The position numbers and the translations under genes are program-made. Shown here piece after piece: positions 1 to 64,000 of a DNA stretch of 64,000 bases. Source of the DNA: Gemmatimonadota bacterium (lineage in GTDB: Bacteria; Gemmatimonadota; Gemmatimonadetes; Gemmatimonadales; Gemmatimonadaceae); NCBI GenBank assembly GCA_021324635.1, contig JAJPIS010000109.1, positions 1 through 64,000 on the forward strand, in the 5' to 3' direction. Numbering within the stretch: position 1 is the stretch's first letter; each line of letters begins with the position of its first letter. The notes under the pieces were generated by a model. That model did no database searches and was not told the origin of the DNA. It was given only the letters and a program-made list of their open reading frames with translations.

Positions 1-34
1 CCCCCCCTGCCCCCCCCAACCCCCCCCCATCCCC
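1..34. repeat. C-rich tract (four C-runs)
   Basis: Four C-runs of 7, 8, 9 and 4 bases are separated by the dinucleotides TG, AA and AT. The minus strand therefore carries four closely spaced G-runs, a classic G-quadruplex pattern, and the plus strand an i-motif pattern. No gene is seen between the window edge and the GTG at 127. Confidence 0.7.
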
Positions 35-126
35 GGCGCGCCGGCCGACCGGCCACCGCCGGCCCCTTGCTTCTAACGGCCGAGTGCGCTATCCCACATG
101 TAGGGTCGCGGGACGGAGGAAGGTCG

Positions 127-966
127 GTGGGAGCGGTTGGTCTGATTCGGAAGGGAACTCTCGTGGCCGGGCGGATCATCGATCCGGCGTCGCCGCTCGG
201 CGGGCGACCCACGTCGCCGGGCACTTCGGCGCCGGCCGCCGCACCGCGGTGGCGCGCCCGCGGCATTCGGCAACTCGCCCTCTGGCTGCTCGCCGGATAC
301 GGAGCCACGGCCGTGCTCGGCGCGCTGTGGCGGCGAGTCGCAGCGTCGTCGACGCCCGGACCCATTCCGTCCTTCGTCGCGCAGCAGCTCGGCGACGAGC
401 TCCAGGCGGCCCGCGACTCCGCTACGAGCGTCGTTCCGGTCACCTGGCGGCCCTGGTGGACGCCCGTGCCCGTGGCCGGCGCCCTCGCCGCCACCGCCGG
501 CCGCCGCGTGATGTACGTGGGTGTGGTCCCGACGCTGCTGCCGCCGCCGCGAACTGCGGGCGAGCCGCCCGCGACCGAGCAGTGGAGCGTCGCGTTCGAC
601 TCCGTCAGCATCCGCGAAGGCCACTCCCTCCTCACGGGCCGGCGGACGCTGCTCCTCACCGGCGGGGCGCACCGCCAGCGATTCGACGTCGCGGGCGCGG
701 ATCGCTCCGTCGCCGACGCCATGGTGGCCGCGCTCAGCCGCTGGCAGGAGGCGCAGCGCCTCGCCGCCGAGCATGACCGCGTCGTCCGGGAAGAAGCCGC
801 TGAGATCGCGCGCGCCCCGGTCTATCACCGCGTCCGCCGCGGCGAGACGCTGACGAGCGTCGCACTCGCGTACGCGGCCACCGTGGACTCACTCCGGCGC
901 ATCAACCACCTGACGACCGACCGGATTCGCGCCGGGAACGTGCTGCTCATCAAGCCGCAGGGCTAG
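127..966 (+). CDS. LysM domain membrane-anchored protein
   Basis: A 279-residue protein with one hydrophobic segment at about residues 50-68 and a C-terminal LysM domain over the last 50 residues (YHRVRRGETLTSVA, later INHL, then NVLLIKP). LysM modules bind peptidoglycan or chitin-like glycans, so the protein probably spans the inner membrane and touches the cell wall. The middle (about 80-215) has no family I recognise. The GTG at 127 is preferred because GGAGGA sits about 7 bases upstream; a TTG at 67 in the same frame has no such signal. It stands alone upstream of the DUF456 gene. Confidence 0.75.
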   Translation: MGAVGLIRKGTLVAGRIIDPASPLGGRPTSPGTSAPAAAPRWRARGIRQLALWLLAGYGATAVLGALWRRVAASSTPGPIPSFVAQQLGDELQAARDSATSVVPVTWRPWWTPVPVAGALAATAGRRVMYVGVVPTLLPPPRTAGEPPATEQWSVAFDSVSIREGHSLLTGRRTLLLTGGAHRQRFDVAGADRSVADAMVAALSRWQEAQRLAAEHDRVVREEAAEIARAPVYHRVRRGETLTSVALAYAATVDSLRRINHLTTDRIRAGNVLLIKPQG

Positions 967-1028
967 CGACGCGAGGCGCCGAGGCAGGCGCAACGACGCG
1001 AGCGCCGCCGTGTAGTACCGAGCATGGA

Positions 1029-1526
1029 ATGTCGACGTTGCTGATCGCCCTCGTCCTCCTGCTCGTGCTGGCGATCCTGTCGATCCCGGTCGGCTTCCCG
1101 GGGACCTGGGTCATCGTCGGGCTCGCGGCGCTCTGGGATTGGGTGAGCGGAACGGTCGCGGTCGGAGTCACGACGCTCGTCGCCATGCTCGCGCTGGCGG
1201 CCGGCGCCGAGGTGCTCGACATGGTGCTCGCCGGCCGCTACGCCCAGCGCTACGGCGGGTCGCGGCGGGCCGCCTGGGGGGCCGTGCTCGGCGGCATGGC
1301 CGGCGCGATCATCGGTGTGCCGGTCCCGATCGTCGGCTCCGTGGTCGGGGCGTTCGCCGGCGCATTCCTGGGCGCCCTGATCGCCGAGGCGTCGCGCGGC
1401 ACGCCGGCGACGGACGCCGTCCGCGTGGCCACGGGCGCGCTGATCGGCCGCGCGGTCGCGGCCGCCGTCAGAGTCGGGATCGCCTGCATCATGGCCGTCT
1501 GGCTCCTCGTGGCGGTCACCCGCTGA
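1029..1526 (+). CDS. DUF456 family membrane protein
   Basis: A 165-residue, very hydrophobic protein with four or five membrane segments. Two glycine-rich stretches (GGMAGAIIG and GAFAGAFLGALIAE) are typical of the DUF456 family, whose function is unknown. The 3' end overlaps the 3' end of the convergent aldolase gene by 11 bp. Family assignment is by recognition of the overall pattern. Confidence 0.8.
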   Translation: MSTLLIALVLLLVLAILSIPVGFPGTWVIVGLAALWDWVSGTVAVGVTTLVAMLALAAGAEVLDMVLAGRYAQRYGGSRRAAWGAVLGGMAGAIIGVPVPIVGSVVGAFAGAFLGALIAEASRGTPATDAVRVATGALIGRAVAAAVRVGIACIMAVWLLVAVTR

Positions 1527-2451
1527 GGCCGGCGGCCGCCGCGCCCTGCACACGGGACGGGCGGAGGTCGGCGACGAGCGCCGCGATCCGATCCGCCGTG
1601 GCCGCGTCGACCGGTAGGAGCGGTGATCGGACCCGCCCGCCCGTGAGGCCCACCGCGTCCATGGCGGCTTTGACACCGGGGACACCCAGGGTAGACACGA
1701 TCTCGCGGCCGAGCGGGAGGAGCCGGGCCTGGGCCGCCGCCGCCTCGGCCGCGCGGCCGGCCGCGAGCGCATCGACCAGCCCCCGGACAACGGACGGCGC
1801 AAAGAGCGCGACGGCGAGGATCCCACCGCGTGCGCCGGCGGCCAAGCTGTCCTTGAGGGTCGACGCGCTTCCCGTCAGCACCGAAAACCCGGGCGATTGC
1901 GCCTCGAGATATCGACCGAACGCGGCCAGATTGCCATCGCTGTCCTTCATCCCGACGACGTTGGGATGTTCCGCCAGCCGGTGGACGACGGCGGGCGGCA
2001 GGGCGAAGTGCATGTACTTGGCGATGTTGTAGAGCAGCACGGGGATGGGGCTCTCGTCCGCGACACGCGTGTAGTGGGCGAGGAGCACTTCCGGTCGACT
2101 GCTCTCGGCGTAGTAGTGCGGCGCGACGACCAGCACGGCGTCCGCCCCGCGAGCGGCGGCCGCACGGGCACGCTCGACCGTGAGCCGCGTCGATTCGGCG
2201 CCCACGCCCACCAGCAGCCAGCGGTCCAGCGGGACGGCCTCCCGAGCGGCTTCGACGAGGGCTACCCGCTCCGCCTCGCCGAGCAGCGGCGCCTCACCGG
2301 TGGATCCGGCGACGACGATCCCCGCCAACCCCACCGCCAGATGGGCGTGGATGTTGGCCGCGAAGGCGACCAGGTCGAGCGCCTCGCCGGACGGATCGAA
2401 GGTCGTCACGATCGGGGCGAGGATACCGCTGATAGGGGTGCGCATGGCCAT
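1516..2451 (-). CDS. dapA: DapA/NanA family aldolase (4-hydroxy-tetrahydrodipicolinate synthase-like)
   Basis: A 311-residue class I aldolase of the dihydrodipicolinate synthase family, close to the usual 290-300. Visible motifs are GSTGE near the N terminus (pyruvate carboxyl binding), LLYN with catalytic Tyr141, and GMKDSDGN with Schiff-base Lys169. The family condenses or cleaves pyruvate with an aldehyde. DapA makes the lysine and diaminopimelate precursor, but close relatives act on sialic acid or sugar acids and motifs alone do not separate them. Two in-frame ATGs lie at 2451 and 2445; neither has a clear ribosome site and the first is used. No other lysine gene is nearby. Confidence 0.85.
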   Translation of the reverse strand: MAMRTPISGILAPIVTTFDPSGEALDLVAFAANIHAHLAVGLAGIVVAGSTGEAPLLGEAERVALVEAAREAVPLDRWLLVGVGAESTRLTVERARAAAARGADAVLVVAPHYYAESSRPEVLLAHYTRVADESPIPVLLYNIAKYMHFALPPAVVHRLAEHPNVVGMKDSDGNLAAFGRYLEAQSPGFSVLTGSASTLKDSLAAGARGGILAVALFAPSVVRGLVDALAAGRAAEAAAAQARLLPLGREIVSTLGVPGVKAAMDAVGLTGGRVRSPLLPVDAATADRIAALVADLRPSRVQGAAAAGLSG

Positions 2452-2498
2452 TGGGGGAGTGTATCCGGGACGAGGGCCAACACGCAAATTGAAGGGAC

Positions 2499-3545
2499 AT
2501 GACGGAATCCGTCGATTGCGTTGTCGTCGGGGCCGGCCCCGCCGGGCTGCGCGCCGCAGAGGTCCTGCGCGACGCGGGGCGGGACGTCGTCGTGCTCGAG
2601 CGCAACGCCTGTGTCGGTCCCAAGACGTGCGCTGGCGGGCTGACACCCCGGGCGATCCGGATGCTGGCGTCGTTGGGCATGCCCGGTCCGGGGCCGATCC
2701 GCGCCGAGGTCACGCACATCTCCTTTCGCGGTGAGCCCGTGGTGCCGCTCGACGGTGGGAGCGCGCGCGTGCATACGATCGCGCGCGCGGATCTCGGGCA
2801 GTGGCAACTCGCACGGGCGGTCCGGGCGGGCGCCGACGTCCGGACAGGATCGCTCGCCTCGCATTTCGAGCTCCCCGCTCGCACGCTCCGCGTCGACGGG
2901 CACACGATCCGATACCGCCATCTCATCGGCGCCGACGGGTCCACGTCGCGCGTCCGCCGTGCACTCGGCCTGCCGTCGCCGCGCGCGTTCTTCGCCGGTG
3001 AGTTCAACGTGCCGGGATATGTCGCCGCTCCGCTGCATGTCGCGGCCGACGCGCCGCACCTCGCCAACGGATACTGGTGGCTCTTTCCGCACGCGACGTA
3101 CACGTCGCTCGGCGCCGGCGCGCCGAAGCATCTGGTCGCGCCTGCCCGGGTGAAGGAGGAGATCGAGCGGCACGCCGTGGCGTGTGGCCTGTCGCTCGAG
3201 GGGATCGCGTTCGAGGGCGCGACGCTCGAAGTCGCGCACTACGGGTGCCATTTCCCCAATAACGTGCACCTCGTGGGCGACGCCGCGGGCCTCCCGTCCC
3301 CCCTCACCGGGGAAGGCATCTACCCGGCACTGGTCAGCGGCGCTGAAGTCGCCCGCGCGATCGTCGAGCCGGGCCGGCCGAGTCCCGGCATGCGCGCCTG
3401 GCTCCGCGTCAAGCAGTTGCACAGCGCACTCGTCCTCGCGAGCAGCCGGCGCTGGGCGCGCGAGGCGATTCTGACCGTGTGCTCGACCCTCGCGCGCGCG
3501 CCCTGGGGCCGGCGATGGCTGACGGCGCTCTTCATCGGGACCTGA
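2499..3545 (+). CDS. FAD-dependent oxidoreductase, geranylgeranyl reductase family
   Basis: A 348-residue flavoprotein. The N terminus holds the FAD-binding VVVGAGPAGLRAAEVL motif followed by an acidic strand end (VVLE). The KTCAGGL segment matches the conserved Cys-containing stretch of geranylgeranyl reductases, and VGDAAGLPSPLTGEGI is the second FAD motif of the family. Members reduce prenyl double bonds in lipids, quinones or chlorophyll side chains; the substrate here cannot be read from sequence. It runs divergently from the aldolase, and five bases separate its stop from the next gene. Confidence 0.85.
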   Translation: MTESVDCVVVGAGPAGLRAAEVLRDAGRDVVVLERNACVGPKTCAGGLTPRAIRMLASLGMPGPGPIRAEVTHISFRGEPVVPLDGGSARVHTIARADLGQWQLARAVRAGADVRTGSLASHFELPARTLRVDGHTIRYRHLIGADGSTSRVRRALGLPSPRAFFAGEFNVPGYVAAPLHVAADAPHLANGYWWLFPHATYTSLGAGAPKHLVAPARVKEEIERHAVACGLSLEGIAFEGATLEVAHYGCHFPNNVHLVGDAAGLPSPLTGEGIYPALVSGAEVARAIVEPGRPSPGMRAWLRVKQLHSALVLASSRRWAREAILTVCSTLARAPWGRRWLTALFIGT

Positions 3546-3550
3546 TCCAT

Positions 3551-4588
3551 ATGCGCGGCGGCAGCCGCTTGGGTCGGCACCTCGGCCTGCTCGCCCTGGC
3601 ATGCGCGATTGTGGGCGGCCGGCCAGGCGATGAGCCGCACCTGGCGAATGTGCGGCAACTCACGTCCGGCGGTACCAACGCCGAAGCGTACTTCAGCGCC
3701 GATGGCCAGTGGCTCATCTTCCAGTCCACACGGGGCGGACGTGCGTGTGATCAGGAGTACACCATGCGCGTCGACGGATCGGACGTGCATCGCGTCTCCA
3801 CCGGTACCGGCAAGACGACGTGCGGATACTTCTTCGACCACGACCGCCGCATCTTCTTCGCGTCCACGCACGGCGCCGACACCGCGTGTCCACCCCGGCC
3901 CGATCCGTCGAAGGGATACGTCTGGGGGCTCGACCCCTATGACATCTACACGGCCGATCGGGATGGCAGCCATCTCCGGCAACTGACGCACTTCGGTGTC
4001 TACACCGCCGAGGGCACACTCTCCCCGGACGGCCGGACAATCGTCTTCACGTCGCTCAAGGACGGCGATCTCGAGATCTACACGATGCGCGTCGACGGCT
4101 CTCATCTCCGGCGACTCACATTCACCCCGGGGTACGACGGCGGCCCCGTCTTCTCCCCCGACGGGCGGAAGATCGTCTATCGCGCCTACCATCCGGCCGA
4201 CCCGAGCGAGCTGGCCGACTATCGGACACTCCTGGCGCAGCACATCGTGCGGCCGAGCAGGATGGAGATCTGGGTCATGAACGCCGATGGCTCGGACCAG
4301 CATCAGATCACGCATCTCGGCGGGGCGAACTTCGCGCCCTCGTTCACGCCGGATGGGCGGCGGATCATCTTCTCGTCCAATTACCGCCACCCGCGCGGCC
4401 CCGGTGCGCGGAACTTCGACCTTTACCTCGTCGATCTCGACGGCTCGCACCTCGAGCAGGTGACGACCGACCCGGAGTTTGACGGCTTCCCGCAGTTCAG
4501 CCCGGACGGCACGCACCTGGTGTGGGAGTCGGGGCGACACGCCCCGCTCGGAGAACTGAACGTCTTCCTGGCCGATTGGCGGCCGTAG
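3551..4588 (+). CDS. TolB-like PD40 beta-propeller protein, exported
   Basis: A 345-residue protein with an N-terminal signal-like segment (LGRHLGLLALACAIVGG) and about six repeats of the PD40/TolB type, seen as FSPDGRKIVY, SPDGRTIVFTS, FTPDGRRIIFSS and FSPDGTHLVWES with intervening YTMRVDGS blocks. It should fold as a periplasmic beta-propeller for protein binding. The LALAC stretch might be a weak lipobox, but Leu at -2 is atypical. The ATG at 3551 is chosen because the signal follows it directly; an upstream in-frame ATG at 3479 lies inside the preceding gene. Probably co-transcribed with the flavoprotein. Confidence 0.8.
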   Translation: MRGGSRLGRHLGLLALACAIVGGRPGDEPHLANVRQLTSGGTNAEAYFSADGQWLIFQSTRGGRACDQEYTMRVDGSDVHRVSTGTGKTTCGYFFDHDRRIFFASTHGADTACPPRPDPSKGYVWGLDPYDIYTADRDGSHLRQLTHFGVYTAEGTLSPDGRTIVFTSLKDGDLEIYTMRVDGSHLRRLTFTPGYDGGPVFSPDGRKIVYRAYHPADPSELADYRTLLAQHIVRPSRMEIWVMNADGSDQHQITHLGGANFAPSFTPDGRRIIFSSNYRHPRGPGARNFDLYLVDLDGSHLEQVTTDPEFDGFPQFSPDGTHLVWESGRHAPLGELNVFLADWRP

Positions 4589-4600
4589 CCGCGTCGACCG

Positions 4601-5572
4601 CTACCGCGGCTCCGGCGCGCTCGTGGCTGGCGAGACCGGTGGCTGCCGCACCAGCCGCACGAAGGCGTCGAGATCCGGCGCGGCGACGTCCGACACCGCC
4701 CAGTGCGTCATGCCGCCCGCGTCCCACTGCCGCACGTTGTAGCCTCGCATCGCGGTTCCTGTGACCGCCGCGTGCGCCCCGCCATCGGCGGATCCGGGAT
4801 CGATCGGCCAGACAAACAGGTTGATCACGTGCCGGCCGCGCCCGTAGACGAGGGCGGCCACCGGCCGCCCCGCGAGGTAGTCGAGCCGCCCGCCGATCAG
4901 CCGAAACCCGTCGCCCGCGAGGTCCACGACCGTCGGCGAAAAATCCAGCTTGCCGTCGAACCACGGCTTGACGGTGTGCCGGTCCGACGACACGACGTCG
5001 ACGAGGTGATTGGTCGCCTCGAGTGACCGCAGGTGGCTCGCGACCACGGCGTCGCGAACGGCGTCCGCGCCGATGCCCCGCGCGGCGCCGCTCGCCAGCG
5101 CGCGCTCGTGGGCGGTCCCCAGCGTCCAGCCGCCACCGCCAACGGCGAGGAGCACCGTCGCCGCCGCGAGCCAGGGGACCGCCCGCCTCGCCCAGGGCGT
5201 ACTGGCCGACCGCTGGCGGCTCCGCGGGTGCGGGAGCGTCGGTGGGTCGTCGAGCGCGGCCCGCGGCGTCGACGATGGCGCCGCCGGCAGTGCGACCGAT
5301 GGTGAGAGGGATGGGGCCGTCGATGGGTCCTGTCGGATGGCCGCCTGCACCCGGCGCCGGAGGTCGTCGGGTGCCGAGAGGGCTGGGCATTGCTCACGGA
5401 TCGCCACTCCGAGCGCGCGGGACCGCGCGAGGCGGTCGGCGCAGCGGGGGCACCGCTCCAGGTGCTCCGCGAGCTGTCGCCGCGTAGCCGCGTCGAGCTC
5501 CCCGTCCAGGAACGGGTCGAGCATGGGTGCGAGCTGGTCACAGGTCATGGCAGCAATCGCGTCGGAGGTCAT
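4601..5572 (-). CDS. Anti-sigma factor with zf-HC2 domain
   Basis: A 323-residue protein. Residues 9-50 hold a putative zinc-finger anti-sigma domain (TCDQLAPMLDPFLDGELD, then HLERCPRCADRL with His and CxxC ligands). A membrane segment (PWLAAATVLLAVGGGGW) follows near residue 130, and about 170 residues lie beyond it, presumably in the periplasm. It would hold the ECF sigma factor encoded just upstream until an envelope signal arrives. The start overlaps the sigma stop as ATGA (5569-5572), implying translational coupling. The periplasmic domain is unrecognised. Confidence 0.85.
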   Translation of the reverse strand: MTSDAIAAMTCDQLAPMLDPFLDGELDAATRRQLAEHLERCPRCADRLARSRALGVAIREQCPALSAPDDLRRRVQAAIRQDPSTAPSLSPSVALPAAPSSTPRAALDDPPTLPHPRSRQRSASTPWARRAVPWLAAATVLLAVGGGGWTLGTAHERALASGAARGIGADAVRDAVVASHLRSLEATNHLVDVVSSDRHTVKPWFDGKLDFSPTVVDLAGDGFRLIGGRLDYLAGRPVAALVYGRGRHVINLFVWPIDPGSADGGAHAAVTGTAMRGYNVRQWDAGGMTHWAVSDVAAPDLDAFVRLVRQPPVSPATSAPEPR

Positions 5573-6108
5573 ACGGCCGCACCGTCCGGGTCCCGTGACG
5601 CGGTGGGCGTCACGCTGGGCGCCAGCGCATCGCGGAGCCGCTGGCGGGCACGTGACAGGCGCGACATGACGGTGCCAACCGGGACGCGGACGATCTCGCC
5701 GATCTCCCGATACGAGTACCCGTGCACCTCGCGCAGGAGCACGACTTCCCGGAATTCCTCCGGTAGCCGTTCGACGGCGTCGCGGACGGAGACATCGCCG
5801 ATGTGGTCGTAGGCTGGCGGCAGCGGAGCGGCGTCGGACTCGATGGGGCTGTGCAGGTCATCATCGAACGGTGCGGTGCGGGCGGTCACGCGCTCCCGGC
5901 GGCGGCGCGTCCGGCAGGTGTTGCGCACGATCGTGAGCAGCCACGCGCGCGCGTCTCCGCCGCGAAATCCCGGGAAGTACCTGAGGGCTCGGAGGTACGC
6001 GTCCTGCACCGCGTCGCGTGCGTCCTCGTCGTCGCGCAGGAGATAGCGCGCGAGCGTGTACGCCGCATCCAGATGCGGTAGGACCGCCGCCTCGAACGCT
6101 GTCGGCAC
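5569..6108 (-). CDS. ECF sigma-70 factor
   Basis: A 179-residue sigma factor with region 2 (AYTLARYLLRDDEDARDAVQDAYLRALRYF) and region 4 (LPEEFREVVLLREVHGYSYREIGEIVRVPVGTVMSRLSRARQRL). The length is typical of the ECF class. The GTG at 6108 is chosen because GGGAGGG lies about 7 bases upstream; the open frame extends further 5' but that part is not sigma-like. The next gene is its probable anti-sigma factor. The divergent metallophosphoesterase gene may be a target, but no promoter match was confirmed. Confidence 0.88.
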   Translation of the reverse strand: MPTAFEAAVLPHLDAAYTLARYLLRDDEDARDAVQDAYLRALRYFPGFRGGDARAWLLTIVRNTCRTRRRRERVTARTAPFDDDLHSPIESDAAPLPPAYDHIGDVSVRDAVERLPEEFREVVLLREVHGYSYREIGEIVRVPVGTVMSRLSRARQRLRDALAPSVTPTASRDPDGAAV

Positions 6109-6143
6109 TCCGGTCCCTCCCTCTCGATCCGCTCCATTCCACC

Positions 6144-6197
6144 GGGTGCGGCCGACGCACCCGATCCTCACGACCCGGCTCCGTCGGAATCTATTCC
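6144..6197. promoter_or_regulatory. Two small dyads in a divergent promoter region
   Basis: Between the sigma gene (start 6108, minus) and the metallophosphoesterase gene (start 6354, plus) lie a perfect 7-bp stem with a 5-base loop at 6144-6162 and the short palindrome GGAATCTATTCC at 6186-6197. They could be operator or attenuator elements for the sigma operon. This rests on position and symmetry only. Confidence 0.3.
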
Positions 6198-6353
6198 CGG
6201 CCGGGCCGGCCGCGCTCGCCCCGGGGTGGACGGGTCCCGCGACCCGGCGCTCCGTGCGATCCCCGCGGTCGGGAGCCCTGGGGAATAACGCGCGAGCGTC
6301 GCTGGTCATGGGCGCGTGACCAATTCCAGCCCGACTGGGGCAAAGGAGGAATC

Positions 6354-7697
6354 GTGACCGACCGCGAGCGGGACCCCGAGGGACACCCCGAGGCTCGATA
6401 CATCACCGACGACATCACGGGGGACGGCGTCGACCGCCGTGGGTTCCTGACGTGCATGGCCTGGGCGGGGACCGCTGTGCTGTGGACCGTGGCCGGCGGC
6501 GTGCCACGCGCTGTGGGCTTGGGCCAGGCCCGGGAACTCCTGCGGCTCGACGGACGCGGCGGCGGGGCCGACAGTCGCGCGGGTGGGCTCTTCTTCGCGC
6601 AGATCAGCGACAGCCACATGGGATTCAACAAGGCCGCGAACAGCGATGTCACCGCGACGTTCCAGGAGGCCGTCCGCCGCCTCAATGCCCTGCCCACCCA
6701 GCCGGAGTTCCTGCTGCACACGGGCGACATCAGCCACCTGTCGCAGGCCGCGGAGTTCGACGCGGTCGACCAGATGGTTCGCGACGCCAGGACCAAGACC
6801 GGCCGGGTGTTCTACGTGCCGGGCGAGCACGATGTCCTGAACGACAACGGCGCCCAGTATCTCCAGCGCTACGGCAAGGGGTCGACCGGGCACGGGTGGT
6901 ACAGCTTCGACCATAGCGGGGTGCACTTCATCGGCCTCGTCAACGTCCTCGACCTCAAGCCCGGCGGTCTGGGCAACCTCGGCGCGGACCAACTCGAGTG
7001 GCTCGAGCGCGACGTCAAGCGCCTCCCCTCGAGCACTCCGATCGTCGTCTTCGCACACGTCCCGCTGTGGGCCGTCTATCCACAGTGGGGCTGGGGGACG
7101 GACGACGGCGCGCAAGCGCTGTCGTATCTCAAGCGGTTCGGGTCGGTCACGGTGCTGAATGGCCACATCCACCAGGCCATCCAGAAGATCGAGGGCAACA
7201 TGACGTTCCACACGGCCCTCTCGACCGCGTTCCCGCAGCCCGCGCCGGGCACGGCCGCGGGCCCTGGTCCGGTCGATGTCGGTGCCGAGCGGCTGCGGAG
7301 CTTCCTCGGCATCAGCAGCGTGCGGTACGCCGGCCATCCGGGCATGCTCGCGGTCGTCGACGCGTCGCTCGCGGGCACACCTGTCGCGGTCGCCGGTGCC
7401 GGCGCCGAGAACCCGAAGGCCAAGGCGCGTCAGGCCAGGCCCCTGGGCAACGACGAAATTGGCATCGACAACTTCAGCTTCACTCCGCCGAACCGGTCGG
7501 TCCCCGTCGGGACGACGGTGACCTGGACCAATCGCGACGATGTCCCGCATCGCATTGGCAGCGCGGACCAGAAGTTCCCGCTCGGCCCGACGATGGACAC
7601 CGACCAGCACTATTCCTACACCTTCACCTCGCCGGGCATCTACAAGTACTTCTGCACCATCCACCCGACGATGACCGGCGTGGTAACCGTGCAGTAG
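6354..7697 (+). CDS. Exported metallophosphoesterase with C-terminal cupredoxin domain
   Basis: A 447-residue fusion. After a short N-terminal tail, DRRGFLTCMAWAGTAVLW resembles a twin-arginine signal at about residues 25-45. Calcineurin-like phosphoesterase motifs follow in order: ISDSHMG, HTGDISH, PGEHDV, FAHVPL and NGHIHQ, all with metal-binding Asp/His/Asn (GEHD replaces the usual GNHD). The last 80 residues form a plastocyanin-like domain with copper ligands visible in VPHRIG and YFCTIHPTMTG (His, Cys, His, Met). The start is a GTG with AAAGGAGG 5-6 bases upstream. Tat export fits a cofactor-loaded protein. Substrate and the role of the copper domain are unknown. Confidence 0.85.
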   Translation: MTDRERDPEGHPEARYITDDITGDGVDRRGFLTCMAWAGTAVLWTVAGGVPRAVGLGQARELLRLDGRGGGADSRAGGLFFAQISDSHMGFNKAANSDVTATFQEAVRRLNALPTQPEFLLHTGDISHLSQAAEFDAVDQMVRDARTKTGRVFYVPGEHDVLNDNGAQYLQRYGKGSTGHGWYSFDHSGVHFIGLVNVLDLKPGGLGNLGADQLEWLERDVKRLPSSTPIVVFAHVPLWAVYPQWGWGTDDGAQALSYLKRFGSVTVLNGHIHQAIQKIEGNMTFHTALSTAFPQPAPGTAAGPGPVDVGAERLRSFLGISSVRYAGHPGMLAVVDASLAGTPVAVAGAGAENPKAKARQARPLGNDEIGIDNFSFTPPNRSVPVGTTVTWTNRDDVPHRIGSADQKFPLGPTMDTDQHYSYTFTSPGIYKYFCTIHPTMTGVVTVQ

Positions 7698-7753
7698 CCC
7701 GCGCGCGCGACACCGCGCGCGCGACCGCCCGTCGCCGATGCCCCTCGTGTTAA

Positions 7754-7790
7754 CGGCCGCCCTCCGCATTCGTCTCAAGGAGGGCGGCCG
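7754..7790 (+). terminator. Hairpin terminator candidate
   Basis: A perfect 12-bp GC-rich stem (7754-7765 with 7779-7790) and a 13-base loop lie 56 bases after the metallophosphoesterase stop and before the next gene. No T-run follows, so it would be an atypical, U-less terminator. Confidence 0.55.
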
Positions 7791-7856
7791 CACACGCCGC
7801 CACCGAGACACATCACCCAGCACCGGCGCCCTGCGGCGCGCCACGAGGAGGAACGG

Positions 7857-8255
7857 ATGCGATCTGGACACCGAGGCATGGTCGGCAAGATGGGGTTGGC
7901 TGTCGTGGGACTCGCCGGGACCCTGTTCCTGGCACCGACGGCGTTCGCCGCACCGGCTATCCCGTCTGCTACGCCGTCGGCTACCCCGTTGGCGACCGGG
8001 CCGGCGACGACTCTCGCGTCTTCGGGCGCACATCGCCTGCCCGCCGTCACGGTCTCGGCACCGGCCTCACCGGTGATCGTCGCCAGCGCGGTCGAGCCAC
8101 ACCCGGAGATCATGGCGGCGATCCGCTCCCTCGAGCGGGCCAAGAACCACCTGGAGCATGCCGCCCACGACTTTGGGGGACACCGCGTCGAGGCGATCGC
8201 GGCGATCGACGCCGCCCTCCAACAGCTCCGCCAAGCGCTGGCGTTCGATCGCTGA
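7857..8255 (+). CDS. Small secreted helical protein
   Basis: A 132-residue protein with a clear signal peptide (KMGLAVVGLAGTLFLAPTAFA, cleavage near AFA-AP at about residue 32). A Pro/Ala/Thr-rich linker of about 45 residues follows, then a 50-residue amphipathic helical domain (HPEIMAAIRSLERAKNHL, ending ALQQLRQALAF). GGAGGAA lies upstream of the ATG. It probably sits in the periplasm. The helical domain recalls small uncharacterised proteins of soil bacteria; I know no function. Confidence 0.7.
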   Translation: MRSGHRGMVGKMGLAVVGLAGTLFLAPTAFAAPAIPSATPSATPLATGPATTLASSGAHRLPAVTVSAPASPVIVASAVEPHPEIMAAIRSLERAKNHLEHAAHDFGGHRVEAIAAIDAALQQLRQALAFDR

Positions 8256-8593
8256 TGCGGGACGCTTCCGTCACGCGGTGGTGACCGGGACCACCCGCGG
8301 TCTCACCACCGTCTGACATCGACGGCCAACGGAGCGCTCCGTTGGCCGTCGTGCTTCATGGGCACGGTCTGCGCCTCGAGGACACCTTCGCGCGGGTTCG
8401 GGTGTGTGTGCCGCGTCCGGTGCATCGGGCGGCGACACGGCGCCCCCTCTACAGATCTCGTACAGATCCCTCACCGATCGCTAGCGCTCTCACCATGGCC
8501 GGGGCCTAACCTAGGCAGAGCGGACGGGACAGGGCGCCCACACGAGGTGGACCCCTGTGGTCACTCACCCTTCGGGAGGAGAGGAATGCCCCA
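8256..8593. promoter_or_regulatory. Intergenic leader of the SusC/SusD operon
   Basis: This 338-base gap holds a 30-bp perfect palindrome (listed separately), an 8-bp direct repeat TACAGATC at 8450-8457 and 8461-8468 (one helical turn apart), and a small dyad GCCTA-ACC-TAGGC at 8504-8516. A strong purine-rich ribosome site (GGGAGGAGAGGAA) precedes the SusC start. No open frame in it looks coding. The direct repeat is a candidate regulator site for the receptor operon. Confidence 0.4.
8321..8350. terminator. 30-bp perfect palindrome, probable bidirectional terminator
   Basis: Bases 8321-8335 and 8336-8350 are exact reverse complements with no spacer. The element lies 66 bases after the small secreted protein gene and well upstream of the SusC-like gene. 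There is no T-run. A terminator is the simplest reading; an operator is possible. Confidence 0.5.
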
Positions 8594-11500
8594 ATGACAT
8601 GTCCGAGAAGCTGGCCCACTCGGTCGCGCGCGTGGCGAGTTGGGTGCGCGGCGGCCATGGTGACCTTCGCGGCGGCCGCGGCTGCCCCCGGAGCAGTCGC
8701 GCAGGCGCCGACGGGGACGATCAGCGGCACCATCAGCGATCGCACGAATAGCACACCCGTGCCGGCAGCGCAGGTGCAGATCGTCGGCACGACCCGCGGC
8801 GCGCTCACGGGGAGCGACGGGAAGTTCCGCATCACCGCGGTACCCAGCGGCCCGGTGCAGCTTCGGGTGACGCGGATCGGCTACGCCGCCGAGACCCGCA
8901 CCGTCACTGTCCCCACCAACGATGTCGCGACCGTCGATCTCTCGCTCGCGCAGACGCAGGTCACGCTCGACCAGGTGGTGGTGCAGGCGACCGGGGGCAC
9001 CCAGCGCGAGCGCGAGGCCGGCATGACGATCGCCACGATCGCGGCCGACTCGGTCGCCAAGGCGGCGATCAGTACCTTCTCCGACCTCATCGCCGCGAAG
9101 GCGCCCGGGGTCAATGTCCAGCAGAGCACGGGCGAGGTCGGCTCTGGCTCGCGCATCCGCATCCGAGGCTCCAACAGCGTCTCGCTCCCGAACGACCCCC
9201 TGATCGTCGTCGACGGCATCCGCGTCACCAATCAGGCCGCCGCCGTGTCGGACGGCTTCACGCTGGCGGGCGGCCAGACACCTTCACGGATCGACGACCT
9301 CAACCCCGACGACATCGAGACCGTCGAGGTGCTCAAGGGGCCGGCCGCGTCGGCGCTCTACGGAACGGCGGCGTCGAACGGCGTGCTGCTCATCACGACC
9401 AGGAAAGGCGTACCGGGGCGCGCCCGCTGGAGTCTCCACGCCGATTGGGGGCCGGTGCGCAACGCGTCGAGCTTTCCAGCGAACTTCGGACAGGTCGGGA
9501 CGGCCCAGACCGCGAGCGGACCGCAGCGGGTCACGAATTGCAGCCTGATCCTGCAAGGCCTGGGGCAGTGCACCCGGACGGCCGATTCGCTGCTCGAGTG
9601 GAACCCCCTCATGTCGTCCCAGTTCTCGCCGTTCGTGAAGAACGCGAGCCGGACGCTCGCCGGTGGGAGTGTCGCCGGCGGCAACGAAGCCACGAGCTAC
9701 TATGTGAGCGGTGACTTCGACAACACGCACGGGCTCTACGCCAATAATTTCCAGCAGCGCAATAGCGCCCGCGCCAATCTCCACACGAACGCCTCGCCCA
9801 AGGTCGATTTCGCCGTCAACGCCGGGTACTTCCAGAACCGCCTCCAGCTTCCGCAGAACGACAACAACACGTACAGCCCCCTGGCCAGCGCTTATCTCGG
9901 CCAGCCGTTCAATGATCCGACGACGCACGGCTACGGCTTTCTCCTCCCCGAACAGACGAACAACGTCATCACGGGACAGAATGTCGAGCGCCTCACGGGC
10001 GGAGCGACCGGCAACTGGCGCCCGCTGTCCTGGCTGACGATCACGGGGATCGGCGGGGTCGACTACACCAACCAGACGGACCGGTTCTTCATCGCCCCGG
10101 GCGTGATCCCGCCGCCGGCCGGAGTGCTCCAGTCCACCGGTGAGGCGGTCTCCAATCCCTTCGAGTACTGGACCTACACGACGCAGCTCAACGCCACGGC
10201 GGACTACCCGCTGAGCGCGTCGATCCGGGGGACGTCGGCGATCGGCACGCAGTATACCAACGAGATCACGCGCGGGACGGAGGCCTCAGGGTTCGGGTTG
10301 GTCGCCGGTACCGGGTCGGTCGCCGGCTCGACGAGCAACTTCGCGGTCACCGAGGTCGGCAACCGGCAGGTGGTGACGCTCGGCTACTACGCCCAACAGC
10401 AGCTGGCCTGGCGCGACAAGGTCTTCCTCACCGGCGCGCTGCGCCTCGACGACAACAGCGCCTTCGGGCAGGTCTACACGCCGGCATACTACCCGTCGGT
10501 GAGCGCGTCGTGGGTCATCGGCGAGGAGCCATGGTTCCCGAGATCGTCCGCCGTCAGCTCGCTCCGGCTCCGTGCGGCGTTCGGGGTCAACGGCCAGCAC
10601 CCCGGGTTCCAGCAGGCACAGACGTTCTTCAATTCGGTGACGTATCGGTCCGCCGGCGGGGAGGTGCCCGGAGTGGTGCTTGCCAGCGTCGGCAACCCCA
10701 ATCTCAAGCCGGAGCTGTCCCGCGAGATCGAGGGCGGGTTCGACGCGGGCTTCTGGCACGACCGCATCAACCTCCAGGTCACCGGCTACGCGAAGACGAC
10801 CACCGACGCGCTCGTCGCGGTCAATCTCGTGCCGTCGGCCGGCGGCTTCACGGTCAATCAGGGCACGACGATCGCCGAGACGATCACGCAGTTCCGAAAC
10901 CTCGGGACGGTGACCAACCGTGGGCTCGAGATCCTCCTCTCGGCGAACCTCGTCGCCACCCGCAATGCCCGCCTCGATTTCACGGTCACACAGTCGCTCA
11001 ACAACAACAAGCTGGTGACCCTCGGCCCCGGGATCGCCCCGATCCGCTTCGGGCTCAGCAGCATCACGGGAGAGTTCATTCAGCGGCAGGAATCCGGCTA
11101 TCCGCTCGGCGGATTCTGGCAGCAGACGTACACGTACGCCGATCTCAATCACGATGGGATCATCGAGCCGAACGAGATCACGCTGTCGCCCGACGAGCAC
11201 TTCCGCGGCGCTCCGTACCCATCCCAGTCGTTGAGCCTCGGCCCGACGCTCTCGTTCCTCCGCTACTTCAGGATCGCGACCCTGTTCGACAACCGCTCCG
11301 TGGTCTACACCTTCAACGCGACGCAGCAGTTCCGCTGCTCGGTCGTCAACCCGTTCACGAACTGTCAGCAGGCGTACGACCCGCGCACGTCCCTCAAGCA
11401 GCAGGCGATCGTGGCCGCTGACGCGGTCGGCTCGGACGCCGGTTTCATCCAGGACGCGTCGTTCTGGAAATGGCGGGAGCTGTCCTTCACGGCCACCGCT

Positions 11501-11698
11501 CCACAGCGCTGGCTCGCGCGGACGCCGTTCTCGGTGCTGAGCGTCACGCTCGCGGGCCGCAACCTCCACACCTGGACGAAGTACCAGGGGCCGGACCCGG
11601 AAGCCACATTCGCCGGGCAGAGCAACTTCACCACGACGGACTTCTTCACGCAGCCGATCGTCCGCTACTGGACCGGCCGCATCGACCTCACGTTCTGA
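8594..11698 (+). CDS. SusC/RagA-like TonB-dependent outer-membrane receptor
   Basis: A 1034-residue receptor. A signal peptide spans about residues 1-36 (ending AVAQ). Residues about 38-118 form a CarboxypepD-regulatory-like domain (GTISGTISDRTNSTPVPAA ... VTRIGYAAETRTV) leading into LDQVVVQATG. A plug domain follows (AAKAPGVNVQQSTGEVGSGS, RIRGSNS, DPLIVVDGIRV, IETVEVLKGPAASALYG). The rest is a large beta-barrel ending in an aromatic (RIDLTF), typical of BAM substrates. It would import an oligosaccharide, peptide or siderophore-like ligand with energy from TonB; the ligand is unknown. GGGAGGAGAGGAA precedes the start. The SusD-like partner lies 10 bases downstream. Confidence 0.92.
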   Translation: MTCPRSWPTRSRAWRVGCAAAMVTFAAAAAAPGAVAQAPTGTISGTISDRTNSTPVPAAQVQIVGTTRGALTGSDGKFRITAVPSGPVQLRVTRIGYAAETRTVTVPTNDVATVDLSLAQTQVTLDQVVVQATGGTQREREAGMTIATIAADSVAKAAISTFSDLIAAKAPGVNVQQSTGEVGSGSRIRIRGSNSVSLPNDPLIVVDGIRVTNQAAAVSDGFTLAGGQTPSRIDDLNPDDIETVEVLKGPAASALYGTAASNGVLLITTRKGVPGRARWSLHADWGPVRNASSFPANFGQVGTAQTASGPQRVTNCSLILQGLGQCTRTADSLLEWNPLMSSQFSPFVKNASRTLAGGSVAGGNEATSYYVSGDFDNTHGLYANNFQQRNSARANLHTNASPKVDFAVNAGYFQNRLQLPQNDNNTYSPLASAYLGQPFNDPTTHGYGFLLPEQTNNVITGQNVERLTGGATGNWRPLSWLTITGIGGVDYTNQTDRFFIAPGVIPPPAGVLQSTGEAVSNPFEYWTYTTQLNATADYPLSASIRGTSAIGTQYTNEITRGTEASGFGLVAGTGSVAGSTSNFAVTEVGNRQVVTLGYYAQQQLAWRDKVFLTGALRLDDNSAFGQVYTPAYYPSVSASWVIGEEPWFPRSSAVSSLRLRAAFGVNGQHPGFQQAQTFFNSVTYRSAGGEVPGVVLASVGNPNLKPELSREIEGGFDAGFWHDRINLQVTGYAKTTTDALVAVNLVPSAGGFTVNQGTTIAETITQFRNLGTVTNRGLEILLSANLVATRNARLDFTVTQSLNNNKLVTLGPGIAPIRFGLSSITGEFIQRQESGYPLGGFWQQTYTYADLNHDGIIEPNEITLSPDEHFRGAPYPSQSLSLGPTLSFLRYFRIATLFDNRSVVYTFNATQQFRCSVVNPFTNCQQAYDPRTSLKQQAIVAADAVGSDAGFIQDASFWKWRELSFTATAPQRWLARTPFSVLSVTLAGRNLHTWTKYQGPDPEATFAGQSNFTTTDFFTQPIVRYWTGRIDLTF

Positions 11699-11708
11699 GC
11701 CGACGCCA

Positions 11709-13091
11709 ATGTCTTCGATCATTCGGACCAATGGGCGGAGCCGGATCGCATACAGCCCACGCACGACGCTCGCCATGCGTGGCCTCCTCGGCGTCGCCGT
11801 CCTGCCCGCTCTCCTCGCCTGCAACCCGAGCAACGCCCTGAACGTGCCCCAGCCGGACAACGTGCAACCCGGCAATCTCGACGCCAAGGCCGCACTGCCG
11901 ACGTTGCGGGCGGCAGCGCTGAGCGCCTTCCAGATCGCATACAGCGGCGGCGCGGACGAGGCCAACAACGGACACGAAGGCCAGATTCTCGGGACGGGCC
12001 TCTTCACGGACGAGCTCCAGGATGAGGAGACCTTCACGAGTCGCATCGAGTTGGACGGCCGGAGCGCGACACCGGGCAACAGCACGCTCAACGGGCTCTT
12101 TCTCGACCTCCAGCAGGCCCGGGCCATGGCCGACCGGGCCGATGCGAAATACACGCGCTTCAGTCCGGCGGAGCCGGGCCACGCGCTCGTCCTCAACCTC
12201 GGTGGCTTCGCGTACACCCTGTTCGCCGAGAACTACTGCGAGGGCGTGCCCTTCAGCACCCTGAACGACGATGCCTCCATCACGTACGGGCAACCGCTCA
12301 CCCGCCAGCAGATGATCGCCCGCGCGGTCCAACACTTCGACTCGGCGCTCGCGATCGCCCAGGCCGCGTCAGACACGCTGGACGTGAACCTCGCCGACGT
12401 CGGTCTCGCGCGCGCCCTGCTCGACAGCGGAGACGATGCCGACGCCGCAGCCGCAGCCGCCAAGGTGCCGGGCAGCTTCAGCTTCACGATCGGGGCGTCC
12501 ACGAACACCGCCGTCGAGAACAACGGCATCTGGAACTACACGTTCAACAACCTGGACTTCAGCGTGTCGGACAGCGAGGGGACGAACGGACTGCCGTTTT
12601 TCAGTGCCCACGACCCGCGCGTCCCGGCCGTGAACACGGGAGGCCCCGGGTTCAGCAGCGGCACGAATCCGTTCCTCCAGCAGCAACTCTACCCGACGCA
12701 AGTGTCACCGATTCCGCTCGCGACCGGGACCGAAGCGCAGCTCGTCGTCGCCGAGCACGAGCTGCGGACCGGGAACTCCGGCGCGTGGCTCGCGACGCTC
12801 AATGCCCTCCGGGCGACCATCCCGGGGCTCGCACCGCTGAGCGATCCCGGAACACAGGCCGTGCGGATCAGCCTCCACTTCCACGAGCGGGCGTTCTGGC
12901 TCTACTTGACCGCCCACCGGCTCGGCGACCTGCGGCGCCTCGTGCGACAGTATGGCCGCGACCAGAGCACGGTCTTCCCCGTGGGAATCGACATCAAGGG
13001 GCAGCCCTACGGCTCCGACGTCACCTTTCCGGTCTCGGCCGACGAGCAGAACAACCCCAACTTCCACGGCTGCCTGAATCGGGACGCGTGA
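11709..13091 (+). CDS. SusD/RagB-like surface lipoprotein
   Basis: A 460-residue lipoprotein directly after the SusC-like gene. The lipobox LPALLAC ends a short hydrophobic stretch with Cys at residue 38; an in-frame ATG at 11775 would give a more compact signal with Cys at residue 16 and may be the real start. The body is helical with TPR-like character and a C-terminal RLGDLRRLVRQYG block followed by FPVSADEQNNP, typical of SusD-like proteins in this setting. It should sit on the outer face of the outer membrane as the substrate-binding lid of the receptor. Confidence 0.85.
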   Translation: MSSIIRTNGRSRIAYSPRTTLAMRGLLGVAVLPALLACNPSNALNVPQPDNVQPGNLDAKAALPTLRAAALSAFQIAYSGGADEANNGHEGQILGTGLFTDELQDEETFTSRIELDGRSATPGNSTLNGLFLDLQQARAMADRADAKYTRFSPAEPGHALVLNLGGFAYTLFAENYCEGVPFSTLNDDASITYGQPLTRQQMIARAVQHFDSALAIAQAASDTLDVNLADVGLARALLDSGDDADAAAAAAKVPGSFSFTIGASTNTAVENNGIWNYTFNNLDFSVSDSEGTNGLPFFSAHDPRVPAVNTGGPGFSSGTNPFLQQQLYPTQVSPIPLATGTEAQLVVAEHELRTGNSGAWLATLNALRATIPGLAPLSDPGTQAVRISLHFHERAFWLYLTAHRLGDLRRLVRQYGRDQSTVFPVGIDIKGQPYGSDVTFPVSADEQNNPNFHGCLNRDA

Positions 13092-13123
13092 CACGCTGGC
13101 GCGAGCCGCTTCGCGGGACGAGA

Positions 13124-13163
13124 ATCGAGGGCCGGCTCCGAACCATTGGAGCCGGCCCTCGAT
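13124..13163. terminator. 16-bp perfect hairpin between convergent genes
   Basis: A perfect 16-bp stem (13124-13139 with 13148-13163) closes an 8-base loop. It lies between the SusD-like gene ending at 13091 (plus) and the threonine dehydratase ending at 13198 (minus), so it can serve both as a terminator. There is no long T-run on either side. Confidence 0.75.
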
Positions 13164-13197
13164 GTCTCGCGCCATGGCCGGAGTCGAGTGCGGACCC

Positions 13198-14172
13198 TCA
13201 GTTCCAGCGCAGTCCCTTGAGCTGATCCAGATTCACATTGCCGCCGCTCAGTACGCAGACGACCTTCGCCCCCGGCGCTGCCTTGATCAGGCCGCGGCGG
13301 AGCGCCGCGACCGGTGCCGCCGCCGCCCCCTCGACGACGAGCTTGCAGTGGCCCATCACCCAGCGCAGCCCCTCGAAGATCTCCTCGTCTGGCAGGGTCA
13401 CGATCTCGTCGACGTAGCGCCGCACGACGGCGAGGGTGGTCTCGCCCACGCGCTTGACGCGCAAGCCGTCGATGATGCAGTCGACCGTCGGCAGGGTCAC
13501 GAGATGGCCCGCCCGCACGCTCTCGAGCATGCCGGGCGCCCCCGACGACTCGACGCCGATCACGCGCACGTTTGGCTTGTGCGTCTTGAGCGCCATCGAG
13601 ACACCCGAGATCAACCCGCCCCCACCGATCGGGACGACGACGACATCCACGTCCGGGAAGTCCTCGAGGATCTCGAGTCCGACGGTCCCCTGCCCGGCGA
13701 TGAGATCGAGATCGTCGAAGGGGTGGATGTACGTCAGCCCGCGCTCGGCCACGAGCGACTTCGCGCGCTCGTTGGCCTCATCCCAGATGGTGCCGTGCAG
13801 GACGACTTCGGCACCGTACGCGCGGGTCGCCTCGATCTTGGACGGCGTCGCGTTCTCGGCCATGCACACGACCGCCTTGATACCGTAGATCGCCGCCGCG
13901 AGCGCCACCCCCTGGGCGTGATTGCCGGCCGATGAGCAGATGACGCCGCGCGCGCGCTCGTCGGGGGTCAGCTCCGCGAACTTGTTGAGCGGCCCGCGGA
14001 TCTTGTATGACCCGGTCCGCTGAAAGACTTCGGCTTTGAGCCGGACGTCGAACCCCGTGTCCTGGCTGAGCAGCCGCGAGGTCAGCAGCGGGGTATGGTA
14101 CGCGTGGGCGGACACCCGCCGCCGAGCCTCGGCGAACACGGCGGTGGACAGCGGGATCGTATGGCGAGACAT
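13198..14172 (-). CDS. ilvA: Threonine dehydratase (threonine ammonia-lyase), short form
   Basis: A 324-residue fold-type II PLP enzyme. Lys57 in GSYKIRG is the PLP Schiff-base residue, SSAGNHAQG binds the substrate carboxylate, and PIGGGGLISG is the phosphate-binding glycine loop. The length matches the form without a C-terminal ACT-like regulatory domain, so allosteric control by isoleucine is not expected. It would deaminate threonine or serine to a 2-keto acid and ammonia. The ATG at 14172 has AGGAG about 7 bases upstream. It is the last gene of a minus-strand run after the two-component pair, with a 182-base gap. Confidence 0.88.
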   Translation of the reverse strand: MSRHTIPLSTAVFAEARRRVSAHAYHTPLLTSRLLSQDTGFDVRLKAEVFQRTGSYKIRGPLNKFAELTPDERARGVICSSAGNHAQGVALAAAIYGIKAVVCMAENATPSKIEATRAYGAEVVLHGTIWDEANERAKSLVAERGLTYIHPFDDLDLIAGQGTVGLEILEDFPDVDVVVVPIGGGGLISGVSMALKTHKPNVRVIGVESSGAPGMLESVRAGHLVTLPTVDCIIDGLRVKRVGETTLAVVRRYVDEIVTLPDEEIFEGLRWVMGHCKLVVEGAAAAPVAALRRGLIKAAPGAKVVCVLSGGNVNLDQLKGLRWN

Positions 14173-14354
14173 CGGTGCTCCTACGCACGAGAGGCGCGAT
14201 TGCACCGGCGATCCACGGCACGTGTCGACCGCACGACCGCACCGCCGGACCGGCATGGTCGAGCATGCCGAGCCCCGATAAGATGGACACCAGCGCCGCC
14301 TCCCGCCAGCCAACGAGGTGGACCTTCACGAGCGCCTCCGCGAGACGACACCGC

Positions 14355-15032
14355 TCAGGCCACGAACCGGTAGCCGATCGTCCACACGGTGACGATGTGC
14401 CGAGGACGCGCCGGATCGTCCTCCAGCTTGCGCCGGAGCTCCGCCACATGCGAGTCGACGGTCCGCGTCAGCACGAACGCGCCATAGCCCCACACTTCCC
14501 GCAGCAACTCGGCCCGCGACGCCACCGCCCCTTGCCGGTGGACGAGGGCCAGCAGGAGGGCGAATGCTTTGGGCGTGAGAGCGCACGACTCGCCCTCTCG
14601 AGTCACCGTGTGTGTCACGGGATCGACGATCACGCTCCCGAACCGGATCACCCCCTGGCCGTTCCGCGCGCCCGCCCGCCGCAGAAGCGCCCGCACGCGC
14701 TCGATCAGCTCGAGCACGCCAAAGGGCTTGGTGACGTATTGATCGGCATCGAGCCGAAAGCCACGGATCTTGTCGCCCTCCTCGCTCCGTGCGCTCAGGA
14801 TCAGCACCGGCATACGGCTGCCGTTGCTTCGAAGTGCATGGAGGACGTCGAAGCCGTCGATCCCGGGGAGCATCAAATCGAGAATGACGAGATCCGCCGG
14901 CCACTCGCGCGCAATGGCAATCGCGGCATGTCCCTCGTCCGCAATGCGGGTGTCGTAGCCCTCGAGGCGCAGGTTGTGCGCGAGGCTCGAGGCGAGGTCC
15001 GCGTTGTCCTCGACGATGAGAATGTGCGTCAC
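14355..15032 (-). CDS. OmpR/PhoB-family response regulator
   Basis: A 225-residue regulator. The receiver domain has the acidic pair (ILIVEDN), phospho-acceptor Asp52 in LVILDLMLPG and Lys102 in YVTKPF. The C terminus is a winged-helix DNA-binding domain (LTPKAFALLLALV, VWGYGA, RTVDSHVAELRRKLE, TVWTIGYRFV). Its start overlaps the stop of the kinase gene as ATGA (15029-15032), so the two are translationally coupled. Targets are unknown. Confidence 0.92.
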   Translation of the reverse strand: MTHILIVEDNADLASSLAHNLRLEGYDTRIADEGHAAIAIAREWPADLVILDLMLPGIDGFDVLHALRSNGSRMPVLILSARSEEGDKIRGFRLDADQYVTKPFGVLELIERVRALLRRAGARNGQGVIRFGSVIVDPVTHTVTREGESCALTPKAFALLLALVHRQGAVASRAELLREVWGYGAFVLTRTVDSHVAELRRKLEDDPARPRHIVTVWTIGYRFVA

Positions 15033-16951
15033 ACCTGATGAGACACGTTCGGGCGCCCAAAGGTGTGCGCCGATGCCAGCGGCGCCGGCGAGGCGCTGGG
15101 CGCCGGCCTCCGCATCGCCGGCGGGGGCGGCGGGGACGGCGTGGGCGGCGGGGGACGCAAGTCGCGGATCGGCAGCTCGACGACGAATTCGGCCCCCCCG
15201 CGCCCCGCCCCCTCGGCATGGCCGGTATCGCTGGCATCGGCCACCCGCACCCGTCCACCATGACGGGTCACCGTATCGTGGACGATGGTGAGCCCGATGC
15301 CACTGCCACCGATTCCGCGCCGCACCGAGCTGGATCCGCGCACGAACGGCTGCCAGATACGGTCGCGCTCGCTCGGGCGGACCCCTGGCCCTTCATCGGT
15401 CACCGACAGTCGGACGACGTGTGGCGTGGCCTCGGCATGCTCCACACGAACGTGGACGACCTGATCGGGCGGTCCGTACTTGACGGCGTTGTCGAGCAGG
15501 TTGAGGACGATCTGGCGGAGCGCATCCGGCTCGAGCGCCAACGGCGGTGTCGGATGGATATCGGTTGCGAGCGTGGTCCGCCGTGCGGCAGCCAGCGGCC
15601 GGAACTCCTCGACGATCGCGGCGACGTCGCTGGCCACGTCAGTTGGCACCCGCACCCAGCCGCCCTCCCGCCCGTGGCGAGAGAAGCGGAGGACGTTCTC
15701 GGTGAGGTACGTGAGCCGCCGGGTTTCCCGATCCATCCGCTGGAGGATCGCGTCGCGGAGCGTCTCGGTGTCGTACCGCCCGAGCCGCAGCGTGTCCAGA
15801 TCGAGCTGGATCTGCGACAGCGGCGTCCGCAGCTCGTGCGACACGTTGGCGACGAAATCGGAGCGCAGGGTGGCGAGCTCCCCCTCGCGCCGGAGTTGCA
15901 TCGCGGCGACGACCGACAGCGCCGCGGCAAGCGCCAGCAATGTGAGCAGGAACGGCACTCGCGAGCGGGGCAGGCCGCCGATGATGAGCTGGGTCGCGAG
16001 TTCCGGACGGATCTCGAGATGGGCCACGAGGCCCCCGTAGCTCGCGGGAAGCTCCTGTCGTGCGTCCAGCACCCACCGCCAGCCCGAGTCGGTGGAGAAG
16101 AGGGGCCGCCCTGACGCGTCGAGCACCTCCCCGGCGAGCAGCGCCCGCGTCGGCCGGCCGCGGGTGAAGGTCCACGGGAGCAACCCCTGCTCGTCGAACG
16201 CGTCGGCGAGGAGTCCCGCGACCGCCCGCGAGCCCATCGCGGCGGCGTACACGACGGTATCACCCCACGCGGTCGGCATCAGCGTGTAGAGCAGCACCGT
16301 CGCATCGGGGCGCCGGGCGGGCACGATATAGGTGAACCCCCAGTCGGAGCGGTAGCCCGAGCGGACGAGGGCCACGATCGTGTCGCGCACCAGCTGTCCG
16401 TCGAGGACGGCCCCGTCGTCGGCGGCGTGTGCCGAGCGAGCCGTTCGGTGTCGGACGACGGAGTCCGACCGCCATCCGCGATCCGGGTCGGCGAAGACGT
16501 TGCGAGCGACGGTCACCGCGTTCGCGCCGAGGGTCCAGGCGTAATACGCGCGCGGCGTATAGCCCGTTTCGGCTCGCCGGCACCGACAGGCCGCGTCCCA
16601 CGGCAGGTAGGACGCGATCTCGCCGGCCGCCGGGACGTGGCGAACGGTGTGCACGTAATGCCCGTGGTAGACGGGCCCGAGGACCTCCTTGGCCGCCCTG
16701 CCGAGCTGGTCGCGGAGGTACTGCTGGTAACTCCAGGTCGCGAAGTGCGCGTAGTCGCGCAACGCGCTGTCCGCGACTGTCTCCTGCGAGCGCACCGTGC
16801 GGTGCACGTCATCGGCTGCGACGGCGATGAGCGCAACGCTGGCAAGGAGGAGCCCGAGCGGCCAGCGGGTGCGGGCTCCTGGCCACCGGCGCCATCGGCG
16901 CAGGCCCCGAGGGGCGGCCGCGGGCCGGCCCTCGCGTGATGGAGAGGACAC
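15029..16951 (-). CDS. Membrane sensor histidine kinase
   Basis: A 640-residue kinase. A membrane segment (WPLGLLLASVALIAVAA) near residue 35 is followed by a sensor region of about 300 residues and a second membrane segment (SRVPFLLTLLALAAALSVVAA) near residue 340. The HisKA box NVSHELRTPLSQIQLDLD carries the phospho-His. The ATPase domain shows NLLDNAVKYGP, VTDEGPGVRP and GGSGIGLTIV. The sensor part includes a Cys/Arg-rich patch (WDAACRCRRAE). The GTG at 16951 is preferred; the reading frame continues upstream but looks non-coding. It pairs with the coupled OmpR-type regulator. Confidence 0.88.
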   Translation of the reverse strand: MSSPSREGRPAAAPRGLRRWRRWPGARTRWPLGLLLASVALIAVAADDVHRTVRSQETVADSALRDYAHFATWSYQQYLRDQLGRAAKEVLGPVYHGHYVHTVRHVPAAGEIASYLPWDAACRCRRAETGYTPRAYYAWTLGANAVTVARNVFADPDRGWRSDSVVRHRTARSAHAADDGAVLDGQLVRDTIVALVRSGYRSDWGFTYIVPARRPDATVLLYTLMPTAWGDTVVYAAAMGSRAVAGLLADAFDEQGLLPWTFTRGRPTRALLAGEVLDASGRPLFSTDSGWRWVLDARQELPASYGGLVAHLEIRPELATQLIIGGLPRSRVPFLLTLLALAAALSVVAAMQLRREGELATLRSDFVANVSHELRTPLSQIQLDLDTLRLGRYDTETLRDAILQRMDRETRRLTYLTENVLRFSRHGREGGWVRVPTDVASDVAAIVEEFRPLAAARRTTLATDIHPTPPLALEPDALRQIVLNLLDNAVKYGPPDQVVHVRVEHAEATPHVVRLSVTDEGPGVRPSERDRIWQPFVRGSSSVRRGIGGSGIGLTIVHDTVTRHGGRVRVADASDTGHAEGAGRGGAEFVVELPIRDLRPPPPTPSPPPPPAMRRPAPSASPAPLASAHTFGRPNVSHQV

Positions 16952-17131
16952 GGGTCCGTCCAAGATTGCTGCTCGGCCCGAGGGCCGCAACGGACCGTCT
17001 GTGCCGGATGTATGAAATCGGCGACCGCCCTCCCCCTCCGGGACGGGGGCACATCCCGGGTCGCACCGCGCCTGTGCAACCCCTGCCACCCTGTGGCCCC
17101 GGGCCATGGCTCACCGATCCGCCCCGGCGCA

Positions 17132-17536
17132 TCACGGACGAAGTCGACCGGGGACGACGCTCATGCTGGACTCGTCCAGCTCGCGCGCGACGTGCAGCTC
17201 GGCGTGATCCTCGCCGGCGCGCATCGTGACCGCGTCGGCGAGGAAGTCTGCACCGCCGCCGATCGGGTGGAGCAACAGTTGCACGCGGCCCGGAGCGAGG
17301 AGCGACACCGGAACGGTGACCAGGCTCCGGGTGTGTGACGTCGCGAACCCGATGCGGACGCGCTGGCCGCCACGGTAGGCGAAGACGACGACGTCCGATG
17401 GCGCGTCGTTCTGAACCACCACTTGCACCGCCTCCGCCGCGGGGCGCGCGTCGGTGCGGACGGGCGCTGACGCACAGCCTCCGACCATCACACCGGCCGC
17501 GATGAGTGTCGCGCTGGCTTGCCACGTCGGTCGCAT
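17132..17536 (-). CDS. Small lipoprotein of unknown function
   Basis: A 134-residue protein with a lipoprotein signal (LIAAGVMVGGC, Cys at about residue 21) and a beta-rich body (VQVVVQNDAPSDVVVFAYRGG, VQLLLHP). The pattern suggests a small immunoglobulin- or transthyretin-like fold, but I do not recognise the family. CAGGGAG lies about 7 bases upstream of the ATG at 17536, which decides this start over one 33 bases further up. It sits 180 bases upstream of the kinase gene on the same strand and may share its transcript. Confidence 0.65.
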   Translation of the reverse strand: MRPTWQASATLIAAGVMVGGCASAPVRTDARPAAEAVQVVVQNDAPSDVVVFAYRGGQRVRIGFATSHTRSLVTVPVSLLAPGRVQLLLHPIGGGADFLADAVTMRAGEDHAELHVARELDESSMSVVPGRLRP

Positions 17537-17614
17537 GGACGCTCCCTGTAGGTGTGCGCGATGAGACACGCGGCGTCGGCCCGTCGTTGGGGGTCATCCG
17601 TAGCTCCCACAGTT

Positions 17615-17655
17615 CCCTGACAGCTCCTGCGCAGCGCACGCACGACCTGTCAGGG
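17615..17655. promoter_or_regulatory. Inverted repeat, candidate AbiEi autoregulatory operator
   Basis: CCCTGACAG at 17615-17623 and CTGTCAGGG at 17647-17655 are perfect inverted 9-mers with centres 32 bp apart, about three helical turns. The downstream copy ends 7 bases before the ATG of the AbiEi-like gene and overlaps its ribosome site. AbiEi-type antitoxins are known to repress their own operons by binding inverted repeats, so this is a plausible operator. The link is inferred from position. Confidence 0.5.
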
Positions 17656-17662
17656 GATTGTC

Positions 17663-18559
17663 ATGGCTTTGTGCGAGTGCTGCGCGAGGTCGATCGGTCA
17701 GGCCTCGGCCGGTGTCTCACTGCTGATGCCCGCGGTCGCTCCGCTGCCCACCAACCACGAGCCCACTCGAGTGCTCACGACCCACGAATCCGCGCTCGCC
17801 CGCCCTGTGCTCTTCACCACCGCCGATGTGGACTGCTCGCTGCGCCGCGACGGCATGTTTACGCGTCGTGGCCGCGACCGCCTGCTCGCCGCCCTCTGCG
17901 CGGACGGCACGATCGTCCGCGTGCGGCGCGGCCTCTACGCGCGGGCGCACGCCAACGGTCACGGTCCAGCGCCCTGGCAGGTCGCGGCGCAGCTCGCGCC
18001 CGACGCGGTCCTCGGCTTCGGCACCGCGCTTGCGCTCCGAGGCGTGGCGCCCCCGGCAGGCGTCGGATCGCGGTGCACGTATTTCACTCGCCATGGCACG
18101 GGCAGACTGGGTGTCGTCTGGCGTGGCGTCGCCATGTGTCCGGTCTCGCATCCGACGGCGTTGCTGCGGTCGGGCGCGGCCTTCGTCGAGACCGAGGTCA
18201 TGGACGGTACCGGTGCCGGACCGTTGCGTGTCTCGACCCTGGAGCGCACGTTCGTCGATCTGCTCGAGCGGCCGCGCCTGACCGGAGCCTGGCCCGAGGT
18301 GCTGCGCGTAGTCGGCACGTTCCCGGAGTTGGACCTGGACCGGGTGGTCTGTTACGTCAGATGTCTCGACAACGCGACCACGGCCGCCAAGGCCGGGTGG
18401 ATCCTGGAGCGCTGCGAGCGGCAGTTCGGCACCACTCGCACCGTGCTCCACCGCTTGGAGGCGCTCCGACCTCGCGGCCCACACTACTTATCCCGCACCG
18501 ACCGCGAGAGCGGCCGCTACCTGGCCCGGTGGCGGCTGGTCGTCCCGGCGACGCTATAG
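17663..18559 (+). CDS. AbiEi-type antitoxin / transcriptional regulator (orphan)
   Basis: A 298-residue protein of the type IV toxin-antitoxin AbiEi family. A winged-helix domain spans about residues 50-95 (SLRRDGMFTRRGRDRLLAAL ... VRRGLYAR). The AbiEi core has AVLGFGTALALRGVAPP and the typical VSTLERTFVDLLERP. AGGGG sits 7-8 bases upstream of the ATG. No AbiEii nucleotidyltransferase toxin is next to it on either side, so it is an orphan or a regulator. An inverted repeat abuts its start. Confidence 0.75.
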   Translation: MALCECCARSIGQASAGVSLLMPAVAPLPTNHEPTRVLTTHESALARPVLFTTADVDCSLRRDGMFTRRGRDRLLAALCADGTIVRVRRGLYARAHANGHGPAPWQVAAQLAPDAVLGFGTALALRGVAPPAGVGSRCTYFTRHGTGRLGVVWRGVAMCPVSHPTALLRSGAAFVETEVMDGTGAGPLRVSTLERTFVDLLERPRLTGAWPEVLRVVGTFPELDLDRVVCYVRCLDNATTAAKAGWILERCERQFGTTRTVLHRLEALRPRGPHYLSRTDRESGRYLARWRLVVPATL

Positions 18560-18596
18560 CGGGTCCGGCCTCGCACCGATTTCCCCGGATCGCCGA

Positions 18597-20066
18597 TCAC
18601 GCAAGCGCGAAATCGATGTACCCGCGCGACGGATCGGTCGCGACGAGCCGTACGCGCACGCGATCGCCGACGTCCACGTGACGGGAGTCGTGCTGGACCA
18701 GCCCCTCGGCCGGCGGCGTGAGAATCCGCGCGAAGGTTCCATGGTCGGTGACCCCGGTGACGATGCCGTCGAACACGGTCCCGATCTGGCCCGCCAGCAG
18801 GACGGCCGCGGCCTCCTTGTGCACGACGCGGGCAGCCTTGCGGGCGTTGTTCTCCTGCTCGGTGCAGTGAACGGCGATCGCGGCCAACTCGGCGTCCGTG
18901 TACGGCGCTGGCACCCCGGCCAGGGTCGCCTTGACGAGCCGCTCGGTCACGAGGTCGGCGTACCGCCGATTGGGAGCCGTGCCGTGCGTGTAATCGCCGA
19001 CGGCGAGCCCGAAATGGCCGGGCGCCGGCACCCCGGGTGTGTCGACGACGTACTCGCCTGGGCCGAGGAGTTTCACGACGGCGAGCGATAGGTCCGGGAA
19101 ACGATCCGGATCCGCTGCCCGACGCGCCGCCAGAAACGCCGCGAGCGCGGAGCCGTCCGGCTCGGCCGGGAGCGTCACGCCGTATTGGGCGCCAAGGCTC
19201 ACGATCCGTGGCCAGCGCGCGGGTGTGCGGACGACACGCCGGATCGAGGACCGGCCCTGACCCGCCAGGTACTCGGCGATCACGGTATTGGCCGCGATCA
19301 TGAAATCCTCGATGAGGTCGCGTGCCGGCCCTGGACGGGTCGCCTCGAGCCCGACGACGTGGCCGTCGCGCACGAGCGGATTGGCCTCGATGGTCGCGAG
19401 CTCGAGCGCGCCACGCTCGAGCCGCCGCGCGCGGAGGCGCCGCGCGGCTTCTTCCTGAAGCCGAAGCTGATCGGCGAGCGCCGGCTGCCGCGCGACAGCC
19501 GACGGGGCCGCACCCGTCCCGTCCAGCCACGCTCCGACGCCGCCGTACGTGAGCTGCGCCCCGTTCCGCACGCGCGCCATGTACACGCCGGGCGCGCTCG
19601 TCGACCCGTCGATCGCGACCGTCATCTCGGCGACGATCGCCCGACGGTCCTGGTCGGGGGCGAGTGATGTGCGGTCGGTCGACAGCAGCTCGGGCAGCAT
19701 CGGGAATGTCATGACGCCCGTGTAGACGGTCGTCCCGTTGCGGGCGGCATGCACGTCGAGCGGCGAGCCGCGCGGCACGAGCGCGTCGACGTCGGCGATC
19801 GCGACACACACCCGAATGCCGCCCCCCGGCACCGCGTCGGCGACCTCGATCTGGTCCAGGTCCCGCGATGTGTCGTCGTCGATCGACGACCAGAGCATGC
19901 CCCGTAGATCGCGGTCGGTGCTCGCGCCCGGCTGCGCGCTCGCCAGCGAGGCGAGCTGCTGGGCCGCCGCCGGAGGCCAGTCAGGGTCGAACCCGCCCTG
20001 GATCACGGCCCGCCGAGCAGCCGCACGGAGGTCGAAGGCAGACAGTGCCGAGGTTGGTGCGCTCAT
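18597..20066 (-). CDS. RNase II/R-family exoribonuclease (RNB domain plus S1)
   Basis: A 489-residue RNB-domain protein. The catalytic acidic cluster is clear in SSIDDDTSRDLDQIE, with EDFMIAANTVIAEYL and YTHGTAPNRRYADLVTERL further on, both conserved in RNB proteins. An S1 domain ends the protein (FDGIVTGVTDHGTFARIL ... GDRVRVRLVATD). The N-terminal cold-shock domains of standard RNase II/R (about 640-800 residues) are missing. It would degrade single-stranded RNA 3' to 5'. The ATG at 20066 is the first Met consistent with the family; the long open frame upstream is low-complexity. Confidence 0.85.
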   Translation of the reverse strand: MSAPTSALSAFDLRAAARRAVIQGGFDPDWPPAAAQQLASLASAQPGASTDRDLRGMLWSSIDDDTSRDLDQIEVADAVPGGGIRVCVAIADVDALVPRGSPLDVHAARNGTTVYTGVMTFPMLPELLSTDRTSLAPDQDRRAIVAEMTVAIDGSTSAPGVYMARVRNGAQLTYGGVGAWLDGTGAAPSAVARQPALADQLRLQEEAARRLRARRLERGALELATIEANPLVRDGHVVGLEATRPGPARDLIEDFMIAANTVIAEYLAGQGRSSIRRVVRTPARWPRIVSLGAQYGVTLPAEPDGSALAAFLAARRAADPDRFPDLSLAVVKLLGPGEYVVDTPGVPAPGHFGLAVGDYTHGTAPNRRYADLVTERLVKATLAGVPAPYTDAELAAIAVHCTEQENNARKAARVVHKEAAAVLLAGQIGTVFDGIVTGVTDHGTFARILTPPAEGLVQHDSRHVDVGDRVRVRLVATDPSRGYIDFALA

Positions 20067-20320
20067 TTCCCGTAATAGCGCATGGGCATGGCCGTCGGAA
20101 GCCGCCCCCCCCGCAGCGCGGTGGGGCAGGGGGCACGTGCGCTCGGCACGGCCGGGTCTCGGTCGAGTCCCGGACGGCTGACCCGGCGACCTGTGCGGCC
20201 CGCGTCGGCGCGGCCTTTGCGGGCATTGCGAACCCCTTGACCGGAGGCCTGCCGGGTTCGGGTCGGGCACGCTCCGTCGTCGGCTGTTCATCAGGTGTGC
20301 GCTCTGTGGAGGAGTGCGAC

Positions 20321-20689
20321 ATGCCCATGGATACGATCCCCGGGGGCTCGCCGGCGCGGACGGCTCCGGCATCTTGGCTCCGCCCGGTCTGCGAGCGTCT
20401 GCTGACGGCACTCGAGCGGGTGCGCGGCGAGCGCGAACGGGACACGCTCGCGGCACGGGCGGCGCTGCGTCACGCGGTGACGGCATACGTGCGCGCGCTC
20501 CGTGCCGAGGGCATCTCGGCGCCCTGGGTGCTCGAGAGCGTCATCGCCTTTGCACGCGGTGTGCGCCCGCGCCGCACCCCAGCGCGAACGAAGGATCCCG
20601 TCGAGGCCGACGTCGTCCGATGGAGCCTCGCGGCGTTGGAGTGGCCGCCCACGGCACACGGGGTCGACGTCGAGGCGGTCGCACCGTAA
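20321..20689 (+). CDS. Hypothetical helical protein
   Basis: A 122-residue protein with a strong ribosome site (GGAGGAG, 8 bases before the ATG). It is mostly helical and Arg/Ala-rich (RPVCERLLTALERVRGERER, AVTAYVRALRAEG, VLESVIAFARGV) with a short C-terminal part containing VRWSLAALEWPP. I do not recognise a family. It runs divergently from the RNase gene with a 254-base gap. The ribosome site and a clean stop before a hairpin support it being real. Confidence 0.6.
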   Translation: MPMDTIPGGSPARTAPASWLRPVCERLLTALERVRGERERDTLAARAALRHAVTAYVRALRAEGISAPWVLESVIAFARGVRPRRTPARTKDPVEADVVRWSLAALEWPPTAHGVDVEAVAP

Positions 20690-20772
20690 TCCCCGCGCGC
20701 GCGCAACGGCCCCCGGCCGCGCGCCGGGTGGGGCTCGCCGGGGCGCGAAGCCGGCGGTAGGTTGCCCCCGAG

Positions 20773-20806
20773 GGGTCCGGCGGGGCAAAGCGCCCCGCAG
20801 GGACCC
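20773..20806 (+). terminator. Interrupted GC-rich hairpin
   Basis: An outer 6-bp stem (GGGTCC 20773-20778 with GGACCC 20801-20806) and an inner 7-bp stem (20780-20786 with 20792-20798) enclose a 5-base loop. It lies between the small helical protein gene and fabH, so it probably terminates the former. No T-run. Confidence 0.45.
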
Positions 20807-20857
20807 GCCCGCCGAGCGACACGGACGCTCGGCGGCTTCTCGATCATGGAGGACGGG

Positions 20858-21877
20858 GTGACCAATGCTGCCGCACGCCGCGGCGCGTGCGTACGCGCGC
20901 TCGGGACCTACTCGCCGGCCGCCGTGCGCACGAACCAGGACCTGGCACGCATGGTCGAGACGAGCGACGAGTGGATCGTCCGTCGGACGGGGATCCGGGA
21001 ACGCCGGATCGCGGCCGAGCACGAGTATACGAGTGATCTCTGCACGGCGGCCACGCGCGACCTCCTCGACCGCGCGGGGGTGGCGCCCGACGACGTCGAG
21101 CTCGTGATCGCCGGGACGACGACCCCGGACTATGCGTTCCCCAGTGTCGCGGCGATGGTGCAGGATAGGCTCGGGATGACCCGCGCCGGCGCGGTCGACA
21201 TCCAGGCGACGTGCGCCGGCTTTGCGTATGGGCTGCACCTTGCCAACGGTCTCGTGAGCAGTGGCGTCCACGAGCGCGTCGTGGTGGTGGTCGGCGAGAC
21301 GCTGAGCAAGGTGATGGACTACGCGGATCGCGCGACCTGTATCCTGTTTGGCGACGGCGCCGGCGCTGCGCTCGTCGAGGCCGCGACACCCGGACGGTTC
21401 CGGGCCTCAGTCGTCGGCGCCGATGGCTCGGGTGGGCCGCACCTGTACCGAACCGGCCTGTCGCGACGCATCGAAGGGGAGGCCGCCGGCACGCTCGCGC
21501 CAGGTCTCGTCCGGCAGAATGGGCGCGAGGTCTTCCGGTGGGCCGTGGAGACCGTGTCGCGCAGCGTCTGCCGGCTGCTGGAGCGCGCGCGACTCACGGC
21601 CGACACGCTCGATTGGTTCGTCCCCCACAGCGCGAATGTCCGCATCACGGAAGCCGTCTGCGAGCGGACCGGCATCCCGCTCGACCGAACCCTGTCCAGC
21701 ATCGAGCGATGCGGTAACACCTCCGCGGCCTCGATCCCGCTCGCCCTCGCCCCCGCGATTGCCGACGGTCGGCTTCGCCCCGGCCAGACGGTCCTCCTCT
21801 ACGGCTTCGGCGGCGGCCTCGTCCATGCCGGCCAGATCCTGGAATGGGGGCCGGCAGGAGCCACCGCTCACACGTAG
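20858..21877 (+). CDS. fabH: 3-oxoacyl-ACP synthase III (KASIII)
   Basis: A 339-residue KASIII. The catalytic triad is intact: Cys119 in DIQATCAGFAYG, His257 in FVPHSANVRI and Asn287 in CGNTSAASIP. ETSDEWIVRRTGIRERRI and LYGFGGGLVHAGQIL are typical of FabH. It would condense acetyl-CoA or a branched acyl-CoA with malonyl-ACP to start fatty-acid synthesis. No other fab gene is adjacent, so a stand-alone or secondary-lipid role is possible. The GTG at 20858 has GGAGG about 5 bases upstream; an ATG at 20846 is the alternative and overlaps that site. Confidence 0.9.
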   Translation: MTNAAARRGACVRALGTYSPAAVRTNQDLARMVETSDEWIVRRTGIRERRIAAEHEYTSDLCTAATRDLLDRAGVAPDDVELVIAGTTTPDYAFPSVAAMVQDRLGMTRAGAVDIQATCAGFAYGLHLANGLVSSGVHERVVVVVGETLSKVMDYADRATCILFGDGAGAALVEAATPGRFRASVVGADGSGGPHLYRTGLSRRIEGEAAGTLAPGLVRQNGREVFRWAVETVSRSVCRLLERARLTADTLDWFVPHSANVRITEAVCERTGIPLDRTLSSIERCGNTSAASIPLALAPAIADGRLRPGQTVLLYGFGGGLVHAGQILEWGPAGATAHT

Positions 21878-21966
21878 CGGCACCTCGACACGTTCGAGGG
21901 GTCCCACGACGACGGTCCCACCCGGCGGTCCCAACGCTCGCGCCCGGGCCGGTGTCCAAGTAGGAG

Positions 21967-22854
21967 ATGCGCTACGCACTGTGGCTAGGGGTGGCCGCGT
22001 TTGCACTCGGACCGCACGTGAGGTCGAGCGAGATGGCGCGCGCGCCGGGAGGACACTCCGCGGCGGCCCAGCAGTCCGGCGGGAGGCGCCGCCCTCCCCT
22101 GACCGACGCCGCCCCGCGGTCGCTCGGGGCCGCGTACCTCCTGGCCGGCGACCGCGCGGCCGCGGTGCTGGACCTGACGGACGCATTGGTGCAGTACGAG
22201 TGGGCAATCGCCTACGATCCGCGGAACTACGACGCGCTTCGACGCGGTGCTTCCGTCGCCGCCGATCTGGCCGAGTTCGAGCGGAACAGCGATCGGCGCG
22301 CACGGCTCATTGGCACGATCCGCACGTACGCGGACCGGGCGCTCCTGCTCCACCCGGCCCTGGCCGACGGGCACGTTCTCCGCGCCCGGGCGCTCGCCCT
22401 CGCGATGTCATCGGCGAGCGCGCCCGCGCGCGTCGCACTCGCCGCCGCCGTGCATGCGGAGATCCTCGCCGCGCTCCGGGTCGATCCGTGCCACGCCGGA
22501 GCGCTGCACCTACTCGGCCTCTGGAACCTCGAGGCGATCCACGCCACCCCCATTGAGCGACTCGTTGCGCACTTCGTGCGTGGCGGGACGGCGGTCGCGG
22601 GCGCGAGCTGGGAGGCGGCGCGGGTTGCCCTCGCGCACGCGGCAGCGGCCGAGCCTCACCGGATCATCCATCACCTGGCGCTCGGACGACTCTACGTGGC
22701 CCATGGTGCGCTGGCCGACGCACGCACCGAATTCCAGGCAGTCCTCGCGGCACCGGTCGCCGAGTTCAACGACCCGTACTACAAGGCCGCGGCATCCCAG
22801 GAGCTGGAATTGCTCTGGAGCGCCCACGCCATCCGGAACACGGACGCCGGATAG
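21967..22854 (+). CDS. Exported TPR-like helical protein
   Basis: A 295-residue protein with a short N-terminal signal-like segment (YALWLGVAAFALGP) and helical hairpin repeats resembling TPRs (ALVQYEWAIAYDPRNYDALR, YADRALLLHPALADGHVLRA, EILAALRVDPCHAGALHLLG, HHLALGRLYVAHGALADART). It is probably a periplasmic scaffold; partner unknown. GGAG directly abuts the ATG, so the visible ribosome site is not well spaced. It follows fabH by 89 bases on the same strand. Confidence 0.7.
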   Translation: MRYALWLGVAAFALGPHVRSSEMARAPGGHSAAAQQSGGRRRPPLTDAAPRSLGAAYLLAGDRAAAVLDLTDALVQYEWAIAYDPRNYDALRRGASVAADLAEFERNSDRRARLIGTIRTYADRALLLHPALADGHVLRARALALAMSSASAPARVALAAAVHAEILAALRVDPCHAGALHLLGLWNLEAIHATPIERLVAHFVRGGTAVAGASWEAARVALAHAAAAEPHRIIHHLALGRLYVAHGALADARTEFQAVLAAPVAEFNDPYYKAAASQELELLWSAHAIRNTDAG

Positions 22855-22881
22855 CCCGCGTCCGAGTCGCATTCGCGTCCG

Positions 22882-23553
22882 TTACGACGCGATATGTGGG
22901 GCGGGGTGCACGAGCGATCGGCTGAACCAGTCGGTGGCGACGCGCGCGACTTCCTCGAGCGCCCCAGGTTCGTCGAACAGATGCGTCGCGCCGGGGATCA
23001 CGACCAACGCCGTAGGCCCGCCCAGTCGGGATCGGGCCCGCTCGTTCAGCGCCAACACGGTCGTGTCTTCGCCGCCGACGATGAGCAGCGTCGGCGTCCG
23101 CACGACATCGAGCGTGTCACCGGCCAGGTCCGGTCGCCCGCCGCGCGAGACGATCGCCCGGATCAGCGTCGGCCGCTCGGCCGCCGCCCGCAATGCGGCG
23201 GCGGCCCCGGTGCTCGCGCCAAAGTACCCCAGCGGCAGATGGGCGACCTCGGCCTGTCGCGCGAGCCAGTCGGTCGCGGCCACGAGCCGCGCCGCCAGGA
23301 AGTGGATGTCGAACCGGAGGTGCCCCGACGCCGCGTCCGCCCGCTCCTCGGCGGGTGTCAGGAGATCCAGGAGCAGCGTGGCAAAGCCGGTGTCGCGCAG
23401 CGTCGCCGCGACGAGGCGATTCCGCGGGGAGTGCCGGCTACTGCCGCTGCCGTGCGCGAACACGACCGCGCCGCGCGCGCCCGCCGGCACATCGAGATCC
23501 CCGTCGATGCGGGCCCCGTCGGCAGGGATCTGTACCGTGCGCACGGGTGTCAC
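22882..23553 (-). CDS. Alpha/beta hydrolase (dienelactone hydrolase-like)
   Basis: A 223-residue hydrolase. The nucleophile elbow is GYFGASTGAAAAL with Ser114, the acid is Asp163 in GGEDTTV and the base His191 in GATHLFDEPG. The AHGSGSSRHSPRN segment forms the oxyanion region. The size suits the small dienelactone-hydrolase-like group found next to phosphoribosyltransferases in other bacteria, but no such partner is seen here. The GTG at 23553 is the only plausible start; an AGGGA lies about 10 bases upstream. Substrate unknown. Confidence 0.82.
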   Translation of the reverse strand: MTPVRTVQIPADGARIDGDLDVPAGARGAVVFAHGSGSSRHSPRNRLVAATLRDTGFATLLLDLLTPAEERADAASGHLRFDIHFLAARLVAATDWLARQAEVAHLPLGYFGASTGAAAALRAAAERPTLIRAIVSRGGRPDLAGDTLDVVRTPTLLIVGGEDTTVLALNERARSRLGGPTALVVIPGATHLFDEPGALEEVARVATDWFSRSLVHPAPHIAS

Positions 23554-23772
23554 CTGGAAGCAGTCCCTGAGCCTCTCCTGTGATAATGTCGGCGTCGCGA
23601 GCCGGGGAACCAAGGCCGGCGGCCCCATACGGCCGTCCATGGCCGAGTCTGGAGGCCCAGCGCAGAGCTCGGCACTGTGCAGAACTCGTGGACATCGGCA
23701 GCGGCATCGGCCTTGCCGCGCTCCGCCGCCCGAGGCGCCCGCCGGGGCGCCCGCAACCGCGGTGTAGGTGCC

Positions 23773-24168
23773 ATGTCCATCGTGATCCGAGCCCCGGGCC
23801 CGCTGCCGGCCCCCGAACGCCATGCGTCGCTCGCCGATTTCCTCGACGCCAAGGGACCGGTGGTCGGTTTCGAGTTCGTGCTGTGCATTCTGTACTGGCT
23901 GACCCGCGAGCGCGGCTGCGCATCTGTCCGGGTGGCCGATCTCCGACGCGCCGCCGTGAGCAGTGGGCTCAGCCCTCGCGCGATCTCGTGGGCGCGCCTC
24001 GCCTACGCGCGACGGACGGCGCTGATCCACAAGACGAGCGACGGCGCATTGCGAGTGACGCCGCGCGGGGAAGCGGTCGTCCGTGCCTTCCCGGACCGCC
24101 GGGCGGCGGCCGAGGTGCGGGAGCTCCAGCGGGTGGCTGTGCTCCGCGCGCGACCCTCGGTGAGTTGA
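23773..24168 (+). CDS. Hypothetical protein, possible winged-helix
   Basis: A 131-residue protein with LADFLDAKGPVVGFEFVLCIL followed by a region that could be a helix-turn-helix with a wing (VADLRRAAVSSGLSPRAISWA, HKTSDGALRVTPRGEAVVRAF). The layout recalls small transcription regulators, but I cannot assign a family. It is divergent from the hydrolase gene, leaving 219 bases for promoters. TAGGTG lies just upstream of the ATG. Confidence 0.55.
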   Translation: MSIVIRAPGPLPAPERHASLADFLDAKGPVVGFEFVLCILYWLTRERGCASVRVADLRRAAVSSGLSPRAISWARLAYARRTALIHKTSDGALRVTPRGEAVVRAFPDRRAAAEVRELQRVAVLRARPSVS

Positions 24169-24245
24169 CTCGCGCTGCCGAGTCGTGCGGCGGGCGGCGA
24201 CGACCTGCTCGTCGCGACGACCAGCCGTGCGACCAGCCCCGGCGA

Positions 24246-24590
24246 CTAGCCCTGCGACTCCGGCACCCCGGCGTCGGCATGCAACGCCGGCGCGATCCGA
24301 TTCGGGAACCGCTCGCCGGGCTCGCGGTGCACCGCCACGACGGTGTGCAGCTCGTAGCCCTGCGTCGGCAGTCCACCGCACTGGGCCGTCTCACGCGCCA
24401 GTTGCCGGCCGTACTCGCGGGCCTGGATGAAATCATCGGCTTCGATGTACACCGCCAACTCCACTCGCCACACCGCCACCCGTGCCTCCGCGCCCGAAAA
24501 ATCGTCGACCGACGCCCGCATGATCCTGTACTGCTGTTGCCCATCGCGGCAAGGCCGGGGCCCGGGCGAGGATCCACAAGTTGTCAACAT
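24246..24590 (-). CDS. Hypothetical protein
   Basis: A 114-residue protein with an alpha/beta pattern (YRIMRASVDDFSG, VAVWRVELAVYIEADDFIQA, YGRQLARETAQ, YELHTVVAVHREPGERFP). Function unknown. Two starts compete: the ATG at 24590 has GGAG 8 bases upstream; an ATG at 24611 overlaps the stop of the DUF2383 gene as ATGA and would suit translational coupling. Either way it is the second gene of a two-gene minus-strand unit. Confidence 0.5.
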   Translation of the reverse strand: MLTTCGSSPGPRPCRDGQQQYRIMRASVDDFSGAEARVAVWRVELAVYIEADDFIQAREYGRQLARETAQCGGLPTQGYELHTVVAVHREPGERFPNRIAPALHADAGVPESQG

Positions 24591-24607
24591 GACCCGCACT
24601 CCGAGCA

Positions 24608-25054
24608 TCATGCGGGCGCCGATCGGAGCGCGCGGATGCGTGCGAGCGTCTCCTCCACTCCCTGACACTGATCCGCAACGAGGTCGTGGAGGTCGGACGG
24701 TAGCTCCTTCGCGGCGGCATGCCGATACCGCCGCAGTGCCTCCTCCTCACCGCGCTCCACCTCGGCCAGCACCGCGTCGTCCCCGCGCGGCGTCGTTGCC
24801 GCACGGAGATGGATCCAGCTGCGGTGGACGGCGGCGTGCCGATGCCCATGCTCGACCGGGTGGCCATCCAGATGCCGGATGGCGGTATACAGCTCGGCGG
24901 CCGCCTCGTCGATCCGTTGGGCGCGACTCTGGAAGAAGATGATGGCATCGGGGCGCTCGACGGAGGATGCCGCGGTCCGGAACCCGTCCAATCCGTCGTA
25001 ACAGGTCTCGAGAAGCTCGTTCAGGACATCGACGATCTCGGTGCGCGAGAGCAT
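24608..25054 (-). CDS. PA2169/DUF2383 family four-helix-bundle protein
   Basis: A 148-residue all-helical protein. The N terminus (EIVDVLNELLETCYDGLDGF) and the later AAAELYTAIRHLDGHP and VLAEVERGEEEALRRYRHAA match the DUF2383/PA2169 pattern of ferritin-like four-helix bundles. Function of the family is unknown; several members are linked to stress or metal conditions. It leads a two-gene unit with the hypothetical protein downstream. Confidence 0.75.
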   Translation of the reverse strand: MLSRTEIVDVLNELLETCYDGLDGFRTAASSVERPDAIIFFQSRAQRIDEAAAELYTAIRHLDGHPVEHGHRHAAVHRSWIHLRAATTPRGDDAVLAEVERGEEEALRRYRHAAAKELPSDLHDLVADQCQGVEETLARIRALRSAPA

Positions 25055-25094
25055 GGGGTGGCCGGGGTGTGGGTCGGCGCGCGACGGCGCGCGG

Positions 25095-27677
25095 TCACTG
25101 GCTACCGGATGAGACGCGGTGCTGCAATCGAGCGATGAGCTGGCCCGCGAAGTCCCGCACGTCGGCGTGTGTGAGTGTCGGGACGCGGGCCTGGAGTGTC
25201 TGGAGCGCGAGCTCCGGCGGGAGCCCGCGCACGATCGCCGTCAGCGCCGATTCCCGGACCCCCACATCCCCGTCGTCGAGCGCGCGGCCGAGTGCGTCGA
25301 GGGCGCGGGCGTTTCCGACACGCGCAAAGCCGGCGAGCGCAAACATGGGGCCGGTCCGCTGATGCGCGAGACTGTCGACGAGCGGCACGAGCGACGTGTC
25401 CTTGGCAGCGACCGCCGCCTGGAGTGCCGCATCCTGAATCACGTCCCGATATGACGGGGTCGTGAGGCCGCGCGCGATGAGCGCGGAGCGGCCGGCCGTG
25501 TCCACCCGGGCGAGCGCGGCGAGCGCCGCGGCCCGGACAGCGTAGCTCGGGTCCTCGGCGAGGAGCGTGCGGAGCCGCGCCGCCGCCCCTGCACTGTCCA
25601 CCGCCGCCAGGGCCGTGGCCGCGGCCTCACGGACCGCGGCCGATGTGTCTCGACTGGCGGAATCGATCGCCGCCGCACCGAGGACGCGCGGGAAGCGGGC
25701 GAGCGCGCGCGTGGCGTCCTGGCGTGTGAGGAAGTAGTCGGCGTGGACGGCCGCCTCGGCGAGTGCCGCGCCGGCTGCCGAGTCGCTCGTGCGGCGGCCG
25801 AGCTGCGTGATGGCCCAGTCCCGATCCCAGAGGTCGTCATCGCGACGCAACTCGGTCGCGAGCCATGCGGTGGGCTGCTCGAACGTCAGCTCCTTGAGCA
25901 CGACGTTCCCGTCGTCGAAGATCACCATCGTCGGCGAGCCGCGGACCTGATCGACGGCGATCGTTTGCTCACGACTGGTCAGCGCGGCATGGGCGACGAC
26001 ATCGCCGTGGGCCGTGCCGACGCGGATGGCCACCGGCATCGCGAACACCGCCGGCGTGGTGTAGCGGCCGCCAGTGCTGTCGACGCTGTCGACGCGGGCG
26101 CTGTCGCCCTGCGTCTGCCGAACGGTAAGCGTGACCCGCTGCGCGGCCGAGTCGTATGCGGCGGTCACGTCGAACTTGGGGAGCCCGGCGTTGTACAGCC
26201 ACTCGTTCCAGAACCAGGCGAGGTTCTCGCCGGAGGTCTGGAGCACGGCGTGCCGCACGTCCTCCGTGACGGCAGTCCCGAACGCGTGGTGGGTCAGGTA
26301 GTAGTGGATTGCGGCCCAGAACCGTGGTCGACCGAGGTACCGCTCGAGCATCGCGAGCACGAGCGCACCTTTGGGGTACACGTTGTTCGAGCCGGGCGCG
26401 GCCAGGGGCATCGACCGCTGTCGCTCGATCGCCAGGAATTGCCGATACTCGTCGAGGTAATAGTCCTCCTCGGCGTGCGCGCCGAGCTTCGTGCCCCAGT
26501 ATTGCCCGGGCATGAACTCCGCGAAGCCCTCGTTGAGCCAGACATTGGCCCAGTTCTCGGTCGTCACGTAATCGCCGAACCATTGATGGGCCAGCTCGTG
26601 CGGGACCAGGATGTACTGGAACCAGGGGCGGTCGTGGAAGGCCACGCTGTCCGGCAGCCAGTCGACGAGGGTCGTCGCGCTGACGTTCTCCATCCCGCCG
26701 AAAAAGTCCGCGACCGTGGTCTGCGCGTACTTCGCCCACGGATACGGGATCCCCGTGAGTCGACTGTAGACGTCGATCATGTCGGGCGTCGGCGCGAACG
26801 CGCGCCGGGCCCGCGCGCTGTCCTCGTGGTACACGAAGTACTCGACCGGCACGCCGTGCCAGTCGTCGGTGATCCGGGCGAGCGGAGCCACGACGAGCGA
26901 GACGAGGTAGGTCGCCGAGGGTCGGTCCTGCGCCCAGTGCACCGTGTGCATGCCGCGCGGCGCCGCGCGGTCGGAGGCCAGATGGCCGTTCGAGACGACG
27001 CTGTACGCGGCGGGCACGGTCGCGACCACCTCCCACGTCATCTTATCGTCGGGGAAGTCATACGTCGGAAACCAGAGGTGGTTGTCCTGCGCCTCGCCCT
27101 GACTCCAGATCTGCTGCGGGCGATGGGGCCGACCGCCGGTGATGAACGTCAGGCCGCGTCCGTTGTCGACGCGCCCCCGGTAGTCGATCGTGAAGCGCAC
27201 CGTATCGCCCAGCCTGGCCGGTCGGGTGAGATGCACGACGAGCGTGTCGCTGTGTCGGGTCGTCGCCAGGCTCGTCCCGGCGACACTCGCCACGCGCGAG
27301 ACGGCGAGCTGTGCTCCGGCGTCGAGAATGATCGAGTCCAACCCGACGCGGCGGGCGATGAGGGTGGTCGCAACCCGGCCGCTGAACGACGCGGCCGGCC
27401 AATCGAAGTCGCGCAGCTCGATCCGCTGATGCACGAGATCGAAATCGTGCGAGCGCGTGTCGCGGTCGGTCGCGACGCGGGCCGCGTTGGACAGGGGTAG
27501 CTCAGCCTGTCCCGACCGGGGTCCACGTTCCGGGCCAACCTGGGAGCCGGGTTGCTGCGCGCGGAGGGATGCCGCGACCGCGGCGAGGAGCGTGGCCAGT
27601 ACGGCCGAGCGCCACGGGCCAGAGGACGAGCCGCCGCGGGGCCGCGCGGGAGAGGGACGAACGGATCGCGTGGGCAT
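25095..27677 (-). CDS. M1-family metallo-aminopeptidase with C-terminal HEAT repeats
   Basis: An 860-residue exported peptidase. A signal peptide (AVLATLLAAVAASLRAQ) lies within the first 40 residues. The GGMEN exopeptidase motif is near residue 325. The zinc site is complete: HELAHQ with His360 and His364, and Glu383 18 residues further (NEGFAEF). After the catalytic region, residues from about 630 on form HEAT-like repeats (DATRALARFPRVLGAAAI, AVREAAATALAAVDSAGAA, YAVRAAALAALARVD). It would trim N-terminal residues from peptides in the periplasm. An ATG at 27716 is the alternative start; neither has a good ribosome site. Confidence 0.9.
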   Translation of the reverse strand: MPTRSVRPSPARPRGGSSSGPWRSAVLATLLAAVAASLRAQQPGSQVGPERGPRSGQAELPLSNAARVATDRDTRSHDFDLVHQRIELRDFDWPAASFSGRVATTLIARRVGLDSIILDAGAQLAVSRVASVAGTSLATTRHSDTLVVHLTRPARLGDTVRFTIDYRGRVDNGRGLTFITGGRPHRPQQIWSQGEAQDNHLWFPTYDFPDDKMTWEVVATVPAAYSVVSNGHLASDRAAPRGMHTVHWAQDRPSATYLVSLVVAPLARITDDWHGVPVEYFVYHEDSARARRAFAPTPDMIDVYSRLTGIPYPWAKYAQTTVADFFGGMENVSATTLVDWLPDSVAFHDRPWFQYILVPHELAHQWFGDYVTTENWANVWLNEGFAEFMPGQYWGTKLGAHAEEDYYLDEYRQFLAIERQRSMPLAAPGSNNVYPKGALVLAMLERYLGRPRFWAAIHYYLTHHAFGTAVTEDVRHAVLQTSGENLAWFWNEWLYNAGLPKFDVTAAYDSAAQRVTLTVRQTQGDSARVDSVDSTGGRYTTPAVFAMPVAIRVGTAHGDVVAHAALTSREQTIAVDQVRGSPTMVIFDDGNVVLKELTFEQPTAWLATELRRDDDLWDRDWAITQLGRRTSDSAAGAALAEAAVHADYFLTRQDATRALARFPRVLGAAAIDSASRDTSAAVREAAATALAAVDSAGAAARLRTLLAEDPSYAVRAAALAALARVDTAGRSALIARGLTTPSYRDVIQDAALQAAVAAKDTSLVPLVDSLAHQRTGPMFALAGFARVGNARALDALGRALDDGDVGVRESALTAIVRGLPPELALQTLQARVPTLTHADVRDFAGQLIARLQHRVSSGSQ

Positions 27678-27817
27678 GGGTGGAGTCTCGCAGACCTCAC
27701 GGCCGCCTGGCAACATCGCCCCACCGGATCGGCTTCCAACCCTCTGCCCCGGTCCGGTATCTCAGATGAGAGGTCCTCGCTCGACCATTCGCTGGGCATT
27801 GTGCCCGGCGGGGTCAG

Positions 27818-27857
27818 CAGCACTCGGCAGCACTCGGCAGCACTCGGCAGCACTCGG
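27818..27857. repeat. Four tandem copies of a 10-bp repeat
   Basis: CAGCACTCGG is repeated four times without variation in the 203-base region between the divergent aminopeptidase and DUF4097 genes. The 10-bp period is close to one DNA turn, so each copy would face the same side of the helix. Confidence 0.85.
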
Positions 27858-27880
27858 CCCTTCGCCACCGGAGTAGGGAT

Positions 27881-28711
27881 ATGCGCACCTGGTTCCTGTA
27901 TGGGTTGGCGATGATGGCGGCGGGGGTCCCCGTGCGGGCCGTCGTGGCTCAGGGCACGGAGCACTGGAACACCGGGCGGGCCGATGACTGCCGCGATCAT
28001 TGGTTCAACGACGACGACGCGACGTACTGCGAAGTGCGGATCACGCGTCTCGGACGAGTTGCTGGTCCGATCAGCGTCGATGCCGGCGAACACGGCGGCA
28101 TCGAGATCCAGGGGACCGACGGTGACAGCGTCGTCGTGCGCTCGATCGTGCGGGCGATGGCGGCGACGGACGATGCCGCGCGGGCACTCGCCGGGCAGGT
28201 TCGCGTCGTCACCGATGGGAGGCACCTCCACGCGGAGGGCCCAGCCGAGAGGCATCGCATGTGGTGGGTCGTGAGCTATCGCATCGCCGTCCCGCGGCGG
28301 GCGGATCTGACGCTCGAGACCGTCAATGGACCGGTGTCAGTCGACGGAGTGAACGGCCAGATGGACCTGCGCGCCGAGAACGGCCCGGTGACCCTCGACC
28401 GGATCGGCGGGGACGTCCACGCACGGTCGGAAAACGGCCCGATCGACGTGGCGCTGATCGGCCCGCGATGGGACGGGGCCGGCCTGGACGCCGAGACCGA
28501 GAACGGCCCCGTCACGCTGACCCTGCCGAGCACCTACGCCGCGCATCTCGAGACAGGAAGCGAGACCGGGCCAATGTCCATTCACTTCCCGATCACCGTG
28601 CAGGGGCGAATCGACAGCCGCCACCTCGCGCTCGACATCGGCGGCGGCGGCCCACCGGTTCGCATCGTCACGACCAACGGCCCGGTGGTCGTGAAGCGCG
28701 GAGGGTCCTGA
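27881..28711 (+). CDS. DUF4097-type beta-helix protein, exported
   Basis: A 276-residue protein with a signal peptide (WFLYGLAMMAAGVPVRAVVA). The body holds about six repeats of the form [TS][VETN]NGPV (TVNGPVSV, AENGPVTL, SENGPIDV, TENGPVTL, SETGPMSI, TTNGPVVV), typical of DUF4097 beta-solenoid proteins often found with anti-sigma or envelope-stress genes. GTAGGGAT precedes the ATG. A hairpin follows the stop. Function unknown. Confidence 0.82.
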   Translation: MRTWFLYGLAMMAAGVPVRAVVAQGTEHWNTGRADDCRDHWFNDDDATYCEVRITRLGRVAGPISVDAGEHGGIEIQGTDGDSVVVRSIVRAMAATDDAARALAGQVRVVTDGRHLHAEGPAERHRMWWVVSYRIAVPRRADLTLETVNGPVSVDGVNGQMDLRAENGPVTLDRIGGDVHARSENGPIDVALIGPRWDGAGLDAETENGPVTLTLPSTYAAHLETGSETGPMSIHFPITVQGRIDSRHLALDIGGGGPPVRIVTTNGPVVVKRGGS

Positions 28712-28716
28712 CGAAC

Positions 28717-28746
28717 GGGGCCGATCGCATCGATGCGACCGGCCCC
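28717..28746 (+). terminator. 14-bp hairpin after DUF4097 gene
   Basis: Bases 28717-28730 pair with 28733-28746 with one A-C mismatch; the innermost pairs must open to form a loop. It starts 6 bases after the DUF4097 stop and lies before a convergent gene ending at 28809, so it may serve both. Confidence 0.65.
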
Positions 28747-28808
28747 TGTGCTCGCGCGTGCCGGAGGGACGGTACGGACCCCCGTCCCGGCCGTCCTCGG
28801 AGTCGTCG

Positions 28809-29456
28809 TCAGAGCACCTTGAACATGAACCCGAACGCGACCGGCACGGCCTGGATCTGTTTCGCGCTCGAGATCATCCCCTTGCTCGTGAAGACGTTCT
28901 GCACCCGGCCCTCGGCGAACGCCTCGAAGCGCCCGATGTCGAGGGCGAGACCCGCGCCGCCGTCGATCCCGAACTTGATCGACGATGCGTTGGGGACGGC
29001 CGCGCGTGATGCCTTCGCGCCGGTGTCGACCACCGTCTTGAAGTCGAACGCGCCTACCCCGACGGTGAGATAGGGGCGGATCGGTGTCCGCAGCAGGTCG
29101 ATGCGCGTCCCCGCGACGCCCGCGAGCACATTGTTGTGCGCGGCCGCGACCGACGGGATCCCGAGGCTGCCCAGTACCTGGTCCTTGAAGTTGAAGCGTT
29201 GGTATCCGAAGCTGAACCGCAACTCGGGAAGGAAGCCCAGGTTGATCGCAACGATCGCGGCGCCCTGGAAGCTCTTCTTGTAGTTCGTCGTTGCGTTGCC
29301 GGTCGGGATGATCTCGCCACCGTCGAATCCAAGCGCGAGCCAGTGGTGCTTGGTCGGCGTCGCCATCGTGAATTGCGCCTGGCCGAGGTGCGGGGTTCCC
29401 GCAGTCGCGAGCGCGACCGCGAGCGCCATGCCTGCGTGCGTGCGGGTCGGGTACAT
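28809..29456 (-). CDS. Outer-membrane beta-barrel protein
   Basis: A 215-residue protein with a signal peptide (GMALAVALATAGTPHLGQA) and alternating beta-strands (ELRFSFGYQRFNF, PYLTVGVGAFDFKT, GIDGGAGLALDIGRFEAFAEGRV), ending in Phe-Met-Phe-Lys-Val-Leu. It looks like a small 8-stranded outer-membrane barrel of the OmpX/OmpW size class. The ATG at 29456 directly precedes the signal; GGAG is 11 bases upstream. Role unknown. Confidence 0.75.
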   Translation of the reverse strand: MYPTRTHAGMALAVALATAGTPHLGQAQFTMATPTKHHWLALGFDGGEIIPTGNATTNYKKSFQGAAIVAINLGFLPELRFSFGYQRFNFKDQVLGSLGIPSVAAAHNNVLAGVAGTRIDLLRTPIRPYLTVGVGAFDFKTVVDTGAKASRAAVPNASSIKFGIDGGAGLALDIGRFEAFAEGRVQNVFTSKGMISSAKQIQAVPVAFGFMFKVL

Positions 29457-29561
29457 GATCGTCGGTCTCCGCTCAGATGTCCGCCCCGTCGCGCCGCCGC
29501 GCTCGGACGTGAGCGCGTCATCGGGGTGCATCGTCGAGACGTCGACGTCGACACATTCCTC

Positions 29562-29597
29562 TCACCAGGTACGTCACCAGGTACGTCACCAGGTGCC
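29562..29597. repeat. Three tandem copies of a 12-bp repeat
   Basis: TCACCAGGTACG occurs at 29562-29573 and 29574-29585, with a third copy ending GTGCC at 29586-29597. It lies 105-140 bases upstream of the outer-membrane barrel gene and just before the hairpin that ends the next operon. Confidence 0.8.
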
Positions 29598-29607
29598 ACC
29601 ATGTGCG

Positions 29608-29641
29608 GCGAGGGCCAGCCGGATGACCGGCTGGCCCTCGC
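29608..29641 (-). terminator. 15-bp perfect hairpin, end of sigma/anti-sigma operon
   Basis: Bases 29608-29622 pair perfectly with 29627-29641 around an ATGA tetraloop. It lies 23 bases beyond the stop of the anti-sigma gene (29664, minus strand) and separates that operon from the outer-membrane barrel gene. No T-run. Confidence 0.75.
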
Positions 29642-29663
29642 GTCTGCACACCTTTCTCCGCGC

Positions 29664-30347
29664 TCAGCGGTCGGCCGCTAGACGGACGATGCGCGAGTGG
29701 CGATCCGTGCCATCACTCAGGCTCGCGCGCACCCACCAGGCCGCCGGGTGGCCGGACACCCGCGACACGGGAACGAGTGTATCCGACGTCTGTCGGGTGA
29801 ACAGCACGCGGTCGGAGTCATCGAGCACTTCGACGGTGTAGGTGACCGCGCCCGGAACGGCGTGCCAGACCAGGGACGTGAGTCCCCCGACGGCCACCGG
29901 CCCCCGCGGGCTCACGATGGGAATCTCCTGAGCACTCTCCGCGCCGGACGGACTCCCCCGGGTGAGATCGTCCGGTGTGCGATTCATCACGCCGCGGGCG
30001 AGCAGGCCCCCGCCGGCGAGCAGGATCAACAGCCCGGCCGCGGCCAGCCACTGACGCGGCATGAGCCGCGGCTCGCGCGGACGCGCGGCGTGAATGGCCT
30101 GAAGCAGCGCCAGTTCCTGGTGACAGGCCGCACACGACATGACGTGGTCGAGTGTCGCCAGCCGGGCCGTCTCGTCGCCTACCCGCTCGACGAGGGCACG
30201 CAGCTCGTCCGGGCTCGGACAGTCCGTCCGGGACCCGGGTCGGCCGCCCCCGCCGCCCGACCGCTGGCCCGCCGCCCCCGCCCCGCCGTCTCCGGCTCGC
30301 GCGGCGACGGCGGCCTGATACTGCGACCGCAGTTCCGCGTCGGTCAT
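29664..30347 (-). CDS. Anti-sigma factor, membrane-anchored
   Basis: A 227-residue protein. The cytoplasmic part has a zinc-finger-like block (LDHVMSCAACHQELALLQ with His and CxxC). One membrane segment follows (WLAAAGLLILLAGGGLLARG) and a short periplasmic domain resembling a fibronectin- or Ig-like fold (VAVGGLTSLVWHAVPGAVTYTVEVLDD). It would sequester the sigma factor encoded upstream; the start overlaps the sigma stop as ATGA (30344-30347). Confidence 0.83.
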   Translation of the reverse strand: MTDAELRSQYQAAVAARAGDGGAGAAGQRSGGGGGRPGSRTDCPSPDELRALVERVGDETARLATLDHVMSCAACHQELALLQAIHAARPREPRLMPRQWLAAAGLLILLAGGGLLARGVMNRTPDDLTRGSPSGAESAQEIPIVSPRGPVAVGGLTSLVWHAVPGAVTYTVEVLDDSDRVLFTRQTSDTLVPVSRVSGHPAAWWVRASLSDGTDRHSRIVRLAADR

Positions 30348-31000
30348 GCGGCGACGCCTCCCGGGCCGACGCCCATGGCAGTCAGCTCGGTCCGAAGGTC
30401 GGCCAGTCCTCGATACAGCAGATTGCGGGTCTTGGGCTCGGTCCAGCCCATGAGTGAGGCGATCTCGAGCGGCGGATGACCCATGAGGTACATGCGGACA
30501 ACGGGCCGGCGCGACGGCGGGATCCGGTTCACCGCAGCCTCCACGGCGCGGCGGAGGTCCGCCGCCTCGAGCGCCTGCTCGGGACTCCCACCACCCGGCA
30601 GGTGGCTCGGAAGCTGGTCCACGGCATCGGTCGTGTCCTCCGGATCGGCAGCTGGCGCTTCCTGCCACCCGACCGTCCGCCGCCTCCGGCGGATCAGATC
30701 GAGCGCCGCGCTCATGGCCGTTCGATATACGTAAGACGCCGACGACGCCTCGATCTGCTCACTTTCCGCGCGGGCCCGCCAGAGCCGGAGCCGAACGTCC
30801 TGCATGACCTCGTCCAGGTCGTCGCCCGCCAGGCCATATCGCCAGGCGACTCGCCGCACGAGCGAGGCGAACCGCGTGACCACGGCCTCGAGGGCGAGCG
30901 ACAGGTGCTCGGACTGGCGCGGGCCCGCATCTGGGGTAGTCCCCGACACCGGGGGTGCTGCGGAGGAGGGCGGCGGGACGCGAGGAGGGAGGGACGTCAC
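30344..31000 (-). CDS. ECF sigma-70 factor
   Basis: A sigma factor of about 218 residues. Region 2 is seen in VVTRFASLVRRVAWRYGL and DDLDEVMQDVRLRLWRA, region 4 in IPPSRRPVVRMYLMGHPPLEIASLMGWTEPKTRNLLYRGLADLRTEL. The start is uncertain: a GTG at 31000 is used, but the frame stays open to a GTG at 31126 and neither has a clear ribosome site. It is coupled to the anti-sigma gene and divergent from the c-di-GMP protein gene. Confidence 0.82.
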   Translation of the reverse strand: MTSLPPRVPPPSSAAPPVSGTTPDAGPRQSEHLSLALEAVVTRFASLVRRVAWRYGLAGDDLDEVMQDVRLRLWRARAESEQIEASSASYVYRTAMSAALDLIRRRRRTVGWQEAPAADPEDTTDAVDQLPSHLPGGGSPEQALEAADLRRAVEAAVNRIPPSRRPVVRMYLMGHPPLEIASLMGWTEPKTRNLLYRGLADLRTELTAMGVGPGGVAA

Positions 31001-31246
31001 GGTCGCAGCAAGTGCTCGGGGCCACGAGCACGCCAGTCCGGAGGTGGACCCCCGACGGCGAGCCGCGGTGATCCTGCGCGGCCTGACAATGTACGCCTCC
31101 CAGGGAGACCGCACTAGCGCTCCCACCCATCGATCGGGCGCGTAACGCGAAGCGTGGCCTGGCCGTCCTCGATTGGGGCGGGTTCCGTGCCCCCGAGCTC
31201 CCGCGCGAACGACCCCTTCCGTTGGTCTGCACCTCGGACGACTCCC

Positions 31247-33409
31247 ATGACCGATTCCGGCGGCAACGGAAAGGGTAGCAACCGGAATCCGCCCTACCGG
31301 CCTGGCCGTGAGGCACCGGATGGCACCCCCCTCCCACCGCGCTTCCCGCCCGTTCCTCCCGCGCCGCGGCCGGGAGGGGCAGTGGTCCGCCGGCAGCCGG
31401 GGGGGTCACAGCCCCCTGCCCCGAGATCCGCCCCGAGATCCGCCCCGAGGCCGGCCCCTGGATCCGCCTCGTCGCCGGCTGCCCCCGGGCCCCCTGCCCC
31501 CCCTGCGCCCCCTGCGGCCCCACCGGCCCCCGGAGCGCCCCCTCCCCTCCCTGCCCTACCGGCGACTGCCACCCAGCCGGCCTCGTCATCGGCACCGGAG
31601 CGGGGTGAGTTGGCGCTCGACGGGACGCTCGCGTCGTACCTGGAGCGCGTAGCGGCAAAGGCGGCGGCGATTTTCGGCGCCAGCGCGGCCGCGATTGCGC
31701 TCGTCGGCGACGATCGGCGCTGCTTCATCGGCGGCCCGACCCCCCCGACCTGGCTCGCCCGCGATCCGGGGGCCCTGATCCGGTCCGGCCCGTGCTCCAA
31801 TGTCCTCGAGTCGGGCGAGCCGCTGGCGGTCAGCGACCCTCCGGCCGAGAATGGAACACCGGCGCGACCGAACGTGCCCGGCGAGCCGCGGGCCGGACTG
31901 CTCGGTGTACCGGCTTACATGCTGGCACCACTTCCGGTCGGCACCGGCGACCGGCCCGCCGGCGTCTTCTGTGTCCTCGGCGCGGCAGGGCGGATCTGGA
32001 CGTCGGAGGAGCTGGCCCGACTCGCGGAGCATGCCGCGGCGACGGCACCAGCGCTCGCCCTGCGCCGGCGGTCGCAGCGCACGAACCGGGGCGTCCAACG
32101 GGCCCGCCGCGAGGAGCTGCACGATGCCCTGACCGGGCTCCCGAACCGTGCCCTCTTCATGGAGCGGCTGTCACAGGCGGTCGTTCGGAACCGACGGGAG
32201 CAGGCGCCGTTCGCGGTGATCCTTCTCGACCTCGACCATTTCCGCACGATCAACGAGAGCCTGGGGCATGCGGCGGGCGACACACTGCTGACGGCCGTCG
32301 CGCGACGGCTGCTGGCGTGCGCCCGCTCGGGCGACACGGTCGCGCGCCTCGGCGCCGACGAGTTCGCGCTCCTCATTCACCGCGTCGGCCATGCGGCTGA
32401 CGCCGCACGCGTCGCCGAGCGGATCCAGGCGGGACTGGCACCGCCGATCGACGTGGACGGCTACGAGGTGTTCACGTCGGCCAGCTTCGGGGTCGTCCTC
32501 GAGACCGGGGGCGGCGCGGAGGCGGAGCATCTGCTGCGAAGCGCCGATCTGGCGTTGGGGAGCGCCAAGCGGGGCGGGCGCGCGCGCTTCGTCGTCTTCG
32601 ACCGAGTCATGCACGCCGAGGCGCTCGCCCGACTGCAGCTCGAGGCCGAGCTGCGGCGCGCCGCCGAGCGCAAGGCGTTCGTACTTCACTATCAACCGAT
32701 CGTGTCGCTCGCGACCGGACAGATCGCGTCGGTCGAAGCGCTCATCCGGTGGGACCACGAGGAGCGCGGGCTCGTCCCGCCGGCCGCGTTCATCGCCGCG
32801 GCCGAGGCGACCGGCATCATCGTCCCGGTCGGGGAGTGGGTGATGCGCGAAGCCTGCCAGCAGCTCCGACGCTGGCAGGACACGCACCGGCCCATGACCG
32901 CGATGTCCATCGCGGTGAACGTGTCCGTCCGCCAGTTGCTTCGCCCAAATTTCGTCGATCTCGTCGTCCGCACCGTGCGCGACTCGGGGATCCGCCCGCA
33001 GTGCCTGACCCTGGAGCTGACGGAGGCGGCCGTGATCGAGCGACCCGACGTGATCCTCGGCGCGCTCACAACGGTGCGTGCGGCCGGGATCCGGGTGCAC
33101 CTCGATGACTTCGGCACCGGCTACTCATCGCTCGCCGTGCTCGACCGCCTCCCGCTCGACGGCGTGAAGATCGACCGCACGTTCACTCACATGCTGGGCC
33201 GCGACCCGCGCGCCAAGCAGTTCGTGCGCACGATCGTGACGCTCGCCCAGAGCCTCCGGCTGGACACGGTCGGTGAGGGGGTGAGCGACACGGCGCAGCT
33301 CGGCGAACTCCGCGCCCTCGGCTGTACCATGGCGCAGGGCCACCTGTTTGCCGAGGCAGTCGACGTCGCCGGGATCGACCGGTTGCTGCACGCGCGCGCG
33401 GCCTGGTAG
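31247..33409 (+). CDS. GAF-GGDEF-EAL cyclic-di-GMP turnover protein
   Basis: A 720-residue protein. Residues 1-120 are a Pro/Ala/Gly-rich disordered segment. A GAF domain spans about 125-275. The GGDEF domain (about 290-455) has its signature as GADEF at 369-373, with the second Gly replaced by Ala. The EAL domain (about 465-715) is intact: EALIRW at 497, then VNVSVRQLL, LELTEAAV, LDDFGTGYSSL and VKIDRTF. It would degrade c-di-GMP; cyclase activity is uncertain. It has no membrane segment, so the GAF domain probably senses a cytoplasmic cue. Confidence 0.88.
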   Translation: MTDSGGNGKGSNRNPPYRPGREAPDGTPLPPRFPPVPPAPRPGGAVVRRQPGGSQPPAPRSAPRSAPRPAPGSASSPAAPGPPAPPAPPAAPPAPGAPPPLPALPATATQPASSSAPERGELALDGTLASYLERVAAKAAAIFGASAAAIALVGDDRRCFIGGPTPPTWLARDPGALIRSGPCSNVLESGEPLAVSDPPAENGTPARPNVPGEPRAGLLGVPAYMLAPLPVGTGDRPAGVFCVLGAAGRIWTSEELARLAEHAAATAPALALRRRSQRTNRGVQRARREELHDALTGLPNRALFMERLSQAVVRNRREQAPFAVILLDLDHFRTINESLGHAAGDTLLTAVARRLLACARSGDTVARLGADEFALLIHRVGHAADAARVAERIQAGLAPPIDVDGYEVFTSASFGVVLETGGGAEAEHLLRSADLALGSAKRGGRARFVVFDRVMHAEALARLQLEAELRRAAERKAFVLHYQPIVSLATGQIASVEALIRWDHEERGLVPPAAFIAAAEATGIIVPVGEWVMREACQQLRRWQDTHRPMTAMSIAVNVSVRQLLRPNFVDLVVRTVRDSGIRPQCLTLELTEAAVIERPDVILGALTTVRAAGIRVHLDDFGTGYSSLAVLDRLPLDGVKIDRTFTHMLGRDPRAKQFVRTIVTLAQSLRLDTVGEGVSDTAQLGELRALGCTMAQGHLFAEAVDVAGIDRLLHARAAW

Positions 33410-33411
33410 CC

Positions 33412-33425
33412 GCCGGGTACCCGGC
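33412..33425. terminator. Short palindrome after c-di-GMP gene
   Basis: A perfect 14-bp palindrome GCCGGGTACCCGGC follows the EAL gene stop by two bases. It may act as a weak terminator; no T-run is present. Confidence 0.3.
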
Positions 33426-33684
33426 CTGCCCTGACCGCGCGGCCCCCCCCGATCGCCACATCGCGCGCGAGCGGCCCGCCGTGCGGACGCAGCCGTCTCG
33501 ACCTTCGGGATCGTTCGAGGACCGCCTCCTGCGTGGTGCGGCGCCCGTGCGGACGTCTATCTTACACGCCCCGCCATCTGAGGACGGCGCGCCGTCCGGG
33601 CCCGATCGTCGTGGCGCGGGCCCGCCGGGCGCCTCGGATGGCGAACTGTCGCCCCACACGCCGGACGGGGGCACCGAGGCGATA

Positions 33685-35319
33685 ATGGCGACTACCCTGC
33701 AACGCCCGCCGGAGACCCTCGGCGCGATCGGTCGACCGGCAGGCCCCCCGGCCGGCGGCCGATGGGTCGTCGTGGTCGGCTGCCTCGGCCTCGTGGCGCT
33801 CGCCGTCTGGAACACGGTTCACAAGAGCCTGTGGACCGACGAGGCGTACTCGCTGCTCACGGCCAACCAGTCGATCGCGTGGACGTGGCACCAGGCGCTC
33901 TGGTTCGAGCTCCAGCCCCCACTGTACTTCCTGCTCCTGAATCTCTGGTTGCACGCCGGGACGGCGACGGTGGAGTGGGCCCGGATCCTGTCCACCCTCT
34001 GCGTCCTCGGCAGCGTGTTCCTCCTCTCGCGCGCCGCCCGACCCACCCGTGCGGGGCGGGGCATCCCCGCGCCGATCCTCGCCGCCGTCACGGCCACGTT
34101 CGTGTGGGCCGCTGCCGAAGCGCGTGGATACGGGCTCGCGCTCCTCCTGTCGTCCGCGACCTACTATCTGTTCCTCCGCATCGTCACGGGCCGATCGCAA
34201 CGTCCGACGCGCGACGCCGCGTGGTACGCCGTGATCGCGTATCTGGGCCTCATGACGATGTACTACACCGGCTTCGTCCTCCTTGGCCAATGGGCGGCGG
34301 CGATGGTGGTGCGGCGCGGGCGCGTCCGCCTGACGGCGGCCCTGGCCGTCTGCGGCGTAGCGATGCTCCCGTGGGTCCCGGTCGTGCTGTCGCAGGTCGG
34401 CGGGCACGCCAATCTCAACCAGCCGTTCGGAGAGGAGGTCGCGACATCCACGCTCCCTGGCGGCGCGGTCGCGATCCTGAGCCGGGATTTCCTCGGAGCC
34501 ATCTTCGCCGCGTCACCGATGCTGGACCGCCCCAATGTCGCGATCGGTGTTGCTGTCCTGCTGCTGCTCGTCCTCGCCATCCGCCTGGCCGCCGTCGTGC
34601 GGGCCCGCTCACCGCGCCTCGGAACGGATGACCGGGCGCACGACACGCATCGACTGCCGGGCATCGATTGGGGCGACGACGAGACCGTGCTGACGATCGC
34701 CGTCGCGGTCCCGGCGATCTGCCTGCTCGCGCTCCGGGTCACGAACGCCACCCTCGTCTGGCCGCGCCACATGGCCGCGTTGGCGCCGGGCGTCGTGCTC
34801 CTCTGGTCGATCTGGACCGCCCGCGCACCCGCGGGGCTCTGGTCGCGCCTGTCGGCCGGCGCCCTGCTCCTGGTCTGCCTGACGACGCTGATCAGCTACG
34901 AGCGCCACGCCGACGTCGCCGACTCGCGCGGGGCGGCGCGATACGTGGCCGCTCGGGGCGCGGCCGGCGAGCCGGTACTCGTCGTCGGGCCCGAGGCGGT
35001 GTTCGCGTTTCGCTACTACTATCGCGCCGACGACGGACGCGCCACCGTCCGGGGTGTCCCCCAGGACGCCTCTCTGCGCGTGTACGATCCGGACGCCGGC
35101 GACCTCACCGACACGACGCAGATCGAGGCACGCCTCGGCGCAGGCGCCCAACCTGGGCGGTCGCTCCGCGATGTGTGGTTCGTGGTCTCCAAACGCTTCG
35201 TGTGGCATTCGGCCACCGCTGCCGCCGTGTTCGAGCGCTACCTCCGAGCCCACGCCGTCCAGCGCGACTCGATCGACTTCACCAACCTCTACGTCGTCCA
35301 CGCCGCACTCCGGCAGTAA
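33685..35319 (+). CDS. PMT/ArnT-like membrane glycosyltransferase (GT39/GT83-type)
   Basis: A 544-residue protein with about ten membrane segments. The first periplasmic loop has SLWTDEAYS with Asp52-Glu53, the catalytic-type acidic pair of polyprenyl-phosphate-dependent GT-C enzymes, followed by LQPPLYFLLLNLWL. The C-terminal 150 residues are soluble (ARYVAARGAAGEPVLVVGPE). Such proteins transfer a sugar from a lipid carrier to protein, lipid A or cell-surface glycans; the acceptor here is unknown. GAGG lies about 5 bases before the ATG at 33685. The frame is open upstream but low in complexity. Confidence 0.82.
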   Translation: MATTLQRPPETLGAIGRPAGPPAGGRWVVVVGCLGLVALAVWNTVHKSLWTDEAYSLLTANQSIAWTWHQALWFELQPPLYFLLLNLWLHAGTATVEWARILSTLCVLGSVFLLSRAARPTRAGRGIPAPILAAVTATFVWAAAEARGYGLALLLSSATYYLFLRIVTGRSQRPTRDAAWYAVIAYLGLMTMYYTGFVLLGQWAAAMVVRRGRVRLTAALAVCGVAMLPWVPVVLSQVGGHANLNQPFGEEVATSTLPGGAVAILSRDFLGAIFAASPMLDRPNVAIGVAVLLLLVLAIRLAAVVRARSPRLGTDDRAHDTHRLPGIDWGDDETVLTIAVAVPAICLLALRVTNATLVWPRHMAALAPGVVLLWSIWTARAPAGLWSRLSAGALLLVCLTTLISYERHADVADSRGAARYVAARGAAGEPVLVVGPEAVFAFRYYYRADDGRATVRGVPQDASLRVYDPDAGDLTDTTQIEARLGAGAQPGRSLRDVWFVVSKRFVWHSATAAAVFERYLRAHAVQRDSIDFTNLYVVHAALRQ

Positions 35320-35381
35320 TCGCGACGCGAGCGAACACGCGTGCCGATCACCGTCGGACGTCACCCGGCGCCGCGGTCGAG

Positions 35382-37682
35382 CTACTGGCGGGGCCTGGCC
35401 GTCGGCCGCGACTCGGCGCTCGGCGCCGATGCGGTGCGCGGCCGCGGTGCCGGCGCGGACTGGCGGGAGATCGAAGGCGCGGGCATCGGCGGCATCGTGG
35501 CACGTCCCACAGCCGCGGCGGAGCGGAACCGGCCCTCGAGGGCGCGGTCCTCCGAGTCCTGCCGCGCGCTCAGCGTCTGCTGCGACTCCCGCGCCGGCGG
35601 CGCCGCAAACTCGTGCACGTGACGGGCCTCCATCTGGCTGCGTTGCGCCGCGTACGATGACGCCAGCGTCGGCGAGGCGAATCGCGCGGGCGGGCGGGGC
35701 GCGGGCGCCGGCGGGCCGACGACCATCGGCTGGCTGCGAACCGGAGTGGCCGGTCTCGGCGCCGGCTCGTTCACCACAGGACGCACCGGCTCCGGCGTCG
35801 AGACACGGTTCGGCTCCGTCCTCGGCGTGACCGGAGGCTCACCCGGCCGGGGCGGCGGCGGAGTGGCCGGCGGCGACACGACGCGCGTCGGGGGCACCGT
35901 CGTCGTCGGACGCGACGGCGGCGTGGGGACGGGCGGACGGCGGTCCGCCGGCGGCACGGTGACCGGGCGCGCAATGACGCCGACCGGGACCGTCGGGCGC
36001 GCGGCCGGCAGACCGGGCCGCGCCGGACGCAGCGATGCGTTTCCGCCCACCGGCCGCGCGGCCGAGCGCACCGGGAGGATATGGACGATCCCCTGCGTTG
36101 CCGGCAAGCCCGGCGTCACGCGCACGCTCGCGAGCTGCTGGGGCGTGAGCGGCCGGCCGTTGTTGGCAGCAATGTGGTTGACGAGCGTCGGGAACGGCAC
36201 GGCTGCCGGGGGCGGCGCGTGGAGGGCCACGACGGGCCGCGCTGCCACCGTCGTCGGCGGCCGCACAACCGGACGGTCGGCCGGCCGGACGACGAGACTC
36301 GCGCGGGTCGGAACGACCGGCGCGGCCGTACCGGCGATCGGCGCGCGCTGGAGTTCCGTCTGCGGCACATGGATCGCCACGCGCGACACCGGGAGTGCCT
36401 GCGCGAAGTCACGGCGCGGGACGGCAGTGACCGCGTTCGGGGCCGTGCGGTTCCGATACTGAACGTTGGTGATGTTCGTGATGTTCGTGATGTTCGTGAT
36501 GTTGGTAATGTTGGTCACGTTGGTGATGTTCACGCGGCGCAGGTACGGCTGACTCACCGCGTACGCCGGGATGTAGGCCTCGTCGGGACCGAGCGGGAAC
36601 CACCCGATGCCGCCGTCCGGGCCGAAGTAGGGACCCGGCGCCCAGGTCGGACCACCGATGAACACCACCAGCGCCGGCGCAAAGACGGCCGGGGCGAGCT
36701 CGCGGCCGGGGCACCATCCCCAGCGGCCATCGATGTACGCCCAGCGTCCGTAGTGGAACGGCGCCCATCCCCAGGGGGCATCGTCCACCCAGGTCCAGCC
36801 CCAGCGGCCGAACCAGACCCAGTGGCCGAAGTGATACGGCGCCCATCCCGCTTCGACTTCGGTGGGGTACCAGACGGGCCCGTAGGCGTTGTCGTAGTTC
36901 CAGTCGCCGTACCGGCTCAGATCGTCGCCGCCGGGCATGTCGGGCGCGACGTACCGGCGCTCGGCGACCGCACGGTTCGCCGCCTCATCGAGCGACTGCG
37001 ACCACTGGTCGAAGTCGTCCGCCGACGTGGCGTCGGCGACGTCGTACGTCGGCGCCGAGTTCGCGTCGCCACGAATGGTCGCGACTTGATGCGCGGCGAG
37101 CGCAAAGGAGGATCCCGACGCGGTCACTTCGGCGGACCCCGACCAGACGGTGACAGTCGTGGTCTGACCGTCCGGGCTCACGTCCACGCGGTACTCGCCG
37201 ACGGTGCTCGGCGTCACCGCGGCGTTCGGCGCGTCCAGCTCGGTCTCTTCACCGTCGGCGAGCCCACTCAGGCGCAGCACGGCGCTTCCCTGCGGCACGG
37301 CCAGCTGGATCGTGTGATCGTCGAGTCGGACGACGTCGAGCTCGGTCTGATGCCAGATGCGGGCGGCGGCACCGCCCATCTCCAGCTCGGCGTGGCCGCC
37401 CGCGTCGGACCACACCCGGTCGCCGGTCGTGACCGGCCGGTTGCGTTCGGCGAGCCCCCAGATCGTGTCACTCGCCGGTCGGAACGAGACAGGACCGTCG
37501 ATCGCCGTCAGCCGGCCGACGCGGCCCGGCGGGTCGGAGGCAGGATTCCCCTGCATGGTGCCCGGCGGCTGCGGAACGGGCGCCTGCGCCCCCACTCCTG
37601 TCGCCAGGAGCGTCCAGGATATCGCCCCCGCGGCGAGCAGGCGGCGTGGGGTCGGTATGCGGCGAAGAGCGAGAATGGACAT
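35382..37682 (-). CDS. FecR/DUF6600-type large exported protein
   Basis: A 766-residue protein with a signal peptide (LLAAGAISWTLLATGVGAQ). Residues about 50-200 are FecR-like (GRLTAIDGPVSF, GDRVWSDAGGHAELEMG, TTVTVWSGSAEVTAS). A tryptophan-rich DUF6600-like core follows (YGPVWYPTEVEAGWAPYHFG, WGWTWVDDAPWGWAPFHYGR, GWFPLGPDEAYIPAY). Then come seven tandem Asn-Ile/Val-Thr triplets and a long Pro/Arg/Thr-rich disordered tail, with a Gln/Ala/His-rich end. It is probably periplasmic or surface-exposed; function unknown. A paralogue starts beyond the right window edge and ends at 62209. Confidence 0.8.
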   Translation of the reverse strand: MSILALRRIPTPRRLLAAGAISWTLLATGVGAQAPVPQPPGTMQGNPASDPPGRVGRLTAIDGPVSFRPASDTIWGLAERNRPVTTGDRVWSDAGGHAELEMGGAAARIWHQTELDVVRLDDHTIQLAVPQGSAVLRLSGLADGEETELDAPNAAVTPSTVGEYRVDVSPDGQTTTVTVWSGSAEVTASGSSFALAAHQVATIRGDANSAPTYDVADATSADDFDQWSQSLDEAANRAVAERRYVAPDMPGGDDLSRYGDWNYDNAYGPVWYPTEVEAGWAPYHFGHWVWFGRWGWTWVDDAPWGWAPFHYGRWAYIDGRWGWCPGRELAPAVFAPALVVFIGGPTWAPGPYFGPDGGIGWFPLGPDEAYIPAYAVSQPYLRRVNITNVTNITNITNITNITNITNVQYRNRTAPNAVTAVPRRDFAQALPVSRVAIHVPQTELQRAPIAGTAAPVVPTRASLVVRPADRPVVRPPTTVAARPVVALHAPPPAAVPFPTLVNHIAANNGRPLTPQQLASVRVTPGLPATQGIVHILPVRSAARPVGGNASLRPARPGLPAARPTVPVGVIARPVTVPPADRRPPVPTPPSRPTTTVPPTRVVSPPATPPPPRPGEPPVTPRTEPNRVSTPEPVRPVVNEPAPRPATPVRSQPMVVGPPAPAPRPPARFASPTLASSYAAQRSQMEARHVHEFAAPPARESQQTLSARQDSEDRALEGRFRSAAAVGRATMPPMPAPSISRQSAPAPRPRTASAPSAESRPTARPRQ
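36465..36533 (-). repeat. In-frame 9-bp repeat coding Asn-Ile-Thr units
   Basis: A 9-bp unit (GATGTTCGT on the plus strand) repeats, four times almost exactly and with variants on either side. On the coding strand it reads Asn-Ile/Val-Thr about seven times. It sits right after the DUF6600 core. Confidence 0.85.
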
Positions 37683-37848
37683 AGGAGGGGTTCGGTGGTC
37701 CGAACGGCAGTGCGCGCGTCAGCCAGCGCGTCGTTTGGCAATCCTCGTGCGCAGGCCCCATCCTCAGCGAGGAGCGCCCACGCACACCGAGTGAGACGGC
37801 ACCCGGCACGCATTGTTAGCACCCACCCCGAGCCCGCGGCTGAGGCAG

Positions 37849-39417
37849 CTATTTCAGGACGAGGAACGCGACTCCGTACCCCGGGAAGGTGATCGTCACC
37901 GTCGGGCTCGGGGTGATCGATCCCGGCACGGGCCCGGTCGCCGGGTCCGTCCTCGCGTCGATCGCCACCAGGCTCGCACCGTGGAAGGCGCCCAGTGCGG
38001 ATAGATCGAGCCTGACCACGCTCGGGGCGCCGTGCCCGTTGTTGTCCCTCGGCGATGCCACGGCGTGGTTGGCGACCAGGACCGCCACGCTCTGGTCGTC
38101 GTTGCGAACGGCGAGGACCTCCACGTCCTGGACATCGCTGCTCGTGACGGCGAGAATGTCGGCGCCCGGGGGGGACGGAAAGGTGCGAGCCAACCAGTAG
38201 TCCACCGAGTAGGAGAGTTGATCGGCACCCGTTGCCCGGTTGATCTCACCGTACTGGGTATCGCCGAAGAAGGACAGATGATACAGCGCTCGCGCCCCCG
38301 CCTGGCCGACCTGCGAGAACACGTACGGCCGCCACGCGGCGAAGAACGCGCTCGACCCCCGCGGGTCGATGACGAAGGCGTTGCCGGTGCACGCGCTGAT
38401 GCCGTTCCCGAGGTCGAAGTCGGCGTCGACGTTGTTCTCGGTGATCCAGATCGGTGCGGCGGCCGTCAGTGAATTGAGGAGCGTCGCGGCCCGAGCCGCC
38501 TGTACACTCTGCGCGAAGGTCGGCACGGTCGCCATGAGCTTGGCGTCGCCGTCCGCCTGACCACAAGCGGAATACAGGTGGATCGCGACGGCATCGACGC
38601 GGCTGCGAATCCCGCCCAGCGCCACCGGCAAGTAGTTCTGGACGGTGTAGAGATCACCGGTCACCTCTCCGGCCACGAAGTGCAGCGACGGGTCGACCGC
38701 CTCCATGGCGGCGACGCTGGCGTTGTACAGCGCGGCATCCTGCACGGCGGTCACGTTGTTGATGTTCGGCTCGTTGTAGATACCCCACCACGCGATGGGA
38801 TGCGTGCCCGGCGACACATGCCGGCCGTCCGACGCCGTGAACCCGCCGGCGTTGTAGTACCGAACGAGCTGCGCGGCGTACGCCGCAAACTGACGACCGG
38901 TCGTGTCGATGAGGGAGCCCCCCGCGGTGTACATGAACGACGGCCCCTGGCCGAGCTGAAGCTCGGGACTGTGATCACCGACGGTGAGAACCGGCTGTGT
39001 GGCCGCGTCGAGATCCGTGAAGTTCCATGTCGACGGGCCGGTCTGCGGGTTCCCGTCGGAGATCGACTGCAACCGGATGTGCTCGGGCTGGAGCGCTCCG
39101 AGCGGAACCACCGCGCCTGGGAAGCCCTGAAAGTCGTACGCATCGTATGACGCGGGCTGCAATCCGGTGGACATGGCGAGGGCCAGCCGGCCGGACACTC
39201 TCGTGCCGACTTGCACCGAGACGTGGCGGGTTTCGCGAGGCCCCGACCCGTCGCCACACGCGAGGGCGGCGGCCGCCGCCACCCCGACGACGAGCCGCCC
39301 AGCGCGGCGCCAGCACGCTCGCGGCGTCACGGTACGCGACTCGTTGGCCCGGCTCGCGCCGGAGAGCGGTGACAGGCTCGCCGACCTCATGCCAAGTGTC
39401 ACCCCCGTGACCCCCAT
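37849..39417 (-). CDS. GH39-like glycoside hydrolase lipoprotein
   Basis: A 522-residue protein with a lipoprotein-like signal (LVVGVAAAAALACGDGSG, Cys at about 54). The catalytic part looks like a clan GH-A (beta/alpha)8 barrel: WWGIYNEPNINN has the Asn-Glu acid/base pair, and PIWITENNVDADF has the likely nucleophile Glu. IHLYSAC and YHLSFFG fit barrel strands. The last 100 residues form a beta-sandwich-like domain. Clan-A members with this layout cleave xylosides, iduronides or other glycans; the substrate is unknown. The ATG at 39417 has a near-ideal GGAGGAG 4-5 bases upstream. Confidence 0.75.
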   Translation of the reverse strand: MGVTGVTLGMRSASLSPLSGASRANESRTVTPRACWRRAGRLVVGVAAAAALACGDGSGPRETRHVSVQVGTRVSGRLALAMSTGLQPASYDAYDFQGFPGAVVPLGALQPEHIRLQSISDGNPQTGPSTWNFTDLDAATQPVLTVGDHSPELQLGQGPSFMYTAGGSLIDTTGRQFAAYAAQLVRYYNAGGFTASDGRHVSPGTHPIAWWGIYNEPNINNVTAVQDAALYNASVAAMEAVDPSLHFVAGEVTGDLYTVQNYLPVALGGIRSRVDAVAIHLYSACGQADGDAKLMATVPTFAQSVQAARAATLLNSLTAAAPIWITENNVDADFDLGNGISACTGNAFVIDPRGSSAFFAAWRPYVFSQVGQAGARALYHLSFFGDTQYGEINRATGADQLSYSVDYWLARTFPSPPGADILAVTSSDVQDVEVLAVRNDDQSVAVLVANHAVASPRDNNGHGAPSVVRLDLSALGAFHGASLVAIDARTDPATGPVPGSITPSPTVTITFPGYGVAFLVLK

Positions 39418-39771
39418 GATCTCCTCCGGCTCGCTGAAATTGACCTCGGCGGCACGAGCCCGCGAGGGGACCCACCGCCTCGATCCGGACGCACCCGCTC
39501 GGCGGAGACCGGCTCCGGCGGCTCCGCTCGGGCGGGGCTGGGGTCAGCCGAAAGTCATAGCCGCTTCTGGTCTTACGACGGAGGCATGAGGATTCACTCG
39601 ACAGTAGCTTCTCGGCGTCCGGCGCATTGCCCGACCCGCACAGCCGCGTGGCGTCGCCGGGACGGCTCGCGGCCGGCGCACACCATTCCACCCACCGCGA
39701 GTCGAGGCTCAGCGACTGACGTGAACCGTCGAGGCGTATATTTCGAGCGGCAGACACCCGGGAGGGGTCCG
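39418..39771. promoter_or_regulatory. Divergent intergenic region, GH39-like / GAF kinase
   Basis: These 354 bases separate two divergent genes and must hold both promoters. The right half is an open frame continuous with the kinase (from an ATG at 39586), but its Arg/Pro-rich translation has no domain character and is judged non-coding. No clear sigma-70 hexamers, repeats or hairpins were recognised. Confidence 0.4.
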
Positions 39772-42285
39772 GTGAGTGATATCGCCTCGCGCGATGCCGC
39801 GTATGTCGACGCGCACGCCGCGCCATTTGCCGTCACGCCCGCCCCCGAGGCGGAGGGGCTGCGGCGCGACGTGGAGCAACTCCGGGCCCAGCTCGCCGAG
39901 CAGGAGCGGGAGCTCGGCATCGCGCGCGAGCTCCGCCTCGCTGCCGACCGGCGCGCGCGCGAGCTCACGACGGCCAACGAAGTGCTGGAGCAGTCGGTCG
40001 AGCGGTTGTCGCGGTTGACCGATGTCCAGCCATTCGTCGGCGAAGTGCTGAAAGCGATCCTGGAGCACGCCGGCGCAGTCTCGGGGATTGTCTATCGCTA
40101 CGATGCGGTGAGCGGTGCCGTGACCCCCGAGGTCGCGATCTGCGACGGGACCGTCGTGGGTACGGCGATCGACGCCGACCGGATGGCGCACGAGCGCCTC
40201 TGCCAGGACTCGGACTTCGCGGCCATGTGGCGGCGCACCGCCGACTCGTCGGACGACATTTCGATCTGGCGGGTGGGCGACCCGGGCAGCGACCTGCCGC
40301 CCTGCGCCGAAGCCTGGCACCGCGATCAGGGGCATGCGAGCGTCGCGCGACTGGTACTCCGCCGCGGATCGGTGATCGTCGGGTTCCTCGGGCTCGCGTT
40401 CCCGACCGCCGCCGATCTCACGCGTGAGACCGTGGCGCTCGTCCGCGCGCTGGCCCGGCACATGACCATGGCGCTCGAGCTGACGCGCCTCGCCGCCGAG
40501 TCGACCCAGGCGACCCTCGCCAACGAGCGCGCCGCCGAGCTGGCCCGCGTCAACGATGCGCTCCGGCGGACGGTCGACGGACTCGCGACCAAGGCCGAGC
40601 TCTCGGGGTTCCTGCACCAGGTGCTCGCCGAGGCGATGCGGCAGATCGGGAGCTCGGACGGCGTCATCATGTTGTTCGACCCGGCCGCCGAGACGCTGCG
40701 TCGCGGGGCGGCGATCGTCGCCGGCGATCCGAGCTTGGCGTGTGTCGATCTCTGTGCCGGCCCGCTGCCCGCCAGCGTGTCCCCGCCCTGGCGCCTGCTG
40801 CGCGAGCTCGGGGCCCCGATCGTCGCCGACGCGGACTGCGAGGCGACCGAGAGCTGGCCCGACGCCGCCGCCTGGCATCGCGCCCGCGGCAACCGGGCGG
40901 TGGTGTACGTCCCGCTGATCCTCGCGGGGCAGACGATGGGGTACTTCGGCCTGGCCGTGCGGCAGGCGGCCCCGGAGGTGTCGCAGGCCCAGCTCGAGCT
41001 GGTGAAGGCGTTCGCGCAGCAGGCGACCCTGGCGCTCCACATCACCGAGCTCGGCGAGCAAGCCAAGGAGACGGCGATCGCCCGGGAGCAGGAGCGGGCG
41101 GCCGAGGAGCGCGCCGCCGAGACCGCCCGGGCGAGCGCGGCGCTTCAGCAATCCGTCGAGCAGCTCGCCAAGCTGACCGACGTCCGGCCGTTCGTCGGCG
41201 AGGTGCTGAAGTCGATCGTGCAGCATGCCGGCGCAATGAGCGGCACCGTGTTTCGCTACGACCCGGCGGCGCGGACGGCCGTGTGTGAGGCGGCCGTGCT
41301 GGACGGCGTGCTGCTCGATCTCGCGGGCGACGCGCGGGCGGTCGGCGCGCAGTCCGGCGAGCCGACGGGTGGCAGCGCCGAGCGCTGGCTGCACCTCCTC
41401 GACGGGCAGGAGCCCTCGCCCGTGTTTGCGGAGATCAGCGACCCGGCCGAATCGATGCTGGCGTCGTGCGTCGTCGAGTGGCACACGGCTCGCGGGCACC
41501 GGAACATCGCGGCCGTCGCGCTCCGGCGCGGCACGGCGGTGGTCGGGTACATCGGGCTCGCCTATCCCACCCCGGTGGCGATGACGCCACAGACGATCGG
41601 CCTGACGCGCGCCCTCGCGCATCACGTGACGATGGGGATGGAGCTCACCCGGCTCGCCGAGGCGGCACGCTCGGCCGCCGTGGCCGATGAGCGTACGAGG
41701 CTGGCGCACGACATCCACGACACCCTCGCCCAGGGGCTGGCGTTGATCGTCATGCAGCTCGCGGACGCGCAGGACAAGCTCGGCCCGGCATGGAACACGG
41801 CGCGGAAGCCGCTCGATACCGCGCGCCTTCTCGCGAGCGACAGCCTCGCCTTTGCCCGGCGGACCGTGAACCTCCTGCGGCCCGGCGCGCCACTGCGGGA
41901 GGGACTGACGCGCGGCGTTCAGGACGTCGCCGAGCTCGTGCGCAGCTACTTCACCGGCACGATCGACATCCGCGTCGCGGGGACGCCCTACCCGCTCGGA
42001 CCCGGCGTCGAGGCCGAACTCCTCGGGATCGCGCGTGAGGCCATGACCAACGCTGCCAAGCACAGTCGCGCCGAACGACTCGACGTCGAGCTGGCGTTCA
42101 CCGACGGGCGGGCCGTGCGATTGGTCGTCGCCGACAACGGGCGCGGATTCGACCCGGATCGCACCCGCGCCGACGCCTACGGGCTGGTCGCCATGCAGGA
42201 GCGGGCTGCACGAATCGGGGCCGCGCTGACCCTCGTTACCGAGCCTGGTGCGGGGACCGAGATCGTGACCGCCTGGCCGGCATGA
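39772..42285 (+). CDS. Triple-GAF histidine kinase, NarX/LiaS type
   Basis: An 837-residue soluble kinase. A coiled coil (residues about 25-75) leads to GAF1 (about 80-235), then GAF2 (about 265-425), a second coiled coil and GAF3 (about 465-625). The HisKA_3 box RLAHDIHDTLAQG carries the phospho-His, His649, followed by the ATPase domain (LGIAREAMTNAAKHSRAERL, VVADNGRGFDP, YGLVAMQERAARIGA). GAF1 and GAF3 share nearly the same opening (LTDVQPFVGEVLKAI and LTDVRPFVGEVLKSI). The GTG at 39772 has GGAGGGG about 5 bases upstream. The regulator gene overlaps its stop by ATGA. Confidence 0.88.
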   Translation: MSDIASRDAAYVDAHAAPFAVTPAPEAEGLRRDVEQLRAQLAEQERELGIARELRLAADRRARELTTANEVLEQSVERLSRLTDVQPFVGEVLKAILEHAGAVSGIVYRYDAVSGAVTPEVAICDGTVVGTAIDADRMAHERLCQDSDFAAMWRRTADSSDDISIWRVGDPGSDLPPCAEAWHRDQGHASVARLVLRRGSVIVGFLGLAFPTAADLTRETVALVRALARHMTMALELTRLAAESTQATLANERAAELARVNDALRRTVDGLATKAELSGFLHQVLAEAMRQIGSSDGVIMLFDPAAETLRRGAAIVAGDPSLACVDLCAGPLPASVSPPWRLLRELGAPIVADADCEATESWPDAAAWHRARGNRAVVYVPLILAGQTMGYFGLAVRQAAPEVSQAQLELVKAFAQQATLALHITELGEQAKETAIAREQERAAEERAAETARASAALQQSVEQLAKLTDVRPFVGEVLKSIVQHAGAMSGTVFRYDPAARTAVCEAAVLDGVLLDLAGDARAVGAQSGEPTGGSAERWLHLLDGQEPSPVFAEISDPAESMLASCVVEWHTARGHRNIAAVALRRGTAVVGYIGLAYPTPVAMTPQTIGLTRALAHHVTMGMELTRLAEAARSAAVADERTRLAHDIHDTLAQGLALIVMQLADAQDKLGPAWNTARKPLDTARLLASDSLAFARRTVNLLRPGAPLREGLTRGVQDVAELVRSYFTGTIDIRVAGTPYPLGPGVEAELLGIAREAMTNAAKHSRAERLDVELAFTDGRAVRLVVADNGRGFDPDRTRADAYGLVAMQERAARIGAALTLVTEPGAGTEIVTAWPA

Positions 42286-42977
42286 CTGCCCCGCACCCAC
42301 GACCCCATGATCGACTCGGACACGCGACTCACATGCGTATGACGCGCGCGGGGAAGCAGAGCATCCGCGTGCTCCTTGCAGACGACCATGCGATCGTACG
42401 CAATGGCGTCGCCCAGATCCTGAACGAGCAGACCGACATCTCCGTCGTCGCCCAGGCGGCCGACGGCGCCCAGGCGATCGACCTGTACGACCGTCACCGG
42501 CCGGACGTCGCGCTCATCGACCTCCGCATGCCCGTCCTCGAAGGTGTCGAGGTCGTCGAGCGCATCCGCGCGCAGTTCCCGGACGCGAGCATCGTGATCC
42601 TCACCACCTACGATGCCGACGACGACATCGAGCGGGCGCTCCACGCGGGCGCCAAGGCATACTTGCTCAAGGACGTGGCCCCGCACGATCTCGTGTCCTG
42701 CGTTCGCGCCGTGCGGATGGGCCGCACGTGGGTCTCGCCGACGATCGGCTCCAAGCTGGCCGATCGCATGACTCGCGTGCGTCTGACCCCGCGCGAGATG
42801 GGCGTGCTGCGCCTGATCGCGGCCGGCCGTGCCAATCGGGAGATCGCCGAGACCCTCGCGATCAGTGAGGGCACGGTGAAGATCCACGTGACTCATCTGT
42901 TCGAGAAGCTCGGCGTCGCCAGCCGGACCGAAGCCATCGCTACCGCCGTCCGTCGCGGCCTCGTGCGCCTGACCTGA
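42282..42977 (+). CDS. NarL/FixJ-family response regulator
   Basis: A 231-residue regulator. The receiver has LLADDH, phospho-acceptor Asp80 in VALIDLRMP and Lys130 in YLLKD. The LuxR-type helix-turn-helix is at the C terminus (LTPREMGVLRLIAAGRANRE, ISEGTVKIHVTHLFEKLGV). The start overlaps the kinase stop as ATGA (42282-42285). The RND efflux operon lies downstream on the same strand after a 0.4-0.5 kb palindrome-rich gap and is a possible target. Confidence 0.92.
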   Translation: MTAPHPRPHDRLGHATHMRMTRAGKQSIRVLLADDHAIVRNGVAQILNEQTDISVVAQAADGAQAIDLYDRHRPDVALIDLRMPVLEGVEVVERIRAQFPDASIVILTTYDADDDIERALHAGAKAYLLKDVAPHDLVSCVRAVRMGRTWVSPTIGSKLADRMTRVRLTPREMGVLRLIAAGRANREIAETLAISEGTVKIHVTHLFEKLGVASRTEAIATAVRRGLVRLT

Positions 42978-43521
42978 CCCGGCTGGGCGGACCCCCGCAT
43001 CCGGACCCCGTCGCGCGGCGTGCCCGGACCGTCATCCGCCGTGATGCGGGCCACGAGCGGCAAACGTGGGTGTACCGTACGGGCGGCATTCATGCCGCCC
43101 GCTGATCGCATCCCGGACGGATGTCTGGCCCGGCATGTCGCGCGGCCCGCGGCCCGCGACCGTCCCGGCGTCGGTGCGGATGCGAATCGCGCGGCACGAA
43201 TGCCGCCCCTACGGGGACCGCGGGCCGCGGGACGCGGCGCGACATGGTGTGCCGAACGGCGAACGGCGGCCGCGGGACGGGGAAACGGCCGGATGCCCCC
43301 GGACGTACTATCTCGAAAGTCATAGGAGCGACTAGCGCTTTTCCAGACGTGCGCCGCGCACCGCTCCGCTAACTTCTTTCCATGCTCGCATGAAGACACC
43401 GCCGGACCCCCGTCCGGCCCTGTCTTCGCCGCTCTCGGCACCGGTCACACCCGAGGGTCGGCGTCCGTCCACTGCGCCGCCCGGCGGCGCCGCAGGCCCG
43501 CCCGTCGAGGACACGTTAGCC
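42978..43521. other. Palindrome-rich intergenic region before the RND operon
   Basis: This gap holds GGGCGGCAT-TC-ATGCCGCCC at 43081-43100, a partial echo GGCACGAATGCCGCCCC at 43193-43209, and a larger imperfect inverted repeat whose arms begin and end with CATGTCGCGC (43134-43158) and GCGCGACATG (43218-43245). The GC-rich arms could form a long hairpin. The rest, to the adaptor start, holds no sure gene; an upstream ATG at 43390 is possible for the adaptor. It could be a REP-like element or a regulatory region. Confidence 0.5.
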
Positions 43522-44775
43522 ATGCATTCCGTCGCTCGGTTCGATGTCACCACTGGGGCGCCGATATCGGCACGGCGCACGCGGCGCACGCCGCTCGCGC
43601 GGCGCACACCGCGCGGGCTCGCCGCCCCGCTCGCTGCCGTCGGTGCGCTCGCCGCGTGCAGTCGCACACCGCCCCCGCCGCCCCCGATACCGACGGTGAC
43701 CGTCGCTCCTGCCGTGCGCCGAGACGTCACTGACTGGAGCGATTTCACCGGACAGTTCGCCGCCGTGCAGGCCGTCGAGGTCCGCCCGCGCGTGTCCGGT
43801 TACATCCTGCGCGTCGGCTTCCGTGAGGGCTCCGAAGTCCGGCAGGGCGACACGTTGTTCGTCGTCGAGCCGCGCCCATACGCCGCGACCCTTGCGAGTG
43901 CCGAGGCCCAGCTCGCCCGGGCACGCAGCGCGCTGCAGCTCGCGACCGCCGAGGATACCCGTGCGCAGAGCCTGTTCGCCGCGCACGCGATGTCGCGCGA
44001 GGACCTCGAGACCCGCGCCAACGCCGTCGCGCAAGCGCAGGCCGACGTCCGCTCGGGTGAGGCCGCCGTCGATACGGCGACCCTCAATCTCCAGTGGACC
44101 GTCGTCCGCGCGCCGATCGCCGGGCGCGTGAGCCGGGCCGCCGTCACGCCGGGCAACTACGTGCAGTCGGGCGTCTCCGTGCCGCCCCTCACGACCATCG
44201 TCTCGCAGGATCCCATCTACGTGTATTTCAACGTCGACGAGCAGACCTATCTGCGCTCCATCGGCGCCGCGCCCGCGGGCCGTCCCGTCGCCGTCGGGCT
44301 CGCCGACGAGACCGGCTTCCCGCACACGGGCCGGATCGACTTCGTCGACAACCAGCTCGATGGCGCGACCGGGACGATCCGGGTGCGGGCCGTGCTCCCC
44401 AACCCGGATCGGCGCCTGACACCCGGCCTCTTCGCCCGCGTGCACTTCGCCAGTGGCCATCCGCACTCGGCGACGCTGGTCGAGGACCGCGCCATCGGGA
44501 CCGATCAGGACAAGAAATACGTCTACGTGGTGAAGGCGGATTCCGCCGTCGAGTACCGCCCGGTGCAGCTCGGGCAGCTCGAGGACGGGCTCCGGGTCGT
44601 CACCGGCGCGGTCGCCCCGGGCGAGCGCGTCGTCGTCGAGGGGCTCCAGCGGGTCCGGCCCGGCGCCAAGGTCGTCGCGCAGCTCGAGCCGACGCTGAAC
44701 GACTCCGCCGGCCGGCCGACCGCGATCGGCGCGCTGAAGGTGACGACCGCCGCCGCCGGCCGCACGGCGCACTGA
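43522..44775 (+). CDS. RND efflux periplasmic adaptor (MFP, AcrA-like)
   Basis: A 417-residue membrane fusion protein. The lipobox-like VGALAAC places Cys at about residue 45. Domains follow in AcrA order: lipoyl half (FAAVQAVEVRPRVSGYILRV), alpha-hairpin (LASAEAQLARARSALQLATA ... AQAQADVRSGEAAVDTATLN), second lipoyl half (VVRAPIAGRVSRAAVTPGNY), beta-barrel and membrane-proximal domain. It links the inner-membrane pump to the outer-membrane channel. The ATG at 43522 is chosen because a start at 43390 would give an unusually long leader; neither has an ideal ribosome site. Confidence 0.9.
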   Translation: MHSVARFDVTTGAPISARRTRRTPLARRTPRGLAAPLAAVGALAACSRTPPPPPPIPTVTVAPAVRRDVTDWSDFTGQFAAVQAVEVRPRVSGYILRVGFREGSEVRQGDTLFVVEPRPYAATLASAEAQLARARSALQLATAEDTRAQSLFAAHAMSREDLETRANAVAQAQADVRSGEAAVDTATLNLQWTVVRAPIAGRVSRAAVTPGNYVQSGVSVPPLTTIVSQDPIYVYFNVDEQTYLRSIGAAPAGRPVAVGLADETGFPHTGRIDFVDNQLDGATGTIRVRAVLPNPDRRLTPGLFARVHFASGHPHSATLVEDRAIGTDQDKKYVYVVKADSAVEYRPVQLGQLEDGLRVVTGAVAPGERVVVEGLQRVRPGAKVVAQLEPTLNDSAGRPTAIGALKVTTAAAGRTAH

Positions 44776-44836
44776 CCGCTCCGTCCGCGATCGGTCGCTC
44801 CCGGCCGCTCTCGACCCTCCTGCCTGGCATCTATCC

Positions 44837-47800
44837 ATGGGTCTGTCCCGCTTCTTCATCGATCGCCCGATCTTCGCGGGCGTGATCTCGATCGTGATCG
44901 TGCTCGCCGGCGTGCTGGCGATCACGGCCCTCCCCATCAGCGAGTATCCGGAGGTCGTGCCGCCGACCATTCAGGTCGTGGCGACCTACCCTGGGGCCAG
45001 CCCCACGGTGCTGGGCTCGACCGTCGCGACGCCGCTCGAGGAGCAGATCAACGGCGTCGACAACATGCTGTACATGTCGTCGCAGGCGCAGGCCAACGGC
45101 GTGCTGACGGTGACGGTCACCTTCAAGATCGGCACGAACCCCGACATCGCGCAGGTCCAGGTGCAGAACCGCGTCGCCCAGGCGCTGCCGCGGCTGCCCG
45201 ACGAGGTTCGCACCCTCGGCGTGACGACGGTCAAGACCTCACCCGACCTCATGATGGCGGTCAGCCTCGTCTCACCCGACCATCGCTACAACGCCCTGTA
45301 CCTCCGCAACTATGCCACCCTCCAGGTCCGTGATGTCCTGAACCGCGTGCCCGGCGTCGGTCAGGTGGCGATCTTCGGGTCCGGCGACTACGCGATGCGC
45401 GTCTGGCTCGACCCCGACCGGCTCGCCGACCGGGGGCTCATCCCGAGCGACGTCGTGCGCGCGATCCGCGAGCAGAACGTGCAGGTCGCGGCGGGCGCGA
45501 TCGGCGGCCAGCCGGTGGACCGGCCGGGCGCCTTCCAGCTCACCGTCAACGCCCACGGCCGCCTCGCCAATGAGGAGGAGTTCGGCAACATCATCGTCCG
45601 CACGGGGAGCACCGGCGAGGTGATCCGTCTGCGCGATGTCGCCCGTCTCGAGCTCGGCGCCGGCGACTACTCGGTACGCAACACGCTGGACAACCAGCCG
45701 ACCGTGGCGGTGGTGATCTTCCAGGCCCCGGGCTCCAATCAGCTCGCGCTGGCGAGCGGCATCGAGCGCGCCATGCAAGGGCTCAAGCGCGACTTTCCCC
45801 CCGGACTCGACTACAGCATCGCCTACAACACGACGACGTTCGTGCGGGAGTCGATTGCGGACGTGGTGCGCACGCTGGTCATCGCCGTGGCGTTGGTCGC
45901 GCTCGTGGTCGTCGTCTTCCTTCAGACCTGGCGGGCGTCGCTGATCCCGCTGGCGGCGGTCCCGGTCTCGATCGTCGGCACGTTCGCGGTGATGCTGGCG
46001 GCCGGGTTCTCGATCAACACGCTGTCACTCTTCGGCCTCGTGCTCGCGGTCGGTATCGTCGTCGACGATGCGATCGTGGTGGTCGAGAACGTCGAGCGTC
46101 ACATCGAGGAGGGGTTGAGTCCACGCGACGCGAGCTACGCGGCGATGGACGAGGTCAGCGGGCCGATCATCGCGATCTGCCTCGTCCTCTGCGCGGTGTT
46201 CGTCCCGATCGCGTTCATCAGTGGCCTCACCGGCCAGTTTTACCGCCAGTTCGCCCTGACCATCGCGTTCTCGACCCTGATCTCGGCGTTCAACTCGCTG
46301 ACCCTCTCGCCCGCCCTCGCCGCGCTGCTGCTCCAGCCGCGTGGGGCCACGCCCGATCTCCTCACCCGCGTCATCGACCGGCTGGCAGGCTGGTTCTTCG
46401 GCCCGTTCAACCGCGGCTTCAAGGCGGCCGCCGAGCGGTACCGGGTCGCCGTGGGCCGACTGATCGGGCGCAAGGGCGCGGCACTGGTGGTGTACGCGGG
46501 GCTGGTCGCGCTGACAGCGGTCGCATTCAAGCGGGTGCCGGTGGGCTTCGTCCCGACGCAGGACAAGCAGTACCTGGTCGGCGTGGCGCAGCTTCCCAAC
46601 GGCGCATCGCTCGACCGAACCGATTCGGTGATCCGCCGGATGACCAGCATCGGCCTGTCCCAGCCCGGGATCGCGCACGCGTTCGGGGTGGCCGGGATCT
46701 CGATCAACGGGTTCTCCAACAGCGCCAACTCGGGCGTCGTCTTCTTCGTCCTCAAGCCGTTCGACGAGCGCCGCAGTTCGGCGCTCTACGGGCTCAACAT
46801 CGCACAGTCGCTCAACCAGCGCTTCGGCGCGATCCAGGGCGCGTTCGTCGGTGTCTTCCCGCCACCGTCGGTCAACGGGCTGGGACAGGTGGGCGGGTTC
46901 AAGCTCGAGATCCAGGACAAGGGCGGGCTCGGCGACTCGGCGCTCTACCAGGCCACGCAGGCGCTCATCGGCCGCGCGTATCAGACCCCGACGCTCGCCG
47001 GGGTCTTCTCCACCTTCCAGGTCAACGTGCCGCAACTCTACGTGGACGTCGACCGCGAGAAGGCCAAGCTCCAGGGCGTCGCCCTGAGCGATCTGTTCGA
47101 GACGCTCCAGGCGAGCCTCGGCTCCGAGTACGTCAACGACTTCAATCGCTTTGGCCGCACGTACCAGGTGATCGTCCAGGCCGAGGCGGCCCATCGCACC
47201 TCGATCGCCGACATCACGCAGCTCAAGGTGCGGAACGCACACGGCGAGATGATCCCGCTCGGGTCGGTACTGACGGTGCGGCAGTCGCATGGTCCCGACC
47301 AGGTGATGCATTACAACGGGTTCCCGTCCGCGGATGTGAGCGGCGGCCCGGCGCCAGGCGTCAGCTCGGGAGAGGCCCAGGCTGCGATGGCGCGGCTGGC
47401 GAGCGAGGTGCTGCCGCGCGGGCTGAGCTACGACTGGACCGAGCTCGCCTATCAACAGATCCTCGCCGGAGACTCCTCGGTCTACGTCTTCCCGCTCTGT
47501 GTCGCCCTGGCGTTCCTCGTGCTCGCGGCACAGTACGAGAGCTGGAGCCTTCCGCTGGCGGTCGTCCTGATCGTGCCCATGTGTCTTCTGTGCGCCCTGG
47601 CGGGCGTGCTCCTGACCCACGGCGACAGCAACGTCTTCACCCAGGTCGGTCTCGTCGTGCTGGTGGGACTCGCGTGCAAGAATGCGATCCTGCTCGTCGA
47701 GTTCGCGCACGACCAGCAGCAGGACGCGAAGCTCGACCGGGTGCACGCGGCGCTCGAGGCCGCGCGGCTCCGGCTTCGGCCGATCCTCATGACCTCGGTC

Positions 47801-48049
47801 GCGTTCATCATGGGCGTGCTGCCGCTCGTGTTCGCGACCGGCGCTGGCGCCGAGATGCGGCACGCGATGGGGGTGGCCGTCTTCTCGGGCATGCTGGGCG
47901 TCAGCTTCTTCGGCCTGTTCCTCACTCCGGTGTTCTTCGTCACGGTTCGCGCGCTGGCGGAGCGGCGGCAGCGCTCGACCGCGCCGTCGTCCCGTCCGGT
48001 CGATATCCTGCCCGGCGGGCCGCTGCCGGCGCCTGCGGGGGATGATTGA
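44837..48049 (+). CDS. RND multidrug efflux permease (HAE1, AcrB-like)
   Basis: A 1070-residue inner-membrane pump of the hydrophobe/amphiphile efflux-1 family. It starts with MGLSRFFIDRPIFAGVISIV, typical of AcrB. The proton-relay pair Asp-Asp is in GIVVDDAIVVVENVERH (TM4), and the partner Lys in ACKNAILLVEFA (TM10). Both large periplasmic loops are present. It exports drugs, dyes or other amphiphiles by proton antiport; specificity cannot be read from the sequence. The TolC-like gene overlaps its stop. Confidence 0.95.
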   Translation: MGLSRFFIDRPIFAGVISIVIVLAGVLAITALPISEYPEVVPPTIQVVATYPGASPTVLGSTVATPLEEQINGVDNMLYMSSQAQANGVLTVTVTFKIGTNPDIAQVQVQNRVAQALPRLPDEVRTLGVTTVKTSPDLMMAVSLVSPDHRYNALYLRNYATLQVRDVLNRVPGVGQVAIFGSGDYAMRVWLDPDRLADRGLIPSDVVRAIREQNVQVAAGAIGGQPVDRPGAFQLTVNAHGRLANEEEFGNIIVRTGSTGEVIRLRDVARLELGAGDYSVRNTLDNQPTVAVVIFQAPGSNQLALASGIERAMQGLKRDFPPGLDYSIAYNTTTFVRESIADVVRTLVIAVALVALVVVVFLQTWRASLIPLAAVPVSIVGTFAVMLAAGFSINTLSLFGLVLAVGIVVDDAIVVVENVERHIEEGLSPRDASYAAMDEVSGPIIAICLVLCAVFVPIAFISGLTGQFYRQFALTIAFSTLISAFNSLTLSPALAALLLQPRGATPDLLTRVIDRLAGWFFGPFNRGFKAAAERYRVAVGRLIGRKGAALVVYAGLVALTAVAFKRVPVGFVPTQDKQYLVGVAQLPNGASLDRTDSVIRRMTSIGLSQPGIAHAFGVAGISINGFSNSANSGVVFFVLKPFDERRSSALYGLNIAQSLNQRFGAIQGAFVGVFPPPSVNGLGQVGGFKLEIQDKGGLGDSALYQATQALIGRAYQTPTLAGVFSTFQVNVPQLYVDVDREKAKLQGVALSDLFETLQASLGSEYVNDFNRFGRTYQVIVQAEAAHRTSIADITQLKVRNAHGEMIPLGSVLTVRQSHGPDQVMHYNGFPSADVSGGPAPGVSSGEAQAAMARLASEVLPRGLSYDWTELAYQQILAGDSSVYVFPLCVALAFLVLAAQYESWSLPLAVVLIVPMCLLCALAGVLLTHGDSNVFTQVGLVVLVGLACKNAILLVEFAHDQQQDAKLDRVHAALEAARLRLRPILMTSVAFIMGVLPLVFATGAGAEMRHAMGVAVFSGMLGVSFFGLFLTPVFFVTVRALAERRQRSTAPSSRPVDILPGGPLPAPAGDD

Positions 48050-49437
48050 TGCTCACCACGGCTCTTCTACTCGTCACGCTCCAGGGCGCGGCGCCGGCTG
48101 CGGGCGCCGACACCGGTGCTGTCACTGCCGCGAGCGGCGTGGCCGCCCGGGGCCGGGCGGACGATTCGCTGCCGACGATCAGCCTCGCCGAGGCGGTCCG
48201 CCGCAGCAACCACGTCGACCCGAGTGCGGTCGCGGCGCGCGGGTTGGTCGGAACGACCGCCTGGGGGCGGCGGGCGGCGCTGGCGGCGCTGGTCACGCCG
48301 ACCGTGAGCGTCGGCGGCGACTACACCTCCGTGACGCCGAAGACGTTCAACTTCGCGGTGCTCCCACCCACGACCAACGCCAACGCCTTCAGAGCCCTGC
48401 CGCTGTCGTCGCACACGTCGGATGCCAACGTCACCGCCACGTACACCGCCTTCAATGGTGGGCAGAACATCTCCCGGCTTCGCGCGGCCCGCTTCAACGA
48501 GGCAAGCGCTGCCGCGAACGACGACGCGGTGCGGTCGTCATCGCGCGTCGCCACCGAGACCGCCTACTACACGGTGATCGCGGATCAGGAGCTGCTGCGG
48601 GTCGCCGAGGAGCGGGTGCGCAACACGCTCCAGCAGTTGACCGTATCGCGCGCCCGCGTCGCCTCCGGCGCAGCGGTCGAGACGGACTCGCTCCAGGTCG
48701 TGCTCCAGCTCAACACGGCGCAGGTGGCGCTCCTCCGGCAGCAGGCCGCGACCCGGGTCGATCGGCTCGCCCTCGGCCGCCGGGTGGGACTGAGCGCGCC
48801 GATCGCGGCCCAGCCGGTCGACACCCTGCCACCCCCGGAGCTCCCCTTCACCGCCGATCAGGCGGTCAGCCAGGCACTCCAGACCGGGCCCTCGTACATC
48901 CGCGCCCGGGCTGGCGAGCGGGCCGCCGGCGCGGCCGTGGCCGCCCAGACGGGCGGGTTCCTGCCGACCGTGACACTCTCGGCGTCACGCCTCGCGTATG
49001 GTGACCAGGCGTTCGCGAACCAGCTGTACCGGAACCAGTTCGCGATCGGCGTCTCGTTCCCGATCCTGGACCAGGGTCAGCGCGAGTACGCGGTGGCCGT
49101 CGCCAACGCGTCGCTCGACAGCGCGCGGGCCGTGCGCGCCGACCTCGAGCGCGGCGCGCGCCAGGAGGTGACCAACGCCTACGAGGCATACAACACCGCG
49201 CGCGCGACCGCCGCGCTCCAGCAGACCGGGGTCGCCGTGGCCCACGAGAACCTTCGCGTCGAGACATTGCGCTACCAGGCGGGGACAGAGAACATCCTCA
49301 ATTTGCTCACCGCCCAGCTGTCGCTCACAGAGGCCGAGTCCGACCTCGTGAACGCCCGCAAGACCGCCCGCCTCGCCCTCGCGACGCTACAGGCCCTGCT
49401 CGGCAAGCAGTTGGTCCCGGAGGAGGGCGCACCCTAG
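48049..49437 (+). CDS. TolC-family outer-membrane efflux channel
   Basis: A 462-residue protein with a short signal (LTTALLLVTLQGAAPA) and two outer-membrane-factor repeats: ISLAEAVRRSNHVDPSAVAA ... ATYTAFNGGQNISRLRAARF, and QAVSQALQTGPSYIRARAGE ... ISFPILDQGQR-type FPILDQGQREYAVAV. Long helices (EVTNAYEAYNTARATAALQQ) form the periplasmic tunnel. The ATG at 48049 shares its first base with the last base of the permease stop (TGATG). It completes the tripartite pump. Confidence 0.92.
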   Translation: MLTTALLLVTLQGAAPAAGADTGAVTAASGVAARGRADDSLPTISLAEAVRRSNHVDPSAVAARGLVGTTAWGRRAALAALVTPTVSVGGDYTSVTPKTFNFAVLPPTTNANAFRALPLSSHTSDANVTATYTAFNGGQNISRLRAARFNEASAAANDDAVRSSSRVATETAYYTVIADQELLRVAEERVRNTLQQLTVSRARVASGAAVETDSLQVVLQLNTAQVALLRQQAATRVDRLALGRRVGLSAPIAAQPVDTLPPPELPFTADQAVSQALQTGPSYIRARAGERAAGAAVAAQTGGFLPTVTLSASRLAYGDQAFANQLYRNQFAIGVSFPILDQGQREYAVAVANASLDSARAVRADLERGARQEVTNAYEAYNTARATAALQQTGVAVAHENLRVETLRYQAGTENILNLLTAQLSLTEAESDLVNARKTARLALATLQALLGKQLVPEEGAP

Positions 49438-49439
49438 CT

Positions 49440-49464
49440 CGCCCCGCCGGTCCCGACGGGGGCG
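49440..49464. terminator. Weak hairpin after the efflux operon
   Basis: CGCCCC at 49440-49445 pairs with GGGGCG at 49459-49464, with partial pairing inside. It starts three bases after the TolC-like stop and is the only terminator candidate for the operon. No T-run. Confidence 0.35.
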
Positions 49465-49467
49465 CAT

Positions 49468-49608
49468 TCACTTCGTCCAGTGGTCGCGCAGCAGTCCGGG
49501 CACGCGCGCGAATTCACGACTCGGACGCGCGTTGTAGTCTGGCCGCGCGCTCGTGGCCACGCCGTACCACCGCTCGAACTCGGCGATAAGTAGGAACGGC
49601 CACGGTCA
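49468..49608 (-). pseudogene. 45-codon in-frame coding tail, gene remnant or readthrough extension
   Basis: Directly after the TGA of the first MBL-fold gene, the same frame stays open for 45 codons and translates to a protein-like segment containing LLIAEFERWYGVATSARPDY and REFARVPGLLRDHW before the next TGA at 49468. It has no ATG or sensible GTG start. The composition looks like a genuine protein C terminus, not random GC-rich sequence. I do not recognise the family. It may be the remnant of a lost gene or a readthrough extension. Confidence 0.4.
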
Positions 49609-51120
49609 GCGGTCGGCGTCGCGCCAGTCGCCCGCGCGCTCGTGGGGGAGCGTGTCGACCGATGCCCAGGGGATGAGCTTGAAGTGCGGACCCGAGGCGC
49701 CGGCCGGCGCCAGCGCGTGGCGCCGCACTGTGCGCCGGACATCCTCGACGTAGATGTTGGGCGCGGAGATGTCCTGAATGTGGTCGCTCGCCCACACGAA
49801 ATGCGCCGGTGCCAGATACGCGAGGAGCTGTCCCTCGCCGTTCGTCCCTTCCAGCGGGAAGAGCCGGACGGCGCCGCCGGCGAGCGACGCCGAATCGCTG
49901 ATGCCGCGGACCGTGATCCGCGTCCTGGCACGCGCCGCCTCCAGCTCGTCGGGCAGGGCCGCCCACCGGCGCGCCAGCACCGAGCGGACGAAGGACACAT
50001 TCGCGGCGCTCGTGACCACCGTCGCGCCATGCGCGACCCAGTAGCGCATCCCGGCGATGTGGGGCCACACGTGGTTCATCGCCACGAACACCACCGGATG
50101 ACGCCCCGCGAAGAGGCTGTCGAGCAGCACGCGCTCGTTGCGGGCCCGCACCTCCCCCGCCGGCGAGTCGAAGAGGAACACCGTATCCCCGGCGAGCGAG
50201 GCGACGGATGTGAACGCACGATTGACGAGCAGATACGTGCCACCCCCCACCGCGACCGGCGTCAGCGAGTCGCTCCTGAACCGGTGCTGCGGCTCGATCG
50301 GCAGCACCAGCGACGAGTCGGGGATCGCCACGGGCGGAGCCTCGCCCTTGCCAACCAGGGTGACCGCGCCGGGGAAGGCGCTCCGCGTCTCCTCGGGCTC
50401 GCCGTCCACCATCAGGGTGGCGGTCACCGGATAGAGGGCGCGCGCGCCCACTGCCGTCCAGGTCGCATACAGGTAGCGCGCCCGGTACGGCCCGAGGAAG
50501 TAGTGGGCTTCGGTGCGCTCGAGCGCGATCGGGATGGCGGTCTGCTCGTCGAGCAGGAGTCGCTCCGCGCCGAACGCCCCCGGTCGCGTGAGCACGATCC
50601 GCATCGCGGCCCGATACTGACATCGTCCGCCGACCGCGACCCGGGCATCCCGCGCCCACTCCTCGAGCTCCGCCCACACGTCGAACGCTCGACCGCCCCA
50701 GAGGCGGCTGTGCGCCCCGGCGTCGCCGGTGGCACCATCCGGGCCGACACGAAAGGTGGCACGCGCCCCGCGAAGATACGTCGCGCCCCGCGGACCCGGC
50801 AGGCGAACGCGCTCGACGCCGGTCGCCGGGTCGACCCAGACGGTATCGCTCGTGATCTGTCCGATATACGGCGGGTCCGGCCGATCCGACTCGTCGGCAA
50901 GTGGCTGCTCGATGCTCTCCACGATCCGGATCACGCTGTCGCCCGCGGCCGTGAGCCCCACGGCCGACCGCGCACGCGCGAGCCAGGTGCGGGCGGACGT
51001 CGAGTCGTGGGATGAGGTGCATGGGCCCGGCGGGGCGACCTGTGCCGCCGCGCGGCTGGCGGCCGCGGCGACGAGCGTCGCGCAGAGGGCCGCCGCTGCC
51101 GGCCGGCGGAGCACCCTCAT
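49606..51120 (-). CDS. Metallo-beta-lactamase-fold protein lacking metal ligands
   Basis: A 504-residue exported protein (signal AAALCATLVAAAASRAAAQ). The N-terminal half is an unrecognised beta-rich domain. The C-terminal half follows the MBL layout: at the usual THxHxDH site it reads AMNHVWPHIAGMRYW, keeping only the last His, and the later strand FVWASDHIQD replaces the LFAGD motif. It should therefore not bind zinc in the usual way. The ATG overlaps the stop of the upstream paralogue as ATGA. Function unknown, perhaps binding only. Confidence 0.65.
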   Translation of the reverse strand: MRVLRRPAAAALCATLVAAAASRAAAQVAPPGPCTSSHDSTSARTWLARARSAVGLTAAGDSVIRIVESIEQPLADESDRPDPPYIGQITSDTVWVDPATGVERVRLPGPRGATYLRGARATFRVGPDGATGDAGAHSRLWGGRAFDVWAELEEWARDARVAVGGRCQYRAAMRIVLTRPGAFGAERLLLDEQTAIPIALERTEAHYFLGPYRARYLYATWTAVGARALYPVTATLMVDGEPEETRSAFPGAVTLVGKGEAPPVAIPDSSLVLPIEPQHRFRSDSLTPVAVGGGTYLLVNRAFTSVASLAGDTVFLFDSPAGEVRARNERVLLDSLFAGRHPVVFVAMNHVWPHIAGMRYWVAHGATVVTSAANVSFVRSVLARRWAALPDELEAARARTRITVRGISDSASLAGGAVRLFPLEGTNGEGQLLAYLAPAHFVWASDHIQDISAPNIYVEDVRRTVRRHALAPAGASGPHFKLIPWASVDTLPHERAGDWRDADR

Positions 51121-52700
51121 CGCTGCGCCCCCGCTGCGGCCGACGAGTCGGGCGGCGGGGGCCAGGGCGCGGCCGGCAGGTGCACGGTGAACACCGTCGT
51201 CACCGGGATCGCGAGTCGGTCGAGCACGCGGCGGAGGTCGGCCGCGTAGGCGGCGGTGAAGACCGGCTCGAAGGTTGGCGGGATCACGATGTCGCTCGCG
51301 TACAGGAGCCGCTTGGCGGGCCAGTAGGCGAGCATCATCGAGGCGCTGTGGATGCCGTGGGCGGGGATCAGCTCGATGCGGTCGTCGCCGCGCCCGATCG
51401 TGACGCGGTCGTGAACCGGGCGGAGGTCGGGTCGGCGCGGTATCGGCGCCGAGTCCGCCGTCGCCGGATCGTGCGGCGCCGCGAGCAGTTGCCGCACGAC
51501 CGGGACGTTCTGGTCGAGCAGGTAGATCGGGATCCGGCGCCGGGCATACTCGCGGAGCCCCGCGATGTGCATCCAGAGCGGCGACGTCGAGACCACGCCG
51601 ACGACGCGACGGCCCGGAAAGAGCTGCGCCGCCTGGCGCAGCACGGCGCGGGACTTGGCGTCCGACTCCGGTGCTTCGAGCACCAGCAGCCCGCGGGGCA
51701 CGCGGACGAGGGCCGCCTGGTACCCACCCTGAAACAGGATGACCCCGTCGGCGACGGATTTCGGCGTGAGCGTCGGGTCGGCGCGCCGTCGGGCCGCGGC
51801 GGCGGCCGCCGCGAACTTGCCGCGCACGCTGTCGGCGATCGCGAACGAGTCCGCGGGCGCGGCGGGCGCGAAGTCGAGCGCCGTGACCACGTACTCCCGG
51901 AACGGCTCGCCGTTGAAGGTCGTGGTCCGCTGGCGCGGGTACCAGACGCCGTTGCTCTCGAGCGACCAGGAGGACCAGGTCGTCTCGAGCGCGACGTCAC
52001 CCCACATCGCCCAGAAGACGAGCGAGGGGTACGCGCGCGTGAGGCGCACGCGCGTGGGGAACCACGTCCCGGCGTCGATCGCGAGGCGGACCTGTCCGGC
52101 GCCCCAGGGGAACTCGATCACATGGTGCCGAGTCCCGGCGATGGTCGTGTCGGCGAGCCGCTTGTGCTCCGGCGCCGCGAGCGCCGTGAGCAGGATGCGC
52201 TCCGGCGCCAGCCCGACCTCGTCGATGGCCGTCTCGAGGTCGAACATCGACCCGGGTGTGACCGCGCCCGCGCGCGCGCTGCTGGCGACGGTGTCGCTCG
52301 CCACCAGCGTCTGGACCAGCCGGCCCGGACGCGTCGGAAACGTCAGCGCGGTCGTGCGCCGGAGTCCCCACGGCGCTGCTCGGCGCAGCGCGTCGATCGT
52401 CTGCACGGCGAAGCGTCGGGGCGAGCCCGGCTCGCCCGGCGCCGTGATCAGGTACTCGAGGCCCTGCTCCTCGACGCGCGCGGCGGCGAGGCTGCGGAGC
52501 CGGTCGAGGCCTCCGATCGCTGCCGCGCTCCGCTCGAGCACCTCGCGCGCGTCGAGTGCCGAGGGCGCTCGCTCGGCCGGCCGCGTGCGGGGCGAGGCCG
52601 ATGCCTGGCCGGTGGCACCCGCGGGGAGGGATGTCCGCGGCGGCAGAGTCGCCGCTCCGTGGAGCAGGAGAGCCGATATGAGCGTCGCAGGAAGGGCCAT
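51117..52700 (-). CDS. Metallo-beta-lactamase-fold protein lacking metal ligands (paralogue)
   Basis: A 527-residue exported protein (signal ATLISALLLHGAATLPPRT). The first 300 residues include an outer-membrane-lipoprotein-like beta domain (TRHHVIEFPWGAGQVRLAID, WYPRQRTTTFNGEPF). The MBL half has STSPLWMHIAGLREY in place of THxHxDHxGGL, retaining one His, and ELIPAHGIHSASMMLAYWPA with LLYASDIV where active enzymes have a metal-binding His and GD. ATG at 52700 precedes the signal. It heads a two-gene unit with the similar protein downstream. Confidence 0.68.
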   Translation of the reverse strand: MALPATLISALLLHGAATLPPRTSLPAGATGQASASPRTRPAERAPSALDAREVLERSAAAIGGLDRLRSLAAARVEEQGLEYLITAPGEPGSPRRFAVQTIDALRRAAPWGLRRTTALTFPTRPGRLVQTLVASDTVASSARAGAVTPGSMFDLETAIDEVGLAPERILLTALAAPEHKRLADTTIAGTRHHVIEFPWGAGQVRLAIDAGTWFPTRVRLTRAYPSLVFWAMWGDVALETTWSSWSLESNGVWYPRQRTTTFNGEPFREYVVTALDFAPAAPADSFAIADSVRGKFAAAAAAARRRADPTLTPKSVADGVILFQGGYQAALVRVPRGLLVLEAPESDAKSRAVLRQAAQLFPGRRVVGVVSTSPLWMHIAGLREYARRRIPIYLLDQNVPVVRQLLAAPHDPATADSAPIPRRPDLRPVHDRVTIGRGDDRIELIPAHGIHSASMMLAYWPAKRLLYASDIVIPPTFEPVFTAAYAADLRRVLDRLAIPVTTVFTVHLPAAPWPPPPDSSAAAGAQR

Positions 52701-52884
52701 CGTCGCTGACGGAGTGTGTGGCCGCGCCCCGCCGCGCCAGCGCTTCCGGTCCGACGCGCGGCCGCCGCCGTGTCTCCCTGGATAGTCGCCGGTCCGCCGG
52801 CCGCGGGCACGCCTGACGCGGCGAGCGCGGCGAGGATGCAGTAGCCGCAGCCGCCGTGCAGCGATCGGGGCTTGTGCTTCCGCT

Positions 52885-53196
52885 CTAGGCTGCCGCGATG
52901 TGCATGCGGCCGCGCTTGCGCGACCTGGGCGCGGGCCGCACGACGATCTCGACGTCGCGTCCGAGCGCGGTGAGGCATTCCAGCAGCCGCTGAGTGGAAA
53001 AGCCCCCCAGGCGGCCAAGGAGCAGGTACGAGACCTTCGGCTGATCAAGGCCCATGAGCGCGGCGGCGGCCCACTGCGTAAGTCCCCGCTGCCGAATTGC
53101 ATCGTCGATCATCATCGCGAGCTGCGCCTTCGCCAGCTCCTCCGCAGGATGCGCGAAGCCTAGGTCAGCGTAGACCTTCCCGCCGCCGCGCGTCAC
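52885..53196 (-). CDS. HigA-like XRE-family antitoxin, start codon apparently lost
   Basis: From the GTG at 53196 this gives 103 residues with an XRE helix-turn-helix (LAKAQLAMMIDDAIRQRGLT, QWAAAALMGLDQPKVSYLLL) and the family tail ALGRDVEIVVRP. Homologues of this type normally begin about 10 codons earlier with a Met-Thr/Lys-Ile-Ala-Lys-Arg-Thr-like sequence; here those codons exist (ITIAKRTAIPVTRGGG) but the first reads ATA at 53224-53226. GGAGGG sits just upstream of that ATA. The gene follows a truncated HigB-like toxin frame. Whether it is still translated is unclear. Confidence 0.6.
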   Translation of the reverse strand: MTRGGGKVYADLGFAHPAEELAKAQLAMMIDDAIRQRGLTQWAAAALMGLDQPKVSYLLLGRLGGFSTQRLLECLTALGRDVEIVVRPAPRSRKRGRMHIAAA

Positions 53197-53222
53197 GGGG
53201 ATCGCCGTGCGTTTCGCAATCG

Positions 53223-53567
53223 TTATTTCCCTCCGCTGCCGCGCAGGGCAGCATAATGAGCAGCATGAGCAGCGTAATGGGCGGCATAATGGGCGGCACA
53301 GTGGACCTTGGCACGCCGCCACCGCTCACGGATCACCGCCAGCTCGTGCTTCGGCGCGGCGATCCCGCGCGTGGACTTTTTCTGAAAGACGTGCACCACG
53401 TACACTGCACCCGCGAGCTTTACCGTATACACGGCCCGATAGGTGTCGCCATCGTGGTCATCGACTACCTCGACCAGTCCGCCGAGTTCGTCGAGTTCGC
53501 CCCGCTGCTTGGCAACCCGATGATGTCGCCCGAGCTGCGCCTGGTGACGCGCATAGCCAAAGCCGAG
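53223..53567 (-). pseudogene. HigB/Gp49-like toxin, 5'-truncated
   Basis: The frame from 53567 down to the TAA at 53223 translates to the core of a phage-derived Gp49/HigB-type RNA-targeting toxin: YARHQAQLGRHHRVAKQRGE, VVDDHDGDTYRAVYTVKLAG, AVYVVHVFQKKSTRGIAAPK, HELAVIRERWRR. The first 25 or so residues expected for the family are absent: the frame begins right after the stop of the HEAT gene and has no start codon before a GTG at 53432, which would remove half of the protein. The C-terminal end carries repeated Ala-Ala-His-Tyr units. It looks dead. Confidence 0.65.
53248..53304 (-). repeat. Degenerate 12-bp tandem repeat inside toxin remnant
   Basis: Five units of the form GC[AG]GCATAATG[AG] (12, 9, 12, 12 and 12 bp) lie in the 3' end of the toxin frame. 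On the coding strand they give the repeated Ala-Ala-His-Tyr tail. All units keep the reading frame. Confidence 0.75.
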
Positions 53568-54506
53568 TCACTTGGCGAGAATGCGCTCGAAGAGGTCGAT
53601 CGCCCGCGGGTCGCCGGACTGGCCGAGCCAGAAGAGTGCCCGGCGGCGGAGGGTCGGGTCGCGATTGCTCTGGGCGATCCGGAGGAGTGCCGGGACGCCC
53701 TCGTCGCGGGGCCGCTGCGAGAGGGCGAAGACCGCCTGCTCGCGGACGCCTTCGTCGACGCGGCGGTCTTCCGCCAGGGAGTCGAGCCCAGCGCTGACGT
53801 CGGCGGCCGCGAGCCCCATCCAGAAGACCGCCTGCTCGCGCGTGTGCTCGGGCCTCGAGGCGTCTCGTGCCAGCGACGCGAGGGCCGGCCAGATCTCGGC
53901 ACTGTCGGCCAGGAACGCCGGGAAGATCGCCTCGCTCCCGGGATGGGCCGGAAGCTGTCGCGCGAAGTCGACGAGCACCCGTGCCGCCTGCGGCGCCGAG
54001 ACCACGCCGAGGTCGTGCACGGGCGTCCCGCCGGGACGCGGCGAGCGCCACCGGCCACCGACGTAGGTCCGGATCCGCGTCGGGAGATGGTCGTGCATCT
54101 CGAGCACCACGCGCACCGGGCCCGAGTCGCAGCTCGAGTCCCACTCCACATCGTCGGAGTACGAGTACGACCGACGCCCGACACATCGGCGACCGGAGTG
54201 GCCGGCGTCGTCCTCGTCGTCGCCCTCCCGGCACGTCTCCGGGCGAGCGGCGAAGGTCATCCGGACGATCCCGTCGGACACGCCGGTGATCGCGCGCGCG
54301 AGCTGGGCGGCCGGCTGCGCGGGCGCCTGTGCGGGTACCTGTGCGGGTAGCTGTGCGGGAACGGCGGACGCGACGGCGCACAGTGCGGTCGCGAGCAGCG
54401 CCGCACCCAGCGCCCACCCCTTGTACGCGTGCGGCCATCCGGGGGTGCACTGACGCGCGCGGCGGACGATCGCACGCGCGGGCGAGGTACGCGGCGTCTG
54501 GCTCAT
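53568..54506 (-). CDS. Exported HEAT-repeat protein (operon gene 4)
   Basis: A 312-residue protein with a signal-like segment (WALGAALLATALCAVASAVP at about 30-50), a low-complexity QVPAQAPAQPAAQL stretch, a Cys-containing middle (AARPETCREGDDEDD, WDSSCDSGPVRVVLEMHDHL) and about three HEAT-like repeats at the C terminus carrying the signature QAVFWMG, QAVFALSQ and RALFWLGQ. It is a shorter relative of the gene just upstream, whose stop it overlaps as ATGA (54503-54506). Role unknown. Confidence 0.75.
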   Translation of the reverse strand: MSQTPRTSPARAIVRRARQCTPGWPHAYKGWALGAALLATALCAVASAVPAQLPAQVPAQAPAQPAAQLARAITGVSDGIVRMTFAARPETCREGDDEDDAGHSGRRCVGRRSYSYSDDVEWDSSCDSGPVRVVLEMHDHLPTRIRTYVGGRWRSPRPGGTPVHDLGVVSAPQAARVLVDFARQLPAHPGSEAIFPAFLADSAEIWPALASLARDASRPEHTREQAVFWMGLAAADVSAGLDSLAEDRRVDEGVREQAVFALSQRPRDEGVPALLRIAQSNRDPTLRRRALFWLGQSGDPRAIDLFERILAK

Positions 54507-55987
54507 TGGCTGATCAGCTCCTGAAGAAATTGCGCCGCCCGCGGGTCGCTCGATTGCCCCAGCCAGAACACGGCCCGCTTCCGCATCTCCGCATCCTTGT
54601 CCGACTTCGCGATGTGCATGAGGGCGTCGACGGCCGCAGGCTCCTTGCGCTGCGAGAGTGCGAAGACGATCTGCTCCCGCACTCCACTGTCGTCGGCACG
54701 ATCGTAGAGACTGAGCAGTCGGTCGATCGCGACGCCCCCCTGGCTCGCCCAGAAGATCGCCTGCTTGCGGACCTCGTCGGGCTGGCGGGCGTCGAGCGCG
54801 ATCGTGAGGAGCCAGTCGCCGGTGCCGCCGTGCTGCGAGATGCCGAACAGGATCTTCTGCTTGAGCGACGCACTCGTCGTCCGGCCGAACATGTCCTCGA
54901 GGAACGCCACCCCATCGGCGGCATGCGACTGGCCGAGCCAGAAGACGGCCTTCTCGCGCAGCGCCTCGGGGGCGTCGTCGCGCTCGGCGACTCGCTTGAG
55001 GGCCGCGAGCGCCCGTGGGCTCTCCTGTTGCGAGAGCGCGAACAGCGCCTGCTCACGAAGTTCCTGATCGCCTGGGCGGGCGGCGATGCTGTCCAGGATG
55101 TCGACCACACGTGGCTCCCGGATCTGCGAGAGCCAGAACACGGCCTGCCGCCGAACCTCGGGCGATGGGTCCTGGCGGGCCGCGGCGAGGAGGATATCCG
55201 CGTGGTCGGCCTCGTCCTTCTGCGAGACCAGGAAGAGCGCCTTGCGCCGGAGCCCGACGCTGCACGCATCGCGACGCGCGAGCACCTTCCGCAGGATCGG
55301 CATCGCGCGGTCGGCATCCATCTGAAGCAACGCGTTGAGCGCCGCGATTCTGACGTCGTTCTCGTCGGTCTCGCTGGGGCACGACTGCGAGTCAGGGAGC
55401 GGGGCGGCCGCGGACTCCGCCTGCTGGACGATCGACACCGTGCACGATTCATCGCCCTGCCGGGCCAGCGCGCTACAGATGCGTGTGCGGAGCGTTGCCG
55501 CATCGCCGCGCCTGGAGTCGGGCGCCCCGGGCGACCGCCCGGCCGCGCTCAGTTGACGGAGTGCGTCGAGCGCCTTGTGGAGGTCGGCCGTCTCCCCGGC
55601 CCGGTAGAGGGCGAACGCCTCGTAATAGAGCGCGAGCCCCGTGTAGGTCGACCGGGGGTACGTCGCCCCGATGCGATGAAACAGGTCGGCTGCGCGGCGG
55701 TAGTCGCCGTCGGCGAGCGCCGCCCGCGCAGCCCGATAGAGCGAGTCGGCGGGATCATCACTCGCCCACGCGGCCGGGGGCAGGTCATCCATCGCGTCAT
55801 CCGCGGTCACGGTCCCCTCTTCGGCCTGCGGATCCGCCGGCGCCGGGCGCGCATGGGACAGGGCGCGGGGAGCGGCCGCAGCGGCAGCAGCGGCCGGTCG
55901 GGCGTCCTGCGCGCGCACCGCGGCCCGGTCGAGGTGCGCCATCCAGAGCGTGAGCAGGGTCGCGCTCGCGAGTGCCAGAGTACGCAT
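54503..55987 (-). CDS. Exported TPR/HEAT-repeat protein (operon gene 3)
   Basis: A 494-residue protein with a signal (LALASATLLTLWMAHLDRAA). A TPR-like pair (LYRAARAALADGDYRRAADL, LALYYEAFALYRAGETADLH) precedes eight or so HEAT-like repeats with a strict signature ending in FxxSQ or FWLGQ: KALFLVSQ, QAVFWLSQ, QALFALSQ, KAVFWLGQ, KILFGISQ, QAIFWASQ, QIVFALSQ, RAVFWLGQ, about 30-37 residues apart. It should form a regular solenoid in the periplasm for protein binding. It lies 14 bases after the anti-sigma gene. Confidence 0.8.
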   Translation of the reverse strand: MRTLALASATLLTLWMAHLDRAAVRAQDARPAAAAAAAAPRALSHARPAPADPQAEEGTVTADDAMDDLPPAAWASDDPADSLYRAARAALADGDYRRAADLFHRIGATYPRSTYTGLALYYEAFALYRAGETADLHKALDALRQLSAAGRSPGAPDSRRGDAATLRTRICSALARQGDESCTVSIVQQAESAAAPLPDSQSCPSETDENDVRIAALNALLQMDADRAMPILRKVLARRDACSVGLRRKALFLVSQKDEADHADILLAAARQDPSPEVRRQAVFWLSQIREPRVVDILDSIAARPGDQELREQALFALSQQESPRALAALKRVAERDDAPEALREKAVFWLGQSHAADGVAFLEDMFGRTTSASLKQKILFGISQHGGTGDWLLTIALDARQPDEVRKQAIFWASQGGVAIDRLLSLYDRADDSGVREQIVFALSQRKEPAAVDALMHIAKSDKDAEMRKRAVFWLGQSSDPRAAQFLQELISQ

Positions 55988-56001
55988 GGGCAGCAGAATC
56001 C

Positions 56002-56799
56002 TCAGGTTCCCGCAGGCCCCGCCGGGACGGCGGTGCGGATGCGGGTCAGCACGTGTCCGCGATCGAGCGTTCGGTCGATCATCTGTCGGTCGTCGCGAGA
56101 GTGATCCGGGGCGACGGCCACGATCTGGACGAGGACGAGCTCGAGGTCTTCGAGCAGGCGCCGCCGCTGTGGATCGGAGGCCGCCCGAGAATCGAGGAGC
56201 AGTCGGGTAGTGGACAGGACGTCCCGCGCCCAGCCCGCGAGCTGGGCATCGGAGGCCGCGACATCGGCGGTGGCCGCGCCGGGGGCACCGCGCCCTCGCT
56301 CGGCCTCGTGGAAGGCGGTCAACAGAGCCTCTGCCTGCGTGAGGTTCCGGGCGACGGCGATCTGGTACGCGGCGTCCTCGCGGGCGCCCGCGGCGCCTGG
56401 CGCGCCGACGCCCGCCGCCGGCCCTGACGCCACGGCGACCGCGTGGCCGCCACTTCGGCCATCCCCTGCCCCACTGGCCGACCCGGCGCGCAGCCACCAT
56501 CCGGTCCCGACGCCGAGCGCGAGTATCGTGAGGCCGGCCGCCATCCGCCACGCCGTCACCTGCCACCGGTACCGCCCCGGTCGGGCGAATGGTGCCCCCG
56601 AGCGCCCGGTAGGACGCGCGCGGCGCCGCGCCTCGATGGCGGCCCACATCTCCTCGCGCGGCACGGGCGGCGGCTGATGATAGGCGGCCGCGAGCTCACG
56701 CAGTGCGGGCTCGAGCGCGGGCTCGGTCTCGTCCCCGCCGTCGTGCGGCCTGTCGCCTGCCCTCGCGGCCGCCCTGTCGTCCGGCCACTCTCGCGTCAT
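56002..56799 (-). CDS. Probable anti-sigma factor without zinc finger (operon gene 2)
   Basis: A 265-residue protein. The cytoplasmic part is short and lacks the usual HxxxCxxC zinc finger (ALRELAAAYHQPPPVPREEM is the nearest to a conserved block). One membrane segment (MAAGLTILALGVGTGWWLRA) lies near residue 95. The periplasmic part is helical (YQIAVARNLTQAEALLTAFH, WARDVLSTTRLLLDSRAASD, RRLLEDLELVLVQIVAVAPD). Its start overlaps the sigma stop as ATGA (56796-56799), the main reason to call it an anti-sigma factor. Confidence 0.7.
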   Translation of the reverse strand: MTREWPDDRAAARAGDRPHDGGDETEPALEPALRELAAAYHQPPPVPREEMWAAIEARRRARPTGRSGAPFARPGRYRWQVTAWRMAAGLTILALGVGTGWWLRAGSASGAGDGRSGGHAVAVASGPAAGVGAPGAAGAREDAAYQIAVARNLTQAEALLTAFHEAERGRGAPGAATADVAASDAQLAGWARDVLSTTRLLLDSRAASDPQRRRLLEDLELVLVQIVAVAPDHSRDDRQMIDRTLDRGHVLTRIRTAVPAGPAGT

Positions 56800-57347
56800 G
56801 ACTGCCACTCCCCGGCAAAATCCGCGAGCGCGACCCGCAGCTTGGCGCGCGCGCGGAAGAGCTGCGCTTTCGACGTCCCCGAGTCGACGCCGAGGATCGC
56901 CCCGATCTCTTCGTGGGTATACCCTTCGACGTCGTGCATCAGAAACACCGTCCGATAGCCCTGTGGCAATTGCCTGATCGCCTGGGCCATCCGCTCCTTG
57001 AGATCGGGCTCGCTCGCCCGCGGCTGCGGGCTCTCGATGGACTCGATGGTCGCGTCGTCGGCGGTCGCCATGCGAGCAGTGGCACGCTTGGTCGCCCGGA
57101 GTCGGTTGAGGGCGACCGACATGGTGATGGCGTGCAGCCAAGTAGCGAGGCTCGACTGGCGGCGAAATCCGGCGATGCGGTCGAAGGCGCGAATGAAGGT
57201 CTCCTGGGTGAGGTCGCGGGCGAGATCGTCATCGCCGGTGAGTCGGAAGGCGAGGCGGAACACGCGGTCGACGTGCCTGTCGTACAGCGCACGCTCGGCC
57301 GCAGGGTCGCCTGCTTCCACCCGATCGATGAGGTCGCCTTCTTCCAC
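56796..57347 (-). CDS. ECF sigma-70 factor (operon gene 1)
   Basis: A 183-residue sigma factor with region 2 (ALYDRHVDRVFRLAFRLTGD, DLARDLTQETFIRAFDRIAG) and region 4 (LPQGYRTVFLMHDVEGYTHE, EIGAILGVDSGTSKAQLFRA). It heads a four-gene minus-strand operon with the anti-sigma and two HEAT genes. It is divergent from the replication initiator gene with 164 bases between them. Confidence 0.9.
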   Translation of the reverse strand: MEEGDLIDRVEAGDPAAERALYDRHVDRVFRLAFRLTGDDDLARDLTQETFIRAFDRIAGFRRQSSLATWLHAITMSVALNRLRATKRATARMATADDATIESIESPQPRASEPDLKERMAQAIRQLPQGYRTVFLMHDVEGYTHEEIGAILGVDSGTSKAQLFRARAKLRVALADFAGEWQS

Positions 57348-57511
57348 CCAGCCTCACGGTTGGGACGCTGCTCCACGGGACGGTGCACTGGGACGTCGGG
57401 CGATATCTCGCTGTCCGGCCGTCTGACACCACGATGTGGGAAACCGTTGCGCGCGGCACGGGCCGGCCGGGACCCCTAACTTCCCGCGCCAGGTCGCCCT
57501 ATCTTCCCCCC

Positions 57512-59272
57512 ATGTCCTCCCGCGTGCCAAGCGTTCAGCCGCCTGTCCCCTGGGAGGAGCTGCTCCTGGACCCGCGGCGGGGACTGGGAGGCCCGCACCC
57601 GGTCGCCCTTCGGCTGGTCGACCTCCCGATCATCCGGGCGGTCCAGAAGCTGGAGCCGCCCGAATCGCCGGCTGGGCGTCTGCCCGCCCACGCCTACACG
57701 GCCCGGCTGCGGGGCCGGCGCGCCGACGGCTCGGCGTACGATGTGGTCGTCAAGGGCGACGACAAGCACGGGCTCCCGTACGGCTCGGACGGGGACATCT
57801 TCTTCGCCCTGTTCAAGATTGCGGACGAGCTGCCGGAGCCGGACCGCACGCACCTGTTCACGACCGGCGAGTTCCGGGACCCGACGGTCGGCATGATCGC
57901 GCGGGCGATGGGCCGCCCGATGAACGGTGAGACGAGTCGCCGCATCCGCGAGGCGCTCCACCGCCTGGCGCATCTGCGGATCGAGATGCACGTGACCCAG
58001 GCAGCGCAGGAGCTGGGCGCGCTGCTCCTCACCCGATCGGCGTCGCCGGACGATGGCAGCGCGACGGGCGTCCACCCGACGGAGCCGGACGGGCCACCGG
58101 TCCCCCGTCCCCGCAAGGGCGTGGACACGATCGGGGTCTTGCACGTGCTGGAGTACGCGGTCACCCGCACGTACGACCGGCGCCCCGAGGGCGAAGACTG
58201 GATCGCCCACCTCCAGATCAATCCCGTCTGGCTGCGCGAGCTGGCCGGCGGGTGGGCGGCGTGGATCGGTGTCGAGCACTATGTCGGACTCCGTAGCCCG
58301 ATCGCGAAGCGGCTCTATCAGCTCTTTGCCGGCGAGTCGGCGCGCGGTGTGCCGGCGCCCTGGTCCTATACGCTCACCGAGCTTCAGGAGCGCTGCGGCA
58401 CGGTTGGGATCGCACGCCGTCCGGCGGCGGTCCGCGACTCGATGCAGGAAGCGGCTGACGAGCTGGTCGCCTGCGAGATCCTCGCGGCGGCCGACTGCGA
58501 CAAGATCGCGCACGGACGATACGCGTTCTCGTTCACGCCCGGCGCGCAACTACGGATGGCGGCGCTCCTCCGCGGCGTCGGAGCGCTCGACGCGCGCGAG
58601 CTTCGCGTGCAGCGGATGCTGCTGCGCTACTTCGGCGTGACGCGCGAGGCGGCCGACCGGATGCTGGCCGAGCGGCCGAATCGGGTCCACGATGCGCTCC
58701 AGTACCTGCTCTACGTCCGCGATACCGACGTCGCCCGTGTGCGCCGGAGCTGGTCGGCGTACTTGCTCAAGCTGGTCGACGGCGATGCGAACCTCGCGGG
58801 CGATGTGAAGTACCAGGGCTGGCTCGCACGCCAGCGGCGGCAGGTGCTGCGCCGCGATGTGGTGCAGATCCTCCCGCACGGCACGGGCGAGACGGGCGTC
58901 GCGCCGGCCGCATCGGTAGGCGACGGCACGGCGGACGCGCGGCACGGCGCCCGCACACCGCTGCTCGACGCGGCCCGCACGGTCGCCCGCTCGACCGAAG
59001 CCCGGGCGCTCTGGGACCGGGTGCGGCCCGCCGCGGCGGCGCGGTACGCGTCGACGCACTCGGCCTACGTGGAGGACCTCGCGGCCTACGAGCTCCAGGG
59101 TGACACGCTCTGCTGTGTCACGGCGACGGAGTTCACGCTGCGGAAGCTCGAGGCGGTCGGCACGGTCCCGGTCGAGGAGGAGCTCCGCCGCGCGACGGGC
59201 GGGGCCGTGCGGACCCTGCGCCTGGAGGTCTTCCAGCCTGAGCGCCACGCCGCGCCGGCCGGTCTTCTGTAA
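57512..59272 (+). CDS. Plasmid-type replication initiator (RepA/RPA-like) with DnaA domain-I-like tail
   Basis: A 586-residue protein. Residues about 40-400 resemble the replication initiator protein A family of plasmid replicons: VVVKGDDKHGLPYGSDGDIF, FALFKIADELPEP, a winged-helix region (ARAMGRPMNGETSRRIREAL) and a second one (YVGLRSPIAKRLYQLFAGES, WSYTLTELQERCG). The last 80 residues (about 498-575) follow DnaA domain I in spacing: ALWDRV, AYELQGDTLCCVTATEF, EEELRRATGGAVRTLRLEV. Domain I of DnaA recruits the DnaB helicase. No iterons, DnaA boxes or parAB genes were seen nearby. The SDR gene follows after 5 bases. Confidence 0.7.
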   Translation: MSSRVPSVQPPVPWEELLLDPRRGLGGPHPVALRLVDLPIIRAVQKLEPPESPAGRLPAHAYTARLRGRRADGSAYDVVVKGDDKHGLPYGSDGDIFFALFKIADELPEPDRTHLFTTGEFRDPTVGMIARAMGRPMNGETSRRIREALHRLAHLRIEMHVTQAAQELGALLLTRSASPDDGSATGVHPTEPDGPPVPRPRKGVDTIGVLHVLEYAVTRTYDRRPEGEDWIAHLQINPVWLRELAGGWAAWIGVEHYVGLRSPIAKRLYQLFAGESARGVPAPWSYTLTELQERCGTVGIARRPAAVRDSMQEAADELVACEILAAADCDKIAHGRYAFSFTPGAQLRMAALLRGVGALDARELRVQRMLLRYFGVTREAADRMLAERPNRVHDALQYLLYVRDTDVARVRRSWSAYLLKLVDGDANLAGDVKYQGWLARQRRQVLRRDVVQILPHGTGETGVAPAASVGDGTADARHGARTPLLDAARTVARSTEARALWDRVRPAAAARYASTHSAYVEDLAAYELQGDTLCCVTATEFTLRKLEAVGTVPVEEELRRATGGAVRTLRLEVFQPERHAAPAGLL

Positions 59273-59277
59273 GGAGA

Positions 59278-60141
59278 ATGCAGGGACGGGTCTGCCTGGT
59301 CACGGGCGCGACGAACGGGCTGGGGTTCGTGTCGGCGCGGGTGCTCGCGGAACGCGGCGCGCACGTGATCGCCGTCGGGCGCGATGCCGAGCGCACGCAG
59401 CGGGCCGTGCAGGAGATCCGCGGGCGGACGGGGAATGCGGCCGTCGACGGCCTGACGGCAGACCTGTCGTCGCAGCGCGACGTGCGCGCCCTCGCGCAAC
59501 AGGTGATCGCCCGCTACCCGGCGCTCCACGTGCTCCTCAACAACGCCGGCGCCATGTTCTTCCAGCGCCAACTCAGCGCCGACGGGATCGAGATGACCTT
59601 CGCACTGAATCATCTCGGCTATTTTCTGCTGACCGAGCTGCTCCTGCCCTTGCTCACGGCCAGCGGCGCACCGGGTCGGGCGGCCCGCATCGTCAATGTG
59701 TCGTCGGAGGCGCACCGCCGGGCCCGGATCGACTTCGATGATCTCGAGTCCGCGCGCCGCTATGTGCCATTCCTGGTGTATTCGCGCTCGAAGCTCGAGA
59801 ACATCCTGTTCACGTACGAGCTGGCCCGCCGACTTGCGGCCTCGCCCGCTGCTGAACGCGTCACCACGAACACACTCCACCCCGGCGTGGTCGCGAGCGG
59901 CTTCTATGGCCGCCGCCGCGGGGTGATCCGGGCGGCCTACCCCATCTTCCGGCTGTTCCTCATCTCGTCCGAGCGTGGCGCCAGGACGCAGACGTATCTC
60001 TCGAGCTCCCCTGCGGTCGAGGGCGTCACCGGCCGCTACTTCGTCAAGGAGCGCGAGCGTCGCTCCGCACCGGCGTCCTACGACGTCGAGTCTGCTCGAC
60101 GCCTGTGGGAGATCAGCGAGCGCCTGGCGCCGACGAGCTGA
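59278..60141 (+). CDS. Short-chain dehydrogenase/reductase
   Basis: A 287-residue SDR of the retinol-dehydrogenase-like type. TGATNGLG binds the NAD(P) cofactor, NNAG follows the fourth strand, NVSS carries the catalytic Ser and YSRSKLEN holds Tyr168 and Lys172. Arg at GRDAERTQ suggests NADP(H). It oxidises or reduces a hydroxyl or carbonyl substrate that cannot be named. AAGGAG immediately precedes the ATG, overlapping the end of the initiator gene region, so the two are probably co-transcribed. Confidence 0.9.
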   Translation: MQGRVCLVTGATNGLGFVSARVLAERGAHVIAVGRDAERTQRAVQEIRGRTGNAAVDGLTADLSSQRDVRALAQQVIARYPALHVLLNNAGAMFFQRQLSADGIEMTFALNHLGYFLLTELLLPLLTASGAPGRAARIVNVSSEAHRRARIDFDDLESARRYVPFLVYSRSKLENILFTYELARRLAASPAAERVTTNTLHPGVVASGFYGRRRGVIRAAYPIFRLFLISSERGARTQTYLSSSPAVEGVTGRYFVKERERRSAPASYDVESARRLWEISERLAPTS

Positions 60142-60182
60142 TCGGTCGCCGGACGGTACGACGCGTGCGACGCGGCTTTGCC

Positions 60183-60509
60183 ATGTCGCCGCGTGAACCG
60201 ATGGACGGGGCGGGAGGTGGGGGAGGCGCGGGCGGTCGGGGCACGGCGCGGTGGCGCCTTCGCCGCTCGGCACCAGGCGCGGGGACGGGGCCGCGGCGCT
60301 GGGCGGCGCTGGCGGTGCTGCTGGTGGCGCTGATCGCGGTGTTCGCGCTGATCGCTTCGGAGCCGCGGCTCCGGTCCCGCCTGCGCAACGAGTCTGCGGG
60401 CTCGCTCGCTCCGGCCGCACGGGCGCCGATCGCCGTTCCGCCGGCTCCGCCCGCCTCGCCACCGGTCAGCGGCACACCGGGTGCGCCCAGCTCGAGCGTA
60501 CCGCGCTGA
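60183..60509 (+). CDS. Possible small membrane protein
   Basis: A 108-residue frame with a Gly-rich start, one good membrane segment (RWAALAVLLVALIAVFALIA, about residues 38-58) and a Pro/Ala/Ser-rich C-terminal tail. It would be a single-pass protein with the tail outside. No clear ribosome site precedes the ATG at 60183, and no family is recognised, so it may not be real. It lies between the SDR gene and a better-supported small gene. Confidence 0.4.
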   Translation: MSPREPMDGAGGGGGAGGRGTARWRLRRSAPGAGTGPRRWAALAVLLVALIAVFALIASEPRLRSRLRNESAGSLAPAARAPIAVPPAPPASPPVSGTPGAPSSSVPR

Positions 60510-60583
60510 CGCTGAGTTTGCATCGACGCCTCCAGGCGGGTGATTCTTTCGACAGGAATCGCAGGAGCGCAGGAGGACTGTAG

Positions 60584-60835
60584 ATGAGCCGTTCGCGCAA
60601 GAAGCACCCGTGCGCCGTCGTGCCGGCGGTGCCGAGCGAGAGACACGAGCGAGTCGAGCGAGTCGAGCGGGTCGACAAGCGGTTGGTTCACCAGGCCGAG
60701 CGACACGCGGTGAAGATCGCTCTCCAGACGGGGCGAGAGGTGCTCCCGCACATTCGGGAAGTGAGCGAGATGTGGAGCAAGGACGGTCGGCAGTGGGTCG
60801 ACCCGCGCCGCGATCCGTGGGTCCTGCGCAAGTGA
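60584..60835 (+). CDS. Small conserved-looking basic protein
   Basis: An 83-residue protein with a strong ribosome site (AGGAGGA, 7 bases before the ATG). It is rich in Arg/Lys/His, with a start SRSRKKHPCAVV, a helix containing ERVERV repeats (from a 9-bp tandem DNA repeat at 60647-60673) and a C-terminal REVSEMWSKDGRQWVDPRRD block. This layout recalls small uncharacterised proteins of other bacteria; no function is known to me. The stop lies two bases before the next gene. Confidence 0.6.
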   Translation: MSRSRKKHPCAVVPAVPSERHERVERVERVDKRLVHQAERHAVKIALQTGREVLPHIREVSEMWSKDGRQWVDPRRDPWVLRK

Positions 60836-60836
60836 G

Positions 60837-62177
60837 ATGCGTGGGCCACCGATGTCGAAGTCGGATACACTCGTCGAGACCCTGCGCGCCGCGGCCACTC
60901 CGCTGCGTGAGCCTGCCGATCTCGATCCGCTTCTCACCGCGATCGGCGACGCGCGCTATGTGCTTCTGGGCGAGGCCACCCACGGCACCTCGGAGTTCTA
61001 CAGCTGGCGCACCGCCCTCTCGCAGCGGTTGATCCGCGAGAAGGGATTCTCGTTCATCGCGGTCGAAGGCGATTGGCCCGACTGCTATCGCGTGAATCGG
61101 TTCGTGCGCCATCTGCCGCGGGCCGGCACGAGCGCCGAGGACGTGTTGCACGCGTTCGAGCGGTGGCCGACCTGGATGTGGGCCAACCGCGAAGTCGTGC
61201 GCCTCGCGACCTGGCTCCGGTCCCACAACGCCCCACGCCGGGCGGAAGACCGGGTGGGGTTCTACGGCCTGGATGTCTACTCGCTGTGGGAGTCGATGGG
61301 GGCGGTGATCAAGTACCTGGAGCGCATCGATCCCGCGCTCGCGGCAGCGGCGCGGCGTGCCTATCGCTGCTTCGAGCCGTATCGCGAGGACCCGCAGGAG
61401 TACGCCGAGGCGACCGCGCTGGTCCCGACTTCCTGTGAAGACGAGGCCGTGGCCGTGCTCCGCGCGCTGCGCACGCGGTCGCCGGCGTATCGCGAGGATG
61501 GGCGGGAGGCGTACTTCGACGCCGAGCAGAACGCTCTCGTGGCGCGCGACGCGGAGCGTTATTACCGCACCATGGTCCGCGGCGGCCCCGCCTCCTGGAA
61601 CGTGCGCGACTATCACATGGTGGACACGCTCGACCGGCTGATCGCCCATTGCGGCGGGCAGGCGAAGGCGATCGTCTGGGAGCACAACACCCATGTGGGT
61701 GACGCGCGATACACGGACATGGTCCGTCGCGGCCTCATCACCGTCGGGCAGGTCGTGCGCGAGCGGCATGCCGCGGATGGCGTCGTGCTCGTGGGGTTCG
61801 GCACGCACCGCGGGACGGTGATCGCGGGCGAGGAGTGGGGCGCGCCGATGCAGCGGATGCAAGTGCCGCCTGCCCGGGCGGAGAGCTGGGAGGGGCTGCT
61901 CCACGAGACCGGCGCCGGCGACGTCCTGCTGCGCTTCGGCCCCGGCGGCGGCGGCGCGCTCACCGAGCGCACCCGTGGCCTCGAGCGCCCGCTCGACCAC
62001 CGCGCGATCGGCGTGGTGTACGAGCCGGCGCACGAGGCGTGGGGGAACTACGTGCCGACGATCGTTCCGCGGCGGTACGACGCCTTCATCCACATCGACG
62101 AGTCACACGCCGTCGATCCGCTGCACATGCCGGTCGTCGTGGGCGGCGAGGCCGAGACATACCCGAGCGGTATGTAG
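60837..62177 (+). CDS. Erythromycin esterase family protein
   Basis: A 446-residue protein of the EreA/EreB-like family. Key segments are LLGEATHGTSEFYSWR (His and Glu of the active site), AVEGDWPDCYRVNRFVR and IVWEHNTHVGDAR (two His). FYGLDVYSLWESM and HRGTVIAGEEWGAPMQRM are also conserved in the family. EreB-type enzymes hydrolyse the macrolide lactone, but many environmental relatives have no proven antibiotic activity. An ATG at 60852 is an alternative start. The gene converges with the second DUF6600 gene, 31 bases apart. Confidence 0.88.
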   Translation: MRGPPMSKSDTLVETLRAAATPLREPADLDPLLTAIGDARYVLLGEATHGTSEFYSWRTALSQRLIREKGFSFIAVEGDWPDCYRVNRFVRHLPRAGTSAEDVLHAFERWPTWMWANREVVRLATWLRSHNAPRRAEDRVGFYGLDVYSLWESMGAVIKYLERIDPALAAAARRAYRCFEPYREDPQEYAEATALVPTSCEDEAVAVLRALRTRSPAYREDGREAYFDAEQNALVARDAERYYRTMVRGGPASWNVRDYHMVDTLDRLIAHCGGQAKAIVWEHNTHVGDARYTDMVRRGLITVGQVVRERHAADGVVLVGFGTHRGTVIAGEEWGAPMQRMQVPPARAESWEGLLHETGAGDVLLRFGPGGGGALTERTRGLERPLDHRAIGVVYEPAHEAWGNYVPTIVPRRYDAFIHIDESHAVDPLHMPVVVGGEAETYPSGM

Positions 62178-62208
62178 CAGGCGCGCCGCCGGCACTCGAC
62201 TGCGACCG

Positions 62209-64000
62209 TCAATCGGCGCCGCGGGCCCGGTCCGGTGCCTTGTCGCGCGTCGTCGTCTGTCGACCGTCGCGGGTGGTGGCCGGGGGCCGTGGGGTGGCCG
62301 GCGGCAGTGTTGGCCGGCCCTGGGTGCGCGCCTGCTGATAGCGCTGCTCCAGCTCCTGGTGCTCGGCCTCGTGCCGCTGCGCCAACTCCGCCGCGGACTC
62401 CCCGCTCGGCGGCTGCGCGAACTCCGCCCTGTGCCGCGCTTCCATCTGCGCCCGCTCCGCCTGGTACGCGTGATCGAGCGGCGACGCCGCGACGCGCTGC
62501 GGGCCCACCGGACCCGGTGCCGGAGGCGTCGTGGAGCGGACGGGCATCGCGGTGGCCGTCGCACCGACCGGCCCACGCTCACCCGGCACCGGCATCGAAG
62601 CGGGCTGCCGTCCCGTCGCCGGCGACCCGCCCGGTCCGCCCGATCCCGAGGCCGCCACCGATGGATGCAGCATCGGCACGGGTCGGATCGGGAGTATCGC
62701 CGGCGGCGGCGCGGTCGGCCGGAGCGATGCGACCTGGGACGGTGCGAGCGGGCGGCCGGCGTTTCCGGCGAGCACGCGCTCCTGCACACTGAACGGCACG
62801 GGCGCCGGCGGCGGCGTGTGGAGCGCCATGACCGGGCGCGCGGCGAGCGCGGGCGGCGGGACGACCGGGGCGTGGGCCGGTCGCGTGACGCCGGCGGCGC
62901 TGCCGACCGTCGCCGGGCCGCGCCAGAGCAGACTCGCCCGCGTCGGCGTCACCGCAGGGGCGATCGCGACCGGCCGAGCGGACAGGAAGTCGCGGGTCGG
63001 CGCAATCGCGACGCTACGCACCGGCTCGGCGTTCGCGAGCGCGCGCTCCGGAACCACGGTCACCGCCCCCGGCACCATCCGGTTCCGGTATGTCGTGTTG
63101 TTGATGTTGGTCACGTTGGTCACGTTCGTGACATTCGTCACGTTCGTGACATTGGTGATGTTGGTGATGTTCGTGACGTTGGTGACGTTCACCTGCCGCA
63201 CGTAGCCCGGACTCGCCAGGTACGCCGGCCGGTAGACCTCCTCCGGGCCCAGTGGGAACCAGCCGACGCGGCCAGCCTCGGGACCAGCGCCGCCGACGAA
63301 GACCACGAGCGCGGGAGCGTACACCGGGCGCTCCACGACGACCCGTCCCGGGCACCATCCCCAGCGGCCCTCGATGTACGCCCAGCGCCCGTAGTGGAAC
63401 GGCGCCCATCCCCAGGGGGCGTCATCGACCCAGGTCCAGCCCCACCGGTTCACCCAGACCCAGTGGCCGTAGTGGTATGGCGCCCAGCCGGATTCCACCG
63501 CGACCGGGTACCACACCGGCCCGTACACCGGGTCGTTTCCCCAACGGCCGTAGTCGTCCAGGTCCTCGGTGCCGGCCATGTCGGCGCCGACATAGCGGCG
63601 CGCCTCGGCCGCGCGCTCCTCCCGCAGATCGCGGCCCTCCGACCACCGATCGAACGCGTCGTACGACCCGGCGTCGCTCACATCGAACGTCGGCGCGTCC
63701 ACGCCGCGGACCGTCGCCACCTGCCGCGCGTTGACGTGAAACGACGAGCCGGCCGACGTCACATCCGCCGCGCCCGACCAGACCGTCACCGACGTCGTCG
63801 AGCCGTCGGGCGAGACATCGATCCGATACTCGCCGCGGCCGGCCGGGACGACCACCGCGTTGGGCGCGTCGATCTCCTCATCGTCGCCCTCCTCGTTCCG
63901 CACGCGCTCGATCACCGTCCCCTGCGGGATACGCACCTGAAAGGCGTGGTCGTCCAGCCGGACCACGTCCAGCTCCGTCGCGCTCGACAGGCGCAGTCCG
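62209..64000 (-). CDS. FecR/DUF6600-type exported protein, 5' end beyond window
   Basis: The frame runs to the right window edge without a start; about 597 residues are present and the signal and first 100 or so residues are missing. It parallels the protein at 35382-37682: FecR-like part (YRIDVSPDGSTTSVTVWSGA), Trp-rich core (YGPVWYPVAVESGWAPYHYG, WVDDAPWGWAPFHYGRWAYI), Asn-Val/Ile-Thr triplets, and a Pro-rich tail ending in a Gln/Glu/His-rich helix (MEARHRAEFAQPPSGESAAE). The two genes are clear paralogues about 26 kb apart. Confidence 0.8.
   Translation of the reverse strand, partial: GLRLSSATELDVVRLDDHAFQVRIPQGTVIERVRNEEGDDEEIDAPNAVVVPAGRGEYRIDVSPDGSTTSVTVWSGAADVTSAGSSFHVNARQVATVRGVDAPTFDVSDAGSYDAFDRWSEGRDLREERAAEARRYVGADMAGTEDLDDYGRWGNDPVYGPVWYPVAVESGWAPYHYGHWVWVNRWGWTWVDDAPWGWAPFHYGRWAYIEGRWGWCPGRVVVERPVYAPALVVFVGGAGPEAGRVGWFPLGPEEVYRPAYLASPGYVRQVNVTNVTNITNITNVTNVTNVTNVTNVTNINNTTYRNRMVPGAVTVVPERALANAEPVRSVAIAPTRDFLSARPVAIAPAVTPTRASLLWRGPATVGSAAGVTRPAHAPVVPPPALAARPVMALHTPPPAPVPFSVQERVLAGNAGRPLAPSQVASLRPTAPPPAILPIRPVPMLHPSVAASGSGGPGGSPATGRQPASMPVPGERGPVGATATAMPVRSTTPPAPGPVGPQRVAASPLDHAYQAERAQMEARHRAEFAQPPSGESAAELAQRHEAEHQELEQRYQQARTQGRPTLPPATPRPPATTRDGRQTTTRDKAPDRARGAD
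63097..63192 (-). repeat. Asn-Val/Ile-Thr triplet repeat in second DUF6600 gene
   Basis: About ten consecutive Asn-X-Thr codon triplets are present, at the same place relative to the Trp-rich core as in the first paralogue. Here the DNA units differ at many third positions while the protein pattern holds. Confidence 0.82.

Follow-up and report, generated by a model that had tools for sequence, protein, structure and literature searches.

A plasmid-type replication initiator from Gemmatimonadota with a C-terminal homolog of DnaA domain I

We propose that a gene at positions 57512-59272 (plus strand) of the window, the 64,000-nucleotide stretch of DNA analysed here, encodes the initiator for a family of secondary replicons (megaplasmids) in Gemmatimonadota, with a C-terminal tail that acts as the corresponding domain does in DnaA; we put the probability of this reading at roughly two in three. 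The proposal is based on domain homology, a predicted fold, an association with megaplasmids and par genes, the anatomy of the origins, and purifying selection. The window corresponds to bases 1-64000 of contig C106 (76,392 bp), one of the 127 contigs of a 4.09-Mb genome with Gemmatimonadetes MAGs and Gemmatirosa as its named relatives.

The open reading frame is intact, with an ATG at 57512, a stop at 59272 and no internal stop codons, and we annotate its 586-aa product as a replication initiator with an RPA/RctB-like core and a C-terminal DnaA domain I, on the strength of the intact frame, a Pfam match, the existence of orthologs and the selection acting on the gene. When the whole protein was searched with hmmscan, RPA (PF10134, plasmid replication initiator protein A) was the only Pfam match (9.8e-9; 35.5 bits against a curated cut-off of 27), and neither an AAA+ ATPase nor domain IV of DnaA was found. 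The full-length AlphaFold model (pLDDT 76) begins with a winged-helix-like domain (residues 28-165; 57593-58006, on the plus strand like all parts of the gene) that includes the RPA match at residues 76-166 and resembles RctB (5tbf) and RepE54 in Foldseek. This is followed by a second winged-helix-like domain (residues 207-345; 58130-58546), also placed from the model and Foldseek, with a conserved SPIAKRLYQL helix, and by a helical domain (residues 360-448; 58589-58855) with similarity in hhalign to the Rep_3 initiator RepB-I of pPGA1_78, which aligns with profile columns 251-433 of the Rep family core. A disordered linker (residues 449-490; 58856-58981; pLDDT <50), the counterpart of DnaA domain II, then leads into the tail. 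For the full model, the nearest solved folds in Foldseek are domains 2-3 of RctB (5tbf, 9.3e-7) and RepE54 entries (~1e-3). On the model, the window Rep is an initiator with a two-winged-helix fold of the RctB/RepE type, and the plasmid-type initiator proposed by the sequence-only reading is borne out by the RPA match together with this predicted fold. Synonymous sites are near saturation in the substitution analysis of rep, so only the contrast between regions of the gene counts: pN is 0.57 in the fast-evolving linker versus 0.12-0.18 in the core, with the C-terminal tail intermediate. This pattern points to clear purifying selection on the core, where it appears strong, and on the C-terminal domain, with the linker excepted.

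The C-terminal tail (residues 491-575; 58982-59236) is securely a homolog of DnaA domain I, even though a single-sequence hmmscan misses it. Searches for DnaA_N with the whole window protein and with its C-terminal 96 residues gave no match, indicating that the window's domain has diverged; the homology is secure because Pfam matches in relatives, a decoy-tested alignment, a PDB profile search and the predicted fold support it together. At the equivalent C-terminal place, Pfam DnaA_N (PF11638) exceeds its curated score in four relatives (G114, G266, G355 and G017; E values of 7e-10 to 1e-11). We aligned the tail by hhalign to a target of 25 Gemmatimonadota DnaA domains I, with 100 column-permuted decoys; an alignment of orthologs only scored 23.6 (best decoy, 12.7), with the match starting at the first Trp, and a broader alignment with plasmid homologs added scored 42.4 (decoy maximum, 12.1). 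DnaA domain I was also the best PDB match of the family profile (3e-13; 4tps). AlphaFold modelled residues 484-586 with a pLDDT of 89.3, the domain being folded as helix-helix-strand-strand-helix-helix-strand, as in DnaA domain I, and the best PDB fold in Foldseek was again DnaA domain I (4TPS; target TM 0.81, rmsd 1.7 A over 80 columns). Thus, a resemblance that had been proposed by eye is upheld by profile and by predicted structure, and the motifs on which it drew are present: L500-W501, at the positions of E. coli L5/W6; the EL..TL strand pair, modelled as beta strands 524-529 and 532-537; F541, at the position of F46; and a closing GG strand. That closing strand reads GGAVRTLRLEV, so that its spacing is GG-x-V-x-x-L-x-L-x-V, one residue beyond what had been described.

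A different origin for the tail, as some other KH-like alpha/beta module (DciA or the tau C-terminal domain), is very improbable. DciA (8a3v, 7ykm) is among the Foldseek matches next behind DnaA, and tau is weakly present in the family profile search, but its score there is 0.06 as against 3e-13 for DnaA domain I, and DciA was not found in that search at all. The DnaA_N matches in four relatives likewise count against both candidates, as does the presence of the host's own DciA on contig C38, which is likely to be the general helicase loader of the host. With DnaA outscoring both in the profile search and in Foldseek, we rejected DciA and tau as the source of the tail.

Rep orthologs in two congeneric genomes (G001 and G002) are 69-71% identical to the window protein, and homologs with 30-37% identity occur in Gemmatirosa (G018) and in G032; searching 395 genomes from the phylum with a profile added homologs in G017, G214 and G314, along with three genomes from a different family. 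Both Gemmatirosa megaplasmids (NZ_CP007129 and NZ_CP007130) carry rep homologs, and ParA and/or ParB adjoin rep on these megaplasmids and in several other genomes. Two relatives assembled as single contigs (G023 and G048) were found to have neither rep nor a megaplasmid-type ParB. No tRNA gene lies on the rep contigs of the genus (341 kb in all, C106 among them), an absence consistent with a secondary replicon but not proof of one. We read GC skew on the Gemmatirosa megaplasmids, leaving out C106 and G002:C43, which are linear fragments. The fitted skew origin is 35 kb away from rep on one of them and 7 kb away on the other, with a sampled skew that is itself weak; permutation p values at the position of rep are 0.0075 and 0.035, and those for a test on the maximum are 0.11 and 0.32. 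One homolog, a diverged copy in G032 (G032:C1:668557-670320; L034), lies on a 3-Mb contig that also bears dnaA. Hence rep is not always extrachromosomal, and this copy may be chromosomal.

The region ahead of rep has a recurrent anatomy: six replicons have a winged-helix gene there, along with two groups of iterons that face each other and, often, a DnaA-box-like site. In most replicons, the gap between the partner gene and rep holds four repeats of ~17 bp; one pair, in reverse orientation, lies on the side of the partner gene at a spacing of 58-81 bp, and the other, in forward orientation, lies on the side of rep at a spacing of about 60-106 bp. A blind search for clusters of inverted repeats did not separate the origin from the GC-rich background; only matrices transferred between replicons succeeded. 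For the best pairs, 4-5 of the best 6 sites at another locus fall in the equivalent gap (p of 6e-7 to 6e-5), as in the transfers from G001 to G002 (1e-6), from GemC4 to G032C4 (1e-6) and from G001 to contig C31 of the window genome (6e-7); between more distant replicons the transfer was weaker or absent. DnaA-box-like sites with at most one mismatch are found in 5 of 7 origin gaps, where shuffled sequences would give 0.6, suggesting that host DnaA takes part in initiation. Together, parAB, the winged-helix gene, two facing iteron groups, the DnaA-box-like site and rep define a replicon type for Gemmatimonadota megaplasmids, which we did not see described in the literature covered by our searches. 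The winged-helix partner protein (alignment A5; L111:4727-5650, L066:9166-10071 and others), which is encoded divergently and adjoins rep in the replicons seen, has a conserved C-terminal strand motif and matches no Pfam family above the cut-off.

We propose that the two RctB/RepE-type winged-helix domains bind the iterons, about four of 17 bp, which in relatives lie between the divergent partner gene and rep. The flexibly tethered tail would link initiators to one another through its Leu-Trp helix, and the face around F541 would dock the replicative helicase DnaB, bringing it to the melted origin. That the tail brings DnaB to an origin opened by the Rep core is the most likely course by analogy with two systems: E. 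coli DnaA domain I, in which Glu21 and Phe46 contact DnaB and Trp6 mediates dimerisation (PMC5448010), and TrfA-44 of RK2, which loads the Pseudomonas helicase through direct contact (PMC4980987). Host DnaA probably assists at the DnaA box, where domain I of DnaA itself might not be needed. The sequence-only reading had gone further, suggesting that such a Rep could load helicase without host DnaA; this is a conjecture, and the DnaA-box-like sites in most of the origins argue for cooperation.

Alternatively, the main role of the tail could be to associate Rep with itself or to contact domain I of host DnaA, with DnaB loaded by box-bound DnaA. The pattern of conservation would fit such a role: only one column of the C-terminal alignment is invariant, that of the dimer-patch Trp (W501, equivalent to E. 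coli W6), and W6 is critical to dimerisation in E. coli (PMC5448010). The DnaB-contact residues vary, with the Phe46 position lost in Gemmatirosa-type proteins and the Glu21 position having no match in the window protein, and the frequency of DnaA-box-like sites is likewise in keeping with loading by DnaA. Nonetheless, the Phe46 equivalent is kept, as F541, in the window genus and in four distant relatives with a clear DnaA_N, and E. coli domain I performs both jobs simultaneously, such that self-association and helicase docking are not exclusive. We consider it rather unlikely that the tail acts mainly in self-association or DnaA contact, and favour a tail that also docks DnaB.

The window genome itself departs from the layout seen in its relatives. 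An ECF sigma factor gene (56796-57347, minus strand; Pfam Sigma70_r2/r4_2), a neighbour from outside the system, occupies the place taken in relatives by the partner gene and origin; the gap between it and rep (57348-57511), unlike that of relatives, contains no iteron array, AT-rich stretch or DnaA box when searched at the gene. The next gene downstream encodes a short-chain dehydrogenase (59278-60141, plus strand; Pfam adh_short 1.5e-30). A search of the whole of C106 found no iteron array, no par genes of the megaplasmid type and no winged-helix partner gene. The contig is not circular, having no end overlap and ending within transposase-like sequence, and the chromosomal dnaA lies apart from it on contig C94. 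The suggestion that the window belongs to a secondary replicon is thus likely to be right for the rep lineage, given its megaplasmid relatives and par genes, whereas for C106, which is linear and has no iteron array or par genes of this type, it is tentative. The winged-helix partner gene and iterons are instead found on contig C31 (iterons at 8905, 8975, 9222 and 9283), and a megaplasmid-type ParAB is on contig C4; the ends of C31 and C4 overlap by 30 bp, with one reading frame continuing across the join. With rep and the origin on different contigs, Rep would, barring a chimeric assembly, have to work on the origin in trans.

Either a real break has parted rep from its origin in this genome, or the assembly is misjoined. 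An artefact of binning or assembly, with the order in congeners being the natural one, would be compatible with our main proposal; the genome is fragmented, and rep lies next to its partner gene and iterons in both congeneric genomes, G001 and G002, but the genes on either side of each break point are intact and ordinary, and we regard an artefact as possible though doubtful. A second explanation for the layout is that the window gene is a stranded, perhaps domesticated, former plasmid rep that sits in the chromosome and now drives no replicon. Its sigma factor and dehydrogenase neighbours, the lack of iterons, par genes and partner gene on C106, and the homolog that shares a contig with dnaA in G032 would all be expected of a stranded gene. 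Such a gene would not be expected to show the clear purifying selection seen on rep, nor to reside in a genome that keeps an iteron origin and partner gene on C31, joined by the overlap to ParAB on C4, and the tRNA-free rep contigs of the genus also count against a chromosomal location. We consider a stranded rep unlikely, and retain an active initiator as the preferred reading. Contig C31 also encodes a second DnaA (G000:C31:16544-17626; L002, L173), ~6 kb from the partner gene, that has AAA+ and DNA-binding domains and lacks domain I; it is 51% identical to the chromosomal DnaA, and has no close counterpart among the relatives searched.

The two-winged-helix core predicted for the window Rep is common to RctB, the initiator of Vibrio chromosome 2 (5tbf, 5ubf), and RepE of plasmid F (1rep), and relatives of the window Rep are like these systems in having iterons beside the gene, often with a DnaA-box-like site. 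To our knowledge, DnaA domain I is not known in RctB or RepE, and we know of no report of it in TrfA. Helicase recruitment by iteron initiators such as RctB is an open question, with an RctB-DnaB interaction and a role for DnaA at ori2 still to be demonstrated according to a review (PMC6090056); an RctB-fold relative bearing DnaA domain I would offer, for one branch, a concrete answer that can be tested by mutating particular residues. TrfA-44 is a plasmid initiator in which an added region contacts DnaB directly (PMC4980987); this region is N-terminal in TrfA-44, and the tail of the window Rep is C-terminal. DnaA itself shares domain I and a flexible linker with the window Rep, which differs in having no AAA+ domain, no domain IV and a reversed order, with domain I at the C-terminus.

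Two other plasmid initiators share only the tail. The DnaA-like-I replicase of Rhodobacterales (pPGA1_262, WP_027246467) resembles the window Rep in its C-terminal DnaA_N (7.8e-7) and adjacent parAB, and differs in being 227 aa long with a single N-terminal winged-helix region; only its C-terminal domain aligns with the window Rep family, and an N-terminal relation is undetectable. Similarly, a DnaA-like protein of a Rickettsiales plasmid (Megaera polyxenophila, WPX99611) has a C-terminal DnaA_N (1.8e-11), and its alignment with the window Rep family is confined to that domain. Rickettsia shuttle vectors with dnaA-like and parA genes replicate (PMC3244465), the domain content given here being read from the Megaera protein. 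Given that DnaA-like Reps of both orders also end in DnaA_N, the principle of the fusion has precedents. Within the searchable literature, what appears to be new is the fusion of the RPA/RctB type, together with the layout of its origin; a fusion of an RPA-type Rep with DnaA domain I was undescribed in the literature we searched, which left most subscription journals outside, and its novelty is accordingly provisional. Sequence comparison suggests that several plasmid lineages captured the DnaA domain I docking module separately. As a more tentative generalisation, DnaA domain I may be a portable helicase-docking module that has been captured at least three times by unrelated plasmid initiators (the RPA/RctB type of Gemmatimonadota, those of Rhodobacterales and those of Rickettsiales), C-terminally in the cases seen, enabling the replicon to recruit DnaB itself; the replicon of the window genome might then pair Rep with the second DnaA of C31. 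If this is true, the jobs of DnaA would be split in that genome between Rep and a DnaA without domain I.

Several further observations concern proteins related to Rep or encoded near it. A rep gene 67% identical to that of the window is present in a MAG labelled Chloroflexi (L059; JANWJD010000207.1), probably on a misbinned Gemmatimonadota contig. Many Gemmatimonadaceae have a single copy of an RPA-like protein of ~300 aa without the tail (L014-L031; G000:C42:86882-87493 in the window genome), encoded 70-90 kb from dnaA wherever one contig holds both genes; it is possible that this protein is a domesticated initiator near the chromosome origin. Within the window, two adjoining repeat-rich proteins with recurring AVFWLGQS/ALFALSQ motifs are encoded beside the ECF sigma factor (53568-56647), and ten 9-bp units at 63097-63189 encode VTN/ITN repeats within a large minus-strand protein ORF.
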